Assembly: GCF_009908265.2 (NCBI RefSeq)
Contig: NZ_JAAATX020000003.1
Span: 186,001 to 250,000 of the forward strand
DNA from: Paragemmobacter amnigenus
GTDB lineage: Bacteria > Pseudomonadota > Alphaproteobacteria > Rhodobacterales > Rhodobacteraceae
Direction: 5' to 3'
DNA: 64,000 bases
Shown here: positions 1-64,000 of the stretch, piece by piece
Layout: the number at the start of each line of letters is the position of its first letter
Position numbering within the stretch: position 1 is the stretch's first letter
Notes under the pieces: model-generated
What the model saw: the letters and a program-made list of their open reading frames with translations, nothing else
Database searches by the model: none
What the model was told of the DNA's origin: nothing
Made by a program: the position numbers and the translations under genes

Positions 1-1
1 T

Positions 2-523
2 ACGATCCGTTGCGGCGATATCAACCCTGTCGACGGAACCTGGACCTTCGTCGCGAAGGGAGGCGCAACCAAGACCATCGGTTTGTCTCCGTCGATCATC
101 GCCTGGGTGACCTCTCTGCCGAGCTACGACCGGAACAAGCTCGGCGCATATCTCTTCCCGAACAGCGAGGGCGGACCTTTCTGCGACTGGGATGCCGCGA
201 CGAAAGCTATCCAGGAGGCAACCGGCACCACGAACTGGACGCGCCACGACCTGCGCCGGACCGCAGCCTCTGCTCTGGAAAGCTACGTCGATGATGACTT
301 CCCGCATCACGAACTGCTCTCCCATGCCAATCCGGGCGATGGGCACCTCAAAGCCAAAGCCGTGGTCGACCGCCTGATGACCAAGCCGCATCAGAGCGGC
401 ATTGGCTTGACCTATCGGCCCGAGACGGATCCGGGGATCGAAAAGAGCATGCGCAAGCGGACGCGCGCTGCGACGGCGCGGTTGGAGCGGTACTATGACG
501 AATGCGCGATGATGGTTGAATAA
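2..523 (+). CDS. Tyrosine recombinase/phage integrase, C-terminal part, cut by window edge
   Basis: The open frame runs in from the left edge. It carries the box II signature RHDLRRTAAS (about residue 80 of the visible part), with the catalytic His and Arg of tyrosine recombinases. Family members normally follow this with a compact L-G-H motif and a Tyr about 30 residues later. Here the matching stretch reads ELLSHANPGDGHLKAK and the only late tyrosines are in LERYYDE near the end, so the C-terminus is atypical and may be degenerate or frameshifted. It marks the left side of an accessory region. The N-terminal half is outside the window, so activity cannot be judged. Confidence 0.72.
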   Translation, partial: TIRCGDINPVDGTWTFVAKGGATKTIGLSPSIIAWVTSLPSYDRNKLGAYLFPNSEGGPFCDWDAATKAIQEATGTTNWTRHDLRRTAASALESYVDDDFPHHELLSHANPGDGHLKAKAVVDRLMTKPHQSGIGLTYRPETDPGIEKSMRKRTRAATARLERYYDECAMMVE

Positions 524-552
524 ACTGTCGGGGCCAGAAGTCGTGGCTTGCT

Positions 553-1257
553 CTACCGCTCCGATGCTTCCTGCTTCCACGAATACCAGACCGTGGGACG
601 CATCTCATCCTCACTCAGAAAGGTTCGCGCAGAAAAAAGAGGAACTCCGGCAGCATCTTTGCAGACCAATCCCCAATCTTCGTCCAGGGCAGCTTGGTCC
701 ACGCCTCCTGCCCAGACCCCATTCGCGACTGCTGGAATGAAGTGATCACCGTTCTCGGTGAAATCCCTGCCCTGCGCCAAGCCCCGCAGGACACGCACCG
801 CTTCCTGATCGGCAACCGGCAAAAGCGGGCGGTCCAGCGCAACCGCACTACGCTCCACCAATCTTTCGAGAGCATGCAGGCAGAAGCTGGCCCGAGACAC
901 ATGATACCCAACACCCGTCCGCAGGCACCGGATCGCAAACCGGGTATAGACCAGCGCCGTTTCGGTGAAGAGGTCCTGCTGATCAATCTGGTTGCGGATC
1001 TGGCAGACATTGCGGACGAAGACGACAAGGCCTTCGTCGCCCTTCGCAACTTTCACCACGCCCTTCCGTGAAGCCAGTTGTTGCGCGAGCCTCTGTATGC
1101 CCTTCGCATTCGGCCGCATGTTCGTCGAGAGGCGGACAAGCGCTTCAACATCCGCTTCGGCCTGCGCCGCATGCGACATTGCCTGACGCGCGAGACCGCG
1201 TTTCAGGGCAGTGCGGAGGGAAGCGTTGGTCGCAAAATGGCTGTGCTGGATCTGCAT
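553..1257 (-). CDS. Hypothetical protein, 234 aa
   Basis: I do not recognise a family. The protein is soluble-looking and mostly helical, with no signal peptide or membrane segment. An AAAGGAAG ribosome-binding site lies just before the ATG. Its first residues, MQIQHSHF, resemble those of the long recombinase at 22229-24022 (MQINHSTF), which might mean shared descent or chance. It ends convergent with the recombinase fragment, 30 bases away. A cargo or accessory gene of a mobile element is the simplest reading; no function is assigned. Confidence 0.6.
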   Translation of the reverse strand: MQIQHSHFATNASLRTALKRGLARQAMSHAAQAEADVEALVRLSTNMRPNAKGIQRLAQQLASRKGVVKVAKGDEGLVVFVRNVCQIRNQIDQQDLFTETALVYTRFAIRCLRTGVGYHVSRASFCLHALERLVERSAVALDRPLLPVADQEAVRVLRGLAQGRDFTENGDHFIPAVANGVWAGGVDQAALDEDWGLVCKDAAGVPLFSARTFLSEDEMRPTVWYSWKQEASER

Positions 1258-1349
1258 CGAAACTTCCTTTCATCGGCAAATGGAAAAGCTCTCGTCCCAA
1301 ATCTGACTTTACGTGCTATGGGTGGCAAAACCTGTCACGGGCATTAACC

Positions 1350-2348
1350 ATGTCATTTACAAAAGCCGTCGACCTGCTTCGCCTCGCCGAAATGGCTACC
1401 TCGCGCCACTCAGGCGTTGGCCTCGGGGACATCGAAGAAGAATTCGGCGTCGACCGCCGCACCGCGCAGCGCATGACGCGGGTGCTGGAAGAGGTGTTCG
1501 ACACCTGCACCACGCGCATCGACGACGAACGTCGCAAATACTGGCGGCTCGACGGCAACGCGGCCCGTCTGATGCTCGCCCAGGGCATCCGCGACAGTGA
1601 ACTGGCCGCCCTCGAAATCGCCCTCCGCCGCGCCGAAAGGGATGGCGCGACGAACGAGGTGAAAGCCCTGAAATCCCTGCGAGACCGTCTGCTCGCCAGC
1701 ATGGCCCGCCCCCACGCCCGCCGCGCCGAAAGCGATGCCGAGGCGGTGCTGGAGGCCTATGGCTTCGCCTCGCGCCCCGGGCCGCGGGTGCGGACCGCCA
1801 CCCTCGTCCTCGAAACGGTTGCCGAGGCGCTGAAGGGGCCGAACCTTCTCACCATCACCTATGCGGGTGGCAGCAAGCCTGACGGGACCGAACGCACCGT
1901 AGAACCCTACGGAATGCTCCTTGGCACCCGCCGTTACCTTGTGGCCAAGGTCAAGGGCGGCAACGGACGCCTGCAGCACTTCCGCCTCGACCGGATCACC
2001 GCCGCGCGGCTGGAGGCCGCGTACTTCGCCCGCGACCCCGACTTCAACCTCGAAGCCCACGCCGCCCGCGCCTTTGGCAGCTATCATGCGGACGAGGAAT
2101 TCGCCGAGGTGGTCTGGCGCTTCGCCCCGAAAGCTGCAGCCGTGGCAAGGGAGTTCATCTTCCATCCGCTGCAAGAGGTAACGGAGGAGCTGGACGGAAG
2201 CCTGACCGTCCGTTTCCACGCCTCGGGGCATCTGGAAATGGCCTGGCATCTCTACCTCTGGGGCGACGCGGTCGAGGTTCTGGCCCCCGACCGCTTGCGT
2301 TCGATGGTTGCAGGTTTCCAGCGCAGGGATTTCCCCGCGCTGCCTTGA
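1350..2348 (+). CDS. WYL-domain transcriptional regulator with N-terminal HTH (paralogue 1)
   Basis: 332 aa. The ATG at 1350 is chosen because MSFTKAVDLLRLAEM matches the start of the paralogue at 33945; the upstream frame extension has no such match. A winged HTH occupies about residues 1-60 (EEFGVDRRTAQRM is the recognition helix). A WYL domain follows around residues 150-225, where the name-giving tripeptide reads RYL in GMLLGTRRYLV. A C-terminal WCX-type extension ends in LEMAWHLYLWGDAVEVLAP. WYL proteins are ligand- or nucleic-acid-sensing regulators and often control defence genes. It is convergent with the VIT-VWA gene, five bases away, so its target promoter is not obvious. Confidence 0.9.
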   Translation: MSFTKAVDLLRLAEMATSRHSGVGLGDIEEEFGVDRRTAQRMTRVLEEVFDTCTTRIDDERRKYWRLDGNAARLMLAQGIRDSELAALEIALRRAERDGATNEVKALKSLRDRLLASMARPHARRAESDAEAVLEAYGFASRPGPRVRTATLVLETVAEALKGPNLLTITYAGGSKPDGTERTVEPYGMLLGTRRYLVAKVKGGNGRLQHFRLDRITAARLEAAYFARDPDFNLEAHAARAFGSYHADEEFAEVVWRFAPKAAAVAREFIFHPLQEVTEELDGSLTVRFHASGHLEMAWHLYLWGDAVEVLAPDRLRSMVAGFQRRDFPALP

Positions 2349-2352
2349 TCCG

Positions 2353-4398
2353 TTAGGCCCTCCAGCGTGCGAAGATCCCTCGGGGCTCAGGCTGATCCCA
2401 AAGCCGCAGATGCGCCCAATCGGCAACCGGCAGACCTTTGAACGCCTGCTTGACGAAGCGCCGCGCCAGCCGGTCGTCGATCAGATCGGCGATCAAGGCC
2501 AGCACCACCGTCACCGGAGGCAAGCCCACAACCGCTGCGAAGTGGGCAATCGGATCCGAAGCCGAGAGTTCGGCAACTGTGTCCTGCTGCGTCTTGTCCA
2601 AACTGCCGACATTTCCTTTCAGAAGTTCGTCACACAAGGCATCCCAGCGAAGGCCAGCGAACATCTGGCGCAGGTGGTCCGGCGGAATGGTCGGGTTCAT
2701 GAAGGACCGAACATCCTCTCTGATGCTGGGCACCGCATCCCGGTCAGTCATGATCCGCATTCTGGAGATGGGAGGCGGTGCAGCAAATCTGCGCTTCGCA
2801 AATGACATGGAGGGCATCGCCGTATCGACAGACTGCGGGACGCCCGCAGCATACCGCGACGCGATCAACGGCACCTTGCGCTGCTGCGCCATGCCTTCGA
2901 CCACTTCGCCCGCCTCGTCCACCAGAACCAGACTGGTGCGATGGGTGCAAAGCCCGTGGGCACGCGCAAAATCTTCCGCTGCCTCTGCACCGAGAAGCGG
3001 CAAAGTCAAGGCTGCCGCAAAACGCCCCACAGCATCCGCGCCGCGCAACTCCATCGCCTCGGACCATTCCGCCGTGATTTCCACTCCGCCGCGAAGCGCT
3101 ACGACCCGCTCCGGCGCACCGGCAACAACCTGTCCGTCAGCCGCCTGACCACGCTGCCGCAAGGCCGAAAATGCCAGCGCAAGACTCGCGGCCACATCAT
3201 CGCCCGGCGAATAGAACAGCTGCCCGCCCGTCATGGCACAGAGCTGCCCGATGTTCGCATCCAGACTGCCCGGACCGACAAGGATCGCCGAAATCCGCGC
3301 CTTCGACGCAGCCAGCGCATCCACCGTCGCAGCCCAGGTCTGCCCGTCCGTCAGCACCAGAATATCTTTCGCCCCAGAGGCCAGTGCAGCCTTTACCGCC
3401 CCGTCGAGTTCGGTCCCGCCCGCGGGTTTCCTCAGCTTCGACACCAGTCGCGCTACCGCCGGCCCTTCGGCCCCGCCAAGCGGTCGACAGTCGTCGTCAA
3501 ACTCCCACAGCGCGATACGATCCGACCCGCGCAGCCGCCCCAGCTCCAGCCGCAGCCCGTCGCGCATCGCCTCCCACACCGTCAGCCCCCGCGGCCCTTC
3601 GGCCCTCGATCCGGTGGACCCCGAATGATCGACCAGAACCGCCAGATCCAGCGCGCCCGCGCCCGCCGCAACGGGCCGCAGACCGACGCGCACCTGCCGC
3701 CCGTCTGCCGCCACCCCCTGATGCGACCCGAACTGCCCACCCTGCACCACGATCTCGATCGCGGCATCCAGAGTGATCCGCTGCGGACCAGTGACCAAGC
3801 GTCCACCCAGCGACACCTGCCCCGCATCCACCGTCACGGAAAGATCGGCCTCGTGCCGCACATGCGCGCTCGTCACCAGATCATCGACCGGGGCCAGTGG
3901 GGACGCCCCGTACAATTGCCCCACCGTCACCGGTATCCGCAGGAACGGCCCGGATGCGCCCGCGGACAGCGGCACCACCGTCTCGATCTCGACCGTCACC
4001 TCCTTGCCCGCACCCAGGTTGCCGACCGACAGCGCATGCACCCCGCGCAGCACTTCCTCGTGCAGCACGGCCAGCTTGCCCTCGTCCAACGCAGCCTCAT
4101 AGCTGTCCCGTGCCTCTGCCTTGGGCTTGGCTGCGGCCACCAGAACACGGCCATCCACCTCCGCACGCATCCCCGTCACCACGGCATCAAAGCCGACCGG
4201 CATGGTCAGGATCGCCTCGATGGGCCGATCTTCCGCATTCACGAACCGCCGCGAGGTGCGCACCGTCGCCAAGCCCGCCACGATCGCGACCGCGATATCG
4301 GTCGCCACCAGCGGCACGGGCGCTGGCCTGCCGCCAGCAAACACCGTCAACCCGTCATGTATCGTTTCCAGCGCATGCCCGAATGCCGTGACACTCAT
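2353..4398 (-). CDS. VIT domain plus von Willebrand factor A domain protein
   Basis: 681 aa. The N-terminal part (about residues 10-140: RRFVNAEDRPIEAILTMP and later EAALDEGKLAVLHEE) is a vault-protein/inter-alpha-trypsin (VIT) domain. A vWA domain follows with the metal-binding MIDAS signature LVDHSGSTGS at about residue 255. The C-terminal 200 residues are not recognised. No signal peptide or sortase/anchor sequence is seen, so it is probably cytoplasmic. Bacterial VIT-VWA proteins are thought to act in protein-protein assembly. It starts three bases after the MerR-family gene ends, with AAAGGGATAGGGA before the ATG, so the two form an operon. Confidence 0.88.
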   Translation of the reverse strand: MSVTAFGHALETIHDGLTVFAGGRPAPVPLVATDIAVAIVAGLATVRTSRRFVNAEDRPIEAILTMPVGFDAVVTGMRAEVDGRVLVAAAKPKAEARDSYEAALDEGKLAVLHEEVLRGVHALSVGNLGAGKEVTVEIETVVPLSAGASGPFLRIPVTVGQLYGASPLAPVDDLVTSAHVRHEADLSVTVDAGQVSLGGRLVTGPQRITLDAAIEIVVQGGQFGSHQGVAADGRQVRVGLRPVAAGAGALDLAVLVDHSGSTGSRAEGPRGLTVWEAMRDGLRLELGRLRGSDRIALWEFDDDCRPLGGAEGPAVARLVSKLRKPAGGTELDGAVKAALASGAKDILVLTDGQTWAATVDALAASKARISAILVGPGSLDANIGQLCAMTGGQLFYSPGDDVAASLALAFSALRQRGQAADGQVVAGAPERVVALRGGVEITAEWSEAMELRGADAVGRFAAALTLPLLGAEAAEDFARAHGLCTHRTSLVLVDEAGEVVEGMAQQRKVPLIASRYAAGVPQSVDTAMPSMSFAKRRFAAPPPISRMRIMTDRDAVPSIREDVRSFMNPTIPPDHLRQMFAGLRWDALCDELLKGNVGSLDKTQQDTVAELSASDPIAHFAAVVGLPPVTVVLALIADLIDDRLARRFVKQAFKGLPVADWAHLRLWDQPEPRGIFARWRA

Positions 4399-4401
4399 TC
4401 C

Positions 4402-4746
4402 CTATCCCTTTGCAACATAGGCCCGCAGCGCCGCCTCGACCGCGCCCACAACCGTTTCAATGTCGATCGCCTCCGGGGAAATTCCCGGATCCACCCGCAA
4501 CTCGACGCCCCCCGCCTGAAGGATCGGCACGGCATCGTCGAAGGCCATCAGAACCTTGATCGAGCCGGGCTTCATCCCCATCCGGTGCAGCGCCAGATAC
4601 CGCTGGCCTTTCAGAACATGCGTCTCGTCATAGCCATCCGCCGCGCGTCCGGTCTTGGCCGCCGGAGGAAGGATCCCCTCGGCAATCAGGAAGCGGATCT
4701 GTCGCGCCGGAACGCCAAGACGTTCGGCAAGGTCATTCAAGGTCAT
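4402..4746 (-). CDS. MerR-family transcriptional regulator
   Basis: 114 aa. The start is placed at the ATG at 4746 (MTLNDLAERLGVPARQIRFL), seven bases after GGAG; a TTG four codons earlier is less likely. The N-terminal winged helix has the MerR pattern: first helix LNDLAERLGV, then RQIRFLIAEGILPPA, then a wing. No cysteine-rich metal site is visible. It probably regulates itself, the VIT-VWA gene behind it and perhaps the divergent phosphoesterase/ATPase pair. Two related 15-bp dyads lie in the 209-bp divergent gap. Confidence 0.85.
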   Translation of the reverse strand: MTLNDLAERLGVPARQIRFLIAEGILPPAAKTGRAADGYDETHVLKGQRYLALHRMGMKPGSIKVLMAFDDAVPILQAGGVELRVDPGISPEAIDIETVVGAVEAALRAYVAKG

Positions 4747-4761
4747 GTCGGGCTCCAACGA

Positions 4762-4776
4762 GACATAAATTGTGTC
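4762..4776. promoter_or_regulatory. Candidate regulator-binding dyad 1
   Basis: GACATAAATTGTGTC is a 15-bp dyad of seven-base arms around one central base, with one mismatch. It matches the dyad at 4805-4819 in spacing and outer bases (GACA-N7-TGTC). It lies 16 bases upstream of the MerR start, a natural site for autoregulation. Confidence 0.5.
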
Positions 4777-4804
4777 GCGTTTAACTCTCTGTCAAGCAGA
4801 ACGT

Positions 4805-4819
4805 GACAAAATTTTTGTC
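4805..4819. promoter_or_regulatory. Candidate regulator-binding dyad 2
   Basis: GACAAAATTTTTGTC is a perfect dyad with seven-base arms around one T. It starts 43 bases from the start of dyad 1, about four helical turns, so both would present on the same DNA face. It lies between the divergent MerR/VIT-VWA and SbcD/YhaN-type operons. Confidence 0.55.
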
Positions 4820-4955
4820 TTGATCTCGCAGCCCGCGCAAGTCCTAACTAGCCGGGCAGGGCGACAGATTCTGACACGACCCAAGTCTATTCATTAACCA
4901 AGGGCAGATTCGCCCCTCGAATCCGTCCGGCGTCACAGTCATTCAGGAGGCGACC

Positions 4956-6092
4956 TTGCCCCCCTTCCGTTTCATCCACTCTGCCGATCTCCACCTCGGC
5001 CGCCGTTTCGGTGGCTATCCCGACGACCTGCGCGGCCGTCTGGTCGAGGCGCGGCATAACGCGATCAACCACCTGATCACCGCGGCAAAATTCCACGACG
5101 CCGAGCACATCCTCATCGCAGGCGACCTCTTCGACAGCGAAACCCCGACCGATCCCGTCTGGCGGCAGGCCTTGGCCGCGATGGGGGCGAACCCGGCCCT
5201 TCACTGGTGGATCATCCCCGGCAACCACGACAGCCTTGCCGCAGAGTCCCTCTGGTCCCGCTTCCGTGAACAGGCCCCCGCCAACGTCCACCTCCTCGAC
5301 GATGTCGAACCCGTGGAAATCGCGCCCAACGTCTTCCTGCTGCCGGCCCCGCTGCCCCGCCGCTATCCGGGCCGCGACCTCACCTCCCATATGCCCGGAT
5401 GCGAGACGGACCCCCGCGCCTTCCGCATCGGGCTGGCCCACGGGTCGATCCAGAACTTCTCGGAAGAAGGCGTACGCGCCGAGGATACCATCCCGCCCGA
5501 CCGCGCCGCCACAGCACGCCTCGACTACCTCGCCCTTGGTGACTGGCACGGCCATGTCCGCGTCGGCGACCGGACATGGTATCCCGGCACGCCCGAACGC
5601 GACGCCTTCACCCATGACGGGCGCGGCACCTGCATCTGCGTCACACTCAACGCACCCGGCTCCCCGCCTCAGGTCGAAACCTTCCCGACCGGCCGCTTCG
5701 CATGGCATGACGAGGTGCTGCCCCTTCTTCCCGGCCAGAACGCGACTGATGCCCTCGCCGCCCTCCTGCCGCCGGACCGGGCCGACCGCCGCGACCATCT
5801 GATGCGCATCCGCGCCACGGGCCGCGCCACGCTGGCCGAACACGCCGCCCTGACCGAGGCCGCAGCCGCCGTCGCCCCGGACTTCGCATGGTTCACCCTC
5901 GACACCACCGCCCTCGAAACCGAGGTCGAAGCCACCGACCTCGACCAGATCGACCGCGCAGGTGCCCTGCGTCTTGCCGCCGACCGCTTGAAAGACCGCG
6001 CCGACGATGCGGCCCTCGACGGCGAAACACGCCGCACGGCTGCCGCCGCCCTCAACCGCCTGTATGGCTACCTGCGCGAGGATCGGGCATGA
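4956..6092 (+). CDS. SbcD/YhaO-type DNA repair metallophosphoesterase
   Basis: 378 aa. The start is TTG at 4956, five bases after CAGGAGG. Calcineurin-like nuclease motifs occur in order: HSADLHLG (residues 8-15), AGDLFD (about 60), IIPGNHDS (about 90), GLAHGS and GDWHGH. These bind two metal ions in Mre11/SbcD nucleases. The closest architecture I recognise is YhaO, the partner of YhaN. The ATGA overlap with the next gene shows translational coupling and a two-subunit nuclease-ATPase complex acting on DNA ends. It is divergent from the MerR/VIT-VWA operon. Confidence 0.9.
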   Translation: MPPFRFIHSADLHLGRRFGGYPDDLRGRLVEARHNAINHLITAAKFHDAEHILIAGDLFDSETPTDPVWRQALAAMGANPALHWWIIPGNHDSLAAESLWSRFREQAPANVHLLDDVEPVEIAPNVFLLPAPLPRRYPGRDLTSHMPGCETDPRAFRIGLAHGSIQNFSEEGVRAEDTIPPDRAATARLDYLALGDWHGHVRVGDRTWYPGTPERDAFTHDGRGTCICVTLNAPGSPPQVETFPTGRFAWHDEVLPLLPGQNATDALAALLPPDRADRRDHLMRIRATGRATLAEHAALTEAAAAVAPDFAWFTLDTTALETEVEATDLDQIDRAGALRLAADRLKDRADDAALDGETRRTAAAALNRLYGYLREDRA

Positions 6093-8683
6093 AACTCGTC
6101 TCCATCGAACTCTCCGACCTCCGCCGCTTCGTCGCCCCTGTCCGCATCGACGGCATCGGCCCCGGCCTGAACGTGCTCTGCGCGCCGAACGAATTCGGCA
6201 AATCCACCCTCTTCGACGCGCTGCAAGCCCTGTTCTTCCAACCCCACCGCTCGAAATCCAAGGAAATCAACGCCCTACGTCCGCATGTCGGCGGCTCGCC
6301 CTGCGTGACGGTCGAGGTGGAGCTGAGCGATGCCCGCTACACCCTGTCCAAACGCTGGCTAAGCAAGGCACAGGCCACGGTGCATCGCAACGGCAACCTC
6401 ATCCATCAGGCCGACGATGCCGAAGCCTTCATCTCGGCCCTCGTCCAGTCCGAAGGGGATGGCGGGCCTGCGGGCCTTCTCTGGGTGCGTCAGGGACTGA
6501 CACGGCTGGAAGGCGAAGGCGACAGCGCAAAGGAAAGGGACGCCGCCAAAGCCGCCCGCCGCAACCTGATGACCTCTGTAACAGGCGAGGTCGAGGCCTT
6601 GACCGGCGGTCGCCGCATGGACAAGGCACTGGCCCGGACCCGCGAGGAACTGGCGAAATACGTGACCGCAACCGGTCGACCGATGAAGGGAGGTCCACTT
6701 TCGGACGCCGAAACCCTCGTCGCGACCCTGACGGAAGAACAGGCGCGACTCGAGGCGACTGCCCGTCAACTGACCGCCGCACTCGCGCGCCGCCGTGACG
6801 TGGTGAAAGCCTTGACCAGCCTGACCGCGCCCGACGAAGTCGAGACGCGCCAGACCCGCCTCGAAGACGCCACTCGCGCCCTTGATGAGGCCAAGCGCCA
6901 CGCCGACACGCTGGGCAACGCGACCGCCGCACTGCGGGCGGCGGAGATGTCTCAGGCCACCCTGTCCGACCGCCTCTCGGCCCTCCACCGCGCCCAATCC
7001 GCCTGCGCAAAGGCAAAGGCCGATCTGCAATCCGCCGAAGCCACAGCCCGCGCCGCTAAGGAAACCAGCGCACAGGCCGACGCCGCCCTTTCGCCCCTCG
7101 CCGACGCACTCGCCGCTGCGCGCCACGCGAAAACCACCGCCGACGCCGAACTGGCCGAGGCGAACCGCGCCGTCGCATCCCTTGCCGCCGCCGCCCGCCG
7201 CAAGGATCTTGCCGACCGCATCGGAAAGGCCCGCGCCTTGCTGGAAAAGCGCGCGCCTCTCGCACTGGCCGCGACCCGTGGCCCCGACGCCAAAGCGCTG
7301 GCCGAGCTGCAAAATCTTTCGCAAGCCGCAGCACTCGAACGCGCCCTGCGCGACCGCAGCGCAGCCCAGATCATCTTCCACCATACCGGATCCGCCCGCG
7401 TCACGACAGGCGGCACCTCGGTTCCCGAAATACCCCTCCCGGTTCTGGCCGAGACCCGCTTCGACATGCCCGGCCTCGGCCACTTCACGGTCAAGCCCGC
7501 CGCCGGAAACGACAGCGACGATCTCGCCCGCGCCGAGGCCGCATTCACGACTGCCCTCTCCCGCTCGGGCCTGCCCGATCTGGCCACCGCGCAAACCGAA
7601 GCCAACGTCCGCGCAGAGGCGATAGCGGCCCTGCGCGACCTCGACACGAGCCTCACATCTCTCGCCCCGCAGGGCCTGCCCGCGCTCGAGGCCGAACTGT
7701 CCGCCCTGCCCGAAGCGGTCACGCCCCGAGAAGGCCTGCCGACCGTGGCCGAGGCCCAGAGAGCCGCCGACCAGGCGGGCATCGCCCTGCAATCCGCCGA
7801 AACGGCCCATGAGGCCGCGCGCGCCGAAGCCGAACGCCTCCGCACCGCCGAAGTCCGCGCCAGCGTGCAGGCCACCAGCCTCGCCAACGAACTCGCCCGC
7901 GCAGAAGCGGTGCTCGTCACCTTCGGCGAAGACGCAGAGGCCACCCTACTCCCGCAACTGGCCAGCGCCACGACCGCGCTGGAAGAGGCCCGCGCCAAAC
8001 ACGTCGCACTCCTCGCCACCGCCCCAGACCTGATCGCCGCCCAGGCCGCTTTTGACCGCGCCAAGTCGATCGTCGAAAGCGCCCGCAGTGAAACGACGCG
8101 GCTGGAACTGGAACGTGCCCAACTCGACACGGAAATCAAGATCCAGTCCGGCGCAGGCGTCATGGAGGAACTGGCCGACATCACGACCCGCCTTGCCGCC
8201 GCCACGGAGTCCCTTGCCACAATCAGCTTCGAGGTCGCCGTCCTCAAGGAACTCGCCGCGACCCTGGAGACCGCCCGCAACGAAGCCCGCGACCGCTATT
8301 TCGAACCCGTCCTCGCCGAACTGCGGCCGCTTCTCCGCATGCTCTGGCCGGATGCCGAATTGCGCTTCGACGGCGAAAGCCTGCTTCCCACGGCCTTGGT
8401 CCGCGACGGGCGCGAAGAGCCGCTCTCGATCCTGTCAGGAGGCACGCAGGAACAGATCGCCCTCCTCGTCCGCCTCGCCTTCGCCCGCCTCCTCGCCGCC
8501 CGAGGCCACCACGCACCCATCATCTTCGACGACGCGCTGGTCTATACAGACGACGACCGCATCGAAAAGATGTTCAACGCCCTTCACGCGCAGGCCTCAG
8601 GCCAGCAGATCATCGTGCTCAGCTGTCGGCAAAGGGCGTTCCGGGATCTGGGCGGGATGGCACTGACGGTGCGTGAGGGATGA
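6089..8683 (+). CDS. YhaN/SbcC-like SMC-type coiled-coil ATPase
   Basis: 864 aa from the ATG at 6089; the upstream frame extension overlaps the previous gene and is rejected. Walker A is CAPNEFGKST at about residues 30-40, the ABC signature LSGGTQEQIALLVRLAFARL lies near residue 775, and Walker B is IIFDDALVYTDD near 812. Between them are long Ala/Glu/Arg-rich coiled-coil segments (roughly 170-390 and 510-730). I see no CxxC zinc hook, unlike Rad50/SbcC but like YhaN. It should form the ATPase arm of a nuclease with the preceding phosphoesterase. Confidence 0.88.
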   Translation: MKLVSIELSDLRRFVAPVRIDGIGPGLNVLCAPNEFGKSTLFDALQALFFQPHRSKSKEINALRPHVGGSPCVTVEVELSDARYTLSKRWLSKAQATVHRNGNLIHQADDAEAFISALVQSEGDGGPAGLLWVRQGLTRLEGEGDSAKERDAAKAARRNLMTSVTGEVEALTGGRRMDKALARTREELAKYVTATGRPMKGGPLSDAETLVATLTEEQARLEATARQLTAALARRRDVVKALTSLTAPDEVETRQTRLEDATRALDEAKRHADTLGNATAALRAAEMSQATLSDRLSALHRAQSACAKAKADLQSAEATARAAKETSAQADAALSPLADALAAARHAKTTADAELAEANRAVASLAAAARRKDLADRIGKARALLEKRAPLALAATRGPDAKALAELQNLSQAAALERALRDRSAAQIIFHHTGSARVTTGGTSVPEIPLPVLAETRFDMPGLGHFTVKPAAGNDSDDLARAEAAFTTALSRSGLPDLATAQTEANVRAEAIAALRDLDTSLTSLAPQGLPALEAELSALPEAVTPREGLPTVAEAQRAADQAGIALQSAETAHEAARAEAERLRTAEVRASVQATSLANELARAEAVLVTFGEDAEATLLPQLASATTALEEARAKHVALLATAPDLIAAQAAFDRAKSIVESARSETTRLELERAQLDTEIKIQSGAGVMEELADITTRLAAATESLATISFEVAVLKELAATLETARNEARDRYFEPVLAELRPLLRMLWPDAELRFDGESLLPTALVRDGREEPLSILSGGTQEQIALLVRLAFARLLAARGHHAPIIFDDALVYTDDDRIEKMFNALHAQASGQQIIVLSCRQRAFRDLGGMALTVREG

Positions 8684-8986
8684 CCCTGTCGCGCACCCCT
8701 GACTGCACGCACGCATTGGAGCCGTCACGGGTTTCGGAAACGAACTCTTGCATGTGAAGCTCATGCCGGAACTGATGTTCAGCAGCAGCGCTAGGTCGCG
8801 TGGCAGTCGCCACTCAGGGAGACCAGAGGAGACTGTCAGGCGTAGCGAAGGCAAAGACTGTTTCGCAGACACGGCATCGACACTTTGGGCGGAAAGCGGA
8901 CGGTCGCGAACTTTTGATTGCAGATCGGAAAAGCAGACAGTCGCATGGAAGCCTGCCCCGGCCAGGACCGGAGCAGGCGCGACCGA
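8684..8986. other. Intergenic region, no gene seen
   Basis: Between the YhaN-like gene and the end of the catabolic operon I see no convincing coding frame. Apart from the stem-loop at 8951-8978 I find no repeat or RNA gene. Confidence 0.55.
8951..8978. terminator. Stem-loop after the catabolic operon
   Basis: GCCTGCCCCGG and CCGGAGCAGGC pair with one mismatch around a six-base loop, nine bases downstream (minus strand) of the last gene of the moc-like operon. There is no U-tract, so it may be a Rho-assisted terminator or an mRNA 3' stabiliser. Confidence 0.5.
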
Positions 8987-9988
8987 TCAGCCGAGGACGT
9001 TTGCCAGGGTCACGGGACTACCCGACTTGGCCGATTGCGTCGCAGCCTCGGCCATCGCGAGCGCGGCCACGCCGTCATCCAGGGTAACGGGCAGTGCGGA
9101 ACCTGCATTCACTGCCGCCACGAATGCCGCCCATTCCGCCGCATAGGCAGGCATGTAACGTTCAAGGAAGAAGTAGGTGGGTTTCGCCCCCGTCACGCCT
9201 GCGGTGGTGGATTTCACCACCGTATTCTCCAGCATGTTCTGGGCTTGCAGCAGGCCTTCCGACCCCAGCAGTTCGACCCTCTGGTCGTAGCCATAGACCG
9301 CGCGGCGGCTATTTTTGATCACCGCGATCCGCCCGTCGGCATAGGTCAGCGTCACGACCGCCGTATCCACATCGCCCGCCGCGCCGATTGCCTGATCGAC
9401 GATGCTGGTGCCGACCGCTGACACCGTTACAGGGGCCGCGCCCATGATGAAGTTCGCCATGTCGAAGTCATGGATCATCATGTCACGGAACAGGCCGCCC
9501 GAGACCTTGATGTAGGCAACTGGCGGCGGTGCGGGGTCGAAGGATGTAATCGAAAGGAGTTCGGTCTTGCCGATCTCGCCACGATCCGCCGCCGCCTTGA
9601 GCGCCGAGAAGTTCGGGTCGAAGCGGCGGTTGAAGCCGATCATCACCGGCTTGCCGTTCTTGGCCGCCACCTTTTGACAAGCCTGGGCCCGCGCCAGCGA
9701 CAGATCGACCGGCTTTTCGCAGAGCACGGCCTTGCCCGCGCCCGTCGCCCGTTCGATCAGGTCCGAATGGGTGTCGGTCGAGGTGGCAATCAGCACGGCG
9801 TCGATGGCGGGATCGTTCAGGATCGCGTCCGTGGACCGCGCCTCGGTCCCGTATTGCGCGGCCAGCTTCGCGGCTGCATCCGCGTTGATGTCCGACACGG
9901 CAACAAGGGTGGAGCCGGGGTTGGTGGAAATGGCAGTCGCATGGACGCCCGCAATGCGCCCTGCGCCCAGAAGGCCTACTTTCAGCAT
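8987..9988 (-). CDS. Gfo/Idh/MocA oxidoreductase, inositol 2-dehydrogenase-like
   Basis: 333 aa. The N-terminal Rossmann fold carries GLLGAGRIAGVHA (residues 5-17), the family motif CEKPVDL has the catalytic-site Lys at about residue 95, and MIHDFDMANFI lies near residue 170, as in inositol dehydrogenases. The reaction expected is NAD-dependent oxidation of a cyclitol or sugar hydroxyl. It is the last gene of an eight-gene minus-strand operon with an importer and a two-protein oxygenase; rhizobial MocA of rhizopine breakdown belongs to this family. True myo-inositol specificity (IolG) is possible but not proven. Confidence 0.88.
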   Translation of the reverse strand: MLKVGLLGAGRIAGVHATAISTNPGSTLVAVSDINADAAAKLAAQYGTEARSTDAILNDPAIDAVLIATSTDTHSDLIERATGAGKAVLCEKPVDLSLARAQACQKVAAKNGKPVMIGFNRRFDPNFSALKAAADRGEIGKTELLSITSFDPAPPPVAYIKVSGGLFRDMMIHDFDMANFIMGAAPVTVSAVGTSIVDQAIGAAGDVDTAVVTLTYADGRIAVIKNSRRAVYGYDQRVELLGSEGLLQAQNMLENTVVKSTTAGVTGAKPTYFFLERYMPAYAAEWAAFVAAVNAGSALPVTLDDGVAALAMAEAATQSAKSGSPVTLANVLG

Positions 9989-10003
9989 TTGATGTTCCTT
10001 TGA

Positions 10004-10813
10004 TTATTGGCCGAGAGCGGCCTTGAAGGCTTCGAACTCGGCGTCCTGCATGGCCACATTGTGCTGCGGCTGCGGGTAGGCACCGGTATTCACGTCCGCG
10101 ATGAACTCCTTGAACGCGGCGATGCGTTCGGATTGCAGGCGGGCATATTCAGCCGCGAAGTTGCGGTAGGTCTTGGCGTGGCGCGGCTTGTGACCGTCCG
10201 TGCAGCCCAGAACATCCTCGGCGAACAGGTATTGCGCATCAGCCCCCGGCCCCGCGCCCATGCCCAGCATGATCATCGGCGTGTTCTTCGAGATGAACTC
10301 GCCCAGACGGTCCGGCACGACCTCCAGCTCCGCGCCGAAGCAACCGATGGCCTCCAGTTGCTTCACATGGTCCCAGACGGCCCGCGCCTCGGTCGCGGTC
10401 TTGCCCACGGCGCGCCAGCCTGTCCATGTGATGTAGGACGGGATCAGGCCCACATGCGCGACGATCGGCACATGGTTGTCGCAAAGCACCTTCTGAATAT
10501 CCAGCGATGCGGCGCAATAGAAGCAGTCGCCCCCCATCGCGGTAAATCTGAAAGCCGCGCGCAGGTAATCCTCGGCCGTGGCAAGCTGGCCATAGGGACC
10601 AAAGGGCAGCCCCACCTGCACGAAGCAGCGCCCCGCCGCCTCGCGCATTTCGGGGCCGAAGAAGCGGCTTTCGATGGACAGCATGTCGATCCCCGCCGCA
10701 TCCGCCGCCGCCGCCTCTTCCAGCGTGGTGACGTAAAGCATGGAGATCTTCTGCCCTCGCGCCTTCATTGCGCGGATGTCGTGGACGGTCGGACGGTTCG
10801 CCTTGTGGACCAT
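10004..10813 (-). CDS. PanB-like (ketopantoate hydroxymethyltransferase family) protein, divergent
   Basis: 269 aa, a TIM barrel of the PanB family (MVHKANRPTVHDIRAMK start; central ELEVVPDRLGEFIS, matching the catalytic-Glu strand). By eye, the metal-binding acids of authentic PanB are changed: the GDSLG region reads IESRFFG, the ADLPF region reads VGLPFG, and the Glu after the next strand is in FYCAAS. A role in pantothenate synthesis is therefore doubtful. Position inside a catabolic operon, two bases after the TIM-barrel gene, suggests a lyase or C1-transfer step on the imported compound. Confidence 0.75.
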   Translation of the reverse strand: MVHKANRPTVHDIRAMKARGQKISMLYVTTLEEAAAADAAGIDMLSIESRFFGPEMREAAGRCFVQVGLPFGPYGQLATAEDYLRAAFRFTAMGGDCFYCAASLDIQKVLCDNHVPIVAHVGLIPSYITWTGWRAVGKTATEARAVWDHVKQLEAIGCFGAELEVVPDRLGEFISKNTPMIMLGMGAGPGADAQYLFAEDVLGCTDGHKPRHAKTYRNFAAEYARLQSERIAAFKEFIADVNTGAYPQPQHNVAMQDAEFEAFKAALGQ

Positions 10814-10815
10814 GA

Positions 10816-11589
10816 TTACACCGTGAACGCTGTGCGGAAGGCTTCGAGGGCAGCCTTCTCATCGCCCTTGGCAAAGGCTTCCATGCCGACCGGGCCGGCA
10901 TAGCCCATCGCCTTCAGCGCAAGCGCAACGCCGCGATAGTTGATCTCGCCTGTGCCGGGTTCGCAGCGGCCAGGATTGTCGGCGACCTGCACTTCGCCGA
11001 TCCACGGCAGGCAGGCCTCGCACCAGCGGATCAGGTCGCCCTCGCCGATCTGGGTGTGGTAGAGGTCGAGATTGATGCGAAGCTGCGGACGGTTCACCGC
11101 CGAAACCAGCGACAGCACCGCCTCGGTCGACCCGAAAGGGCAGCCAGGGTGGTCGATGGGGTTGAGGTTTTCGAGCGTGAAGACCACGCCCATCTCCTCG
11201 CCCAGGTCGCAAATCCGGTTCAACGTATCGCGGGCGCGCAGTTCCGCGCCGGGAGCATTCGAGCCGATACGCGGGATCGGAATGCCCATATCGCCCAAGC
11301 CGGTGCCGTGCAGGTTCAGCCGATGCACACCCAACCGCTTGCCCACCGCAGCCGTTTCGCGGGCCGAGGCCAGAAGCATATCCGCGCCTTCCTTGTCGGC
11401 CAGACGCCCCTCAAGATACCCGTTCATGATCGTGAACGTCGCCCCCGTCCGCTCCAGCGCGGCCAGATCATGTGCGGGCCAGTTCCACAGCCCCACGCCA
11501 AACCCCATCTCCTTCAGACGCGAAGCGCGCCAATCGATAGGACGGTCTCGCCACAGCATCTCGGCACAGGCGGCAAGTTGGAAGGTCAT
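10816..11589 (-). CDS. TIM-barrel isomerase/epimerase (hydroxypyruvate isomerase/IolE/MocC type)
   Basis: 257 aa. Xylose-isomerase-like TIM barrel with metal-ligand strands VFTLENLNPIDHPGCP (Glu) and LRINLDLYHTQIGEG (Asp and His), then IGEVQVADNPGR and YRGVALALKAMGYAG. These match the hydroxypyruvate isomerase (Hyi) subgroup, while position in the operon matches IolE or MocC, which act on ketoinositols. A sugar-phosphate or inosose isomerase/dehydratase role is inferred. Spacing to its neighbours is one to two bases, so expression is coupled. Confidence 0.85.
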   Translation of the reverse strand: MTFQLAACAEMLWRDRPIDWRASRLKEMGFGVGLWNWPAHDLAALERTGATFTIMNGYLEGRLADKEGADMLLASARETAAVGKRLGVHRLNLHGTGLGDMGIPIPRIGSNAPGAELRARDTLNRICDLGEEMGVVFTLENLNPIDHPGCPFGSTEAVLSLVSAVNRPQLRINLDLYHTQIGEGDLIRWCEACLPWIGEVQVADNPGRCEPGTGEINYRGVALALKAMGYAGPVGMEAFAKGDEKAALEAFRTAFTV

Positions 11590-11590
11590 G

Positions 11591-11902
11591 TCAGATCTCG
11601 ATATAGACTTGGCCGTCCTGAACCCGGACGGGGAAGGTTTTCAGGTTCACGCAGGCGGGCGCACGTTTCGCCTCGCCGGTGCGATAATCGAAGGTCGCGT
11701 TGTGCTTCGGGCATTCCACCGTGCCCTCCATCACGAGGCCGTCGCAGAGATGAACCTTCTCGTGGCTGCAGATCCCGTCCATCGCGTGGAAGGTGTCATC
11801 CTCGCTGCGGATGATCACGAAGGTCTGGCTGCCGTGGTCGAAGCGGATCAGGTCATCGAGTTCTATATCTTCGGTCGCGCAGGCGCGGGTCCATGTCGGC
11901 AT
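11591..11902 (-). CDS. MocE-type Rieske [2Fe-2S] ferredoxin
   Basis: 103 aa. The cluster ligands are C45 and H47 in CSHEKVHLCDG, and C64 and H67 in CPKHNATFDY, the two-Cys two-His Rieske pattern. The length is that of stand-alone Rieske ferredoxins. In rhizobia MocE is the electron carrier for the proposed MocD oxygenase of rhizopine demethylation; here the desaturase-type oxygenase sits at the head of the same operon. No ferredoxin reductase is in the operon, so one must come from elsewhere. Confidence 0.9.
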   Translation of the reverse strand: MPTWTRACATEDIELDDLIRFDHGSQTFVIIRSEDDTFHAMDGICSHEKVHLCDGLVMEGTVECPKHNATFDYRTGEAKRAPACVNLKTFPVRVQDGQVYIEI

Positions 11903-11937
11903 GGGTCTGTCCTCGGGTCTTGATTTCGATCAGGGAG

Positions 11938-11966
11938 CGGCGGTCCGGAGGGAGACCGGACCGCCG
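11938..11966. repeat. Intercistronic stem-loop between ABC ATPase and Rieske genes
   Basis: Perfect 11-bp arms (CGGCGGTCCGG / CCGGACCGCCG) around a seven-base loop lie in the 109-bp gap. There is no U-tract. It could be an mRNA processing or attenuation element separating importer from enzyme genes. Confidence 0.6.
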
Positions 11967-12011
11967 TTGCAGCGCGACAGCGGGTGGAGGACCGCCGCCA
12001 CGCCGAAAGGG

Positions 12012-12833
12012 TCAGGCCTGAACGGCCTGCGGCGGGTGGCCATCATGCGTGGCCATGTATCCTTCAATCTCGCCCTCCAGCGAAGCCATCGACGCCCCGC
12101 CTGCCATAAGATCGGTGATCTCTTCCCGCGTCTTCTCGCCCTTGCGGAAATCGGCGGCCACCGCACCACGGATCAGCACGGCGAAGTGGTCACCCACGGC
12201 CATGGCATGCATCACCTGATGGGTGATGAAGATCACGGCCAGACCCCGCCGCTTCGCCTCGTTTACGATGCGCAGGACGTGGGTCGCTTGCTTCACGCCA
12301 AGGGCTGCGGTGGGTTCGTCAAGGATCAGGACACGCGCGCCGAAATGCACGGCGCGGGCGATGGCCAGCGACTGGCGTTCCCCACCCGACAGGCCACCGA
12401 CCAGACGGTCGCCGTCGGTGATGCGGGTGATCCCCATGTCCTGCACGGCCTTGACCGCGATGGCATTGGCGCGGGCGCGATCATAGATCTTGAACGGCCC
12501 CCAGCCCTTGGTGGGTTCGACGCCGACAAAGAAGCTGCGCCCGATCGACATCAGGGGGAAGGTTCCGCCGAATTGGTGGACGGTGGAAATCCCCGCCTCC
12601 TGCGCGACACGGGGCGCAGGGAATATCACCTCTTTCCCGTCAAGCTCGATTGTCCCCGTGGTGGGCTGGTGGACACCGGACAGGATCTTGATCAGCGTCG
12701 ACTTGCCAGCACCGTTGTCGCCCAGAAGACAAAGCACCTCACCGGGCCGCACTTCCAGATTGATGTCATGCAGGACGTCGATGGGACCGAAGGACTTGTT
12801 GATGTTCTTCAGCGCAAGGATGGGAGCGGTCAT
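12012..12833 (-). CDS. Sugar/cyclitol ABC importer, ATP-binding subunit
   Basis: 273 aa, a single ATPase domain. Walker A is LLGDNGAGKSTLIK (about 37-50), signature LSGGERQ (about 148), Walker B RVLILDEPTAALG (about 167-179) and switch His in FITHQ. RbsA-type proteins have two such domains; this has one, as in the frc and related carbohydrate importers. It pairs with the permease one base upstream. It powers uptake of the operon's substrate across the inner membrane. Confidence 0.93.
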   Translation of the reverse strand: MTAPILALKNINKSFGPIDVLHDINLEVRPGEVLCLLGDNGAGKSTLIKILSGVHQPTTGTIELDGKEVIFPAPRVAQEAGISTVHQFGGTFPLMSIGRSFFVGVEPTKGWGPFKIYDRARANAIAVKAVQDMGITRITDGDRLVGGLSGGERQSLAIARAVHFGARVLILDEPTAALGVKQATHVLRIVNEAKRRGLAVIFITHQVMHAMAVGDHFAVLIRGAVAADFRKGEKTREEITDLMAGGASMASLEGEIEGYMATHDGHPPQAVQA

Positions 12834-12834
12834 G

Positions 12835-13887
12835 TCAGGCCCCTTTCTTCTTGGTCGTGGCCGAAAGGGCCATCTTGCGGAAGGTGTTGTTCATCAGCAC
12901 AGCCAGCAGCAGCAGCACTCCGATGATCAGGGCCGACCAGTTCCGGTCGAAATCGGTGTAATAGATGCCCTGATTGACGATGGCGAAGGTGATCGTGCCG
13001 AAGAAGATCCCCACCACCGACCCGAAGCCCCCGGTCAGCAGCACGCCACCCACGACGACCGAGATGATCGAGTTGAAGATGAAGCTCTGCCCGCCCGCGA
13101 CCTGCGCCGAGTTGTAGAGGATCGCCTGGCACATCCCCACGAAGGCGGCGGATGTGGACGAGAGAACGAAGAGAAGGATCGTCATACGGTCCGTCGGGAT
13201 ACCAGCATTCCGCGCTGAAACCTTGTCGCCCCCCATGGCGAAGATCCAGTTCCCCTTGGGCGAGAAGTGGATGAAGAACACATAGGCCGCCGTCAGCACC
13301 AGCCACCAGATCACCATGACCTGCAGCTGCCCGCCGAACAGGAAGTCGCCGAAGATCACCTTCGCCGGACCCTCGACCGTCAGAGCGACAGAGGTGGATT
13401 TGGTGATCAGCACGGTCAGGCCCAGCACGATGCCCTGCACCGCAAACAGGCTGCCCAGCGTCACGATCAGCGACGGCACGGCGGTGCGGATCACCATGTA
13501 TCCGTTGATCAGACCCACCGTCACGCCGAAGGCCATCGTCACCGCAATGCCCAGCCAGATCGACATACCGTAGTGGCCGGAGATGACGGCCACCGTCATC
13601 GCCCCGAATGGCACCATCGCACCGACGGAGATATCGAGTTCCCCTGCGATCATCAGCAGCCCCACCGGAATGGCGATGATGCCAAGGTTCGCGGCCACGT
13701 TCAGCCAGCTCGACATGCCCGCAGGCTTCAGGAAGGTCAGCCCGCCGAAGGCTGCAAAGAAGATCAGGACGGCCAGAAGGCCCAGAAACGCCCCCGCCTC
13801 GGGGCGGCGCAGAAGGCTGCCGAGCGACAGGTTCGATCCGTGCGCTGGCATGGCCTCGACAGGCCGGCTTGCTGTGGTGGAGGTCAT
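12835..13887 (-). CDS. Sugar/cyclitol ABC importer, permease (RbsC family)
   Basis: 350 aa from the ATG at 13887 (MTSTTASRPVEAMPAHG); the frame extends further upstream without support. It is a hydrophobic protein with about eight to ten membrane segments, beginning GAFLGLLAVLIFFAAFGG, and with the conserved loop GELDISVGAM and the later GGVLLTGGFGSVVG typical of ribose/inositol-type permeases. It forms the importer with the ATPase downstream and the binding protein upstream. Confidence 0.92.
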   Translation of the reverse strand: MTSTTASRPVEAMPAHGSNLSLGSLLRRPEAGAFLGLLAVLIFFAAFGGLTFLKPAGMSSWLNVAANLGIIAIPVGLLMIAGELDISVGAMVPFGAMTVAVISGHYGMSIWLGIAVTMAFGVTVGLINGYMVIRTAVPSLIVTLGSLFAVQGIVLGLTVLITKSTSVALTVEGPAKVIFGDFLFGGQLQVMVIWWLVLTAAYVFFIHFSPKGNWIFAMGGDKVSARNAGIPTDRMTILLFVLSSTSAAFVGMCQAILYNSAQVAGGQSFIFNSIISVVVGGVLLTGGFGSVVGIFFGTITFAIVNQGIYYTDFDRNWSALIIGVLLLLAVLMNNTFRKMALSATTKKKGA

Positions 13888-13941
13888 GGCGTTTCCCTTT
13901 CCGTCAGACCGTAGGTGACGCGCGCTGCGTCGGCAGGAATG

Positions 13942-13967
13942 TCCGGCCCACCCTCTGGTGGGCCGGA
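13942..13967. repeat. Stem-loop between binding-protein and permease genes
   Basis: Perfect 11-bp arms (TCCGGCCCACC / GGTGGGCCGGA) around a CTCT loop. Stable hairpins here often let the binding-protein mRNA outlast the rest. Stems beginning TCCGGCC recur at 19752 and 25566. Confidence 0.65.
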
Positions 13968-13978
13968 TGGTCAACGTA

Positions 13979-14950
13979 TCAGCGTGCGCCCTTGGCGACA
14001 CCGGCCAGCGTCGCGTCGATGTTCGACGCATCCACGATCCCCGGTCCGGTCAGCACCGGGAAGATCGGCAGATCGGTGCCGAAGTCGATATGCGAGGCCA
14101 GCAAGCTGACGGCGAGGTAGGATTGCAGGTAGGGCTGCTGGTCGATCGAGAAGAGCTGCGTGCCACCCTTGATCCGGTCCAGACCCGCCTGGTTCATGTC
14201 GAAGGAACCCAGCAGCGTGGTGCCGGTCTTGCCTGCCTGCTCGACCGCGATCGCCGCGCTATCCGCGTCGCCAGCCGAGATGGTGATGACCCCGTCAATG
14301 GTTTCGTCTTTCAGCAGTTCGGCCTTGATCGCCTCGGCAACCGCCGTCGCGTCCCCAAAGCTGGTGGACGGAAGCGGAAGCTGCGCGCCCTTGCCACCCT
14401 TGCCGGTGATCCCGTCGATCACGCCCTTGCAGCGGGCTTCGATATTCGCGGTGCCGGGAAGCGTATTGATGCACAGGACGTTCTTCTGCCCATTGTCACC
14501 GAAGTATTCGCCGCCCGCGACGCCAGCCACATATTCATCCGACCCGACATAGTTGATCGCGCCCAGTTCGCGGGCCTTCTCGGCCCCGCCCGCGTTCATC
14601 AGGATGACCTTGATGCCCGCCGCGATGGCATCCTTGATCGCCGGATCTTCGGCTTCCGGCACCCAGTTCGGGATCACGAGTCCATCCACTTCCATGCTGA
14701 TCGCGGTGCGGATCAGTTGCACGACGTCGGGGGCGAAGTTGTCGTAATTCACGAGGCGCAGGTAGTTCACCGAACCGCCATTCGCTTCCACCATCGGGGT
14801 CGCGTCGTCGATGCCCTTCTTGATGATGTTCCAGAAGGCATCATCGTTCGATCCGCCCACGACAGCGATATCCGCCGCCATCGAGGCGCTGCCCGCGAAG
14901 GCGACAAGCGCGGTCGTGGCAAGGACCTTCGTCAGGTTTGCAAGTCTCAT
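13979..14950 (-). CDS. Periplasmic sugar/cyclitol-binding protein (RbsB/MocB type)
   Basis: 323 aa. The N-terminal signal peptide is clear: basic MRLANLTK, hydrophobic core VLATTALVAFAG and likely cleavage after SMA. The mature protein starts with the periplasmic-binding strand DIAVVGGSNDDAFWNIIKKG, and continues with GIKVILMNAGG and DGVITISAGDADSAAIAVEQ, as in family 4 binding proteins for ribose, inositol and rhizopine. It delivers ligand to the permease encoded next. Confidence 0.93.
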   Translation of the reverse strand: MRLANLTKVLATTALVAFAGSASMAADIAVVGGSNDDAFWNIIKKGIDDATPMVEANGGSVNYLRLVNYDNFAPDVVQLIRTAISMEVDGLVIPNWVPEAEDPAIKDAIAAGIKVILMNAGGAEKARELGAINYVGSDEYVAGVAGGEYFGDNGQKNVLCINTLPGTANIEARCKGVIDGITGKGGKGAQLPLPSTSFGDATAVAEAIKAELLKDETIDGVITISAGDADSAAIAVEQAGKTGTTLLGSFDMNQAGLDRIKGGTQLFSIDQQPYLQSYLAVSLLASHIDFGTDLPIFPVLTGPGIVDASNIDATLAGVAKGAR

Positions 14951-15010
14951 GGTCTGTCCTCCCTTTGGTGCCCCCGGTTCTCCGACGGGCGTTGGTGTTG
15001 GTGGGATTGA

Positions 15011-15043
15011 CCGGCGCGCCCCCTCCTCCGGGACACGCGCCGG
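15011..15043. repeat. Stem-loop between oxygenase and binding-protein genes
   Basis: Perfect 8-bp arms CCGGCGCG and CGCGCCGG with a 17-base loop in the 102-bp gap. It is weaker than the other intercistronic hairpins. Confidence 0.4.
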
Positions 15044-15052
15044 ATCTCGGGG

Positions 15053-16069
15053 TCAGGTGCGGGCCGCCTTGGCGTTCATCCGCGCTTTCTTCTTCTCGAA
15101 CCGGGCCTGCATGATCGCATCGCCCTCTTTCGAACCGTCGTGCCAATAGCCGAACCACTTATCCAAGGGGATCAGCCCATCGCCGCCGTAATTCACCTCG
15201 AAGTATTTGTGGTGCAGGTAATGGGCATAGGCGTGGCTATCGAGCGTCTTGTCTTCGGTGATCTCAAGCTTGTCGAAGCCGATATGCCCGTTCACCGCGC
15301 CGAAGCCTGCGATATGCAGCTGGAACATGGCGATGATAGGGTTCGACGGGATGATCAGGTGCCAGAAGGCCACCGCGTGATAGAGGAACCCTTCGACAGG
15401 GTGCATCGACAGCGACGACCACGGGCTCGGGTTTACCGAATTGTGGTGGACCGAATGCACCCATTTATACAGCAGCGGCGTATGGATCAGCCGGTGGATC
15501 GCGAAGAAATGCACCTCATGGATCGCCGGGGCCAGCAGCACGATCGCGGCAAGATACCAAGGATTGTCCGACCAGCTCAGCCACGGCACATAGCCCGCGG
15601 CGAAGGCATGCAGGAAGATCACCTCGACCAGCGTCCAGAGCGGGATGGAGATGAAGAAGGACCGCAGGAAGTTGTCGATATTCTGCGACTTGAACCAGAA
15701 CACGTCCGAAGGCTGCTCTGACGGGAACTTCGCATTGTATTTGAACCGCGTGCCCTGCTTGCGGCGGACATACCAGAACAGCTCGACCGAACCATACATG
15801 ACAAATATCGCCGCCGCATTCACGGCATAGAGCCAGAGCGCCCAGCCCCAGGACAGGGTCTTCATCACCTCGACATCCGGCACGACGTAGAACCAGTAAA
15901 GCAGCGCCGTCGCCATGTGGAACGCGTTCCACGGGAACAGGTATTCCGGCACCCAGCGCAGCACCTTCACGATGCTGAACGGGCGGAGCCAGAACGGGGC
16001 CACCTCCAGATGAGCGTTCGGGGCCCAGTCGCCACGCTTGTTGCGGGTGCCGAATTGCAGATCGTCCAT
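15053..16069 (-). CDS. Membrane di-iron oxygenase of the sterol desaturase/fatty acid hydroxylase superfamily (MocD-like role)
   Basis: 338 aa from the ATG at 16069, preceded by GAAGGA. Histidine clusters typical of membrane non-haem di-iron enzymes occur in order: HFFAIHRLIH (187-196), HSVHH (205-209), and HAYAHYLHH (279-287), with NYGGDG just after. Membrane segments flank them (about 46-64, 73-92, 136-158, 171-190). As first gene of the operon and with a MocE-type Rieske partner, an oxidative O-demethylase or hydroxylase role is inferred by analogy with MocD. A lipid hydroxylase function is the alternative. Confidence 0.85.
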   Translation of the reverse strand: MDDLQFGTRNKRGDWAPNAHLEVAPFWLRPFSIVKVLRWVPEYLFPWNAFHMATALLYWFYVVPDVEVMKTLSWGWALWLYAVNAAAIFVMYGSVELFWYVRRKQGTRFKYNAKFPSEQPSDVFWFKSQNIDNFLRSFFISIPLWTLVEVIFLHAFAAGYVPWLSWSDNPWYLAAIVLLAPAIHEVHFFAIHRLIHTPLLYKWVHSVHHNSVNPSPWSSLSMHPVEGFLYHAVAFWHLIIPSNPIIAMFQLHIAGFGAVNGHIGFDKLEITEDKTLDSHAYAHYLHHKYFEVNYGGDGLIPLDKWFGYWHDGSKEGDAIMQARFEKKKARMNAKAART

Positions 16070-16246
16070 CTTCGTCCTTCCTCTTCCTTTCGGTCGGGGG
16101 TCCGGACGAAACACGACATCGTCCCGCGGGCCCACACCACGCGGCACCGGGGCAAGGCCCCGCCGTCATTCCTGTCCGAAATCACCCTCCCTACGGCTGC
16201 GAAGACTCAGGGAGCCGCCACGCCGCGATGGCGGGAAATAAGCGCC

Positions 16247-16276
16247 TTGACGCATATCAAATCAACCCGCCATGAT
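16247..16276 (+). promoter_or_regulatory. Candidate promoter of the LacI-type regulator
   Basis: TTGACG at 16247 and CATGAT at 16271 are spaced by 18 bases and match sigma-70 consensus at five and four of six positions. The start site would fall just upstream of the operator pair at 16292-16330. Confidence 0.35.
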
Positions 16277-16291
16277 AGCGGAAACATGAAA

Positions 16292-16330
16292 TCGTATCAT
16301 TCACATCATCAATCAAGCAAAATGATACGA
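16292..16330. promoter_or_regulatory. Paired operator candidate for the LacI-type regulator
   Basis: TCGTATCATT (16292-16301) and AATGATACGA (16321-16330) are perfect 10-bp inverted copies separated by 19 bases, in the divergent gap between the regulator and the eight-gene operon. A minus-strand -10-like TACGAT overlaps the left copy, so binding there could repress the catabolic operon. Confidence 0.6.
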
Positions 16331-16348
16331 ACCAGATCAGGACCGCAA

Positions 16349-17371
16349 ATGCGCCGCCCCACGATCCCCGACCTTGCCGAAGCTGCCGGTGTCTCGGTCG
16401 CCACGGTGAACCGCGTCCTGTCAGGCGCGGAAAATGTCCGCCTCGCCACCCGCGAGCGCGTCCAGCAGGCGGCGGCTGAGATCGGCTTCTACGGCCTCGG
16501 CTCGATCCAGGCCCGCGTCTCCGCCGCCCGCCCGAGGCTGCGCTTCGGCATCCTGCTCTTGCAACCCCACCGCCCCTTCTATCGCAACATCGCCACCGCG
16601 ATGGAAGAAGCCGCCGCTGCCGCGACTGGCGCAGAGGTGGACCTGCGGATCGAGTTTCTGGAAGACCTCTCGCCCCAGAACGTCGCCGACCGCGCCCTCG
16701 CCCTTGCCAGCGATTGCAACGCCATATGCCTGACCGCCGCCGTTCATCCGGTCGTGAGCGAGGCGCTAGAACGTATCCAGTCGCAGGGCATCCCCGTCTT
16801 CGCCTTCGTCTCGCAGATCAGCGTCACGGGCCAGATGTCCTATATCGGGCTCGACAACTGGAAGGTCGGCCGCACCTCCGCATGGACCTTTGCCAACATC
16901 TGCAAGGCACCGGGCAAGATCGGCATCCTGATGGGCAACCCGCGCTACCGGAACCAGGAGATGAACGAGACGGGCTTCCGCTCCTACTTCCGCGAACACG
17001 CCCCCGACTTCACCCTTCTAGAACCCATCTCCACCTTCGAATCCGCCGCAGTGGCGCAGGAGATGACCGAAAAGCTGCTGTCCGATCACCCCGACCTCGC
17101 CGGCCTCTACATCTCTGGCGGCGGCATCAGCGGCGCACTCGCCGCCCTTCGATCCAGCGGCAAGGCCGGAAAGATGGTCGTCGTCGGCTACGACCTGACC
17201 GAAGTCACCCGCGCTGCCCTACTCGACGGCACCATGACCCTCGTCATCTCCCACCCCCTCGCCCGCCTTGCGCGCGACGCCATCGACGGCATGATCCGCG
17301 CCTGCGCCAACCCCGGCAGCAATCAGACCAGCATCGCGCCCTTCGATATATTCACGCGGGAGAACATCTGA
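16349..17371 (+). CDS. LacI-family transcriptional regulator of the catabolic operon
   Basis: 340 aa. Start ATG at 16349 (MRRPTIPDLAEAAGVSVATV); an in-frame ATG at 16322 lies inside the candidate operator. The HTH TIPDLAEAAGVSVATVNRVL and hinge-region RVQQAAAEIGFYG are typical. The rest is a periplasmic-binding-type sensor domain (GILLLQPHRPFYRNI; VVVGYDLTEVTRAAL near the end). It is divergent from the importer/oxygenase operon, so it most likely senses that operon's substrate and represses it in its absence. Confidence 0.92.
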   Translation: MRRPTIPDLAEAAGVSVATVNRVLSGAENVRLATRERVQQAAAEIGFYGLGSIQARVSAARPRLRFGILLLQPHRPFYRNIATAMEEAAAAATGAEVDLRIEFLEDLSPQNVADRALALASDCNAICLTAAVHPVVSEALERIQSQGIPVFAFVSQISVTGQMSYIGLDNWKVGRTSAWTFANICKAPGKIGILMGNPRYRNQEMNETGFRSYFREHAPDFTLLEPISTFESAAVAQEMTEKLLSDHPDLAGLYISGGGISGALAALRSSGKAGKMVVVGYDLTEVTRAALLDGTMTLVISHPLARLARDAIDGMIRACANPGSNQTSIAPFDIFTRENI

Positions 17372-17552
17372 GGCGACGGTCTGCTTTCCAATGTGACGTA
17401 GGGCAGCTATGGGCCGATCGCTGCCGAAACCGAGCAACGCAAACGGTGGGACAGAGAAAGATTGGAACACGGCCGGATGAGACCGGGCCTCAACACCCAA
17501 AAGCACATCCCGACGATCGTCCCGCTACCTTTCAATTAATGAGATTCTTGGG

Positions 17553-18158
17553 ATGAACGAAGAAACCCAGTCCATCGTGCAGTTGATCCGCTCCGACATG
17601 ATTGGCTTTGCCGTGTCGGGGAAGGTCGGAAAAAGCAAACTGCAACCCCGCATTGCCCAAGTGCTGTCCTCATCGGGCTATGACGTGGACCGTGAAGACA
17701 TGAGTGGCTTCTTTCCGGCCGGACTTCCGGCTTGGCGTGACAAAACGACCGGTGCAATCGTTGCAACCACGGCCAGACGCCGCATCGATCTAGTCATTCG
17801 CAAGCACGGTTCAGTCGTGTGTTTGATCGAGACCGAGTCCGACTTGAACGACCTTCGCGAACACGGTGTTTCAGGCCGATCCGATCATTATGACGTCTTC
17901 AGCATGGCCAGAAGCGCCGCAGGGGCCTGGTTCGACTCCTACAAATCTTTGGAGCGGATGGCAGCGGCAGCATGGTATGCAACCGGTCGCAGGGAGGACG
18001 CGCTGGCTGATCTGAGATCAGAGCTACCCGAAGATCACAATCCTGCAGGTTTCGGACTGATACTCGTCACTGGCTCTAGCCGCGCCTTGGACCGCCGCAT
18101 TCTTTCTCCGCGCTTGAAGTCTCTCGGGGCGAACCTTGTCAGTGTAACCGCGAGGTAA
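17553..18158 (+). CDS. Hypothetical protein with a possible D...ExE nuclease motif
   Basis: 201 aa. No family recognised. A strand pair RRIDLVIRKHG followed by VVCLIETESDLND places D79 and E93-T-E95 as in PD-(D/E)XK folds where the Lys is replaced, similar to the D...ExE site of BamHI. Upstream, SKLQPRIAQVLSSSGYDV resembles the N-terminal helix of such folds. There is no clear Shine-Dalgarno sequence, only TTGGG before the ATG. The nuclease reading is an inference. Confidence 0.6.
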   Translation: MNEETQSIVQLIRSDMIGFAVSGKVGKSKLQPRIAQVLSSSGYDVDREDMSGFFPAGLPAWRDKTTGAIVATTARRRIDLVIRKHGSVVCLIETESDLNDLREHGVSGRSDHYDVFSMARSAAGAWFDSYKSLERMAAAAWYATGRREDALADLRSELPEDHNPAGFGLILVTGSSRALDRRILSPRLKSLGANLVSVTAR

Positions 18159-18221
18159 TACTGCCTTGTGCAGGCCATCTCGGCACCTTTCGTCCCACAG
18201 GCGCGACCGTGCCGCAGCATT

Positions 18222-18250
18222 CTGCCCCGCTCTGCGTCAAAGCGGGGCAG
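18222..18250. terminator. Stem-loop between convergent genes
   Basis: CTGCCCCGCT and AGCGGGGCAG pair perfectly around a nine-base loop between the convergent genes ending at 18158 and 18299. It could terminate both directions; neither side has a long U-tract. Confidence 0.55.
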
Positions 18251-18298
18251 CATCAAGAGGCAACTTGTAGCAAGTGAGCACGACGAATGGCGTCGCGG

Positions 18299-19015
18299 TC
18301 AGTTCATCACTTCAAAATTGATGGGCCAATGAATCGATGACCAATCCTCCTGCAATTCAGCCAGATCAGCAGTAGCCAGCGCTTTCAGAGCATAGCACTT
18401 GACACCCAGACCTTGCAGTCGTTCGTGAAGATCTCCAGCAATTTTACGTGCGGGTTCAAAGACCATGCTCATCTGCTCGATGGGCTTGCCAACGCACCTA
18501 CCCATCACCTGCTGAAGGGCATAAATCCGCCATTCAAGCCCACCAGCCGAGATCGTGCAGTCCAACTCACGCCGGAGAGAATCCACCTTGTTTTGCGCAT
18601 CTTGTGCAGCCCATTCCTTCAGAGAAAGTTTCTCCTCAAGCACTGCAATCTTGTTTTTGATGGACATAAAATCGGCGAAAACATCAGAAGCCATGTCCAC
18701 TGCCTCACAGTAGTCGACATACTTCGATCGGATAGCCGCAACATCTACGGCGACCGCATGTTCCTTCTCGTGGCGACACTTCGCTTTTGCATCTTCGGCA
18801 ATATATGCCAGCAGCCCAGTGTTCTCGATGTTGACCGCCCATTCACGCACCGCGGCCAACAGACGCTCGTTCACATACCAAGAGCCACGGCTGTCATCCC
18901 ACATGGCCGTAGGAAACTGCCCTACGAAAAGAGCAGTCGCTGCGCTGTCGAACCGCACCCACGCTCCCGGTGCTTTTTCCTTCAAAGAAATTTCCTCAAT
19001 GATGATGGCTGCCAC
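18299..19015 (-). CDS. Hypothetical protein with coiled coil, 238 aa
   Basis: Starts with GTG at 19015, preceded by GGGAG. Not recognised. The N-terminal third has a compact alpha/beta look (WVRFDSAATALFVGQFP, then WDDSRGSWYVNERLL). A coiled coil is likely around residues 110-145 (SIKNKIAVLEEKLSLKEWAA). Base composition is visibly lower in GC than the housekeeping genes, which suggests transfer. Its ribosome-binding site lies inside a stem-loop. Confidence 0.65.
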   Translation of the reverse strand: MAAIIIEEISLKEKAPGAWVRFDSAATALFVGQFPTAMWDDSRGSWYVNERLLAAVREWAVNIENTGLLAYIAEDAKAKCRHEKEHAVAVDVAAIRSKYVDYCEAVDMASDVFADFMSIKNKIAVLEEKLSLKEWAAQDAQNKVDSLRRELDCTISAGGLEWRIYALQQVMGRCVGKPIEQMSMVFEPARKIAGDLHERLQGLGVKCYALKALATADLAELQEDWSSIHWPINFEVMN

Positions 19016-19021
19016 GTGGTT

Positions 19022-19053
19022 TCTCCCGGTTTTGCTTCACTGCGACCGGGAGA
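19022..19053 (-). promoter_or_regulatory. Leader stem-loop covering the ribosome-binding site of the 18299-19015 gene
   Basis: On the minus strand TCTCCCGGT pairs with ACCGGGAGA, nine base pairs, 14-base loop; the second arm contains the GGGAG used by the GTG start seven bases on. Folding would hide the site. Confidence 0.45.
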
Positions 19054-19181
19054 TGGGTTGCGCTGGCTGACGCGGAAGAAAGTTTTCTGGACTTCCCCGA
19101 AGATATCTGGTGACAGCATCGAAACATGACCGCGGCGCATGCAATGATCCAAGAGGCGTCATGACTATTCGCCCGCCATCG

Positions 19182-19697
19182 TTACGTCATCAAGCTTCGG
19201 CACGTGTCTTCGATGGCGTGATCGTCCGGAATACTAACCAAGTCCCAAACATCCAGGACAGGCGGCGCGTCTTTCTCGCGGCCAAGGGCGTCCAGAAGCT
19301 CAAGGCGCGCGTGCTGAGAAGGAAGTTCTTCCGCAAGGCGGGCAAAGACGGCGCGGATGGTATCATTCTGCTCATGGCGTCCATATCGCGGACCGGACGA
19401 CCCCCAACCCATGTCGTGATCTAGGATAATGGTCTTCGCCAGATCGAGGTCCGAAAAGAAAGACAGACAGCCTGGTATGGGAAATCCGATACGCACAATC
19501 ACCCTAATGCCATGAAAGACAGAGACAATTGTCTGCGTCGGCAGACCCGTCCGTTCAAGCGCAAAGCTCAGGAACGGATCCGTCTCGGCCAAAACCCGAA
19601 GGATGGCATCATGAACCACCTGCTTGTCGACTTCTGCGCCAAGCCTGGCAAAGCATGAACTGATCATTTCGGAGAATGATTGCTCTGTTGGATGCAC
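19182..19697 (-). CDS. Hypothetical protein, 171 aa
   Basis: The start is placed at GTG 19697 because GAAGGGGGG lies five bases before it; a TTG 11 codons upstream is also open. Not recognised. No membrane segment, signal peptide or catalytic motif was seen. It contains IVSVFHGIRVIVRIGFPIPG and an acidic-rich C-terminus. It is the last of three small minus-strand orphan genes behind the recombinase operon, separated from the next by a strong stem-loop. Confidence 0.6.
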   Translation of the reverse strand: MHPTEQSFSEMISSCFARLGAEVDKQVVHDAILRVLAETDPFLSFALERTGLPTQTIVSVFHGIRVIVRIGFPIPGCLSFFSDLDLAKTIILDHDMGWGSSGPRYGRHEQNDTIRAVFARLAEELPSQHARLELLDALGREKDAPPVLDVWDLVSIPDDHAIEDTCRSLMT

Positions 19698-19751
19698 CGC
19701 GCCCCCCTTCTTATCCCACGTCCAAGCCAACTGCCGGCCGGACGCGAACGC

Positions 19752-19779
19752 ATCCGGCCCGGGCGACCCCGGGCCGGAT
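19752..19779. terminator. Strong stem-loop, 12-bp arms
   Basis: ATCCGGCCCGGG and CCCGGGCCGGAT around a CGAC loop, four bases downstream (minus strand) of the gene ending at 19784. No U-tract follows. Same stem start as the hairpins at 13942 and 25566. Confidence 0.6.
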
Positions 19780-19783
19780 TATT

Positions 19784-20206
19784 TCAGCGCATCGCGCGGC
19801 GGAGCCTGCCGATGATCTGCTCCGCCCGGATCTCGTCCAGAACCAGCTGGCGAAGCCGCCGGTAGTCTTGCAGCCGCGACCAGAAGACCCGCATCGCGTC
19901 CAGATCGGGATCATCCAGCGGATAATCGTCGGTCGACCCGCGCCGCGCGATCTCGACATAACCCGGCAGGTGCCGTCCGAAATGCGCGAGGATATGCGTG
20001 GCGAGGGTGACGAGCGGAGCCTCCTGCTCCGCCGCGAAGACCTCACCGGCCGCGAGTTCGGCCATCAGGTTGCGGATGGCACGCAGATCCGATCCCACAT
20101 CGAGGTCGACGCTGTCCCAGAGATCGGGAAGCAGACGCGCAGCCTGGATCGTCGCCACGACCTTGTCGTGGAGATCGGCAGTCTTCGGAAGAATGACCAT
20201 GATCAT
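19784..20206 (-). CDS. Hypothetical protein, 140 aa
   Basis: ATG preceded by AGGGGG. Not recognised. Helical, rich in Leu/Ala/Asp, with no membrane segment; features include HDKVVATIQAARLLPDLWD and a basic C-terminus ending RLRRAMR. It follows the 20280-20651 gene by 73 bases on the same strand, and both lie downstream of the recombinase genes, so it may be cargo or an accessory of that operon. Confidence 0.6.
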   Translation of the reverse strand: MIMVILPKTADLHDKVVATIQAARLLPDLWDSVDLDVGSDLRAIRNLMAELAAGEVFAAEQEAPLVTLATHILAHFGRHLPGYVEIARRGSTDDYPLDDPDLDAMRVFWSRLQDYRRLRQLVLDEIRAEQIIGRLRRAMR

Positions 20207-20279
20207 GGCCCCCTGTTTTCGACGGCGTTATGTGCCGCCCAAGACCGCGCCACCAAAACGAGGGTGACGCGGGTGCCGC

Positions 20280-20651
20280 TCATGCCGCGCGCTCCGGCAT
20301 GATGGACGGCGAAAGATCGGCAGGCAGGCCTCCGATGCGGTCGGCGAGGCCGTCGGACAGCATGCAGATCTCGTAAACGACGGGATCCGCAGGATCGATC
20401 GCCGCGAAATGGACGCTCTCGTCACAGTCTGGATCACCTACATGTTCGAGCGACAGCAGTCCGTGCAGAACCTTCAGTTCGCGGACATGTCGACGGGTCA
20501 GCTGACCATCAGACATCAGGTCAGCCACCAGCCTTGCTGTGCGGCGACGGGCAGGCAGACCGCCGAGAAGGAGCGACGCGTTGATCAGCGCGTCGCCGTT
20601 CTCGTAGACCCAGGCGAGCAGAAGGGCGATGGCAGGGTGAAAGTGAAGCAT
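20280..20651 (-). CDS. Hypothetical protein, 123 aa
   Basis: ATG at 20651 with GGGAG six bases before it. Not recognised. The N-terminal half (LHFHPAIALLLAWVYENG, then SLLLGGLPARRRTARLVADL) looks like an amphipathic helical domain, the C-terminal half is acidic. It is the first gene after the hairpin closing the recombinase operon and probably shares transcription with the 19784-20206 gene. Confidence 0.6.
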   Translation of the reverse strand: MLHFHPAIALLLAWVYENGDALINASLLLGGLPARRRTARLVADLMSDGQLTRRHVRELKVLHGLLSLEHVGDPDCDESVHFAAIDPADPVVYEICMLSDGLADRIGGLPADLSPSIMPERAA

Positions 20652-20777
20652 GCGGGATCTCCCGTTGTCCCGACCGCGGACCGGCCGGGTTCAAGCTCGC
20701 TCCCTCCTTCCGAGCGAAAGACAGAAAGACAGGACGAAAGCGCCCTGTGCGTGATCTTCCTCCGGGGTGTCCCGGCG

Positions 20778-20820
20778 TCCTTTGCCCGCGCCCCTCGCCT
20801 GCGGGGGTGCGGACAAAGGA
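20778..20820. terminator. Large stem-loop after the recombinase operon
   Basis: A 17-bp stem (20778-20794 with 20804-20820; two positions pair only as G-U in RNA) with a nine-base loop lies 27 bases downstream of the last recombinase gene. It is a plausible terminator or mRNA end structure without a U-tract. Confidence 0.6.
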
Positions 20821-20846
20821 AGACGGACACAAGCCTGTGTCTCTCC

Positions 20847-22232
20847 CTACTGCGTCTGATCCAGCAGAGCGTGCGCGGTGACCACGGCCGTCCTCGTCCG
20901 ACGCGCCGCAACATAGCGCATAAGGTGCTGCGTCTGCCGATGTCCGATCAGTTCCCGGGCCGCGACTTCGCCGCCAGGCATGAGTTCGGTGGCCGCCGTC
21001 GCAACGATGGCACGCATGCCATGCGCCCCAGTGCCGATTTGCGGCTTCATGGCGCGCGAGTACCATTGATAAACTGCCCGGGTTCCATCGTACTGCGTGA
21101 TCAGAGGCTTGCGGTCCCGCAGCGCCTTCGCTCTGAGTGCTACAAGCATGTCGGCAGGCGCATCTTGAAGGATGACCGCGTCGAAGAACGGATTCAGCCA
21201 GGCCGGCAGCATGGCATCAATCTCTACAGGGGCCGGAGAAGACGCTGATTTCTGCGTGAAATAGTGCAGGCGGTACTCTCCTGCATCTTCCTCCCAGAAG
21301 ACCGTCTCGCCGAACGTGTGCAGGCTGAAATCGAGGGGGCGCGCAGGGTCATAGCAGGACAATGCCATCGCCAAAGCCCGGTTGCGTGCCGCGTGCCGGT
21401 GATGCGGCGCGGCAATCCCATCCGCCCTCCGAAGCTCTTCCAAAGCCGCATCCCGGATGTCGTTCCGCGACGGCGCTTGATCCAGTGCCACCCATTTCTT
21501 CGGCCGCTGAGGGGCCTCCTTCCGGGCGAGTTCCGACATGGTCACATGCAGGGTCTTGATCAGCTCCTTCGGCATCCCGCAGTACCTGGCGAAGCGATGA
21601 AGCTCTTCGAAAGCCGAACGGATGTAAGCGTAGCGAGGCGTGCCGTCATTCTTGGCCGCGGACCGGGCGACGAGGTCCGCATAGAACGCCTGACGGGCGG
21701 CCAGATCATTCAGATCGATCTCGGCCCCCGCATTCCGCGCGCTGAAGGCAAACATGCACAGACGGTTCTCCAGCCGCGTGTAGATGCTGGGCGCGGGTGC
21801 CGGAATGTGGCGTTCCATGCCCATCCTCATCTCTTCCAACGCATCGCGCCATGCCGCGGGCAACTCGGCCACAGGAAGGGAAACCGCACGCTTGTAGTCG
21901 CGGTTCGGCCCCTTCGTGATACCGCGGAAGTTCTCCGCATGGGCAACCGCCTCCGCCGCCGCCCGCGCCATCCGGCTGAGCGAGGCCGAAGGGTTGAAAA
22001 GCTCCAGAGCCTCGGCAACCAGCGCAAGCTTTCCCGAAGTGTAGCCGTGCAGACGGGCGAAGCCGATGCAATGGCCCATGTCCACCTCTTCCGGCCCTTC
22101 CGTGTCCAGCCAGCGGACGAAGGGCTCCAGCGCGACGATCTGTTCCTCCGACAGGTCGTGAGACCGGGGATCGACGGCGATGCAGGCCATATGCGGCTCG
22201 CGCAGCAGGTGCTGTGCCTTGGCCGAGATCAT
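20847..22232 (-). CDS. Tyrosine-recombinase-like protein B
   Basis: 461 aa from the ATG at 22232, eight bases after AAGGAG and overlapping the stop of gene A as ATGA, so the two are translationally coupled. The C-terminal third has the recombinase pattern: RNRALAMALSCYDPARPLDF in the box I region, HGMRAIVATAATEL (His-x-x-Arg), ELIGHRQTQHLMRYVAA with the Gly-His and a terminal Tyr. The N-terminal 250 residues are helical, as in core-binding domains, but unusually long. It likely acts with protein A as a heteromeric DNA recombinase. Confidence 0.8.
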   Translation of the reverse strand: MISAKAQHLLREPHMACIAVDPRSHDLSEEQIVALEPFVRWLDTEGPEEVDMGHCIGFARLHGYTSGKLALVAEALELFNPSASLSRMARAAAEAVAHAENFRGITKGPNRDYKRAVSLPVAELPAAWRDALEEMRMGMERHIPAPAPSIYTRLENRLCMFAFSARNAGAEIDLNDLAARQAFYADLVARSAAKNDGTPRYAYIRSAFEELHRFARYCGMPKELIKTLHVTMSELARKEAPQRPKKWVALDQAPSRNDIRDAALEELRRADGIAAPHHRHAARNRALAMALSCYDPARPLDFSLHTFGETVFWEEDAGEYRLHYFTQKSASSPAPVEIDAMLPAWLNPFFDAVILQDAPADMLVALRAKALRDRKPLITQYDGTRAVYQWYSRAMKPQIGTGAHGMRAIVATAATELMPGGEVAARELIGHRQTQHLMRYVAARRTRTAVVTAHALLDQTQ

Positions 22233-24022
22233 TTCGACATCTCCTTCTCGCGCGCGTCGAGGACCTCGTAGGTATTGCGACGCAGCTTCTGCTTGTTGAT
22301 GAAGGCGTAGAACCGCCCGCAGACCGCCGGAGTGTTCCCGAGGAGTTCCGCCGCGATCGGCAGGTTCTCCCAAGAGATGTCCAGAAGACGGGTCGCCTGA
22401 CCGGCGCGGAAGCGATGCGCGGTCATGGTCAGCCCGCAGGCGGTCGAAGCCTCGAGCATGTAGGTATCGAAGCGCTGGCCGCTCATGCGGTCGGCGGCCT
22501 CAGGTGCAGGGAAAAGCCAGGGCAGGTTACGGCCACCGTCCAGAAGCGGACGAACGACCTTGATGTACCACTCGATAACTTCCGAACCATTGCCGGTGAT
22601 CGGCATGAGCGGGCGTTCCTTCTTCGTCTTGGTGTTCTCGGCCGGGATCCAAAAACGCCACTCCTTGAAGTTCCTGTCCGGGGCCAAGAGATGCGGCTCG
22701 GTCCCCAAAAGCTTCAGCTGGAGGATTGCGCCCTTGCGATCGGGTGACCCGCGAAGCGCAATGGCCGCGAACCCCGCAATTGTTCCGAAGGCAAGGAAAG
22801 TCGCCCGCTTGCGCCCTTTCAGTTCTGCAGGATTGCCACCGCATTCAGCCAGAATCGCCTCGGCCTTTTCACGGCAAAGAACATGGAGGTTTGCGAAGAT
22901 CTTTTCCCGCCGCTTGTCCGCCAGAAGGCGCATGCAAAACTCACGGGTCGCGGACCCCATCTCCTGACCCTTCACCCGCGCGCGCTTCAGCATCTCGTTC
23001 CCCCGCGAAACCTTCGCGGCATCCGAAACATCCACGCCATTGCGGGAGGCGACGGTGATGATGTCGGTCACATAGCGCAGCACGCTGCCGGGATTGATCG
23101 CATCCACCGCCCCGAGGCTGGCCTCGGCGGCAGACAGATAGGCGAACATGGCCTTACCGGTAACCAAAGAGGACAGGTCGTTGACCGCCCCAACCGGATA
23201 CCCCGCCTTGCCGAGCGTCGTCAGATAATGCCGGAACGAGGCACGATAGCGGTTCGTCGTGCTGACGCTCCGCGGCTCGATCGGCTCCCCCGAATTCTCG
23301 TCGATCCCCTTGTTCGATGCCTGCGCGATCCAGGCCGCAACCTGCGCTTCGAGATACTCCGGGACCGAGGCGCGGATGCGACGCGCCTCGACAAAGGTCC
23401 CCAGTGGTTCCGGCGGCAGCACCCGGTTCAGTTCGGGCAGCACGGCGCGATACCGCTCAATCGCGGCCAGTCCCCGCGACCACGAGGCACGCTGGTTATA
23501 GTGCAGAGAGGTCGCATCCAGACGATCCAGCGCATCCCGATCAGACAGGTGCCACGGCTCGAGGTCGAGCGTGCGCGACGCGGCCGCAAGGCGGTTGATC
23601 GCAACAAGGGAAACCCGCGCGACAGCTCCGCCCTGCTCGACGTTCTCCTTCAGGCAGGAGAGCAATTCGTACCAACCGTCGCGCCGCGCATTCAGCACCG
23701 CCCGACGATCCGCATCGCCCGAGGCCAACCGCAGCGCCGCCTGCACGCGCCGACGGAAATCCTTGTAGGCCGCAGGGGTCGCGATGTGGCCCGGGAAGGG
23801 GTTCGGGTGGCGCTTGCTGGACTTCGGAACGATCCGCGCCAGCGCCTCCTCCGTCGCCGGGATCGTATTCAGCGGCTCGCTCGGGATCAGGACGGTCAGC
23901 CGATTGACGGCGGCCGCGTATTCCGCCTTGCCCTTGGCCGCGCAGACATCGCGGACATCCTGCATGGTGAGCACGGCAGCGGCATCGCCGACGTTGGTGA
24001 AGGTCGAGTGGTTGATCTGCAT
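22229..24022 (-). CDS. Long tyrosine-recombinase-like protein A
   Basis: 597 aa from the ATG at 24022, behind AGGAAAGAG. The C-terminal 200 residues resemble a recombinase catalytic domain: FAAIALRGSPDRKGAILQLK in the box I position, WIPAENTKTKKERPLMPI as the beta-hairpin Lys strand, LTMTAHRFRAGQATRLLD (His-x-x-Arg) and AAELLGNTPAVCGRFYAFI, where the usual Gly-His is Gly-Asn and Tyr is present. About 390 residues precede it, far more than in phage integrases. One partner of a pair may be catalytically weaker, as in other multi-recombinase modules. Confidence 0.8.
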   Translation of the reverse strand: MQINHSTFTNVGDAAAVLTMQDVRDVCAAKGKAEYAAAVNRLTVLIPSEPLNTIPATEEALARIVPKSSKRHPNPFPGHIATPAAYKDFRRRVQAALRLASGDADRRAVLNARRDGWYELLSCLKENVEQGGAVARVSLVAINRLAAASRTLDLEPWHLSDRDALDRLDATSLHYNQRASWSRGLAAIERYRAVLPELNRVLPPEPLGTFVEARRIRASVPEYLEAQVAAWIAQASNKGIDENSGEPIEPRSVSTTNRYRASFRHYLTTLGKAGYPVGAVNDLSSLVTGKAMFAYLSAAEASLGAVDAINPGSVLRYVTDIITVASRNGVDVSDAAKVSRGNEMLKRARVKGQEMGSATREFCMRLLADKRREKIFANLHVLCREKAEAILAECGGNPAELKGRKRATFLAFGTIAGFAAIALRGSPDRKGAILQLKLLGTEPHLLAPDRNFKEWRFWIPAENTKTKKERPLMPITGNGSEVIEWYIKVVRPLLDGGRNLPWLFPAPEAADRMSGQRFDTYMLEASTACGLTMTAHRFRAGQATRLLDISWENLPIAAELLGNTPAVCGRFYAFINKQKLRRNTYEVLDAREKEMSK

Positions 24023-24044
24023 GACTGCTCTTTCCTTTTGTTGA

Positions 24045-24098
24045 CCTGCTTCTTTCGCCGCGCCCGTCACCTTGGGCGGGCGCGGCGAAAGAAGCAGG
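24045..24098. repeat. Perfect 22-bp inverted repeat, 10-base centre, in the recombinase leader
   Basis: Arms 24045-24066 and 24077-24098 are exact reverse complements (outer end CCTGCTTCTTTCGCCG). The site starts 23 bases upstream of the recombinase A start codon. It may be a recombination site, a regulator site, or an RNA hairpin limiting recombinase translation. Confidence 0.85.
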
Positions 24099-24157
24099 AT
24101 GCCTGGTTTGGGTTACTGGGTTGGATTTGCTTGTTTTGTTGGGGTTTTGCGGGCGGC

Positions 24158-24210
24158 TACACAAAGACCACGTGGTTTTTCCGACCCAAAAACAACGTGG
24201 TGTTTGTGTA
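24158..24210. repeat. 23-bp inverted repeat (21/23 matching) with 7-base centre
   Basis: Arms 24158-24180 and 24188-24210 match at 21 of 23 positions around CCGACCC; the inner ends are TTTTT and AAAAA and each arm carries a CACGT- or ACGTGG-type core. Inverted arms around a 6-8 base asymmetric centre are the classic layout of tyrosine-recombinase crossover sites. It lies in the recombinase operon between the 24214 stop and the 24045 palindrome. Confidence 0.8.
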
Positions 24211-24213
24211 TTG

Positions 24214-24786
24214 TCAGGACGGTGCAGACGCTGTTCCGGCGCTGCCGCGGCTGACGGCCTGAAGGGCATCGCCCGACCGAAGGCCACCCAGCCCCAGCGC
24301 ATTCGCAGCACGCCGTCCGGCGGTCTTTGCAGGCTCGATCAGCTCCGGCTTTACCGACGTTTCGACAACCTCTCCGTCACGACGATAGGCCGTCACAGCC
24401 TCACCCATCTGCCACGCCCGCACATCCCGCGGACGCCAGAGCCGGGTCATCTCGTTGATCGTCAGGGCCGGGGCCGGAAGCACGACACGCCCCCGCTTCT
24501 CCCGCCGCTTCAGCGCCTCAGACGTAATGTTCAGCGACGCCGCAAGGCTCTGGATCGTCACCAGCGGTTCCTTCAGTTCCGTCAGGATATCCCCGTGATG
24601 CGCCGGCTCGATCCCGTGCAGACAGCGGAAGACGTCCGCCCAGGCGATGTAGACAGGCGCTTTCTCCGACACGCGCATCAAGGGAAGGCGGTTCTTCTCG
24701 GCGAAAGCCCGCGCCGTCCGCGGATCGATCGCGCCCAGATGTTCGGCAAGCTGCCGAAGGTTCAAAGTGCCAAGGTCGTAGAGCAT
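24214..24786 (-). CDS. DNA-binding protein, excisionase/MerR-like HTH, recombinase-associated
   Basis: 190 aa from the ATG at 24786 (MLYDLGTLNLRQLAEHLGAI), six bases after GGAG; a second ATG four codons upstream is less well placed. Two HTH-like segments are visible: LNLRQLAEHLGAIDPRTARAF near the start and IQSLAASLNITSEALKRREK near residue 100. The C-terminal 50 residues look disordered. It precedes the recombinase pair and the two large inverted repeats, which fits a directionality factor or local regulator. Confidence 0.65.
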   Translation of the reverse strand: MLYDLGTLNLRQLAEHLGAIDPRTARAFAEKNRLPLMRVSEKAPVYIAWADVFRCLHGIEPAHHGDILTELKEPLVTIQSLAASLNITSEALKRREKRGRVVLPAPALTINEMTRLWRPRDVRAWQMGEAVTAYRRDGEVVETSVKPELIEPAKTAGRRAANALGLGGLRSGDALQAVSRGSAGTASAPS

Positions 24787-24855
24787 GTGGTTCTCCATTT
24801 CGTGGGAGATTGGTCGTTTCTGGTTGGGCAGAAATTCTGCGGCCTTGTCCGGGCC

Positions 24856-24984
24856 TCAGAATTCGAAGTCGTCCCAATCCAGCGGCTTCGCGACGCAGCC
24901 GATCATCCGACGATCGAGCAGCGACAGCTCATCGAAGTCGTGCTCGACGCCGCCGATGCCGGGGGTGAAGCTCATGTTCTTCAT
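24856..24984 (-). CDS. Small ORF, 42 aa, acidic
   Basis: Translation runs MKNMSFTPGIGGVEHDFDEL, then a DRRMIGCVAK stretch and an acidic aromatic tail WDDFEF. GGAG lies about eight bases before the ATG, and a second Met at codon 4 could also start. It sits 69 bases upstream of the DNA-binding gene, same strand, as apparent first gene of the recombinase operon. Coding status is supported only by the ribosome-binding site, context and a protein-like composition. Confidence 0.45.
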   Translation of the reverse strand: MKNMSFTPGIGGVEHDFDELSLLDRRMIGCVAKPLDWDDFEF

Positions 24985-25674
24985 TTCTCAGTCTCCGTTT
25001 TCGCCGCCCTCGGGGCGGCATTTGGGTGCAAGTTTCCTGTCCCGGCGAAGCATGCCCGTCGGGGTGGTTCGATGGTCTGGATGGGGAATTTGCGCTTAGC
25101 GCGGGGTCGTTACGGGGTCGGCTTGGCCTCGGTCGGCATCGGTGTTCTCCTGCTCGTCATGACGGAAACATCGCATGCCGAAACCCGCCGCGCAGCTTGT
25201 TTTCGGGGTGGGATCAAACCTCGGGCGGGACGCATGCCGGCGGGCCGCCGGTCATTTGAGTCGCAAAGAGTCACGGAAAATCTCAATTATTTTCAAATAC
25301 TTATGAAGAACTACGCCCCATCCCGACCATCTTGGAAACAACGGTCCGTCTAAATAACGATCAGCCGGACCAGAGAGAATTTGTGCTTTCTTGAAAAAAT
25401 CTCTTGCGCCGAATTTCTAGCTGTCAACGCGATTCGAATCACTCTGAGAGCATGCCGGCGGTCAGGTTGAAGAGGAGTTTGGCGGTCATCACGTCATTCG
25501 CATCAGCCTGCCGTCGCCGCATGCGGACGAACCACAGTTAGGTGCGAGAAAGAGCCAGCCAAAAGCATCCGGCCCCCTCTGCAACCAGGGGGGGCCGGAT
25601 GGCGACATGCTTACTTTTCGGCAGCTTCCTGCGTGGAAGCAGATCAACCCGATGTGGTCAGCAAAGGGAGTCGT
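24985..25674. other. Long intergenic region between recombinase operon and McrC
   Basis: About 690 bases without a convincing gene. The part around 25260-25440 is AT-rich compared with its surroundings and is the likely promoter region of the recombinase operon, or a junction between two imported segments. The hairpin at 25566-25601 is the only clear structure. Confidence 0.5.
25566..25601. terminator. Stem-loop downstream of McrC
   Basis: CATCCGGCCCCC and GGGGGCCGGATG form a 12-bp stem with a 12-base loop, about 75 bases past the McrC stop on the minus strand. Same TCCGGCC-type stem as at 13942 and 19752. Confidence 0.55.
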
Positions 25675-27006
25675 CTATCTTGATGCGCCAAGGCGCGGCA
25701 TCATCCTGTCCGGTTGACGAGCATCGACCCGGAACAGCTCATCCAACTCAGCCATCAACACCGCAACGCTGCCGATCCCCACGCAAGCAGTCTCCAGAAC
25801 CGTGTCCCGCCCCGTGATCCGGTTCCGCGCCAACACAACGGGCGATCCGTCCAGCCCCTGATGCCGGGGATACAGCAGCGTCAGGCGGGCCGTCCCATAA
25901 AGATGACCATAGGCCATCATCTGGTACACGTCGCTTTGGGAAACCCCGTGTTTCCTGTCGTCCACCCGTGCCGCGATCCGCTTCCACTTCGTATCGATGA
26001 TGTGGACCACCTCACGACCGCGCCGGATGATGATGTCGGGTTTCGTCTGGAACAGACCGCGCCCGTCAGGCTCCGACGTCAGGCAGAACAACCGGCCGCC
26101 CTGCAGATGGACGGAAAACTCCGTCCCCCGCAGGCGGCGCGCGATCAACCGGCCCACATATTCCTCGAACAGGGCGTTCATTTCGAACAGCAGCGCAGTG
26201 CCTTGTCCTGCGCCCGCACTGGTCGTCTGGTATCTTCCGAACAGGAACAGCCGCGCCATGTCCAGCAACTCGGCCCATGACCGGTTCGTCCGGTCGAGAA
26301 TTACCTCGTCCCACCGCAGTGCAGCCGGCGGCACATCCGTGATATCGGCATATACGAAGCCCAGCTCCCGCAGCTTCTGGACGTTCGCCGCACTTCTCGA
26401 GACACGGGAAAGATGCCCGATCGTCGCCTTCAGGATCCGGTTCAAGGCGATGTCTCCGGACAGCTCATCGAACCGGCAGGCGAGGCGGGACGGATTGACC
26501 GCATGCCGCGTGAACTGCCGCGTCACGTCGAGTGCCCCGCGAAGGGCAGGCAGATCATCCTCGTCCCGCCGATACTGACGCGGCATGCCCCGCCTGACCG
26601 CCTCGGTCAGCTTTTCGACAAAGACCCGGATCAGGATCTCCAGTAGCGTGTCACGCTGCCAGTCGAGCTCGGTCATCCGCCCAAGGTCAATCCGCAAGTC
26701 CAAGGCTACGGCCAGCATATGGATCAGACGCTTCCGGATCACCGCGTCGCGGGCCGTCGGGTCGGCTTCGTCCACATCGATCTTCGGCAGGATTTCCAGT
26801 GCCCCCTGCGGCGCAGCGATAACGCCCACCACACCCCGCGCCCGGATGTGCTTGCGGTGTTCCTCCAGCACGCCCTGCCCACCGCTTCCGGCAAGGGGCG
26901 ATGACCGCGCGACTTCCGCCAGCCGTGCGGCCAGCGGCTCCGGTATCTGCCCCTCGCCCTCCCCGTAGGGCAGGCTTTCCCATTCCCGGATCGTGTAGGT
27001 CCGCAT
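25675..27006 (-). CDS. mcrC: McrC-family nuclease subunit of a McrBC-type system
   Basis: 443 aa from the ATG at 27006, overlapping the McrB stop by one base (TGATG). N-terminal IREWESLPYGEG leads into the McrC scaffold. The C-terminal PD-(D/E)XK nuclease core shows LFQTKPDIIIRRGREVVHIIDTKW split as D in KPDIII and D-T-K in IIDTKWK, followed by QSDVYQMMAYGHLY, the usual Q-x3-Y helix. McrC binds the McrB GTPase ring and cuts DNA with modified cytosine or otherwise recognised foreign DNA. Last gene of a four-gene operon. Confidence 0.9.
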   Translation of the reverse strand: MRTYTIREWESLPYGEGEGQIPEPLAARLAEVARSSPLAGSGGQGVLEEHRKHIRARGVVGVIAAPQGALEILPKIDVDEADPTARDAVIRKRLIHMLAVALDLRIDLGRMTELDWQRDTLLEILIRVFVEKLTEAVRRGMPRQYRRDEDDLPALRGALDVTRQFTRHAVNPSRLACRFDELSGDIALNRILKATIGHLSRVSRSAANVQKLRELGFVYADITDVPPAALRWDEVILDRTNRSWAELLDMARLFLFGRYQTTSAGAGQGTALLFEMNALFEEYVGRLIARRLRGTEFSVHLQGGRLFCLTSEPDGRGLFQTKPDIIIRRGREVVHIIDTKWKRIAARVDDRKHGVSQSDVYQMMAYGHLYGTARLTLLYPRHQGLDGSPVVLARNRITGRDTVLETACVGIGSVAVLMAELDELFRVDARQPDRMMPRLGASR

Positions 27007-30000
27007 CAGGCCGCGAACTCGGACAGATCGAAACGGTCGTTCAGCGTCCACCGCATCCGCGGCTCTCGGGTGTCGTCATCCCCAAGGCCATCCGGCACTG
27101 GGAGAACGCGCGCGGTCAGGAAACGTGACCGCCCCTGCGCCGCGTCGCCCAGCACGGCGGCGACGCGGGACCAGTCCTCGTAGAAATACTCCGCCAGCAG
27201 CGGGATCACCTTGTATCGCAGCACATCCTCGATATCCGCGCGGCTCTGGCAGGCCGAGAAATAGGCGTGTCCGATCTGATGCTCGCGGTCGAAGAGATAC
27301 TCGATGCGCTCGTTCAGTGTCTGCAAGAGCCTACGAAGCGCGATCCCGTCCACGACCTCGGGCAGGACTGACGGATCCGGCATCAATTCGCGGAAGGTAA
27401 AGCGGCGGCGCAGCGCGGTGTCGAGCAGCGCGATGGAGCGATCGGCCGTGTTCATCGTGCCAATGATGTGCAGGTTCGCAGGCACCCCGAAGAGCGTCTT
27501 TGAATAGGGCAATTGCAGCCTGATCTCGTTTTCCATTCCCAGTCTCTTGTCCGGTTCCAGCAGGGTGATGAGTTCACCAAAGACCTTCGAGATATTGGCC
27601 CGGTTGATCTCGTCGATGATCAGGACATGGGGACGGGCAGACTGTGTCGGGCGGGCAGCGGACTCGCCGAACACGGTTTCTTCCAGAAGGTCCCAACCGA
27701 TCAGTTCAGGCTCCAGCGAATAGATCGGATGGAATGATGTGAAGGGATTGGGATAGATCCCCTCGCGGTCCACGCCTTGAGGATCCGACCAAATCCAGTC
27801 CACAGCCCGGGAATGCCGGGGGGGTTCTGTCGCCGACGGCGGCTCAAAGACATACGGTCCCGCGATACGCCCCAAAGCCACGATGTTTCCCGTGCGCGCG
27901 GTCAACATGATCATGTCGCCGACTTCCGCATCCGAACGGACAACCCAAGTCCCGTAGACTTCGGGCGAGTTCCCCTTGATCTGCGGATCCTCGACCTGCC
28001 GCACGGCCTTGATCGCTTCCCATTCCTCGAATTCCGGCGCAGACCAATCCCTATCGCCGCCATGTAGCCAATCGATCCGCCCCAAGGCCAATGCGCGATC
28101 CAACTTGGACTTCCATCCGCTGCTTGTCAGACCCAGTCGGTAGATCTTCTTCTTCCGATCCAGACGTGAAGACCCCTCAGACGCAGCCCCGGTATCAAGC
28201 CGCGCCCGCTCGCTGATCCGCTTGAAGAGCCCGTCCTTCACTTTCAGCGTAAAGCCGCCACCCTGCGCGCTGCCGTCCGAAAGTTCGGCCCCACCGGAAG
28301 AACCCGTCTCTGGCCGCAGTCCTTCGACAAATTCCTCATAGGACATGGATTGATGGAAGGTGACGAACTCCACCCGACCTTCGGAAACCAGCGTCCGATA
28401 AGCCTCCATCACTGCCTTCCGGTCATTCCGCATCGCGTCGGCCGCCTGATCGCCCAGACACAGCCGGACCGCCTCGAACGCTGTGTGGTAGGTCTTTCCG
28501 GTCCCAGGCGGGCCGTAAAGGATCAGGTTCGTCGGCAGGGCAATCTCGGTGCTCGTCATGGGTTCTGTCTTCCCTGTCTGCTCGAAAGCAAAGGTGAATG
28601 TCTCGTCTTCGGACTGCGCCGCGCCGCTGCGTCCGATGAGGGTGATGCCTGCCGTATCCGCGAACACCGGATCAGAGATCGAGTCGCTCACATCCGCCAC
28701 CGTGAAGGACGGCCCGAGCAGGCGGTGCAGATCGCCCACCCTGACCTCCACCTGCGACCGCTGATCCTCCCGCGCCGGTTCGACGAAGTAGTTGACCGCA
28801 CAAAGGCGCACCCGCTCAGGTCCACGGTCGAGGTGGGTGTATTGTTCGGGCAGCGGCACAGCCTCGCCGTTCTCGCCGACGATAACGAAACCGGCGGCAT
28901 GGAGAAGCGAGGCGGCATCATGCTTCAGTCCCCAGCCGCCACTGAACTCCGTCTTCTTACGAATGACCCCGATGATCGGCTTCGTCGGATAGACCCTGTT
29001 CGGTCGGTCGCGCGTTGACAGGACCCAGTAGTCCTTGGGTTCGCCGAACCGATCCAAGATCTCTGTCCGCTCCACGCCGTCCCGATGCCGATCGATGGCA
29101 TCCATCGCGCCTTCCACCGACAATCGGTCGATCCCCGTGCTCTCGTCGCGGTACCGCGACACAACCCACAGGGCGCTCTGCACGTCGATCATGTCCCGCG
29201 GGGCGAGACCGCGCTCGGCAAAGGCCGCCCGCACCGCCCGCATGAACCGCAACTCATCGGCATAAGTGGCCGAAACCTGCGGATGACGCGGAAACGGACG
29301 CCCCGTCCCCTCGCGCCAGAGATCCTGCCGGACGGTATTGCGGATGTAACTCGCCGTGTCCGGCCACAGGTGAAAGAACAGGAACTCCGCAATCTGCCGG
29401 GGCGGATCGTCCGAAGGGTTCGGCACCGCCGCGCGCCAGACCGCAACGAATTCATCCATCGCGGCACCGTGTGCTTCCGGCGGGCCCAAGGCCGCACGCG
29501 CCAGCCGGACAAGGGCCGGTTGGAGCCGTTCCTTGTCACCGTCCCCGTTGGACATGAGCGGCAGGCTCGTCCGCCAATCCAGCAGGTTGCTGCTCTTCTG
29601 GCTGATCGACGTCAGCACGGCCTCCAGAACTTCGCTGTCCGTAGAGGCCGCTTCCAACCCGGCCCGCAGATTGCGCGCCGTTTCGAGCTTGTAGTCCCTC
29701 TCCCGCTGGTCGAACTCCCCATCCGGTGGATCGAATTGGCGGAAATCCGGGAACATCGTCCGGACCACATCGATCCATCGAGTAATGGCAGCAGGATCGA
29801 TCACCAGATCGCCCGAGTCGCCGATCAGCACAGACAAGAGAGCCTTGAGCTGATCCACACTGTCCACCCGCACCCGGATACAATCGAGCCCACGGAACGA
29901 TCCCTTGGCATTCAGTGCAGAGTGGCGACCTGTTCCATCTTGTCCGAACGGCTCGGGTTCTGGGTCCAAGCCGATCGACGTCACCTTCTCCGACCATTTG

Positions 30001-30206
30001 CGGAGCATGTGAAAACTCGTTGCTTGGCTAGACAATTCCCACAGAAGCTGTTCGCCCGCCGCGGTTTCGAACCCGACCATCTTCTTCGTCACGGTCGACC
30101 CCGGGCGCAAATCGGCCTTAGCTATCTCTTCCCAAAAGGCACGCCGCAGCGGAACGGCACCATCACGGTCGTTCTCCGCAATCCGCGCCTCGACATTTTC
30201 CCACAT
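27006..30206 (-). CDS. mcrB: McrB-family AAA+ GTPase with long N-terminus and insert in the motor domain
   Basis: 1066 aa, far longer than classical McrB (about 460). Walker A GPPGTGKT lies near residue 565, FVEGLRPETG near 615, Walker B LIIDEINRANISK near 860 and GTMNTADRSIALLD with RRRFTF near 930. The 290 residues between Walker A and B exceed the usual spacing by about 200 and hold a segment (about 688-785: YRLGLTSSGW, then WVVRSDAEVGDMI, then ALGRIAGPYVFEP) that looks like an EVE/PUA-type module. The first 500 residues have no recognised domain and probably read the target. Zero bases separate it from the helicase gene. Confidence 0.9.
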   Translation of the reverse strand: MWENVEARIAENDRDGAVPLRRAFWEEIAKADLRPGSTVTKKMVGFETAAGEQLLWELSSQATSFHMLRKWSEKVTSIGLDPEPEPFGQDGTGRHSALNAKGSFRGLDCIRVRVDSVDQLKALLSVLIGDSGDLVIDPAAITRWIDVVRTMFPDFRQFDPPDGEFDQRERDYKLETARNLRAGLEAASTDSEVLEAVLTSISQKSSNLLDWRTSLPLMSNGDGDKERLQPALVRLARAALGPPEAHGAAMDEFVAVWRAAVPNPSDDPPRQIAEFLFFHLWPDTASYIRNTVRQDLWREGTGRPFPRHPQVSATYADELRFMRAVRAAFAERGLAPRDMIDVQSALWVVSRYRDESTGIDRLSVEGAMDAIDRHRDGVERTEILDRFGEPKDYWVLSTRDRPNRVYPTKPIIGVIRKKTEFSGGWGLKHDAASLLHAAGFVIVGENGEAVPLPEQYTHLDRGPERVRLCAVNYFVEPAREDQRSQVEVRVGDLHRLLGPSFTVADVSDSISDPVFADTAGITLIGRSGAAQSEDETFTFAFEQTGKTEPMTSTEIALPTNLILYGPPGTGKTYHTAFEAVRLCLGDQAADAMRNDRKAVMEAYRTLVSEGRVEFVTFHQSMSYEEFVEGLRPETGSSGGAELSDGSAQGGGFTLKVKDGLFKRISERARLDTGAASEGSSRLDRKKKIYRLGLTSSGWKSKLDRALALGRIDWLHGGDRDWSAPEFEEWEAIKAVRQVEDPQIKGNSPEVYGTWVVRSDAEVGDMIMLTARTGNIVALGRIAGPYVFEPPSATEPPRHSRAVDWIWSDPQGVDREGIYPNPFTSFHPIYSLEPELIGWDLLEETVFGESAARPTQSARPHVLIIDEINRANISKVFGELITLLEPDKRLGMENEIRLQLPYSKTLFGVPANLHIIGTMNTADRSIALLDTALRRRFTFRELMPDPSVLPEVVDGIALRRLLQTLNERIEYLFDREHQIGHAYFSACQSRADIEDVLRYKVIPLLAEYFYEDWSRVAAVLGDAAQGRSRFLTARVLPVPDGLGDDDTREPRMRWTLNDRFDLSEFAA

Positions 30207-33200
30207 TCACCCGTCTCCCAATTCCGCCAGCGCGCAGAGCGTGTTGACCAGCCGCATCTGCTCCACCGTCTCGCATTTCGCCTCGCGCAGACGCGGCGCG
30301 CCGAAGACCAGCGCCAGCGCCTTTGCCCGCGACACCGCCACGTTGATCCGGTTGAGCGAGAACAGGAAATCCATCCCCCGCGGAGTCTCCTCGGCAGAGG
30401 ACGCGGTCATCGACACGATGCAGACCGGCGCTTCCTGCCCCTGGAACTTGTCCACCGTGCCGACGCGGATGCCCGCAGGCAGCGCCTCGCGCAGCGCGTT
30501 GACCTGCGCATTGTAGGGCGCGACCACGATGATGTCGTGCTCCCGAAAGGGCCGCGTGGCCCCGTCCTTGCCCGTCCAACGTCCCCCCACCAATTCCGCG
30601 CAGGCAGCACGGATCGCCTCGACTTCCTCCGGCGCAATCTGGGCGTTGCCCTCATGCGGAACAGGCACCCAGAACGCCCCCGCATTCGGGAAGCGGGTTC
30701 CCGTCACAAACTGGGCGGCAGTGTCGGGATGGCTTTCCAACCGCCCCTCATAGACCTGCTCCGAAATGAACCCGTTCACGCCGGGATGCATCCGCCGCGT
30801 GACGCCAAGGAAGATGCCGCGATCAGGCGGCACGGTCGCATGATCCCCCAACATCCAGTCGAGGCACGACAGGTTCGCCGGTTCCGGATGCGACCCCTGG
30901 ATCACCTGCGGCAACTGGCGCGGGTCGCCCACCAGCACGATGTTCCGCGCGGCACGCCCCATCGCGGCCATGTTGGCAAGCCCGACCTGACCGGCCTCGT
31001 CCACGAACAGCCAGTCGAACGCCTGCGCGTTCTCCTCGCGCGCAAAGAAATAGGCCGTTCCGCCCACCACCTGACGCCCCGCAGCGGCCTCGGCATTGTC
31101 GGTCGTGCGCCGGATGGCGACCCCGTCCGGATAGCCGTCCTCCTCGCCGGAAACCTTGTGGACCATGTCCAGCGTCAGCGGCAGGTCCGCATCCTCCATC
31201 GCGTTCAGGCATCCCATCAGCACGTTGCGGATCGCCTCGTGGCTGTTCGATGTCACCCCCACCCGGAACCCCTCGCGCACCAGCGAAAGGATCGCCCGCG
31301 CCGTCACATGGGTCTTGCCCGTCCCCGGCGGCCCCTGCACGGGCAGCACCGTTCCCTCCATCCGGCGGACGGCAGCAACCATGCCGACCACGGGGTCATC
31401 CCCCTGCATGATCGGCCCGTCGCCACCCAGACGAGGTGCCGCGCGCGACAGAAGATCATCCACTGCCTGATAGCGAACCGCTCCGCACTGGTCGGCGATC
31501 ACATCGCGCATCGCTTCGGCCAGGACATCCGTACCGATGGGCTTCTCCGGATGCAGCGTCAGCCGGTCAGCCAGCAACTCCGCCCGCGCCTTGCCGACCT
31601 TCAGAACCACCTCGCGCCGCGCCCGGTCAAGATCGGTGATCGTGACCACCGCCAGACCCTCCGGCGCGGGAACCGTAGGCTTCTTCCCGACCCGCAGCTT
31701 CGTCTCCTGCGCCGGGTAACGATAGCGGCGCTGGACCGACTGCTTGACCGGCTCAATCGCCCCCACCGCGACCAGACCGCCCATCGCATCCAGATCTTCG
31801 ATCAGCTCGTCATCCTCGCGCCCGAGGCTGTCAAAGATCGCCCACCATGCAGGCTTCGCCTCGCGCTTGTGGAACATGCCAAGGTCGAACAGCATCGCCT
31901 GCCGATCCTGCGGCAACCCCGAAGACGCAAGGCTCGCCCGCAGCGCCGCAGCCTCCGCATCTTCGCCCGCTTCCTTCTCACCCGCGCTCTCGCCAAGCAC
32001 AGGCCAAGGCACCGCAGGACGGATACCCGCCAGCCAATCCCGCAGCTTCTCGGTCGAGATGCAATCGACGCGGTTGTAATCCTCGATCTCGTCGAGGATC
32101 GCCTGCTCCTGCGTCTCCCGCCACCGCTCATAGGCGACGACCGACCCACCCGCCGTCTTCACCTCGCCACTCCGCTCAAGCCCATAGAACGCCTCAAGCG
32201 ATTTGATCGAATAGTTCGGCTCGGACGCGACGATCCCGCCCCGCACCACAGCATAAAGATCGACGAACCGCCGCTCGCGCAGCAGCCGGTCAAGGAACGC
32301 CTCCCCGATCCCGTATTTCGCGGTCAACCGGCGCAGCGCCGTGATCTCGTAAGGCGCATAATGATAGATGTGGGCGTCGGGATAGGCCGCCAACCGCGCC
32401 CGGAAGAAATCGAGCAACTCGGCCAGAGACCGCGCCTCTGCCACATGGTCATGCGCCCAGAATGCGCGGAATGTCCCGTCGAACCAGACACCATGCAGAT
32501 ATTCCAGCCCGCCCTCGTAATGCGGATCGCCCTCGATATCGTAGAACAGATCGCCAGCCTTCGGCTCCGGCAGCAGATCGAAGCCCCGCCCCGGCTGGGC
32601 GGGACGCAACTCGAAATGCGGCGCGCCCGTCTTCCGCGCCTGCTGCAACCGCGCCTGTGCCTGCAGCCGCTCGAACGTTTCGACCGCCATGCCGCGCACC
32701 GGATCGTTCCGCCCCGCCAGCGCCGCCAGCGTCGAAACCCCCTGCGCCTCCAGCTTCTTCACCTGCCCGCGCGCGATGTTCGCCACGTTGAACAGACTGT
32801 CCTCTGCAGCCCAGACGCCGTCGCAATGGTCCTTCCACCGGCACAGCCCGCAATCCGCGCAGGGCATCGGCCGCGTCGGCACGGGCTCATTGACGAAAGC
32901 CTCCAGCCGCCGCCGCGCCGCACGCGCGTAGTCGCGGTAATCCGACAGCCGCAGCGTCGCCCGCTGACCACTGCCCAACTCGACATGGGCAAACTCCGGC
33001 GCGACACCCTGAAGCTCCGTCAGCAGGTCAGAATAGAGCACGAGTTGCAGCACATGCTTCGGATGCGGCTTCCGCTTCAGCTTGGTATCCGCCACCTCGT
33101 AACTGAACGCGCCAAGGTCCGATGGCCGCTCCACCCGCACTAGGAAATCCGACCAGCCACCCCACCGGCCCGACAGGAACGCCCCCTGAAACACGACATC

Positions 33201-33482
33201 CACGCCTGACCGCAACGCCGCGACCGTCTCCTCTGCATTGGATCGCAGATCGCCCCGAGCCACCTCCCGCACCGACCGCCCCGCAGCCTTCAGCCGAGCC
33301 AGATGCGCCGCCTCATGCGCATCCCCCTGCTTCTGCAATAGCGCCGCGTCCTCGCTGTCCTCACGGGGCTCCGGCCCTTCGCCACGCAGACGCATCAGGT
33401 CCAGCCGGGTCGCATGGGCGCACCCCATGAACCGCATCAGGTCTGTCGCCGAAAACAGGATGGTTCCGCCAATATCGCGCAT
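30207..33482 (-). CDS. TM0106-type RecB-like nuclease fused to SF1 helicase
   Basis: 1091 aa. The N-terminal RecB/Cas4-like nuclease has FMGCAHATRLDL (C21), EVADTKLKR (129-137, catalytic Asp and Lys) and CADCGLCRWKDHC (C208, C211, C214, C220), a likely Fe-S cluster set. A YprB/RNase H-like segment begins LFYDIEGDPHYEGG (312-325). The SF1 helicase follows with QGPPGTGKTH near 720, LFVDEAGQVG near 830, and VDKFQGQE near 1012 with LNVAVSRAK-type ending. It is in one operon with McrB and McrC, so it probably processes the DNA they attack. Confidence 0.9.
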   Translation of the reverse strand: MRDIGGTILFSATDLMRFMGCAHATRLDLMRLRGEGPEPREDSEDAALLQKQGDAHEAAHLARLKAAGRSVREVARGDLRSNAEETVAALRSGVDVVFQGAFLSGRWGGWSDFLVRVERPSDLGAFSYEVADTKLKRKPHPKHVLQLVLYSDLLTELQGVAPEFAHVELGSGQRATLRLSDYRDYARAARRRLEAFVNEPVPTRPMPCADCGLCRWKDHCDGVWAAEDSLFNVANIARGQVKKLEAQGVSTLAALAGRNDPVRGMAVETFERLQAQARLQQARKTGAPHFELRPAQPGRGFDLLPEPKAGDLFYDIEGDPHYEGGLEYLHGVWFDGTFRAFWAHDHVAEARSLAELLDFFRARLAAYPDAHIYHYAPYEITALRRLTAKYGIGEAFLDRLLRERRFVDLYAVVRGGIVASEPNYSIKSLEAFYGLERSGEVKTAGGSVVAYERWRETQEQAILDEIEDYNRVDCISTEKLRDWLAGIRPAVPWPVLGESAGEKEAGEDAEAAALRASLASSGLPQDRQAMLFDLGMFHKREAKPAWWAIFDSLGREDDELIEDLDAMGGLVAVGAIEPVKQSVQRRYRYPAQETKLRVGKKPTVPAPEGLAVVTITDLDRARREVVLKVGKARAELLADRLTLHPEKPIGTDVLAEAMRDVIADQCGAVRYQAVDDLLSRAAPRLGGDGPIMQGDDPVVGMVAAVRRMEGTVLPVQGPPGTGKTHVTARAILSLVREGFRVGVTSNSHEAIRNVLMGCLNAMEDADLPLTLDMVHKVSGEEDGYPDGVAIRRTTDNAEAAAGRQVVGGTAYFFAREENAQAFDWLFVDEAGQVGLANMAAMGRAARNIVLVGDPRQLPQVIQGSHPEPANLSCLDWMLGDHATVPPDRGIFLGVTRRMHPGVNGFISEQVYEGRLESHPDTAAQFVTGTRFPNAGAFWVPVPHEGNAQIAPEEVEAIRAACAELVGGRWTGKDGATRPFREHDIIVVAPYNAQVNALREALPAGIRVGTVDKFQGQEAPVCIVSMTASSAEETPRGMDFLFSLNRINVAVSRAKALALVFGAPRLREAKCETVEQMRLVNTLCALAELGDG

Positions 33483-33567
33483 CGAATGCCTTGAGTATCA
33501 AAAGCTTGGAACGATTAGCCCGAGCCGCCGCCCCGCTGTCAACAGCGCAGCGACGCGGGCCTTGCCT

Positions 33568-33840
33568 TCACGCCACTACGCCTTCGCGGATGATCCGCAG
33601 CATCCCGGGCGACACCAGTGACTCCCGCTTGCCGGGTGCCTTCATCCGCAGCGAAAAGCCCTGCCCGACTAGAACCGCCACCTCATCCAGCGTCCGCACG
33701 AAGACGGCATTCTTCGCGTGATGCTTCTCCTTGCCAAAGCGCGGATCGCCGAGGACATAGCCCTTCGCCGTAAGCGCCGGCTCCTCCGCCACACCATCCC
33801 GCGGGGCGATGCGTTCGATCCTGACAACCTTCTTTTCCAT
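33568..33840 (-). CDS. Small basic hypothetical protein, 90 aa
   Basis: Start ATG at 33840 (MEKKVVRIERIAPRDGVAEE); a longer frame has no better site. Not recognised. Composition is basic, with KGYVLGDPRFGKEKHHAKNA and a VFVRTLDEVAVLVGQGFSL strand pair. It is the first gene of the operon leading into the nuclease-helicase and McrBC, 85 bases upstream, and is divergent from the WYL regulator. It may be a specificity or anti-restriction accessory, but nothing in the sequence proves that. Confidence 0.65.
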   Translation of the reverse strand: MEKKVVRIERIAPRDGVAEEPALTAKGYVLGDPRFGKEKHHAKNAVFVRTLDEVAVLVGQGFSLRMKAPGKRESLVSPGMLRIIREGVVA

Positions 33841-33944
33841 CTTTGTCTTTCTTTCCTTGGACTCGCCCGCAGCGGGAATCGCTCGACAGGCCTGCAAGAA
33901 AACTTCTACCCTCGCAGGGTGTCAGAAACTGGCAGGCTCGCTGA
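33841..33944. promoter_or_regulatory. Divergent promoter region, WYL regulator / McrBC operon
   Basis: The 104-base gap must hold promoters for both directions. It contains a short dyad ACCCT-CGC-AGGGT (33908-33920) and a wider GCCTGC/GCAGGC pair on either side of it. These are candidates for WYL-regulator binding only; arms are short. Confidence 0.35.
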
Positions 33945-34928
33945 ATGTCCTTTTCCAAAGCGCAGGATCTCGTCCGCCTGGCCCGCCTCGCAGCAACTCG
34001 CAGACGGGGCATCAGCCTTGCTGAAATCTGCGAAGAATTCGGCGTCTCCCACCGCACCGCCCAGCGGATGACCGAGGCGCTCGAGGCCACATTCCCGCTT
34101 GCCGACCACAACGACGGCGAAGACCGCAAGCGACGCTGGACCCTCGCCGACCCCGACCTCGACAAGCTCCAGCTCCGCAACGAAACGGGACTGGAGGCGC
34201 TCGAGATTGCCGCCCGCCACGCCGAAACCGAAGGCCGCCTGCGCCACGCAAAAGCCCTGACCGATCTGCGCGACGGCCTGCTCCACCGGCTTCCCCGCGA
34301 CAAGGCAAGGCGACTGGAATACGATGCCGACTTCGTCCTGTCGTCGCTGGGTCAAGTCACACGCCCTGGACCAAAGGTCCGCCTGAACCCGGACCTGCTC
34401 GACGCTATCATCGAGTCCCTCCGCGGCCTCTTCCGCCTGCGCGTCCGCTACGGCAACCCCGATGCGCCCCATCGTATTCTGGAACCCCACGGCGTGCTCC
34501 TCGGCCACCGCATCTACCTTGCCGCCCGCGATCCTGCCAAATCCGCCGAAATCCGCAACTTCCGCATGGACCTGATCTTCGAAGCCGAAACGCTCGAGGA
34601 TGGGTTCAACCTTGAAAACGACTTCAACCTCTCCGATTACGCCGCCCGATCCTTTGGCGTCTGGCAGGACCCCGACCAGTTCGGCGAGGTCATCTGGCGC
34701 TTCGCTCCCGAAGCCGCCGACCGCGCCGCAGGCTTCCAGTTCCACCCGCACCAGATCCTCGAACCCCAGGAAGACGGCAGCCTTATCGTCCGCTTCTTTG
34801 CCGCCGGCTGGCTCGAGATGGTCTGGCACCTCTACCAATGGGGCGACAAGGTCGAGGTTCTAGCCCCGGAACCATTACGCCGGATGGTCCAAGACCACCG
34901 ACGCCCGGATTTCGCCTCAATGCCCTGA
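33945..34928 (+). CDS. WYL-domain transcriptional regulator with N-terminal HTH (paralogue 2)
   Basis: 327 aa. The HTH region SLAEICEEFGVSHRTAQRM matches paralogue 1 closely, and the WYL core reads EPHGVLLGHRIYLAAR (tripeptide IYL). The C-terminal LEMVWHLYQWGDKVEVLAPE is nearly identical in pattern to the protein at 1350-2348. GGCAGG precedes the ATG. It is divergent from the small-protein/nuclease-helicase/McrBC operon and followed 23 bases later by the HEPN gene, so it likely represses defence genes until a signal appears. Confidence 0.9.
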   Translation: MSFSKAQDLVRLARLAATRRRGISLAEICEEFGVSHRTAQRMTEALEATFPLADHNDGEDRKRRWTLADPDLDKLQLRNETGLEALEIAARHAETEGRLRHAKALTDLRDGLLHRLPRDKARRLEYDADFVLSSLGQVTRPGPKVRLNPDLLDAIIESLRGLFRLRVRYGNPDAPHRILEPHGVLLGHRIYLAARDPAKSAEIRNFRMDLIFEAETLEDGFNLENDFNLSDYAARSFGVWQDPDQFGEVIWRFAPEAADRAAGFQFHPHQILEPQEDGSLIVRFFAAGWLEMVWHLYQWGDKVEVLAPEPLRRMVQDHRRPDFASMP

Positions 34929-34951
34929 CACCTTTTCAACCGAGCATTTCC

Positions 34952-35617
34952 ATGACCCAGACCCTGACCTTCGCCGCCCTCAAGGAAAAACAGCGCGCCA
35001 TCCGTAAAGGCTTTCCCGAAAACATGGGTCTCCGAGTCCACCGCGCCATAAGCTGGATCGGCCGCGCCGAAGCATGCGACGGCGATGCTGACGCCCGCTT
35101 CATCTTCCTCTGGATCGCCTTTAACGCCGCCTATGCAGATGAACGTGAATTCCAGACCGTGCCTCAGGGCGAACGCGCGGCTTTCCTCGAATTCTTCCGC
35201 AAACTCGTCGCCCTCGACCGTGAAGGTCGCATCTACAACGCCGTCTGGCAACGCTTCTCGGGCCCGTTCCGCCTGCTGATGGACAACCGCTACGTCTTCA
35301 ACCCGTTCTGGCAACACCACAACGGGATCGAGGGATATGCCGAATGGCAGGAAACCTTCCGCAACTCAACCAGCGCCTTCAACAACGCCTTCCAGTCGGG
35401 CGATACCGCCCGGGTGCTCAGCTTTGTCTTCGACCGCCTCTACGTCTTACGAAACCAGATCGTCCACGGCGGAGCGACATGGAACGGCACTGTCAACCGC
35501 GCGCAGGTGGCAGACGGCGCGGCCATCCTCAACGTCCTAATGCCTGTTTTCGTCGACCTCATGATGGACAATCCAGGGGCCGACTGGGGCCGACCGTTCT
35601 ATCCCGTGGTAGAGTGA
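34952..35617 (+). CDS. HEPN-domain protein, putative ribonuclease
   Basis: 221 aa from the ATG at 34952; the upstream extension overlaps the WYL gene. The protein is mostly helical. Near residue 167 the motif LRNQIVHGG fits the R-x4-H active site of HEPN ribonucleases, and FIFLWIAFNAAY near residue 48 is a typical HEPN helix. HEPN proteins act as RNA-cutting toxins in abortive infection. No MNT antitoxin gene is adjacent; co-transcription with the WYL regulator suggests that it is held off transcriptionally. Confidence 0.75.
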   Translation: MTQTLTFAALKEKQRAIRKGFPENMGLRVHRAISWIGRAEACDGDADARFIFLWIAFNAAYADEREFQTVPQGERAAFLEFFRKLVALDREGRIYNAVWQRFSGPFRLLMDNRYVFNPFWQHHNGIEGYAEWQETFRNSTSAFNNAFQSGDTARVLSFVFDRLYVLRNQIVHGGATWNGTVNRAQVADGAAILNVLMPVFVDLMMDNPGADWGRPFYPVVE

Positions 35618-35787
35618 CTGGATATCTGAGGGTCGGCTTCAAACCGGGTCACTGAAGTTACGGTCGCATAAGCTTTCCGCTTCACTTTTGAAGTTTGTGC
35701 TGCCGTCAGTGTCCCTAAATTGCCTCCTGGCCTTAATCGATGAACCTGGTATACAGCCCATAACCCTATGCAAGAGAGAACTGCGAC

Positions 35788-37341
35788 TTGTCCGCCACCT
35801 TCGGTATCGTAGATCTGTTTGCCGGTCCTGGCGGTCTTGGCGAAGGGTTCGCCTCGCTAGAAGCAGGCGGTCGACATCCGTTCCGTATTGCGGTTTCGGT
35901 CGAGAAGGAAGCATCCGCACACCAGACCCTACGTCTGCGTGCTTTTCTTCGAGCCCATCTGTCACGGCACAGCAAGCTGCCAGATCCCTTTTTGGCGTTC
36001 CAAGCAGGAGTTTCGAAAGAACCATACTGGCCTGAAGTGGATGCGGATGCGTGGGTTGAAGCTGAAGCTGAGGCGCGGTGCCTTGAATTGGGCGGCAACG
36101 AGGCTGCAGAAGCCATCGACGAAACCATCAGCCAAGTGAAACGCAACTTTGAAGAAACCATCCTGATAGGTGGTCCACCATGCCAAGCTTATTCGTTGGT
36201 CGGACGGGCGCGTTCGCGCAGCATGCTTGGGTATGTCCCCGAAAAAGACCAGCGTCACTATCTTTTCAGGGAATACATAAGAGTCTTGGACCGGTTGAGA
36301 CCGGCCGTATTCATCATGGAGAACGTAAAGGGCATGCTTTCTTCGACTGTGGAAAGCCGCCTCGTCTTCGAGATGCTTATGGAAGATCTCGCGTCCCTCG
36401 GCACGGGTCACGGCCACCATTACGAATTACGGGCGATCCATATCGCCGACGAACGAGCAACCCTACGCGAGGCTACTAAGCCATCCGATTTCATCGTGCG
36501 CGCAGAGGCGTTCGGGGTCCCTCAGCGCCGCCACCGGGTCATCATCGTGGGTCTGCGATCTGACTTGGCTGCTTGCGCTAGTGGCGCAAGCATTGCAGTG
36601 CCGGGTACCAGTCGATCGGTGGAGGAAACCATCGGAAACATGCCAGCCCTGCGTAGCGGCATCAGCCGCGCAACAGACACTCCTGCCGCTTGGAAAGGAA
36701 AAATTGCGGGTTTCGCCAAGCAGTTGGCAAAACTGTCTAAGGGCGATGACTTGGGCGACCTTCACTCGGAATTTCGCGCAATTGCAGAACACATGAAACA
36801 TGGGGCCGAAACTCGGCGATCGTCTACACAACTGCCTGCCGACTATGGGACATCGAGCGATAGCCTTATGCGCTGGCTAGAGCGTCCCAGTTTGCGCGCG
36901 CTTGCCCAACACGAGACGAGGGGACACATGGCGTCCGATCTTGGACGGTACCTCTTTGCCTCAGCATACGGCAGGGTACGCCGGAGCAGCCCAAAGGCAG
37001 CTGATTTCCCCGTCGCCCTCACACCTGACCACCGCAATTGGCAAAGTGGCATATTCAACGACCGCTTCCGCGTCCAGCTTGCACATGAGCCTTCAACAAC
37101 TGTGACCAGCCATATCTCGAAGGATGGTCACTATTTCATCCACCCTGACCCGCTGCAGTGCCGTAGTCTGACAGTGCGGGAGGCGGCCAGGTTGCAGACC
37201 TTTCCAGACGACTACCTTTTCCTTGGCAATCGGACCCAACAATACGTCCAAGTGGGAAATGCAGTGCCACCATTCTTGGCGCGGCAAATCGCTGAACTCA
37301 TTCTTGCATGCCTGACAAAAGCTGACACCCCCATCTCGTGA
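35788..37341 (+). CDS. DNA (cytosine-5) methyltransferase
   Basis: 517 aa, TTG start at 35788. m5C motifs in order: I DLFAGPGGLGEGF (9-21), IV GGPPCQAYSLVGRA with the catalytic Cys (about 130), VI FIMENVKGM (about 176), VIII QRRHRVIIVGLR (about 246), and IX-X RSLTVREAARLQTFPDDY with VQVGNAVPP near the end. The target-recognition domain is the variable stretch between VIII and IX. It heads an operon whose other members form an Mza-like defence system, so it may mark host DNA. 74 bases precede the next gene. Confidence 0.93.
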   Translation: MSATFGIVDLFAGPGGLGEGFASLEAGGRHPFRIAVSVEKEASAHQTLRLRAFLRAHLSRHSKLPDPFLAFQAGVSKEPYWPEVDADAWVEAEAEARCLELGGNEAAEAIDETISQVKRNFEETILIGGPPCQAYSLVGRARSRSMLGYVPEKDQRHYLFREYIRVLDRLRPAVFIMENVKGMLSSTVESRLVFEMLMEDLASLGTGHGHHYELRAIHIADERATLREATKPSDFIVRAEAFGVPQRRHRVIIVGLRSDLAACASGASIAVPGTSRSVEETIGNMPALRSGISRATDTPAAWKGKIAGFAKQLAKLSKGDDLGDLHSEFRAIAEHMKHGAETRRSSTQLPADYGTSSDSLMRWLERPSLRALAQHETRGHMASDLGRYLFASAYGRVRRSSPKAADFPVALTPDHRNWQSGIFNDRFRVQLAHEPSTTVTSHISKDGHYFIHPDPLQCRSLTVREAARLQTFPDDYLFLGNRTQQYVQVGNAVPPFLARQIAELILACLTKADTPIS

Positions 37342-37415
37342 GGTGCGGCCAGAGCCTTGTAACGACGATACGTTCACGCCAAAGTAGAACCTAGTCGTTC
37401 TTCCATAGGGCAGGC

Positions 37416-38909
37416 ATGACGGAAATCATCGTTTCAAGACGTGCAGATGCCACTCCTCACGCAGCGGCACTGATTGAAGGGCTAAGGGATATCGGTTACT
37501 CTCTAGAGACAGCTATATCAGATATTATTGACAACTCCATTACGGCTGGCGCGCATCGGATCGAGATCGTCACTGAGACGTATTCAGATGAGCCATACAT
37601 CGCGGTCATCGACGATGGTGCGGGTATGACCGAAGATCAGCTGGTCGCAGCGATGCGCCCAGGCAGCAGGAACCCGCTGGCGACGCGTGACGAACCGGAC
37701 CTTGGACGGTTTGGACTCGGCCTCAAAAGTGCAAGTTTCTCCCAGTGCCGTAGACTTACAGTGGTAACTCGGCGGGCTGGACAAACCAGCGCAGCGATAT
37801 GGGACCTCGATGATGTCGCAGAACGGAACGAATGGGCTGTTCAGCTGCCTGATCAATTCCATCTGATCCCAGGCACCGAAAAGTTGCGAGATCAAGGCAC
37901 CTTGGTTCTTTGGCAAAAACTCGATCGCTTGACGGGTGGCTATTCTCATAGCGCTGCCAAACGGGCAGAAGTAATCAACCAAAGGATTGCGGAAACCGAG
38001 CGCCACCTACGCCTCGTGTTCCATCGGTTCATGGAAGATCCAAAGCCGCTGCGTATAGTCCTGAACGAGCGCCTACTGCGTCCACTCGATCCGTTCGCTG
38101 GGAAGAACCCTGCGACCATCTCCGACCCTGAAGAAAAGCTGTCGCTGATAAGGGGCGACGTGGAAATCCAGAGCTTTACGCTGCCGCATCACAAGCAAAT
38201 GTCAAAGGTGGAATGGGAGGACATCGGGGGACCAGAGGGCCATCTGAAGTCCCAAGGCTTCTACCTTTATCGTGGCAGGCGTCTGATCCTATATGGCACT
38301 TGGTTTGGCCTCTGCCGCCAATCTGAATTGACCAAGCTGTCTCGGGTCCGGATCGACATTCCAAACAGCATGGATGCGGATTGGAAAATCGACGTAAAGA
38401 AGTCTTCGGCACAACTGCCGCCTATAGTACGCGAGCGACTTAAAAAGGTAATTGAGCGGATCATCGCGGGTTCGAAGCGCACCTACAGCAAGCGCGGCCA
38501 GAAGCTTGTCGACCAAGAACGGCTTCCAATGTGGCACCGGATCCAAGCTGAAGGGCAGATACGCTACCGCCCGAACATCGAACACCCGGCGTTTGCCGAT
38601 TTCGCCGAAAGCCTTCCCCCGGACCTCCGGCGCGGCTTCTTCAACTGCATTGCTCTGGTCGGGGCGTCATTGCCCATCGAAACATTACACGCAGACATGG
38701 CAGGCACGGCCGAACAGATCGTCCCGGATCGGGTGGACGAAGATACGCTTGCCCAAGCCGTGCAGGCAACCCTCTCCGTCCTTCTGGGCGCTCGCAAGGA
38801 CATCAAGGAAATCAAGTCGCTGATGAAGGACGTCGATCCGTTCAGATCGGCTTGGGAAGATACGGAACGCATCATCGCGGCGACGATCGAGACGAAGGAA
38901 GACACGTGA
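37416..38909 (+). CDS. MORC/MutL-like GHKL ATPase of a restriction-type defence operon
   Basis: 497 aa, AGGGCAGG before the ATG. ATP-lid motifs of GHKL ATPases are clear: AISDIIDNSITAGA (N box, 33-46), AVIDDGAGMTEDQL (G1, about 66-79), and LGRFGLGLKSASFS (G2, about 99-112). The pattern fits prokaryotic MORC-type MutL relatives linked to restriction systems. The C-terminal half, with VRIDIPNSMDADWKIDVKKS, is the S5-like transducer. ATP-dependent dimer closure on DNA is expected. Its stop overlaps the Z1 gene start (GTGA). Confidence 0.88.
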   Translation: MTEIIVSRRADATPHAAALIEGLRDIGYSLETAISDIIDNSITAGAHRIEIVTETYSDEPYIAVIDDGAGMTEDQLVAAMRPGSRNPLATRDEPDLGRFGLGLKSASFSQCRRLTVVTRRAGQTSAAIWDLDDVAERNEWAVQLPDQFHLIPGTEKLRDQGTLVLWQKLDRLTGGYSHSAAKRAEVINQRIAETERHLRLVFHRFMEDPKPLRIVLNERLLRPLDPFAGKNPATISDPEEKLSLIRGDVEIQSFTLPHHKQMSKVEWEDIGGPEGHLKSQGFYLYRGRRLILYGTWFGLCRQSELTKLSRVRIDIPNSMDADWKIDVKKSSAQLPPIVRERLKKVIERIIAGSKRTYSKRGQKLVDQERLPMWHRIQAEGQIRYRPNIEHPAFADFAESLPPDLRRGFFNCIALVGASLPIETLHADMAGTAEQIVPDRVDEDTLAQAVQATLSVLLGARKDIKEIKSLMKDVDPFRSAWEDTERIIAATIETKEDT

Positions 38910-41650
38910 AGCAGATCCTAAGCAGCCTCGAAGGTATGGCGTCTATGTATATGGCGTCTCAGCCCGGCCCCCATACGGCCCAGTCGATCCGAGAGATCAT
39001 CGCCCAGCTGCGTGCCATGCCGATGTTCGCGGGACAGGTTGAAAATGATGATGCAGAGGAACTCGCTCGCCTGATCGAAGAGAAATACGGTATCAGCATG
39101 GGCTTCGGTGCCATCGTAGATGCTGAGGACTTCCGTCCTTGGCTACATGACGCCCGGATCAACGGCGAGATCGGTGAATTCTACTGGGGCAGATATCGCA
39201 AGCTCTTGAACCTGAAAGGACTGCCGAAATCGGTTATCGACGCCACAGACGAAGTCACGGATCGTGTGCTAGACCGTCTGGGCGATCCGCGCAATCTTAG
39301 CCCTTGGAGCCGCCGAGGCATGGTCGTAGGCCATGTCCAAAGCGGCAAGACCGCCAATTACACAGGGTTAATCTGCAAGGCGGCGGATGCGGGCTATCGC
39401 CTAATCGTCGTAATTGCGGGCATCCACAATAACCTGCGCAATCAGACCCAGGCGAGGATTGACGAGGGATTTATCGGCCGGGATACCGGACGACTGGCCC
39501 ATGCAAACAAGGCGCAGCGTCAGAAGATCATCGGCGTCGGTCAGTTCGATCAGCGCGAGTTTCCGGTCTCTCTCACCAACACGCTGCGCGACTTCAACAA
39601 GGCGACGGCAACCACGAATACCAGTCAGATCGGCCAATACAACGTCCCCGTCGTCTTGGTGATCAAGAAAAACTCTAGCACGCTGAAGAACCTGCTGGAA
39701 TGGCTGGAGGAACACTCTGCAACCGGGGCAACCAAGATGGTCAGCCAGCCTATGCTGCTGATCGATGACGAGGCCGACAACGCCTCGATCAACACCGCCT
39801 ATGCGCGCGACGAGGTAACACGGATCAACGGGCAGCTCCGGCAACTGCTGTCGATGTTCCACCGCAGCTGCTATGTGGGTTACACGGCGACGCCCTTTGC
39901 AAACATTTTTATCGACCCGGATACCGATGATGATGCGCTGAAGCAGGACCTATTCCCGAGGCACTTCATCATCGGCCTTGACGCGCCGTCGAACTATTTC
40001 GGGGCACAGAAGGTGTTCCTTGACGCCCGTGAACGGCACGTCCGGCTGATCGACGACAACGAAGACATCTTTCCGATGAAGCACAAAATCGACCATCCGG
40101 TCGATGTTCTGCCGGACAGCCTCATCCGTGCCGTGCGCGCATTCATCGTCGCCAGGGCGATCCGAAATGCCCGGGGCCAACAGGGCGCACATGCCTCGAT
40201 GCTGATCAACGCGTCGCGCTTCACCGATGTGCAGGGGCGTTTGAGATTCCGGGTGGCCGATGTGGTCGACCGAATCCGAGCCGCTGTTGCGGTCGAAGGT
40301 GCCAAGGGCAAAGCAGCACTGCGCAATCCAGAGATTGCCGCCCTGCATTCGGTGTGGGAAGCCGAATTTGCCGAGGCAGAGGGCGCGGACTGGCCAGCCG
40401 TCCAAGCTCGTCTGCACGAGGTTCTGGTTGCCGCCCGTGTTGTCGAGGTCAACGCATCAAAGCGGTCGCAGCCGCTCGACTATGATCAGGGCGGGGAACA
40501 TGGCGTGACGGTGATCGCCGTTGGCGGTTTCTCCCTTTCGCGCGGGCTGACCTTGGAAGGGCTGACCATCAGCTACTTCCTGAGGAACTCTATGATGTAT
40601 GACACGCTCATGCAGATGGGCCGCTGGTTCGGCTATCGGCCGGGCTACGAGGATCTGTGCCGGATCTGGATTCCCGCCGATGGCGTCGGCTGGTATGCCC
40701 ATATCCACGAAGCGATGGACGACCTGCAGACCCAGTTGAAGCGCATGGAACTGGCAAAGGCTACGCCAGAGCAGTTCGGCCTCGCGGTGCGCAGCCATCC
40801 GGAATCGCTGATCGTGACGGCGAGGAACAAGATGGGCACCGGGAAGGAATTCCCGATGAAAGTCAGCCTCGAAAAGAAACTGGTCGAAACGACACGCATC
40901 GTTGCCGAAGAGAGTTTGATGCTACGCAACTTCGCGGCAGGCGAGGCGCTACTTCAGGACATGGTTTCAGATGGCCACATGTTCGAGGAGCGAAGCCGCG
41001 GTCACTTGGTGAAGGGGGTGGCAGTTAGCCGGATCGACGCTTTCCTGCGGACCTTCCGGACGGATCCGGCAAATGTGCCTGCTGACCTTCTGACAGATCC
41101 AAAGCTAATCCGTGACTACATCGCCGCTCGCGCAGACAGCGAACTGCAGCTGTGGGATGTATTCATTGCGAGTTCGACCGGAAAGGAGTTCGAGCCGATC
41201 GGCCTTGGGCATTTGGCCCTCGTCCCATACGGACGGTCAGTCGACCCTCGCGATTTCGCAAAGGGCGTCCTTACGATCAGCGGCACGAGCCGCAGAGTCG
41301 GTTCGGCGGAGGATGAACGAGAAGGGCTTACCGACGAACAGATCGCGGCGGCAGAGGAAGCCTTTAGACGCGAGCATCCCGAAGCAAAACCGAAAACCAC
41401 CATAAATCCCAGCTACTACAGGGCGGTAGAGGGGCGGCGACCGTTGTTGATCCTGCGGCTCGTGCGGCCGAAGATCGAAAATGCGGATGGCGAGACCGTC
41501 TACGGAAAGGAAGTCCTCGCGTGGGGCCTTTCCTTCCCGTCAAGCAAGATCGCGGGTGGCACGGTGGAGTACATCGTCAACACCATCCGAATGCGCGAGA
41601 TGTTTGGCGAAGAAGAGGTCGAGGAGGAGGCGCTCGGTGATCCCGACTAA
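38906..41650 (+). CDS. Z1-domain helicase/ATPase-like protein
   Basis: 914 aa from GTG at 38906, five bases after AAGGAAG. Z1 motifs: GHVQSGKTANYTG (Walker A, about 141-153), LLIDDEADNASIN (Walker B, about 290), YVGYTATPFANIFI (about 331) and later GGFSLSRGLTLEGLT with LMQMGRWFGYRPGYEDL, an SF2-like arginine-finger region. Z1 proteins occur with MORC-type ATPases, DUF4420 nucleases and AIPR proteins in phage defence. It is likely the DNA translocase of the complex. It overlaps the next gene by 14 bases. Confidence 0.92.
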   Translation: MKQILSSLEGMASMYMASQPGPHTAQSIREIIAQLRAMPMFAGQVENDDAEELARLIEEKYGISMGFGAIVDAEDFRPWLHDARINGEIGEFYWGRYRKLLNLKGLPKSVIDATDEVTDRVLDRLGDPRNLSPWSRRGMVVGHVQSGKTANYTGLICKAADAGYRLIVVIAGIHNNLRNQTQARIDEGFIGRDTGRLAHANKAQRQKIIGVGQFDQREFPVSLTNTLRDFNKATATTNTSQIGQYNVPVVLVIKKNSSTLKNLLEWLEEHSATGATKMVSQPMLLIDDEADNASINTAYARDEVTRINGQLRQLLSMFHRSCYVGYTATPFANIFIDPDTDDDALKQDLFPRHFIIGLDAPSNYFGAQKVFLDARERHVRLIDDNEDIFPMKHKIDHPVDVLPDSLIRAVRAFIVARAIRNARGQQGAHASMLINASRFTDVQGRLRFRVADVVDRIRAAVAVEGAKGKAALRNPEIAALHSVWEAEFAEAEGADWPAVQARLHEVLVAARVVEVNASKRSQPLDYDQGGEHGVTVIAVGGFSLSRGLTLEGLTISYFLRNSMMYDTLMQMGRWFGYRPGYEDLCRIWIPADGVGWYAHIHEAMDDLQTQLKRMELAKATPEQFGLAVRSHPESLIVTARNKMGTGKEFPMKVSLEKKLVETTRIVAEESLMLRNFAAGEALLQDMVSDGHMFEERSRGHLVKGVAVSRIDAFLRTFRTDPANVPADLLTDPKLIRDYIAARADSELQLWDVFIASSTGKEFEPIGLGHLALVPYGRSVDPRDFAKGVLTISGTSRRVGSAEDEREGLTDEQIAAAEEAFRREHPEAKPKTTINPSYYRAVEGRRPLLILRLVRPKIENADGETVYGKEVLAWGLSFPSSKIAGGTVEYIVNTIRMREMFGEEEVEEEALGDPD

Positions 41651-42611
41651 CACGCCATGGTCCGGCCTCGAGGCCGGAAAGGTGGACACGCGCCGAGTTT
41701 CGGCATCCGCTCGGTGGAATTGGTTCTGGGCGGTGATGCCGCGTGCCGATGTGGCACTTGTCCTTCAGTTATCCGACTTGCCAAATCCAGCTCCTGAGCT
41801 GCCAAAGCTGCGAAACTTGGAAATCCGTTTCCAAACACTACCCGGTGGCCCGATCCTTTACGTCCGCCTGAAGGACAGCGCCCAGCTTGAACTGTTCGAG
41901 ACCCTTTGCCGTGATGTCATGGCAGCCGGCGAGCTGGCCGAGACCGAAGCGGAGGCTCTTGAACGCGCCATTGGCCGGACTTTTCGTTGGCACTATCTAC
42001 TTCGCGGTGGGAAATCCGAAGCGTTGTCGGAGGAGTCTCAGAAGGGCCTAATAGGCGAAATCGAAGTTCTTAAGCTTCTGATGTCCGTCCTCGGCCCCAA
42101 GCCGGCATTGACGGCTTGGACGGGCCCAAGCGGCGCTCCCAAGGACTTCGAATTGAAAGGCGATTGCATTGAGGTGAAAGCGCGGCGCGGGGCCTCGCAG
42201 CCTTTCATAAAGATTACCAATGAATTTCAATTGGCAGAAGTGCCGGGCCGACGACTGTGGCTGGGTGTTTTGGCGGTCGACAAGGTGCAGCCGCCGCATG
42301 GCCGTACGCTGACCGAGCAAATCAAAGAAGTCACTGACATGCTGGAGCAGTCCGAACCTTCTGCAATCCTAGAATGGGATCTTCATCTTGCTGACGCTGG
42401 TTTCGACATTTTGCACGACTACTCAGCCTGGCGCTGGATCGTGTCGCCACCGGATTTCCATATCGTAACCGACGATTTTCCGCGAATTGCCGCACCCATA
42501 CCACTCGGTCTGTCGTCGGTTTCATATTCCCTCGCCCTTTCCGCCTGCGCTCCATTTCGGGCGGACTGGTGCGCATTGCAAACAAATTTGATTGAAGCAG
42601 AGAAGCTATGA
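41637..42611 (+). CDS. PD-(D/E)XK motif protein (DUF4420-type)
   Basis: 324 aa from GTG at 41637, inside the Z1 gene and eight bases after GAGGAGG, which decides the start; longer upstream frames lack such a site. The nuclease core shows GLIGEIEVLKLLM (helix with Glu, about 139-151), then KDFELKGDCIEVKARRG with Asp, and Glu-x-Lys as E-V-K near residue 180. A second strand, RRLWLGVLAVDKV, follows. It is the probable DNA-cutting subunit of the Mza-like system. An ATGA overlap leads into the AIPR gene. Confidence 0.87.
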   Translation: MIPTNTPWSGLEAGKVDTRRVSASARWNWFWAVMPRADVALVLQLSDLPNPAPELPKLRNLEIRFQTLPGGPILYVRLKDSAQLELFETLCRDVMAAGELAETEAEALERAIGRTFRWHYLLRGGKSEALSEESQKGLIGEIEVLKLLMSVLGPKPALTAWTGPSGAPKDFELKGDCIEVKARRGASQPFIKITNEFQLAEVPGRRLWLGVLAVDKVQPPHGRTLTEQIKEVTDMLEQSEPSAILEWDLHLADAGFDILHDYSAWRWIVSPPDFHIVTDDFPRIAAPIPLGLSSVSYSLALSACAPFRADWCALQTNLIEAEKL

Positions 42612-44677
42612 GTGAACTCGAAGAATACCACCAAAATTTAATGGCCGATATCCGACGCGAAGCGGATGCCAGTGGCGTGTTCCCAGTGGAGGCCTTCTTC
42701 GATAGGATGACTGAGCGTTTGACTGAGGCAGGCGAATTGGAAGTCGCAGATCGCGCCTACTTCCAAAGCGGCGAAGGTGGTCAGAAGTTGCGGATTGACG
42801 GTTATGCCGGAGACCCGCGAGACAGCGAAGGCGTGCTTGGACTTATCATCTGCGACTTCGCTGAAGGCGATACCGTCCAGACATTTGACAGTTCCAAACT
42901 GCCAAGCCTGCTTAATCCACTTATCCGTTTCTTCCGAAAAGCGAGGGATGAGCAGTTTCGGGACTCTCTGAATGAAGCAAATCCTGCCTTTCAGATTTCC
43001 GACATGATCATCGCGACTTGGTCGCAAATCACCAAGATCAAACTCATCTTGATTTCAAACCGCACGTTTGTCGGCAAAGGTGACGGCGTACCGTTGCAGG
43101 ATAGCGGCGGAGTGCCCGTCAGCTATTCTGTCTGGGACTTGGCACGTTTTGAGCGGTTCGATCGTTCAGGTCAAGCGAGAGAAGACATTGTCATTGATTT
43201 CGCACGCGATTTCGGGGCTCCCCTTCCCGCGCTTAAAGCGTCCCAGACCGAAGCGGCGCTCGAAAGTTACCTCCTGATTGTGCCTGGAGAGCAACTGGCA
43301 GCGATCTACGATAAATGGGGTGCTCGCCTTCTCGAAGCCAACGTCCGGTCGTTCCTGCAAGCGCGGGCAAAGACAAACAAAGGTATTCAGACCACGATTA
43401 AGGATGCGCCCGAGCTCTTCTTCCCTTATAATAATGGGCTGTCTGCCACTGCCGATGCCGTTAGCTGCATAAGGACAGAAGAAGGGCTGGCTGTCGCGTC
43501 GATCAGCAACCTTCAAATAGTTAACGGTGCCCAAACAACCGGATCCATCCATGCTGCTTTGAAGTCCGCGAAAGAGCAGCTACCGCAAGTTTTTGTTCAG
43601 ATGAAACTGACAGTCGTCCCTTCGGACAGGTCAGAGGAGATTGTGCCAAGAATCTCGGAATTCGCTAACACTCAGAACAAGGTAAACGCTGCAGACTTTT
43701 TCTCGAACCATCCATTCCATATTCGTATGGAGCAGTTCTCGCGGGACGTGATTTTCACTGCGCGAGAAGGAGAGCGTCACGACACCAAGTGGTTTTACGA
43801 AAGATCCCGCGGGCAGTTCATAAATGCTCGCGCCCGACTAACTTCAGCCCAACAGAAAAAATTCGACATTGAGTTCCCAAAATCACAGTTCTTTAGCAAA
43901 ACCGATCTCGCGAAATTCGAGTTCTCCGCTACGGGCCAGCCGCACATCGTTTCCCGCGGTGCCCAGAAAAACTTTGCCGCATTCGCAAAGGATATTGGCG
44001 AAGCATGGTCAAAGGGCGACGCCTCGTATGATGAAATTTGGTTCAAACGGCTGATCTCGAAGGCAATCATTTTCCGCTGGCTTGAAACCGAGGTGCCCAA
44101 GCAAAACTGGTATGAAGGCGGCTATCGTGCGAACATAGTCACCTATGCGATGGCGAAGGTATTTCATGACGCCAACGGCGAAAAGCAGGTCCTCGACCTC
44201 GATGCTATCTGGCGGAAGCAATCTGTCCCTGAACCCCTTCAACGTGCGCTGCTGCGAGCCGCTGCGGAAGCGCACGATGTGATCGTGCACCCACCGGCGG
44301 GTATCAGAAACATGTCGGAATGGGCCAAGCAGCAAGCATGCTGGAACGGCATGAAGGGGCGGAAGCTGACCTATGACGCTGATTTCGAGACTTGCCTAAC
44401 CTTGGTTGAAATCGCCAAGACAGCGAAGCGCGACGAAAAGGCTAAGAAAGCCATGACTGACGGCATCAACGCGCAGTCCGAAGCTGTGAACTTAGGCGCT
44501 GATTTTTGGAGGGATGTCTTAGCGTGGGGTCGCGATCGAAAACGTCTCACGCCAAAGGATATGCAGATTTTAGAAGTATGCGCGTCTATTCCCCGCCGAA
44601 TTCCAACCGATCAGCAATCTCGCTATGCCCTTGAAGTGCTCGGGCGCATGAAAGATCAAGGTTATGGCGACGCTTGA
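42608..44677 (+). CDS. AIPR-family abortive-infection protein
   Basis: 689 aa. The central AIPR region reads LEANVRSFLQARAKTNKGIQ, then ELFFPYNNGLSATAD and LQIVNGAQTTGSIHAAL (about 265-325), the family hallmark also found in phage-resistance plasmid proteins. Before it, KLRIDGYAGDPRDSEGVLGL with IICDF (about 60-85) may be a degenerate PD-(D/E)XK-like strand set. Last gene of the five-gene operon. Base use is somewhat AT-richer than the flanks, suggesting transfer. Its precise biochemical role is not known to me. Confidence 0.9.
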   Translation: MSELEEYHQNLMADIRREADASGVFPVEAFFDRMTERLTEAGELEVADRAYFQSGEGGQKLRIDGYAGDPRDSEGVLGLIICDFAEGDTVQTFDSSKLPSLLNPLIRFFRKARDEQFRDSLNEANPAFQISDMIIATWSQITKIKLILISNRTFVGKGDGVPLQDSGGVPVSYSVWDLARFERFDRSGQAREDIVIDFARDFGAPLPALKASQTEAALESYLLIVPGEQLAAIYDKWGARLLEANVRSFLQARAKTNKGIQTTIKDAPELFFPYNNGLSATADAVSCIRTEEGLAVASISNLQIVNGAQTTGSIHAALKSAKEQLPQVFVQMKLTVVPSDRSEEIVPRISEFANTQNKVNAADFFSNHPFHIRMEQFSRDVIFTAREGERHDTKWFYERSRGQFINARARLTSAQQKKFDIEFPKSQFFSKTDLAKFEFSATGQPHIVSRGAQKNFAAFAKDIGEAWSKGDASYDEIWFKRLISKAIIFRWLETEVPKQNWYEGGYRANIVTYAMAKVFHDANGEKQVLDLDAIWRKQSVPEPLQRALLRAAAEAHDVIVHPPAGIRNMSEWAKQQACWNGMKGRKLTYDADFETCLTLVEIAKTAKRDEKAKKAMTDGINAQSEAVNLGADFWRDVLAWGRDRKRLTPKDMQILEVCASIPRRIPTDQQSRYALEVLGRMKDQGYGDA

Positions 44678-44757
44678 GTACCACGCCTTTTCGAAGATCG
44701 TGGAGCGTTCGCAAGTGCCTCATGCCCCCGACTGAGCCAGCCAGAAAACCAGCCGAG

Positions 44758-47109
44758 TCAATTGCCCCGCCTGACATCACGGGCATCTTGGGCCGCAACG
44801 GCCTTCGCCCTGTCGAGAAGGCTCTTCGCCTGCCCCCGAAGCGTAGGCTTCCGCGCCAGAACGTTTTCGACACGCCGCCTCGCCCGTGCCGTCGCCATGT
44901 CCGGCACATTCAACCGACCCAGCGCCAGCAAGAGTTCCGGCAGGTCAGTCACGTCCTTCGGCACGATGAGATCTTCCGCGCATTCCACGGCAAAAATGGC
45001 GTCATCCACGGCCCGCCCGTAAAGCAAGGTCGCCAGATCAGGGCCAATGCCAACCCGCGCCGCGTCGAATGCCAAGGCCCGGTGGAAAAGGGCATCAGTC
45101 CTACGGTCCAATGCCTCCCGCATCGCCGCAGACAGCCCTTGCGCCTCCTGCATGACCTCTGCATGCCACTCGCGAAACAAGAGCTTCTCTGCGGCTGTCT
45201 TCGCCTTCCCTGTCAGCAACAAGGCAACCACCCCCAAGACTGGCGCGGCAATCACAGCTCCCGCAGGACCAATAGCCAGCAGTCCGATGAAGCCGCCGGC
45301 AACCTTGCCGCCCGCCGCCAGCGCGCCGCGCACGGAAAGTTCGATAACCAGCCACTCCGGCAAACTCTCGACCGGGATCTCGCCCTTCCAGACCCGATAA
45401 GCGCCTTTGCCCGCCCCGACCAACACCGCGAAAAGAGGTACGTCAGCATCTGCGAGGCCCTCCGCCCTCTGCAAACTCCGATTGAGAATCTCCTTCACCG
45501 AAGAAAGATCAAAGCCGTCAAACGTGCTGACGAGGTCGCGGAATTCCGGCTTCAGACTCTCTACCTGCTCTGCCAGATCGCTGTTCGCAACGACCGGGAT
45601 ATCCGGATATTTGTCGAAGTGATCTGCCAGCAAACCACTCTCGACCCCACACTTCACCTGAACCGGGCTCCCGTCGATCAACAGGTCGTAGCCGGGCATG
45701 TTGCTGGTCGCGGGGATTTCGACCGAACAACCCGCTTCTATGTAATGCGCCGCAACGATCTGCTCCGCCGTATAGCCGCGCAAGTTCGTCCGCGCGCCTT
45801 CGGACAGGAAAGCACCGATACTGCCCGCGAAGTCGACCGGGTTTTCGATATCCATCGACCGCGAAAAATCCGCCGCCGCCAGAACCTTCGGGTCGATCTC
45901 CGCCGCGTGATAGATCAGGTCGGCAAGCGTCACAGCTCCTACCAAAGGCACCTCCCAATCCCCACTGCTGCGCGCGAGCGCCAAAGGCTCAGTCCACCGC
46001 GAAGACTCCGGCCGAACCGCCGGTGGCAGCCCCCTGAGCAATCGCGAATTCAGACGTGCAACCTTTCTTCGGACTGCCAAGGCATCCTTTTTCGGCAGAT
46101 GTCCAAGATCATCGGGGCCCATATTGGCCAGCCGACGGAACGCGGAAACCAGCGCAGTAGTCCCCTCTGACTCCCGCCCCATCCCCGCAAGGGCGAGGAT
46201 TGCCGCAACCTGTGCCGCTGCAATCCGCCGCACACCTTCGCCCTGCTTCGCGACCCCCCAATACCCCAGCGCTGCCAAACCGGCGATCAGGGTGAAGGGG
46301 TTCACCAGCACCGCGAGGAATGACACGGCCACAGGCCCACTCACAAAGGGAATGAAGGCCGACGCCTGCGCTGCAAGGATGTAAGGCGCAAATCCCGCCC
46401 CCTGCACCAGCGCTGCGAAAGCGGCCCACGCCCCGCCTACCACTGCCACATTGCCAGCAACGGCCTTCCCGGCAGCCACAGCCTTCGCCACTTCGGGATC
46501 AAGACGCCCGCTCCTTTCCGCAGCGTTCAACCCCTCCATGAGGCGAAACGCTTCCTCCGCAACGACATCGGGAAAAGACAGGACAGGCTTCGCCTCGAAG
46601 AACTGACGCGGGTCCTTCACCAGCCCCCCGAACAGCCTTCCCGCCTTCTCCAATGCAGATATTCCATCTGCAGTAGCGGCCGCCCTCTTTGCATGAATCA
46701 TCGGCGACAACACATCCGCCGCGCGGACCGCAATCGCAGCGGAAGCCTCAGTCACCTTGCGCGTCGACAGCGGAAGGACTGACGGCACATCGAGCGCCGT
46801 AACCAGCGCCAGCCAAAGCCTGTGCCGAAGAACATCCTCGGACATACCCTCCGCAGACAGCGCCTCGGCCCGGCGATTGAGCCGCTCGGACAAGCCTGAC
46901 ACCTGCCGGCCAAGCTTCTCTTGGACGACATCCACTGCACCGCGGGCAAGCTCGATTGAACCGAGCGTCTCAAGCAGTGCCAGAAGACCGCATAACCCGT
47001 GACGGTCGACCAAGCCGAGGCCGGCTATTATGGCGTCAGGACGTGGGGGGGTGCTCAGGGACGGGGCTGCGGAATCTTGCAAGGATGAAGGCACTTTCAA
47101 TAAAGTCAT
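44758..47109 (-). CDS. Membrane-spanning protein with PD-(D/E)XK-like motif, 783 aa
   Basis: No named family recognised. Helical N-terminus (1-200); hydrophobic segments about 217-240, 243-265 and 266-286 (AVSFLAVLVNPFTLIAGLAA); a nuclease-like block 445-487; then a second hydrophobic pair about 603-634 (GGFIGLLAIGPAGAVIAAPV), then a helical tail. The block reads GYTAEQIVAAHYIEAGCSVE, then GYDLLIDGSPVQVKCG: E449, D475 and Q484-V-K486, a PD-(D/E)XK variant with Gln, as in Mrr-like restriction enzymes. A weak Shine-Dalgarno precedes the ATG. It is convergent with the AIPR gene and lies behind the big helicase. Confidence 0.75.
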   Translation of the reverse strand: MTLLKVPSSLQDSAAPSLSTPPRPDAIIAGLGLVDRHGLCGLLALLETLGSIELARGAVDVVQEKLGRQVSGLSERLNRRAEALSAEGMSEDVLRHRLWLALVTALDVPSVLPLSTRKVTEASAAIAVRAADVLSPMIHAKRAAATADGISALEKAGRLFGGLVKDPRQFFEAKPVLSFPDVVAEEAFRLMEGLNAAERSGRLDPEVAKAVAAGKAVAGNVAVVGGAWAAFAALVQGAGFAPYILAAQASAFIPFVSGPVAVSFLAVLVNPFTLIAGLAALGYWGVAKQGEGVRRIAAAQVAAILALAGMGRESEGTTALVSAFRRLANMGPDDLGHLPKKDALAVRRKVARLNSRLLRGLPPAVRPESSRWTEPLALARSSGDWEVPLVGAVTLADLIYHAAEIDPKVLAAADFSRSMDIENPVDFAGSIGAFLSEGARTNLRGYTAEQIVAAHYIEAGCSVEIPATSNMPGYDLLIDGSPVQVKCGVESGLLADHFDKYPDIPVVANSDLAEQVESLKPEFRDLVSTFDGFDLSSVKEILNRSLQRAEGLADADVPLFAVLVGAGKGAYRVWKGEIPVESLPEWLVIELSVRGALAAGGKVAGGFIGLLAIGPAGAVIAAPVLGVVALLLTGKAKTAAEKLLFREWHAEVMQEAQGLSAAMREALDRRTDALFHRALAFDAARVGIGPDLATLLYGRAVDDAIFAVECAEDLIVPKDVTDLPELLLALGRLNVPDMATARARRRVENVLARKPTLRGQAKSLLDRAKAVAAQDARDVRRGN

Positions 47110-47201
47110 TTCGATACTTTACGGCCATCAAAAGGCCTGCGAAACCCCTCTCAGTACTGCACTTCAATATCTGCATTAATGAGAAGATTGGCCAAATCCT
47201 C

Positions 47202-47229
47202 GGAGGGGCGGGCAGACGCCCCGCCCCCT
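47202..47229. terminator. GC-rich imperfect stem-loop after the helicase gene
   Basis: GAGGGGCGGG pairs with CCCCGCCCCCTC allowing one bulge. It lies in the 177-base gap between the big helicase stop and the membrane-protein start, both minus strand. No U-tract. Confidence 0.35.
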
Positions 47230-47286
47230 CAAAACTACACAATTGATTTCCATTGCAGCTCTAGCTTTCGCAGAATGACCAACCCA

Positions 47287-50200
47287 TTACGCAAGTTCCA
47301 GTGCGTTTTGGATCACCTCTGACAGATCGCTCCCTACCCGCTGGAAACCCAGCAGTCGTGCCACGGCCCGCACCAGCTCTTCCGCCTCCATGTCGCCGCT
47401 CTCGGCCCGGATCATCTCGGCGGCAGCAGCAATCTCCATCGGCGGCAGGTAGATCGCTTTCAAGAGCGTACCGGTCTCAGATGCGCGGTTGCGAACAGGG
47501 ACTTTCTCCAACTGTGCTGCCGTCAGGAGGAACTGGCCCTGCTTCCGCAGATCGGAGTTCTGGCGCAGAGCACCCTTAATTGCTCGCAAGGTAGCCTCAA
47601 GAATACGGCTCCCCGCCCGGGCAAGACCAAAAGCCGAAGTCACGCGGCGCGCAATCTCTTCCTCATGAATCGGCCCCTCTAGCTCGACGATGCGCGCCAC
47701 AAGGTTCGCCAATTCGCTGACGGCCACTTCATGCGGCTGAAGCGTGCTGCGCACGGTAACGTTCGCACGTTGGTAGTCAGGCGCTGTCAGGGCAAGGTGG
47801 GTCAAATCCAAGGAATCCGTCTCGACGGCTTCGGTCGGCTCAGGCAGAGCCGCTATCCCGGCATGGTTCGTGCCCCTGACGCGAATTCCGTGCTCCATCG
47901 TCGCATGGGCCTTCTCGAGCGCATCACGCAGTCGCGCGATCTCCCGCTCCCTATGGTGGAACCAATCCGTGCTCCAAATACGGTGAAACCGCCAACCGAG
48001 GTTTTCAAGGATGTCTTGGCGCAACCTGTCCCGTTCCCGCGCCCAGAGAGCAGAATGGTAGGCAGCCCCATCACATTCGACAGCAACGAGGTATTGCCCG
48101 GGCCGATCCGGATGGCGAACCCCTATGTCGATACGGAACCCAGCAGATCCGACCTGCGTATCTGCCAGATAGCCAAGCGAACGGATGACCGCGGCAACAT
48201 CTTCTTCAAAGGGGCTGTCCGCCTCCAACCCGGTCTGCGTGCGGACATCCATGACCCCGGTCTTGGCGAAGTCGAGGAAACGCTTAAGCACACGCGGCCC
48301 ATCGCGGCTGACCCGACTTGGGTCAATGTCGCCCGGATCGAATGAGGCGAAGACCTCGCAACGCACCCTTGCGCGTGAGAACAGGACATTCAGGCGGCGC
48401 TCTCCGCCTTCGCCGTTGATCGGCCCGAAGCTCATCGCTGCCAACCGTCCATTCGCCTCGGTCGGCCCGTACCCTACTGAAATAAGGATGACGTCCCTCT
48501 CGTCCCCTTGGACATTCTCGATGTTCTTGACGAAAACATCCTCCGCCTTGCCCTCACGCAGGAATGCGTCAAGAACCGGATCGCGCCGACGCTGCAGTTC
48601 CAGCACCTCGGTCAGCATCTCTGCCTGCACTTTCGAGAAAGAAACGACGCCAAGCGACAGGTCCGGCCATTTGCGGGCATGCTCCGCCATCGCCTTGACC
48701 ACAGCCTCGGCCTCAATCCGGTTGGTGCCTTGCCGTCCCGTCCCGCTGCCACCGCGCGCATAGACGCCGGGAACGCGCCGGAATTTCAGCCCGTAATCGG
48801 GGTCAAGTTGCAAAGGCGACGGCGGCAGGACCAGACCATCCCCATAGAATTCCGCGTTCGATACCTGGATCAGGGACGGGTCGCGCGACCTGTAATGCCA
48901 TTCCAGCATAAGCGGCCGCAGCCCCCGCGCTTCGCAGAGAGATAGGATGCTCTCCATGTCAGCGGCTGTTGCCCCGACGGGTGCCTCTTCGTCCTCTTCG
49001 TCGTTGTTGTCCTGATCGTCCACCAGCCTGTCGAAGAACGACGTCGGTGGCAGCTGCTTCTGGTCGCCGACGACCACGATTTGCCGCGCCCGCGCAATCA
49101 CTCCCAGCGCGTCTTCGGGTCGGATCTGCGACGCCTCGTCGATCACCAGAAGGTCGAAGGTTATGCTGCCTGCCGGAAGGAACTGTGCCACCGAAATGGG
49201 ACTCATCAGCATCACGGGCTTGATCCGCTGCACCATGCTGCCTGCGTTCCGCATGACCCAGCGGATCGGCTTGTGGCCGCGCTTGCGCGCGATCTCGCCC
49301 CGGATCACACCCATTTCACCCACTACGCCTTTGGGGATTTGGTCGAAGTGCCGCGACAGGATCAGCGTCTTTGTCGCTTCGATCCGATCCTTTTCAAGCT
49401 TTCGGAACAGGTGCACCAGATCGTGCCGATCAAGTTGTGGCAGACGGTTCAGCTCCGGGCGCGCCGCACGCGCGGCATTCCATCGGGCTTCGGCACAGGC
49501 GTAGAGATACTCCTCAACAGCTCGCTCCTTGTCGATACGGCCATCGATGACACCGTCGACAACCGCAGCCGCCCCACGCTCTATGGCCGTCCGAATGGCA
49601 GCGGCCAGTTGCGACCATTCGCTGTAGCGCGCCGTATTCGCAGCCATGTCGGCGAACATCGCGCGCAGCTCCATCAGGCGCGCCTGTGAAAGGTCAGAGG
49701 GAAGCTGCGCCTGCGCAAGATCCAATCCCAACCGATCGATCGGGGCGGACACGGCACCCCGACACGCTTCGATCTGGTCCGCAAGCATCCCCGCCACAGC
49801 CTTTGGATCAGAGTAAGCCTTCAGTGCCGTTGCAAGCTCCTCCGCATTGCGGAATGCCCCTGTCCTTTGCTGATCCGCCAACCAGCGCGCAACGTCCTTG
49901 AGGGCAGAAAACGGCGTCCTTTCCCCTCGCCATTCCACACCCAGCGTTGCCTGCAACCAAACCTCTTCCTCGGCCAACTTCTTGCGTTTCAGTTGAACGG
50001 AAATGAGTTCATCGATCAATGAGAGCCGCTCGACAGGCGATTTCGGCAATGGACCGCTAAGTAGTCCCGCAAGGTCTGCGGACGCGCGGCGATAGGGCCC
50101 AAAGAGCCGAGCAAAGAAAGAGCCTTGGCCCCTCACGATCGCAGCACGCACGCCGTCGGCGCTCGATGACCATGCCACCTCTGTAAACCGGCCAGAGGCA

Positions 50201-51981
50201 TCCTGCCGAGCGGACGCCCATTCCTCACCAGTACCCAACGCTTCCGCAAGGCGGGGCTGACCGGCAACAGAGAAGAGCAGGCCGGCCCACACTCCCGTAT
50301 TTTCGGGCGCATCAGAAAGTCTCGCAAGTCCTCCGACCATCGCCTGAAGATCGGCAAAGGTCTCTGGAACATGCCGCCGAAGGTTCTCCGCCACCGTAGC
50401 GCCAGCTTCGATGAGACGGTCAATTGCGGATATCGCGGCGGCGAGTTCCGCTTCGAGACGCGCCAGATCGGTCGGTTGCAGGTCCAGATGGGTCACACCA
50501 CGGAAGGGATGTCGCTCCGTTTCACCGGCACGACCCAGCGCCGCGACAAACGCAGAAATTGCGCTTGCCGCTTCTGATCTGTCAGCCCGGGCGATGCGTT
50601 CTAGGCCGGTAAGCGAAATACACGGCGGCGGGGCATTCTTCCCGATATAGCCGATGATCTCCGACAAGGCCCGGAACGGAGTGTCACCCGTCGGCGGGAC
50701 AGGCGAATGCAATAGATCGGAAATGCGGTTGAGCTCGTCCCTCGTCTGGCGCAGGACCGAAGGGTCCGAAGTACCGGGAAGTGCCTTGGCACTGGCTGAC
50801 AACGTCCGACCCAGTTCTTGGGACAGCGCCTTCTTGTTCGCCGAACGCGAGTGCAGCTCAAGGCAGATATCCTGCAGGCCGGAACGGACCAACCGGTCAT
50901 GCACAACGGAAAGCGCGGCCATCTTCTCTGCAACGAACAGGACCGACTTTCCGTCATGCGCCGCCGCTGCGATGATATTCGTAATGGTCTGCGACTTGCC
51001 CGTGCCTGGCGGGCCCTGCACGACAAGGCTCGCTCCCTTTCGCACCTCTTCGATGACCTTGGTCTGCGAGGCGTCGGCATCAATCACCTGAATGATCTGC
51101 GCAGGATCGAGCTTGTCGTCCAACCGGTCATCTGCGCGGAAAAGAGGCTCGTCCTCCTCGAACCCATCAGAGAGCAGCCCCTTCAGCAGACCGCTGTTCT
51201 CCAATGCCCCGTTCGGCCAGTTCGCCGGATCAAGGTCACGATGCATGAGCAGCTTCGAAAACGAGAAGAAGCCAAGCTGCATGCCATCCGCATCGATCGA
51301 CCATCCGGGTCGGGCCGAGACAGCCGCAGTGACAGCGTCAAAATAAGCTCCGGGGGTCCAAGCTTCGGTTTCGTCGATCTCCGGCAGGACGATACCAAAA
51401 TCCTGGCGCAACCGCTCCTGCAAGGGCAGGTTGGTCGTGATGTCGTCATCGCGACAGGAAATATCATAGCTAGACGTGCGTTCGTTGCGGTGGAGTTGGA
51501 CCGGCACCAGAACCAGCGGGGCCTCGCGCACCACTTCCGAAGAAGCCGCTTCCCGCCAACGTAGGAAACCTACGGCGAGGTACAGAATGTTGACGCCCTG
51601 CTCTTCTTCGGCAGTCTTGGCATCCATTGCCAACTTCAACAGCCGACGCGCCTGTGCCTCTGGGCCGAGCGGGGTTTCAAGGAAAAGATCCGCGTGCCGC
51701 TCGCTATCACCCCCGTCGGGTGCGGGCAACGCGAGCAGCAGGTCGGCCGTCTCGCCCTTATCCTTCCCGGTCGCCTTGAAGCGCATTCGCCTCGATTGGA
51801 CCCGCAAGAGCCGGAAGACATCATCCGCCCGCTCATTGATGATGTTCAGACAATTCGCCCGCGCATTGGCACGATTGACGTGGATGAGGCGATTTCGCGT
51901 CCCGGTTTCCAAAAGTTTGCGGCGGGCCGCTTCAAGAACGCGGTCGATCTGCTTGCTATTTCTTTCAATCATCTCAAACAC
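47287..51981 (-). CDS. DUF4011-type SF1 helicase with Vsr-like nuclease domain, 1564 aa
   Basis: N-terminal block (about 1-120: KLLETGTRNRLIHVNR) matches DUF4011. SF1 Walker A VVQGPPGTGKSQTI lies near residue 325, Walker B LVIDEASQIRPEDALG near 950, and VQGDERDVILISVGYG near 1170 is helicase motif V. A Vsr/MTES_1575-type endonuclease follows (about 1257-1337: PFEEDVAAVIRSLGY, FRIDIGVRHPD with Asp, AVECDGAAYHSA with Glu and His). The C-terminal region fits DUF3320. These giant single-gene proteins are found in defence islands and likely unwind and nick foreign DNA. Confidence 0.9.
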   Translation of the reverse strand: MFEMIERNSKQIDRVLEAARRKLLETGTRNRLIHVNRANARANCLNIINERADDVFRLLRVQSRRMRFKATGKDKGETADLLLALPAPDGGDSERHADLFLETPLGPEAQARRLLKLAMDAKTAEEEQGVNILYLAVGFLRWREAASSEVVREAPLVLVPVQLHRNERTSSYDISCRDDDITTNLPLQERLRQDFGIVLPEIDETEAWTPGAYFDAVTAAVSARPGWSIDADGMQLGFFSFSKLLMHRDLDPANWPNGALENSGLLKGLLSDGFEEDEPLFRADDRLDDKLDPAQIIQVIDADASQTKVIEEVRKGASLVVQGPPGTGKSQTITNIIAAAAHDGKSVLFVAEKMAALSVVHDRLVRSGLQDICLELHSRSANKKALSQELGRTLSASAKALPGTSDPSVLRQTRDELNRISDLLHSPVPPTGDTPFRALSEIIGYIGKNAPPPCISLTGLERIARADRSEAASAISAFVAALGRAGETERHPFRGVTHLDLQPTDLARLEAELAAAISAIDRLIEAGATVAENLRRHVPETFADLQAMVGGLARLSDAPENTGVWAGLLFSVAGQPRLAEALGTGEEWASARQDASGRFTEVAWSSSADGVRAAIVRGQGSFFARLFGPYRRASADLAGLLSGPLPKSPVERLSLIDELISVQLKRKKLAEEEVWLQATLGVEWRGERTPFSALKDVARWLADQQRTGAFRNAEELATALKAYSDPKAVAGMLADQIEACRGAVSAPIDRLGLDLAQAQLPSDLSQARLMELRAMFADMAANTARYSEWSQLAAAIRTAIERGAAAVVDGVIDGRIDKERAVEEYLYACAEARWNAARAARPELNRLPQLDRHDLVHLFRKLEKDRIEATKTLILSRHFDQIPKGVVGEMGVIRGEIARKRGHKPIRWVMRNAGSMVQRIKPVMLMSPISVAQFLPAGSITFDLLVIDEASQIRPEDALGVIARARQIVVVGDQKQLPPTSFFDRLVDDQDNNDEEDEEAPVGATAADMESILSLCEARGLRPLMLEWHYRSRDPSLIQVSNAEFYGDGLVLPPSPLQLDPDYGLKFRRVPGVYARGGSGTGRQGTNRIEAEAVVKAMAEHARKWPDLSLGVVSFSKVQAEMLTEVLELQRRRDPVLDAFLREGKAEDVFVKNIENVQGDERDVILISVGYGPTEANGRLAAMSFGPINGEGGERRLNVLFSRARVRCEVFASFDPGDIDPSRVSRDGPRVLKRFLDFAKTGVMDVRTQTGLEADSPFEEDVAAVIRSLGYLADTQVGSAGFRIDIGVRHPDRPGQYLVAVECDGAAYHSALWARERDRLRQDILENLGWRFHRIWSTDWFHHREREIARLRDALEKAHATMEHGIRVRGTNHAGIAALPEPTEAVETDSLDLTHLALTAPDYQRANVTVRSTLQPHEVAVSELANLVARIVELEGPIHEEEIARRVTSAFGLARAGSRILEATLRAIKGALRQNSDLRKQGQFLLTAAQLEKVPVRNRASETGTLLKAIYLPPMEIAAAAEMIRAESGDMEAEELVRAVARLLGFQRVGSDLSEVIQNALELA

Positions 51982-52396
51982 CTGAATTCGGTCGAGAAAA
52001 GATCACAAGCAGGGATTGTGTCAAGACGGGCTCGGTTAAACCTTACCCCTCACTGAGGGGCCGCCGTTCAGATGCGGCAATTCGACTGCGTCAGCGTGGC
52101 ATTCACATCCGGTTCGGCCGGGTGCTCGATACCCTCAATTGCTGTTCCGCCACGACTTGCTGAATGCGAATGACCCAAAGTTCGTCCGCTTCCAACGCGT
52201 CCGAAAATGACCTCGCCAAGCTCGATTCTTTTCCCGCTCCACCGCTCCCCAAAACCCGCACAACACTCTTCCCCCGCGCCCTCCCGTCATGCATTCTCCC
52301 GCATAAATGAAGTCCAATTGAAGTCCAGAACCCCAAACCGCAGGAGAACCGCGCCAGGCCAGGCAGAGCAACTATCTGATTTTATTGGGATTTAAG
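51982..52396. other. Intergenic region between helicase gene and tRNA-Phe
   Basis: About 415 bases with no convincing gene. A 15-bp perfect dyad (CCCCTCA-C-TGAGGGG, 52046-52060) is present. Being at the 3' side of tRNA-Phe, it should contain the island/chromosome junction if the island integrated there. Confidence 0.5.
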
Positions 52397-52472
52397 TGGT
52401 GCCCAGAGCCGGAATCGAACCAGCGACACGCGGATTTTCAATCCGCTGCTCTACCAACTGAGCTATCTGGGC
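52397..52472 (-). tRNA. tRNA-Phe (anticodon GAA)
   Basis: 76 nt with encoded CCA. The acceptor stem GCCCAGA pairs with TCTGGGC, the D-arm contains AGCTCAGTTGGTAGAGC, the anticodon arm is CGGAT-TGAAAAT-CCG with GAA, and the T-loop is GGTTCGATTCC. The 3' end points toward the accessory region, the usual orientation for tRNA genes used as integration sites. Confidence 0.97.
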
Positions 52473-52733
52473 ACCGTTATTCCCGAGGGCGCTGCCTTCG
52501 GGTGGCGGGGTGATACGTCAGGGCGCGGGGGCTGGCAAGGGGGATTGCGCAGAAATTTCAGGGGGGCGGGGATGGTCGCCTGCCGGAGATCCTGGCGCAG
52601 GGCCGTGGCCACGGTGTCCCTTGCCCGCGCGGAAGGGACGGCCGCGCCGGGGCGGCGGGCGATGTCGGCCGTCGGGCGGTCCGGCTTGCCTTGGGCGGGG
52701 CCTCCGCACCAGGAGCGCGCAGCGCAGCGGGGA

Positions 52734-52919
52734 TCACTGGGGGCGGGGGGGCCGCCCGTCCGGGTCCGCGGGGGCGGCGGCCTCGTCCTCGTCGCCGACT
52801 TCGGCCGGGATCGCGTAGCTTCCCTTCAGCCAGCGCCCCAGATCGACATCCGCACAGCGGCGCGAACAGAAGGGGCGGTACTTCGCCTCGGGCTCCTTGC
52901 CGCAGATCGGGCAGGTCAT
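52734..52919 (-). CDS. yacG: DNA gyrase inhibitor/zinc-binding protein YacG
   Basis: 61 aa. Zinc ligands C3, C6, C18 and C22 in TCPICGK and FCSRRCADVDLG give the YacG zinc finger; WLKGSYAIP follows as in the family. The acidic/proline tail is variable. YacG binds gyrase and blocks its activity. Its start overlaps the RNase E/G stop as ATGA, the conserved order in Rhodobacterales. Confidence 0.93.
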   Translation of the reverse strand: MTCPICGKEPEAKYRPFCSRRCADVDLGRWLKGSYAIPAEVGDEDEAAAPADPDGRPPRPQ

Positions 52920-53959
52920 GCCTGATCTCCCAGCAGGGTGGCCAGCGGCAGGCGGTCACGCTTGCGCGTCAGTTCATAAAGTCCCAGCGTGGTCCAGCCC
53001 GCCAGATTGGCCTCGCCCTCCCCCCGGAAGGCTGCCTTCATCACCTGGTCCAGCGTGCCCCGGTCCTTCTTCGGGATCGGCGCGAAATCCACCACCACCT
53101 GCCCCCCCAGCCCGCGCAGCCGCAACTGCCGCGGCAGGTCGCGCGCGGCGGCCACGTTGGCCTTCAACCCCGCGGCGGGCGATGTGTCGCCGCCCGTGTT
53201 CACATCCACCGCCACCAGCGCGCGGGTGGGTTCGATCACCATATGACCGCCACCCGCCAGATCAACCCGCGCGTCGCGCAGCGCGTCCAGCATCTCCCAC
53301 ACGCCATGCGCGGCGAAACCGCCCTCGACCACCTCGTCGGGTGCCGGATCGGCCCAGTCGCGCCAGGCTGCCTCATGCGCGCTTGGCGCATCGACCAGAA
53401 GCTCCGGCCCGCCCGACAGGTCCGCCACGACGGCCGCCGCCAGATCCTTCATGGCCAGGATGTCCTCGGCCACGGCCGCCTCGTCCTCGTCCTCGCAGGC
53501 CGACCGCAGGATCAGGCCGTGATCCGCCGCCGCCCCCGCCATCGCCTCGTCGGCCAGCCGTTGCAGAACCGCCCGCACATCCTCGTCCCGGATCCGGCGC
53601 GAGATGTTCAGACCCGGCGCACCCGGCGTCACGATGGCCCAGCGCGACTTGAACAGCAGCCGCACCGTCACCGGCACGGCCTTGCCGCCCTCGGCCGGTC
53701 CCGTGACCTGCACGATGATCCGCTGCCCCGGCGCGATGCCAGACACCTGCCGCAGAAAGCCCGACAGCCCCCCCGGCAGTTTCACGAACATCCCGCCCTG
53801 CCCCTTCATGGGCCGGTCAGCCACCGCGCGATAGATCGCGCCGGGCAGGGGATCGTCCCCCTCGGGATCGACCAGCAGATCCTCCAGCCGCCCGTCCACG
53901 ATCAGCGCCGCCGCCTCGCGCCCGTCGATATGATCCAGACAGACCACACGCCCCTTCAT
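52916..53959 (-). CDS. Ribonuclease E/G family protein, short form
   Basis: 347 aa from the ATG at 53959, overlapping maf as ATGA. An S1-like segment is around residues 45-75 ([19 protein letters not shown]). The catalytic region has [12 protein letters not shown] (Asp, about 235) and [14 protein letters not shown] (Asp, about 280), the metal ligands of RNase E/G. The C-terminal zinc-link CPxC and the degradosome tail of RNase E are absent. It probably processes rRNA or mRNA 5' ends; full-length RNase E would be elsewhere. Confidence 0.9.
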
Positions 53960-54531
53960 TCCTGCCTCCAGACCGGCCAGCCCGCCGCCTGCAACAGCGC
54001 CGCCGTCTCTGCCAGCGGCAGGCCCACGATGCCCGTGAAACTGCCGGAAATCCACGGGATGAAGGCCCCCGCCGCGCCCTGTATGGCGTAACCGCCCGCC
54101 TTGCCCTGCCACTCGCCGCCCGCCAGATAGGCGTTCAGCTCGGCATCCGACAGACGCTTCATCTTCACCGCGCTGACGCTTTCGCGCGCCCAGACCCGCG
54201 CGCCGCGCCGCACCGCGACCGCCGTGATCACCTGATGCCGCCGCCCGCCCAGCGCGGTCAGGAAGTCCGCAGCCTCGCCCGCATCGCGCGGCTTGCCAAG
54301 GATGCGACGGCCCAGCGCCACGGTCGTATCGGCACAGAGCACCACGTCATCCTCGCCCGCCGCCACCGCCGCCGCCTTCTCGCGCGCCAGCCGTGCCGCA
54401 TAGGGGCGGGGCAATTCCCCCTTGCGGGGGTCCTCGTCGATGTCGGGGGGCAGGATGGCATCGGGCACGATACCCAGTTGCGCCAGAAGCTCCTTCCGGC
54501 GCGGGCTGCCCGATCCGAGGATCAGCTTCAC
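53956..54531 (-). CDS. Maf-family nucleotide pyrophosphatase
   Basis: 191 aa, GTG start overlapping the infA stop (GTGA). Maf signature [16 protein letters not shown] at residues 4-19, then [10 protein letters not shown] and [12 protein letters not shown], the pattern of dTTP/UTP pyrophosphatases that remove non-canonical nucleotides. The C-terminal [15 protein letters not shown] and [11 protein letters not shown] close the active site. Coupled with infA and the RNase gene. Confidence 0.92.
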
Positions 54532-54746
54532 TTGAAGCGATAGTTGATGCGGCCTTTCGACAGGTCGTAAGGCGTCATTTCCACCTGCACCTTGTCGCCT
54601 GCCAGAACACGGATGCGGTTCTTGCGCATCTTGCCTGCCATCGTCGCGATCAGTTCATGGCCGTTGTCCAGCTCGACCCTGAATGTCGCGTTCGGCAGGA
54701 GTTCCTTCACGACGCCCGGGAATTCGAGGATGTCTTCCTTGGCCAT
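54528..54746 (-). CDS. infA: Translation initiation factor IF-1
   Basis: 72 aa, full length for IF-1, starting [20 protein letters not shown]. The OB-fold strands [20 protein letters not shown] and [20 protein letters not shown] are almost universal. IF-1 blocks the ribosomal A site during initiation. The longer upstream frame is not used. Confidence 0.98.
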
Positions 54747-54877
54747 GTTCACTCCGAATAGGGTTACAGCCCAAGGGTGCAACCCTCGGGCTTCGGGCCT
54801 GCCTAATGCGCCTGTCGGGGCGGATTTTCAAGGAAAAAAGTAACGACCGTCACCGCAACCGCCCGCGGCGCGCCCCC

Positions 54878-55759
54878 CTAGCCCCGCGCCAGACGCGCGG
54901 CCTGCTCGTCCCAGTGCAGATGGTTCAGCACCGCGCCTGCACGCCGCACCTCGCGCACCGCCGCCAGATCGACCTCTGCCAGCGCCCAGCCGGGCACGTT
55001 CAGCCCCGTCTCGGCCAGAATTCCCGTCTCGGGGAAACCGCGGTCCGGCGGGCCATAGACCGCCGCGCGCCCCACATTCTCGTCCACCGCAGGGCACCAG
55101 TCCGCCATCCCCACGGTCGGGGCCTGCACCGTGATGCACTGGTTCTCCAGCGCCCGCGCCATGGCCCCCACCCGCACCCGCGTGAACCCCGCCACGCTGT
55201 CGGTGCAGGACGGCACCAGCAGGATCTCGGCCCCCGCCTCCGCCATCCGCCGCGCCAGCAGGGGAAATTCGCTGTCATAGCAGATCAGCACCCCGATCCG
55301 GCCCAGCGGCGTGTCCAGAACGCGCAGCCCCTCGCCTGCCTCGACGAACCAGATTTCCCGCTCGAACCGCGTCATCATCTGCTTGTCCTGATGCCCGACG
55401 ATCCCGTCCGGCCCGTACAGCGTCGCGCGGTTCACCGGCCGCCCGCCCGCCTGCGGAAAGACCGGCCCCGACGCGCCAAGGATATGCACCCCATGCGCCG
55501 CCGCCAGCCGCAGATGCACCGCGTCCACCGCCCCGCGCCAGCCCGCCACCTCGGCCAGCGCGCGCTCCAGATCACCCGCGACCTCGGCCCCGCCCAGCGA
55601 GGCCAGCTCCATCGCGCCATATTCCGGAAAGACCAGAAGATCGGCCCCCTGCCCCGCGGCATCGGCCACCCATGCCGAAAGCTTCGCCTCGAAGGCAGCG
55701 AAATCCGGCAGGAAATCGAGCGGATAGGCAGCAGCGGCGATCTTCACATCAGGCTCCAT
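54878..55759 (-). CDS. Carbon-nitrogen hydrolase (nitrilase superfamily)
   Basis: 293 aa from the ATG at 55759; a GTG five codons in (55747) has GGAG six bases before it and may be the true start. The catalytic triad is visible: Glu in LVFPEYGAMEL (about 45), Lys in HQDKQMMTRFE (about 129), Cys in VLICYDSEFP (about 158). It hydrolyses an amide or nitrile bond; the substrate is not evident. Cytoplasmic, single gene between infA and a membrane protein gene. Confidence 0.9.
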   Translation of the reverse strand: MEPDVKIAAAAYPLDFLPDFAAFEAKLSAWVADAAGQGADLLVFPEYGAMELASLGGAEVAGDLERALAEVAGWRGAVDAVHLRLAAAHGVHILGASGPVFPQAGGRPVNRATLYGPDGIVGHQDKQMMTRFEREIWFVEAGEGLRVLDTPLGRIGVLICYDSEFPLLARRMAEAGAEILLVPSCTDSVAGFTRVRVGAMARALENQCITVQAPTVGMADWCPAVDENVGRAAVYGPPDRGFPETGILAETGLNVPGWALAEVDLAAVREVRRAGAVLNHLHWDEQAARLARG

Positions 55760-55831
55760 CGGGCAGCGACGCGCCGACTAAACCCGCCCCCGCCACCAAG
55801 GGCAAGACCGAAGCGGCCAGCACCGCCGCCG

Positions 55832-56422
55832 CTAGATATGCCCCTTCAACAGCCGCAGGGTCGCCCAGACCACCAGCATCGACAGCGCAAGCCCCGTCAC
55901 ATCCCCGACAAGGATGACCGCCCCTTCGGCGGGGGCCAGACCATAGGCAATCTGCAACCCTGTCAGGTTCAGAACCGATGCCGCCGCCCCCACCAGCAGC
56001 ACCGTCTGCAATCGCGTCTCGCCCGGGGCCGTGGCGATGCGTCCCCCCCTGCGCCCCCAGAACCGCCGCACGGCAGCAAAGGCCAGCGGGGCCGACACAA
56101 GACTTGCCAGCGTGCCCGACAGGATGACCGGATCGAAGGCGCGATCCCCTGCGAAATGCAGGTTGCACAGCATGGCCCCCGGCAGCAGATAGCCGACCGA
56201 CCGCCAGCCATACATCCATGCCGCCAGAACCCGCACCCCGTGCGGCAGGAAGACCACGCTCATGGCCGTCGCGGGCAGGACCATGGACTGGACCGGCGCC
56301 ACGACAGAGACGGTCAGGAAATAGGACCAGACATAGATGACCGAAACCACGGCCATCAGCCGTGCATGGAACAGCCAGCGCAGTGGCGCATCGACGCCCC
56401 GCCGCTCACATTTTCCTGTCAT
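55832..56422 (-). CDS. Hypothetical integral membrane protein
   Basis: 196 aa with about five hydrophobic segments, starting ARLMAVVSVIYVWSYFLTV. The arrangement (PATAMSVVFLPHGVRVLAAW, AMLCNLHFAGDRAF) recalls MASE1-like membrane sensor domains without an output domain. Overlaps the preceding 66-aa gene by 17 bases. Function not assigned. Confidence 0.72.
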   Translation of the reverse strand: MTGKCERRGVDAPLRWLFHARLMAVVSVIYVWSYFLTVSVVAPVQSMVLPATAMSVVFLPHGVRVLAAWMYGWRSVGYLLPGAMLCNLHFAGDRAFDPVILSGTLASLVSAPLAFAAVRRFWGRRGGRIATAPGETRLQTVLLVGAAASVLNLTGLQIAYGLAPAEGAVILVGDVTGLALSMLVVWATLRLLKGHI

Positions 56423-56606
56423 TCAGAACCCGTCCGGACTCGGTCGAAACCCTGCCCCTGCTTTCCAGCTCGCGCTCGAACAGGGATTTCAGCGCCCGCA
56501 AGGCCGTCTCGGCCTCGTGGTAATCTTCTTCAGCAGACAGTCCCCTCGGGTCATCCGCCGACTGGAAGCACTCGCCCAACAGCGCACGGATCTTTGAAAT
56601 ATCCAT
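56406..56606 (-). CDS. Small hypothetical protein, 66 aa
   Basis: Helical, acidic: ISKIRALLGECFQSADDPRG, then AETALRALKSLFERELES. No family recognised. It is coupled to the membrane protein by overlap and likely co-expressed. Confidence 0.6.
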   Translation of the reverse strand: MDISKIRALLGECFQSADDPRGLSAEEDYHEAETALRALKSLFERELESRGRVSTESGRVLNDRKM

Positions 56607-56759
56607 TGGAATCCCCGAAATTGGTAAAGATCACATACCACGCTCAACCTAAAGGAGCGAATATCCATAGGGATGGGTATGCCGACAAATCGTCAGGATG
56701 GGGGAACTTTTGGAAAAAACTTTCAAGAGGGATGATCCGCCCCCGCGCCAGCCCGCGTT

Positions 56760-57395
56760 TCACCCCGCCGCAGGGCCGGTTGCCGCCTCGCGGATGTCGC
56801 GCATCCAGAACTGCAAGGGCTTCACCGTCTCGCCCTCCTCGCCCACATCCTTCCACGAGAATTCCGCCACCACCCCCGGCAGCGGCGCATAACCCCGCCC
56901 CTGCCAGAAGGCATCATTGGTGCGATAGGCCGCCGGTCGCAGCGGATGGTCCGCAGGCCGCATCACCGAACAGAAGGCCACATGGCTCCGCCCCAGCGCG
57001 CGGGCATGTTCCTCGCGCAGGTCAAAGAAGCGATGGCCGATCCCCTTGCCGCGATATTCGGGCAGCAGCACGGATTCCGCCCCGTAAAGGATATTCTCCA
57101 GCGCCACCCCGCGCCCCGCGAAGGGCGCGGCAAACTCGCCCGCGTGATCCTCCATCGGGGTAGATGTCGACGCGCCGACCAGCACATCACCAAAGAACGC
57201 CCCGACCAGCAACGCGCCGGGACTGTCGCGATAGGTCGCCAGATATTCCCGCTCGTAGTCCAGCGACCCGTCGTAAAGATAGGGCCAGTCGCGAAACACC
57301 GCGATCCGCAGCCGCGCCACATCGTCCAGCGCCGCCTCCAGCGCCGCACCGCGCAGCGCGCGGACGCTGATCCCCTCGGGCAGGGCGCGCGTCAT
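56760..57395 (-). CDS. GNAT-family N-acetyltransferase
   Basis: 211 aa. The acetyl-CoA loop SVLLPEYRGKGIGHRFFDLR (R/Q-x-x-G-x-G/A type, about residues 108-127) is clear; N-terminal strands (LRIAVFRDWPYLYDG) and C-terminal PLRPAAYRTNDAFWQGRGY fit the fold. Substrate unknown. ATGA overlap with the upstream NTF2-like gene. Confidence 0.87.
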   Translation of the reverse strand: MTRALPEGISVRALRGAALEAALDDVARLRIAVFRDWPYLYDGSLDYEREYLATYRDSPGALLVGAFFGDVLVGASTSTPMEDHAGEFAAPFAGRGVALENILYGAESVLLPEYRGKGIGHRFFDLREEHARALGRSHVAFCSVMRPADHPLRPAAYRTNDAFWQGRGYAPLPGVVAEFSWKDVGEEGETVKPLQFWMRDIREAATGPAAG

Positions 57396-57802
57396 GCCGA
57401 TACCTGCGCGATCCAGTCGTTCAGGTTGTAGAAGGTCGTCACCCGCGCGATCTTGCCGCCCCTGATCTCGAAGAACCCGCCCGCCGGCAGCACGTACCGC
57501 TGCCCCCGCGCTTCCGGCAGACCCGGATCGGTCTTCAGGTATTCGCCATGCACCACAAATTCCGCCGCCCCCCGCGTGCCGTCGTCATTGGCGAAGATGA
57601 CCAAGTCCTTCAGCTCCTCGCGATAGCTCACGCCCATATGCGAACAGAACTCCGCGAACTTGTCCCGCCCGCGCCGGATGCCGCCCTCGTTCACGCGATG
57701 CTCCACATCCTCGGCCACGCAATCCAGCATCCCCGCCGCATTCCCTGCGTTGAAGGCCGCGTAATAGCGCCCGATCAGGGCGATGGCATCCGTCCGGCTC
57801 AT
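57392..57802 (-). CDS. SnoaL/NTF2-like (ketosteroid-isomerase-related) protein
   Basis: 136 aa. Typical cone fold start IGRYYAAFNAGNAAGMLDCV, then DVEHRVNEGG, and the last strands FEIRGGKIARVTTFYNLNDW. Such proteins bind small hydrophobic ligands or act as isomerases. Coupled to both neighbours by ATGA overlaps. Substrate not known. Confidence 0.87.
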   Translation of the reverse strand: MSRTDAIALIGRYYAAFNAGNAAGMLDCVAEDVEHRVNEGGIRRGRDKFAEFCSHMGVSYREELKDLVIFANDDGTRGAAEFVVHGEYLKTDPGLPEARGQRYVLPAGGFFEIRGGKIARVTTFYNLNDWIAQVSA

Positions 57803-58278
57803 GTCGTCTCCTCTTCCACTGGCGGCCCGAACCGCGCGATCATCCGGTCCCTGATCTGGTCCCGCGCCTGCCGGTAGGCCGCCAGCTTCGCCTCGCGGCT
57901 TTCGCCAAGGCCGGTGGGATCAAGGATCGGCCAGTATTCTACGTCCAGATGGTAATAGCGGGTGAGTTCAAGCGCCGTTCTCTGGCTCGCGGGCGACAGG
58001 GCGACGATCAGGTCGAACTGCGACAGGTCATCGCCCCATTCCTGCATCTCCTCGAAGGACCGGCTGCGATGCCGGCTCAGCTCGATCCCCAGTTCCTTGC
58101 AGACGGCGATGGAAAAGCCGTCCACCTCCATGTCGTTCTTCACGCCCGCCGACTGCACATAGGCGCGCTGGCCGTACATCTTTTTCATCAGGCCCTCGGC
58201 CATGGGCGAGCGGACCGCGTTATGGTCACAGCAGAACAGGATGGATGTCGGAAACTCCTGCCCCAAGATCAGCCCCAA
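57799..58278 (-). CDS. Low-molecular-weight protein tyrosine phosphatase family
   Basis: 159 aa. The P-loop is C17-DHNAV-R23-S24 (C-x5-R-S) followed by PMAEGL, as in LMW phosphatases and arsenate reductases; the general acid is in YWPILDPTG. The loop HNAVRS is the variant common in Alphaproteobacteria. It overlaps the UPF0262 gene by ten bases, a conserved pairing. Confidence 0.9.
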
Positions 58279-58745
58279 TGCAGGACGCAGATCAGCGTGA
58301 ACAGCCGCCGCGCCGTGTCGGTATCCACCTCGGCCTTGCCCTCCAGCCGCTCTTGCAAGACCCGCGCACCCTCGTTGTGGATGCCGCGGCGGGCCATGTC
58401 GATCGCCTCGATCTGGCTGGGGGGCAGGCGCTTCACTGCCTCGAAATAGCTTTCGCAGATCTGGAAGTAATCCTTCACCACCTGCCGGAAGGGCCCCAGC
58501 GACAGGTGGAATTCCCCCACCTTCTCGCCCGCCTCCGACCCGATGTCGAACACCAGCCGCCCCTCGCGGATCGCAAGGCCCAGCCTGTATGGCCCCGGCG
58601 GCACCTCGCGCCCCTCGCGCACGGGCAGGGCAAAGGAGTTTTCCTCCAAGAGGTCGAAGATGGCGACGCGCCGCTCCTGCTCGATCTCCGGCGTCGGGCG
58701 GGCCAGACCCCGCTCGTCAATCTCGATATGGCAGATGCGGCTCAT
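58269..58745 (-). CDS. UPF0262 family protein
   Basis: 158 aa, matching this alphaproteobacterial family in length and motifs: [12 protein letters not shown] at the start, [20 protein letters not shown] near residue 80, and [14 protein letters not shown] near 115. Function unknown. It lies in the hisD - UPF0262 - LMW phosphatase cluster typical of Rhodobacterales. Confidence 0.93.
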
Positions 58746-59050
58746 GGCGCGGCCCCCTTTTCACCCGAAGGGTGATGCCCGACCGCAACCCGCAGCGCAA
58801 GGGCGATGGGAAGGCTAACGCGCCCGCCTTGCTGAGCAAGGGCCTGCGAAAGGCTCCAGTGGAGCGTTTCGCGTGACCGCCGGTAGGGCCGCGCATGACC
58901 CGCCGGGGCGGGCGCCCATGGCGCACGACCCGAGGGGGCGGGTCGTGCGCGGACCGTGGCTTTGGGCCACGGTCCAGAACCAACGGTTGCGCTCCCGCGC
59001 CCAATCCGTAGGGCGGGGTTCACCCCGCCTCGCTCCGGCTCACGCCACCC
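58746..59050. other. Intergenic region with two tandem hairpins
   Basis: About 305 bases between the hisD stop and the UPF0262 start, both minus strand. No gene seen. Its main content is the hairpin pair at 58921-58975. Confidence 0.6.
58921..58975. terminator. Two adjacent perfect stem-loops
   Basis: First: GCGCACGACCCG / CGGGTCGTGCGC, 12-bp arms, six-base loop (58921-58950). Second, directly abutting: GGACCGTGGC / GCCACGGTCC, 10-bp arms, five-base loop (58951-58975). They lie 76 bases past the hisD stop and are a likely double terminator or REP-like element. Confidence 0.7.
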
Positions 59051-60352
59051 CTAACCGTTCAACCGGTCCAACCGCGCCCGCACGCTCAGCCCGTGCGCCT
59101 GCAGGCTCTCGCTCACCGCTAGCCGTTCTGCACTCGGCCCGATGGCGCGCAGCGCCTCGGGCGTCATCCGCGCCATCGTCGTCCGCTTCATGAAATCCAG
59201 CACATTGAGCCCCGACGAAAACCGCGCCGACCGCGCCGTGGGCAGCACATGGTTCGGCCCGCCCACATAGTCGCCAATCGCCTCGGGCGTCCACGCGCCA
59301 AGGAAGATCGCCCCGGCATGGGGGATCTTCGCGGCCAGCGCCTCGGGGTCGGCCACCATGATCTCCAGATGCTCCGCCGCGATCCGGTTGGCCAGCGCCG
59401 CCGCCTCGTCCAGATCGCGCACCACGATCACCGCGCCATTGTCGCGCCACGACGCCCCCGCAATCGCCCGCCGCTCCAGCGTCTCCAGCCGCGCCTCCAC
59501 CGCCGCCGCCACGGCCATGCCGAATTCAGCATCCGTGGTGATCAGGATGGCCTGCGCGCTCTCGTCATGCTCGGCCTGTGACAACAGGTCCAGCGCGATC
59601 CAGTCCGCGTCATTCTCCCCGTCCGCAATCACCAGAACCTCGGACGGCCCCGCGATCATGTCGATCCCCACACGGCCAAAGACCCGCCGCTTTGCCGCAG
59701 CCACATAGGCGTTCCCCGGCCCCGTGATCTTGTCCACCGGCGCAATCGTCGCCGTCCCATAGGCCAGCGCCGCCACCGCCTGCGCGCCGCCCACACGGTA
59801 AACCGCATCCACCCCCGCGATCTTCGCGGCCAGCAGCACCAGCGGGTTCACTACCCCCCCCGGCGTCGGGCACGTCACGACCAGCCGCGAAACCCCCGCC
59901 ACCTTCGCCGGAATCGCATTCATCAGAACCGACGACGGATAGGACGCCAGCCCCCCCGGCACATACAGCCCCGCCGCCGAAACCGGCGTCCAGCGCCAGC
60001 CCAGCGTCGCCCCGCTTGCATCGGTCCAGCTCGCATCCTCCGGCACCTGCCGCGCGTGATAGGCGCGGATGCGCTCGGCCGCCAGTTCCAGCGCCGCCCG
60101 ATCCTCGGCCGACACCTTGGCGATCTCCGCCGCGATCTCGTCCTCGGTAAAGGCCAGCCGCTCCGCCGTCAGCTCCATCCGGTCGAACCGCGCCGTCAGC
60201 TCGATCAGCGCCGCATCCCCCCGCGCCCGCACATCCGCGATGATGGCGGCAACGGCCTGATCGACATCCTCGGCCTCCTCGCGCTTCATCGACAGAAGCT
60301 GCGCGAACTCCGCCTCGAAACCGGCATCGCGTGTGGACAGGAAAAAGGTCAT
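59051..60352 (-). CDS. hisD: Histidinol dehydrogenase
   Basis: 433 aa, the usual length. Signature AGLYVPGGLASYPSSVLMN (about 125), VDKITGPGNAYVAAAKR (about 207), the zinc ligands Gln and His in LLSQAEHDESAQ (about 258) and GPNHVLPTARSARFSSG (about 365). It oxidises histidinol to histidine in two NAD-dependent steps, the end of histidine biosynthesis. Divergent from the FMN reductase gene. Confidence 0.97.
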   Translation of the reverse strand: MTFFLSTRDAGFEAEFAQLLSMKREEAEDVDQAVAAIIADVRARGDAALIELTARFDRMELTAERLAFTEDEIAAEIAKVSAEDRAALELAAERIRAYHARQVPEDASWTDASGATLGWRWTPVSAAGLYVPGGLASYPSSVLMNAIPAKVAGVSRLVVTCPTPGGVVNPLVLLAAKIAGVDAVYRVGGAQAVAALAYGTATIAPVDKITGPGNAYVAAAKRRVFGRVGIDMIAGPSEVLVIADGENDADWIALDLLSQAEHDESAQAILITTDAEFGMAVAAAVEARLETLERRAIAGASWRDNGAVIVVRDLDEAAALANRIAAEHLEIMVADPEALAAKIPHAGAIFLGAWTPEAIGDYVGGPNHVLPTARSARFSSGLNVLDFMKRTTMARMTPEALRAIGPSAERLAVSESLQAHGLSVRARLDRLNG

Positions 60353-60564
60353 GGGCCAAGCCTCCGCAGGGTGCGCCCCATCTAGCGCGCCCGCCCCCCG
60401 CGCTCAAGGCAGGACCGCCCCGCCCGTTGCGTCAGGCACCGCCCCGCCGTGCGCCGCGTATGTACAGCCTGCGGCACAGTCTGCGGCACAACCGCCGGTA
60501 CAGGTCTTGCCCTCGCCACGCCGCCGGATACCTTCCCCCCGTCATCCCGCGAAAGGCACCGCCC

Positions 60565-61104
60565 ATGCTCACCCTGCTCGGCATCCCCGGCGCGCTCCGC
60601 GCCGCCTCGACCAACCGCCTCCTGCTGGCCGAAGCCCGCCGCGCCTTTGGCGAGGCCGGGTATGAGGAAGCCGACCTGCGCCTGCCGCTCTTCGACGAAG
60701 ACCTTGAAATCGCGCAAGGTTTTCCGGAACCCGTCCTGCACCTGCATGCGCAGGTCAAGGCGGCGGATGCCATCGTCATCGCCACACCCGAATATAACAA
60801 GGCCCTGCCGGGGGTGCTGAAGAACGCGCTCGACTGGGTCTCGCGCGTGCCGGGGGCCGCATGGCGCGACAAACCGGTCGCCATCCTCTCCGCCGCCGAT
60901 GGCCGCGCCGGTGGCGAACGCGCGCAATTCTCCCTCCGCCTCTGCCTAACCCCTTTCAGGCCAAGGCTTATTTCCGGCCCCGAGGTGCTGGTGGCACATT
61001 CCCGCAGCGCCTTTGACGAAAACGGCCGCCTGATCGACGACCGCACCCGCAAGTCCTTGACGGAACTGATGAATATCCTCAGGGCCGAGGCAACGCGCCC
61101 CTGA
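60565..61104 (+). CDS. NADPH-dependent FMN reductase family protein
   Basis: 179 aa from the ATG at 60565, behind GAAAGG. Flavodoxin-like fold: GIPGALRAASTNRLLL (phosphate-binding loop, 5-20), ADAIVIATPEYNKALPGVLK (about 67-86) with the family P-E-Y-N motif, and LDWVSR. It reduces flavin, azo dyes, quinones or chromate in relatives. Ends directly against the histidine-kinase stop (no base between). Confidence 0.92.
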   Translation: MLTLLGIPGALRAASTNRLLLAEARRAFGEAGYEEADLRLPLFDEDLEIAQGFPEPVLHLHAQVKAADAIVIATPEYNKALPGVLKNALDWVSRVPGAAWRDKPVAILSAADGRAGGERAQFSLRLCLTPFRPRLISGPEVLVAHSRSAFDENGRLIDDRTRKSLTELMNILRAEATRP

Positions 61105-63627
61105 TCACGCCGCCCCCTCCCGCCGCCCGTCCAGCGCCGCCAGAAGCTGCGCCGTCGACACCGGCTTGGTCAGCACGCAATCCGTCCCCGCCGCCTCGAA
61201 CCGCTCGCGCTCGTCCCCGATGGCGGCGGCGGTCATGCCGATGATCGGGCAACGCGCGCCCTTGGCCCGCAAGGCCGCGGTCAGGTCATCACCCCCCATC
61301 TGGGGCATGAACAGGTCGGTCAACACGATATCCGGTGTCTCGCGCGCGAAAAGCTCCAGCGCCTCGATCCCGTCGCGGGCCCAGACCACCGCCCCGAAAA
61401 CCCGCTTCAGCCGCGCCACCATCAACTCGCCCATCAGGTCGCTGTCCTCGACGATCAGCACCTTCTGCGCGGCCCGCAGGGGGGCTTCGGCGCGCGCTGC
61501 ATCCTCGGCCGGTGCCGCAGCGACCGGAACGCGCCCCATCGGAACCCGCAACAGGAACACCGACCCGCCCGCCCCCCGCGGCGCATGGCTGACGCTGCCG
61601 CCCAGCAGTTCGATCGAGGATTTGGTGACATACAGACCCAGCCCCGACCCGTCCGTCCGCGCGGTGGCCGTGCCGCCGCCGCGACGGAACGCGTCGAAAA
61701 GGGTCGGTCGCGCCTCGTCCGGAATGCCGCGCCCGTCATCGGTGACACGCCAAAGGCCGACGATCCCGTCACCGGAAATTTCCTCGGTGTATCCGATGGT
61801 TATCCTGCGGCAGCCGGAATGCAGGATGGCATTCTTGACCAGATTGGACAACGCCTGCATCAGCCGAACACGGTCGCTCTGGCGCGGCTCCCACGCTTCG
61901 GGCGCAAGGTCCAGATCGATGTCGATACCCTTGGCCTCGGCCATCAGCAGGAAGGTATGGCGCACCGTCGCGGCCAGATCCTGCGGCACCAGAACCTCCA
62001 TCCGGACGGGCAGGTTCTGCTCGGGCCGCACCGCCTGCCGCATGTCACCCAGCACCGACAGAAGCTGGTCGCTCACCGCCCGCAGGCGCGACCCCATCGC
62101 ATCCCATGTCGCGCCGTTGTCCAGTTCCTCGACCAGCATCGAGATGACCGAGGCAGGCGTCCGCAACTCGTGCGAGACGATCGAGAACATCTGCGTCTGC
62201 CGGTCCTGCTGTTCCGACAGCGTGGCAAGCGCGGACCCCAGCGCCACCTCCCGCCGGTGGTCTGCCGTCAGGTCGATCAACGCGCCATAGGCCAGCATCG
62301 CCCCGCCGGACTGCGCCTCGTACCACGCATGGACGACGATATAGCGCGCCTCGCCCTCGTCCGACCACGCGGCGTGGGGGGACAGAAGGAAGGACAGGGT
62401 GCGCGACGACTGCGTCCGGTCGGCCAGTGCCGCAAGGATCGCCGCGGCATCGGCGGGACGGACCCGCCGTAGGAAGGCCGCGATGCCGAACCCCTTGTCC
62501 GTGCCCAGTATCGTCGCGGCGACCGGATCGACCCGCACCTCGCCACGGTCCAGATCGACGACGAAATATCCGATCGTCGCCAGAGCCTGCACCCGTGCCA
62601 GCCGGTCGATGGTCGCCCGCTGCCGCGCCCGTTCGGCCATGCCGGCATGGCGCTGCAACAGCAGCAGATAGATCAGCACAAGCAGCACCAGCGACACGAT
62701 CTCCAGCCGCAGCACATCGACCGATGTCACGCTGATCTGCACAAGGAATTCGCCCGTCACCACAACATAGGCACAGACCCCCGCGATCAGCGCCGGAATG
62801 GCCACCGCCGTCGGGGCAAGCAGCGCGACCGCCAGCGCCAGCAGTTCCACATCCAGCGTCGGATGCACCGAAAAGCCCCAGGCCCGCAGCAGGCCAAGCC
62901 CCACGAACAGCGGCAAGACCGCCATCGCCGCCATCCCCTGCCGCCGGTCCGGCCGGTTCAGCATGTAAAGCAGCAGCACCGCCCCGCAGACCCCGATCCT
63001 GACCGCACGGATCAGTCCGGCCTGCACCACCGACAGGTCGCCGAAATCGGCCATCGGCCAGTCGGGCCGGTAGACCCCGTGGACAACAACCGTGACCCCC
63101 GCTCCGGCCAGCAGCACATAGGCCAGCGTCGTCGACAGCGACAGCACGACATCCCGCCGCACCGGCGCCGCATGGAAGCGGCCCGCCAGCGCCCGCCCCG
63201 CGAGCGCCGCACCCAGTGCGGGCAGCGCGTTCAGCACCATCGCCCAGAGATAGACCTTTACCGGCGCGACGGCGGCGGGCAGATAGCCCGGCTCGACATG
63301 TGCGCGCAGCAGGAAGCACAGCGTGAAGCAGAGGGCGTAGATCAGGACGGGAACCGCCAGCATCCGCAACGGAAAGACGGCCGTCCCGACCAGCAGCGCA
63401 AAGACCGCCTCGCTGGGCAGAAGATCGACAAGGGCGCCATTGTCCCGCGCCTCGAGCTGGCCAAGCGTCAGCAGAAGCGAGAAAAGGATGGCAACCAGCG
63501 CGAAGATTGCCGATCCTGCAAGGGGACGCTGGGCAAGATGCAGCGGGACATAGGGATGGCGCGGCCCGGAAATGGCCGAAAACAGACCCTCCGGCCCCGA
63601 AGCCGGAGGCCTCACATCCGTCAGCAT
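61105..63627 (-). CDS. Hybrid sensor histidine kinase / response regulator
   Basis: 840 aa. N-terminal membrane part with about nine segments (roughly 35-330), MASE-like and without a periplasmic loop domain; a PAS-like segment (about 345-470); HisKA with the phosphorylated His in FSIVSHELRTPASV (about 484); HATPase with LSNLVKNAILHSG and DDGRGIPDEARPTLFDAFRR; and a C-terminal receiver VLIVEDSDLMGELM with the phospho-Asp in IVLTDLFMPQMGG (about 768). Signal unknown; output must go to a separate protein by phosphotransfer. Confidence 0.93.
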   Translation of the reverse strand: MLTDVRPPASGPEGLFSAISGPRHPYVPLHLAQRPLAGSAIFALVAILFSLLLTLGQLEARDNGALVDLLPSEAVFALLVGTAVFPLRMLAVPVLIYALCFTLCFLLRAHVEPGYLPAAVAPVKVYLWAMVLNALPALGAALAGRALAGRFHAAPVRRDVVLSLSTTLAYVLLAGAGVTVVVHGVYRPDWPMADFGDLSVVQAGLIRAVRIGVCGAVLLLYMLNRPDRRQGMAAMAVLPLFVGLGLLRAWGFSVHPTLDVELLALAVALLAPTAVAIPALIAGVCAYVVVTGEFLVQISVTSVDVLRLEIVSLVLLVLIYLLLLQRHAGMAERARQRATIDRLARVQALATIGYFVVDLDRGEVRVDPVAATILGTDKGFGIAAFLRRVRPADAAAILAALADRTQSSRTLSFLLSPHAAWSDEGEARYIVVHAWYEAQSGGAMLAYGALIDLTADHRREVALGSALATLSEQQDRQTQMFSIVSHELRTPASVISMLVEELDNGATWDAMGSRLRAVSDQLLSVLGDMRQAVRPEQNLPVRMEVLVPQDLAATVRHTFLLMAEAKGIDIDLDLAPEAWEPRQSDRVRLMQALSNLVKNAILHSGCRRITIGYTEEISGDGIVGLWRVTDDGRGIPDEARPTLFDAFRRGGGTATARTDGSGLGLYVTKSSIELLGGSVSHAPRGAGGSVFLLRVPMGRVPVAAAPAEDAARAEAPLRAAQKVLIVEDSDLMGELMVARLKRVFGAVVWARDGIEALELFARETPDIVLTDLFMPQMGGDDLTAALRAKGARCPIIGMTAAAIGDERERFEAAGTDCVLTKPVSTAQLLAALDGRREGAA

Positions 63628-64000
63628 GTGCTCACTCGTATCCCTCTGCCGGGGAACATTCCTTAAGACACCACCTAGGCCGTCGGATCATGGCGGTAAA
63701 TGTCGCCAAAAGGATGCCTTGCATACCGTGGTTTGGCAGCCGCCTGCGCGCCGTCCGGCCGGGCGGGAAAAGACACGCCGCGCCCTCTTTTTGCAGTTGC
63801 AGCATGGGGCGTGATGAAAAAACAGGCACCCGCTGCGTCTGGCTGCGGCAGAATTGCGCCGCCGCGTTCACGGCCGGTTGAACCCACCTTGCAGTCCGCT
63901 TCACCTCTCACCTATATGCCGCGCTGAGTCGCGCACGTATCAGGCGCGGGTAAAAACCGTTGGGTTATAGACCTCTATGACGATGCAAGCCCCCCTGTCC
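63628..64000. other. Intergenic region at right edge; possible gene start at 63977
   Basis: About 370 bases without a convincing gene. At the edge a plus-strand ATG (63977) opens MTMQAPLS and runs off the window; it has no clear ribosome-binding site and cannot be assigned. The remainder probably holds the promoter of the histidine kinase. Confidence 0.4.

Follow-up and report, generated by a model that had tools for sequence, protein, structure and literature searches.

A putative core site for two tyrosine recombinases within an HTH-recombinase module of the Rhodobacterales

Described recombinase systems and their resemblance to the locus

The loxP site consists of inverted arms around an asymmetric 8-bp spacer and is located near the gene encoding the Cre tyrosine recombinase. 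For resolution, the TnpI/IRS system of Tn4430 employs a core dyad plus direct repeats located 5' of its recombinase gene, and the dif site, which measures about 28 bp and possesses a 6-bp center, is not located beside the xer genes in E. coli. Strand-biased circularizing elements (SEs) encode two RHRY recombinases and possess an attS in which inverted motifs surround a 6-bp spacer derived from the flanks (PMC9345347, PMC10214605), the SE circle carrying C, the 6-bp spacer, and C' (PMC9345347). GInts (ginABCD) represent the recombinase operon of a genomic island and yield attachment-site variants on excision (PMC5385486).

The window (i.e., the whole 64,000-nucleotide stretch analyzed here) harbors a module which specifies, in order, an HTH protein, Int1, and Int2, with a dyad between the HTH gene and int1. 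As in Cre/loxP of phage P1, inverted arms surround an asymmetric spacer near a recombinase gene, and the best PDB matches of the Int2 model are to Cre (E 8.5e-5); unlike in that system, two recombinases and an HTH protein are encoded, the dyad extends over about 53 bp with a center of 7 rather than 8 bp, and phased repeats are present in relatives. With TnpI/IRS the module shares a core dyad and direct repeats upstream of a recombinase gene (the repeats here being those of relatives), but it encodes two recombinases, is devoid of a Tn3-type transposase, and has, in relatives, its repeats on either side of the dyad. Similarity to Xer/dif consists in the weak matches of Int1 to XerC/XerD models and in the fact that two recombinases could take one arm each, whereas the large accessory region and the mobile setting differ.

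Two recombinases and inverted motifs around a short spacer are also features of SEs, the core of which reads intA-tfp-intB-srap with terminal motifs at the element ends, whereas the present module reads HTH-int1-int2 and possesses a 7-bp center within an unsplit internal site. Membership of the SEs was rejected on the two features compared, this gene order and the absence of terminal copies near the modules. The GInts are similar in being a recombinase operon of an island with site variants, but possess three integrases plus GinD and 10- to 11-nt direct-repeat ends, and no such ends were found here: most loci encode two recombinases (locus L094 possesses a third long open reading frame [ORF]), and the ends of the L046/L048 block were not found.

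The dyad of the window and the genes surrounding it

The imperfect dyad (positions 24158 to 24210; minus strand), which is proposed as the core site of Int1/Int2, is composed of two 23-bp arms (24158 to 24180 and 24188 to 24210) matching at 21 of 23 positions and an asymmetric 7-bp center (24181 to 24187; minus strand), the proposed overlap (crossover) region, which reads CCGACCC on the forward strand and GGGTCGG in the int1 sense. Its arm symmetry exceeds the best of every one of 30 random windows (first-order Markov, 64 kb, scanned for 23-bp arms with loops of 3 to 12), each of which topped at 16 to 19 of 23, and a half-site pattern allowing up to 3 mismatches matches the two arms alone within the window (shuffle expectation, 0.00). 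The geometry put forward in the original prediction was thus borne out, as was its placement of the dyad between a DNA-binding gene and two recombinase-like genes, here assigned as HTH (24798 to 24214), Int1 (24022 to 22229), and Int2 (22232 to 20847), each of them on the minus strand. The dyad begins 3 bp past the HTH stop codon, and the Int1 start (24022) follows 136 bp downstream of it.

The HTH gene product, assigned by profile, AF2 model, and synteny, comprises 194 amino acids and two predicted winged-helix units (Xis/MerR-like). It matches the NCBIfam model Xis_Gifsy_1 with an E value of 0.0016, below the cut-off of that model, and its AF2 model (mean pLDDT, 71) consists of two winged-helix-like units and a disordered tail. 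MerR, BldC, and Xis folds ranked first in comparisons with this model, all weakly and none at E 0.001 or better, the match to Pukovnik Xis (E 0.57; TM 0.74 by target) being a weak one.

Int1 (597 amino acids) is, judging by its conserved catalytic residues (R429, K465, H536, R539, and Y572), a tyrosine recombinase; the corresponding R, K, H-x-x-R, and Y are invariant in 23/23 proteins and, in a second count, in 17/17. Its match to the Pfam integrase model is weak (E 3.9e-5, below cut-off), and members of the Int1 family match the XerC, XerD, and integron-integrase models. Int2 (461 amino acids) is likewise assigned as a tyrosine recombinase, on the basis of its residues (R298, K328, R407, and Y440) and of the fold of its predicted model (mean pLDDT, 84.8; pTM, 0.58). 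Among its relatives, R and K are retained in 21/21 and the second R and Y in 20/21, while the H is not invariant, and searches of Pfam returned no match for the window protein or for any of 15 family members. Some modules additionally specify P3, a 123-amino-acid accessory protein (20280 to 20651 in the window; minus strand); 6 of 34 loci encode a homologue of it 3' of int2.

The int1 leader harbors a second inverted repeat, not mentioned in the original prediction, between the dyad and int1 (24045 to 24098; minus strand), with perfect 22-bp arms and a 10-nt loop, which is probably an RNA hairpin (RNA fold of -48.8 kcal/mol; z, -8.7) and which is present as a single copy in the genome. An imperfect hairpin between int2 and P3 (20772 to 20826), matching at 19/23 positions, resembles this repeat in sequence, its score by itself being inside the random range. 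Upstream of the module, positions 25675 to 51981 constitute a defence island which ends near a tRNA-Phe at 52397 and whose content comprises McrC, an AAA protein, a nuclease-helicase, a C5 methylase, MzaB, MzaC, DUF4420, MzaE, and a DUF4011/MTES_1575 helicase.

Recurrence of the module and its site in relatives

In this analysis the module was found only in Rhodobacterales, to which the named matches belong and in which the order HTH, site, Int1, and Int2 recurs. Of 394 genomes sampled from the family of the window, 35 contained Int1 relatives, as did 4 of 19 genomes of its genus (including its own), although the weak E-value end of the Int1 searches may take in some unrelated integrases. A sample of 398 genomes from across the phylum gave matches to the Int2 model in 3, all of that same family and the window's own genome among them. 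Among 72,556 plasmid records, 9 matched the Int1 of the window and 16, some only in part, matched that of a relative; phages yielded no match, and no relative was present in viral contigs, which were searched with group-B patterns only. In 21 of 23 neighborhoods, an open frame for Int2 adjoins int1. In 33 of 34 loci, int1 is preceded by an HTH homologue on the same strand, a count obtained with a profile rebuilt from its own matches (first pass, 32) and in which L051 and L101 represent one genome. In L092, an IS element sits between the HTH gene and int1. One genome (G321) harbors three Int2 relatives (on C10, C18, and C45), and the third ORF of L094, a Thioclava plasmid, encodes 661 amino acids (12431 to 14416) directly 3' of int2 and near SAVED and nucleotidyltransferase genes.

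The best odd-axis dyad of each int1 leader was selected by arm symmetry alone across 41 mutually related loci (L018, which duplicates L102, having been dropped from an initial 42). In 30 of the 41, the center conformed to GGNNNNG (18) or ACNGGNG (12), in all cases in the int1 sense and in none on the other strand, compared with 2.0% (GGNNNNG) and 0% (ACNGGNG) of 615 shuffled leaders, the two patterns having been written post hoc after a first listing of the loci. Eleven leaders did not fit (L003, L007, L011, L012, L016, L019, L023, L026, L030, L031, and L094), the leader of L007 having been wrongly set: its genome, also included as L101, does show the site. Among seven loci fetched later, four fit the pattern (L133, L135, L136, and L137; P about 5e-6 at the shuffle rate) and three (L134, L138, and L139) did not by the blind rule. 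The arms of L137, which stems from the genus of the window, resemble those of the window, and its HTH protein is 43% identical. The predicted core-site geometry upstream of int1 is, therefore, upheld in relatives whose arm sequences differ, and, by sequence, the dyad is of the core-site type, with inverted arms around a fixed 7-bp asymmetric center (the pattern being post hoc). In the leaders of L098 and L041, a second dyad is located beside the first (e.g., GCGCTTT-GGCGACT-TAAAGCGC in L098).

A regulatory RNA hairpin in the int1 leader, acting as an attenuator or processing signal, would equally possess paired arms, and the dyad of the window does fold well as RNA from either strand (-23.8 and -25.0 kcal/mol; z, -4.3 and -5.4) with a 7-nt loop of a usual size; any dyad folds, however. 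Across the 30 sites, pairing is good at arm positions 1, 3 to 6, and 12 to 23 and poor at positions 2 and 7 to 11, and the mismatched cells (of 690) comprise 29 of the G-U type, 52 of the A-C type, and 118 others. Since G-U-type mismatches are fewer than those of the A-C type, the reverse of what a conserved int1-sense stem would produce, an RNA stem is disfavored. The sole Rfam match, a weak one to an miRNA, concerned the second inverted repeat (24045 to 24098). A hairpin function of the dyad is, consequently, regarded as very improbable.

A direct repeat, A[AG]CG[AG][AC], which was picked after viewing the leaders, peaks near -55, -35, +40, and +60 from the center of the dyad, with 9, 13, 4, and 13 occurrences per 8-bp bin against a background of 0.57. 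The 12 group-B leaders carry it at 25 of their 48 phased places and the 22 remaining leaders at 17 of 88, the maxima of 2,000 offset controls being 4 and 6, respectively. The leader of the window contains no phased repeat by this motif, only loose look-alikes, and a de novo direct-repeat search of each leader singly was mostly not significant, whereas the pooled position test was.

Comparison of close pairs suggests that the center may change while its surroundings do not. The loci of two Limimaricola species (L099 and L100) differ by 90 substitutions in 21.8 kb, and the sole substitution between 8897 and 15119 is the third base of the center; L046 and L048 differ at center bases 3 and 6 and otherwise not at all from -58 to +99. 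The chance of such changes, calculated post hoc, is 0.004 and 0.007, respectively. As other close pairs (L090/L091, L017/L022, and L133/L046) retain an unchanged center, these changes are suggestive rather than proof. In L046/L048, identity drops sharply about 216 bp upstream of the core, inside the HTH gene, the leader and int1 being about 96% identical; by sequence, this drop looks like a recombination breakpoint.

The position of the dyad, in the leader between int1 and an HTH gene that is almost invariably upstream (33/34 loci), is also that expected of an operator, in which case the dyad and repeats would regulate int1-int2 only, through the HTH protein or through repression by the recombinases, and exchange would occur at another site. 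Phased repeats and a dyad upstream of an operon are typical of operators as well, the folds ranked first for the HTH model (MerR, BldC, and Xis, all weak) are compatible with such a role, and the dyad is present as a single copy with no partner site found. The sole locus without an HTH gene (L034) is, furthermore, also without a fitting dyad, but an IS21-type ATPase gene is located upstream and its Int1 is truncated. A conserved asymmetric center of 7 bp, its fixed orientation, and diverging arms exceed the needs of a plain operator, and the center changes in two close pairs likewise argue against a purely regulatory role, which is considered possible but on the unlikely side.

Copy number, element ends, and proposed function

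The dyad is single copy in the 4.14-Mb genome, whether sought as the whole site, half-site, or 19-bp core (each with up to 3 mismatches). Near 22 modules, no convincing second copy or half-copy was found: the best core matches in these neighborhoods reached 15 to 19 of 25 positions, compared with 15 to 18 in one shuffle each, the highest (L090) reaching 19 versus 16 in its shuffle. In seven genomes searched with the group-B core, the module's own site was recovered in four and none in G222 and G024, and elsewhere in the seven there were two 3-mismatch matches (G341:C215 and G137:C10). Among the loci examined, none displayed a split form of the dyad, which is intact on large chromosomal contigs.

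The original prediction had raised the possibility that the cassette inverts or excises neighboring DNA, which would call for two copies of the site. While the recombinase genes and the dyad do adjoin, the single, unsplit copy and the lack of convincing second copies in the 22 neighborhoods argue against this, and such a cassette is extremely improbable. What is supported of the original reading is the geometry of a tyrosine-recombinase core site, as the odd asymmetric center recurs in relatives and the catalytic residues are kept; inversion and excision are not supported.

Alternatively, the dyad might be the point at which the ends of a circular integrative element of SE-like type are joined (attP or attS); integration of this element would split the dyad and place HTH and int1 at opposite ends. 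The layout of the dyad is that of the attS of SEs (PMC9345347), GInt excision likewise yields attachment-site variants (PMC5385486), and the center varies here. Against this, the examined loci include no split form, second or half-copies do not exceed the shuffle level in most of the 22 neighborhoods, and an 8.5-kb block which L046 and L048 have in common at 90% identity ends without common direct or inverted words or repeats. A closed junction is, therefore, deemed improbable. Flank comparison placed the left backbone end at 17417 (G104 and G407) and the right end, at tRNA-Phe, at 52388 to 52397 in five of six matching relatives, G395 matching from 52002. Because the left flank sits at another place in other genomes, no empty site was obtained, and a genus-wide search for a clean one returned none.

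Diverging arms, a fixed 7-bp asymmetric center, flanking repeats, and two catalytic recombinases are together best read as a core site. We lean, if only slightly, toward the view that Int1/Int2 use a DNA site of which the 53-bp dyad forms the core, probably for crossover and likely in resolution or exchange, and that this site also controls int1-int2. Each arm would be occupied by a recombinase protomer, possibly Int1 on one arm and Int2 on the other, and the center would correspond to the overlap between the two strand cuts. The direct repeats of relatives, phased 20 bp apart on both sides, may serve as binding sites for the Xis/MerR-like HTH protein or for the recombinases, the DNA thereby being folded into a complex. 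Given its single, unsplit copy, the site most likely functions once a second copy arises, either in a dimer of its replicon or on another element, with resolution or exchange as the outcome, in the manner of Cre/loxP or TnpI/IRS; it may additionally control int1-int2 expression. We infer from these features that the site is bound and cut, that resolution follows, and that the HTH protein plays its part, and resolution or exchange with a copy on a different molecule is favored over integration or inversion. The module of the 14.9-kb plasmid pSC52_7, which is located beside replication, partition, and toxin-antitoxin genes, fits such a function; this plasmid module and the single copy only suggest a resolution system of the TnpI/IRS or Cre/loxP type, and plasmid resolution fails to explain the chromosomal copies of the module.

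More tentatively, and with considerable doubt, the module may be a self-contained unit of HTH protein, composite site, and two recombinases that differs from Xer/dif, Cre/loxP, SEs, and GInts. In such a unit, the arms would remain fixed while exchange with unlike partner sites rewrites the 7-bp overlap, so that the module would carry and edit its own target. No description of this HTH-site-Int1-Int2 module was found in the literature covered, which excludes most subscription journals. If the core-site reading is right, the crossover point is predicted to the base for a new recombinase/site pair, and recombinase modules mostly labelled hypothetical in databases would gain a defined substrate and two enzymes. 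Since plasmids as well as a defence island harbor such modules, the way in which these islands and plasmids are resolved or exchanged in marine alphaproteobacteria would become testable.
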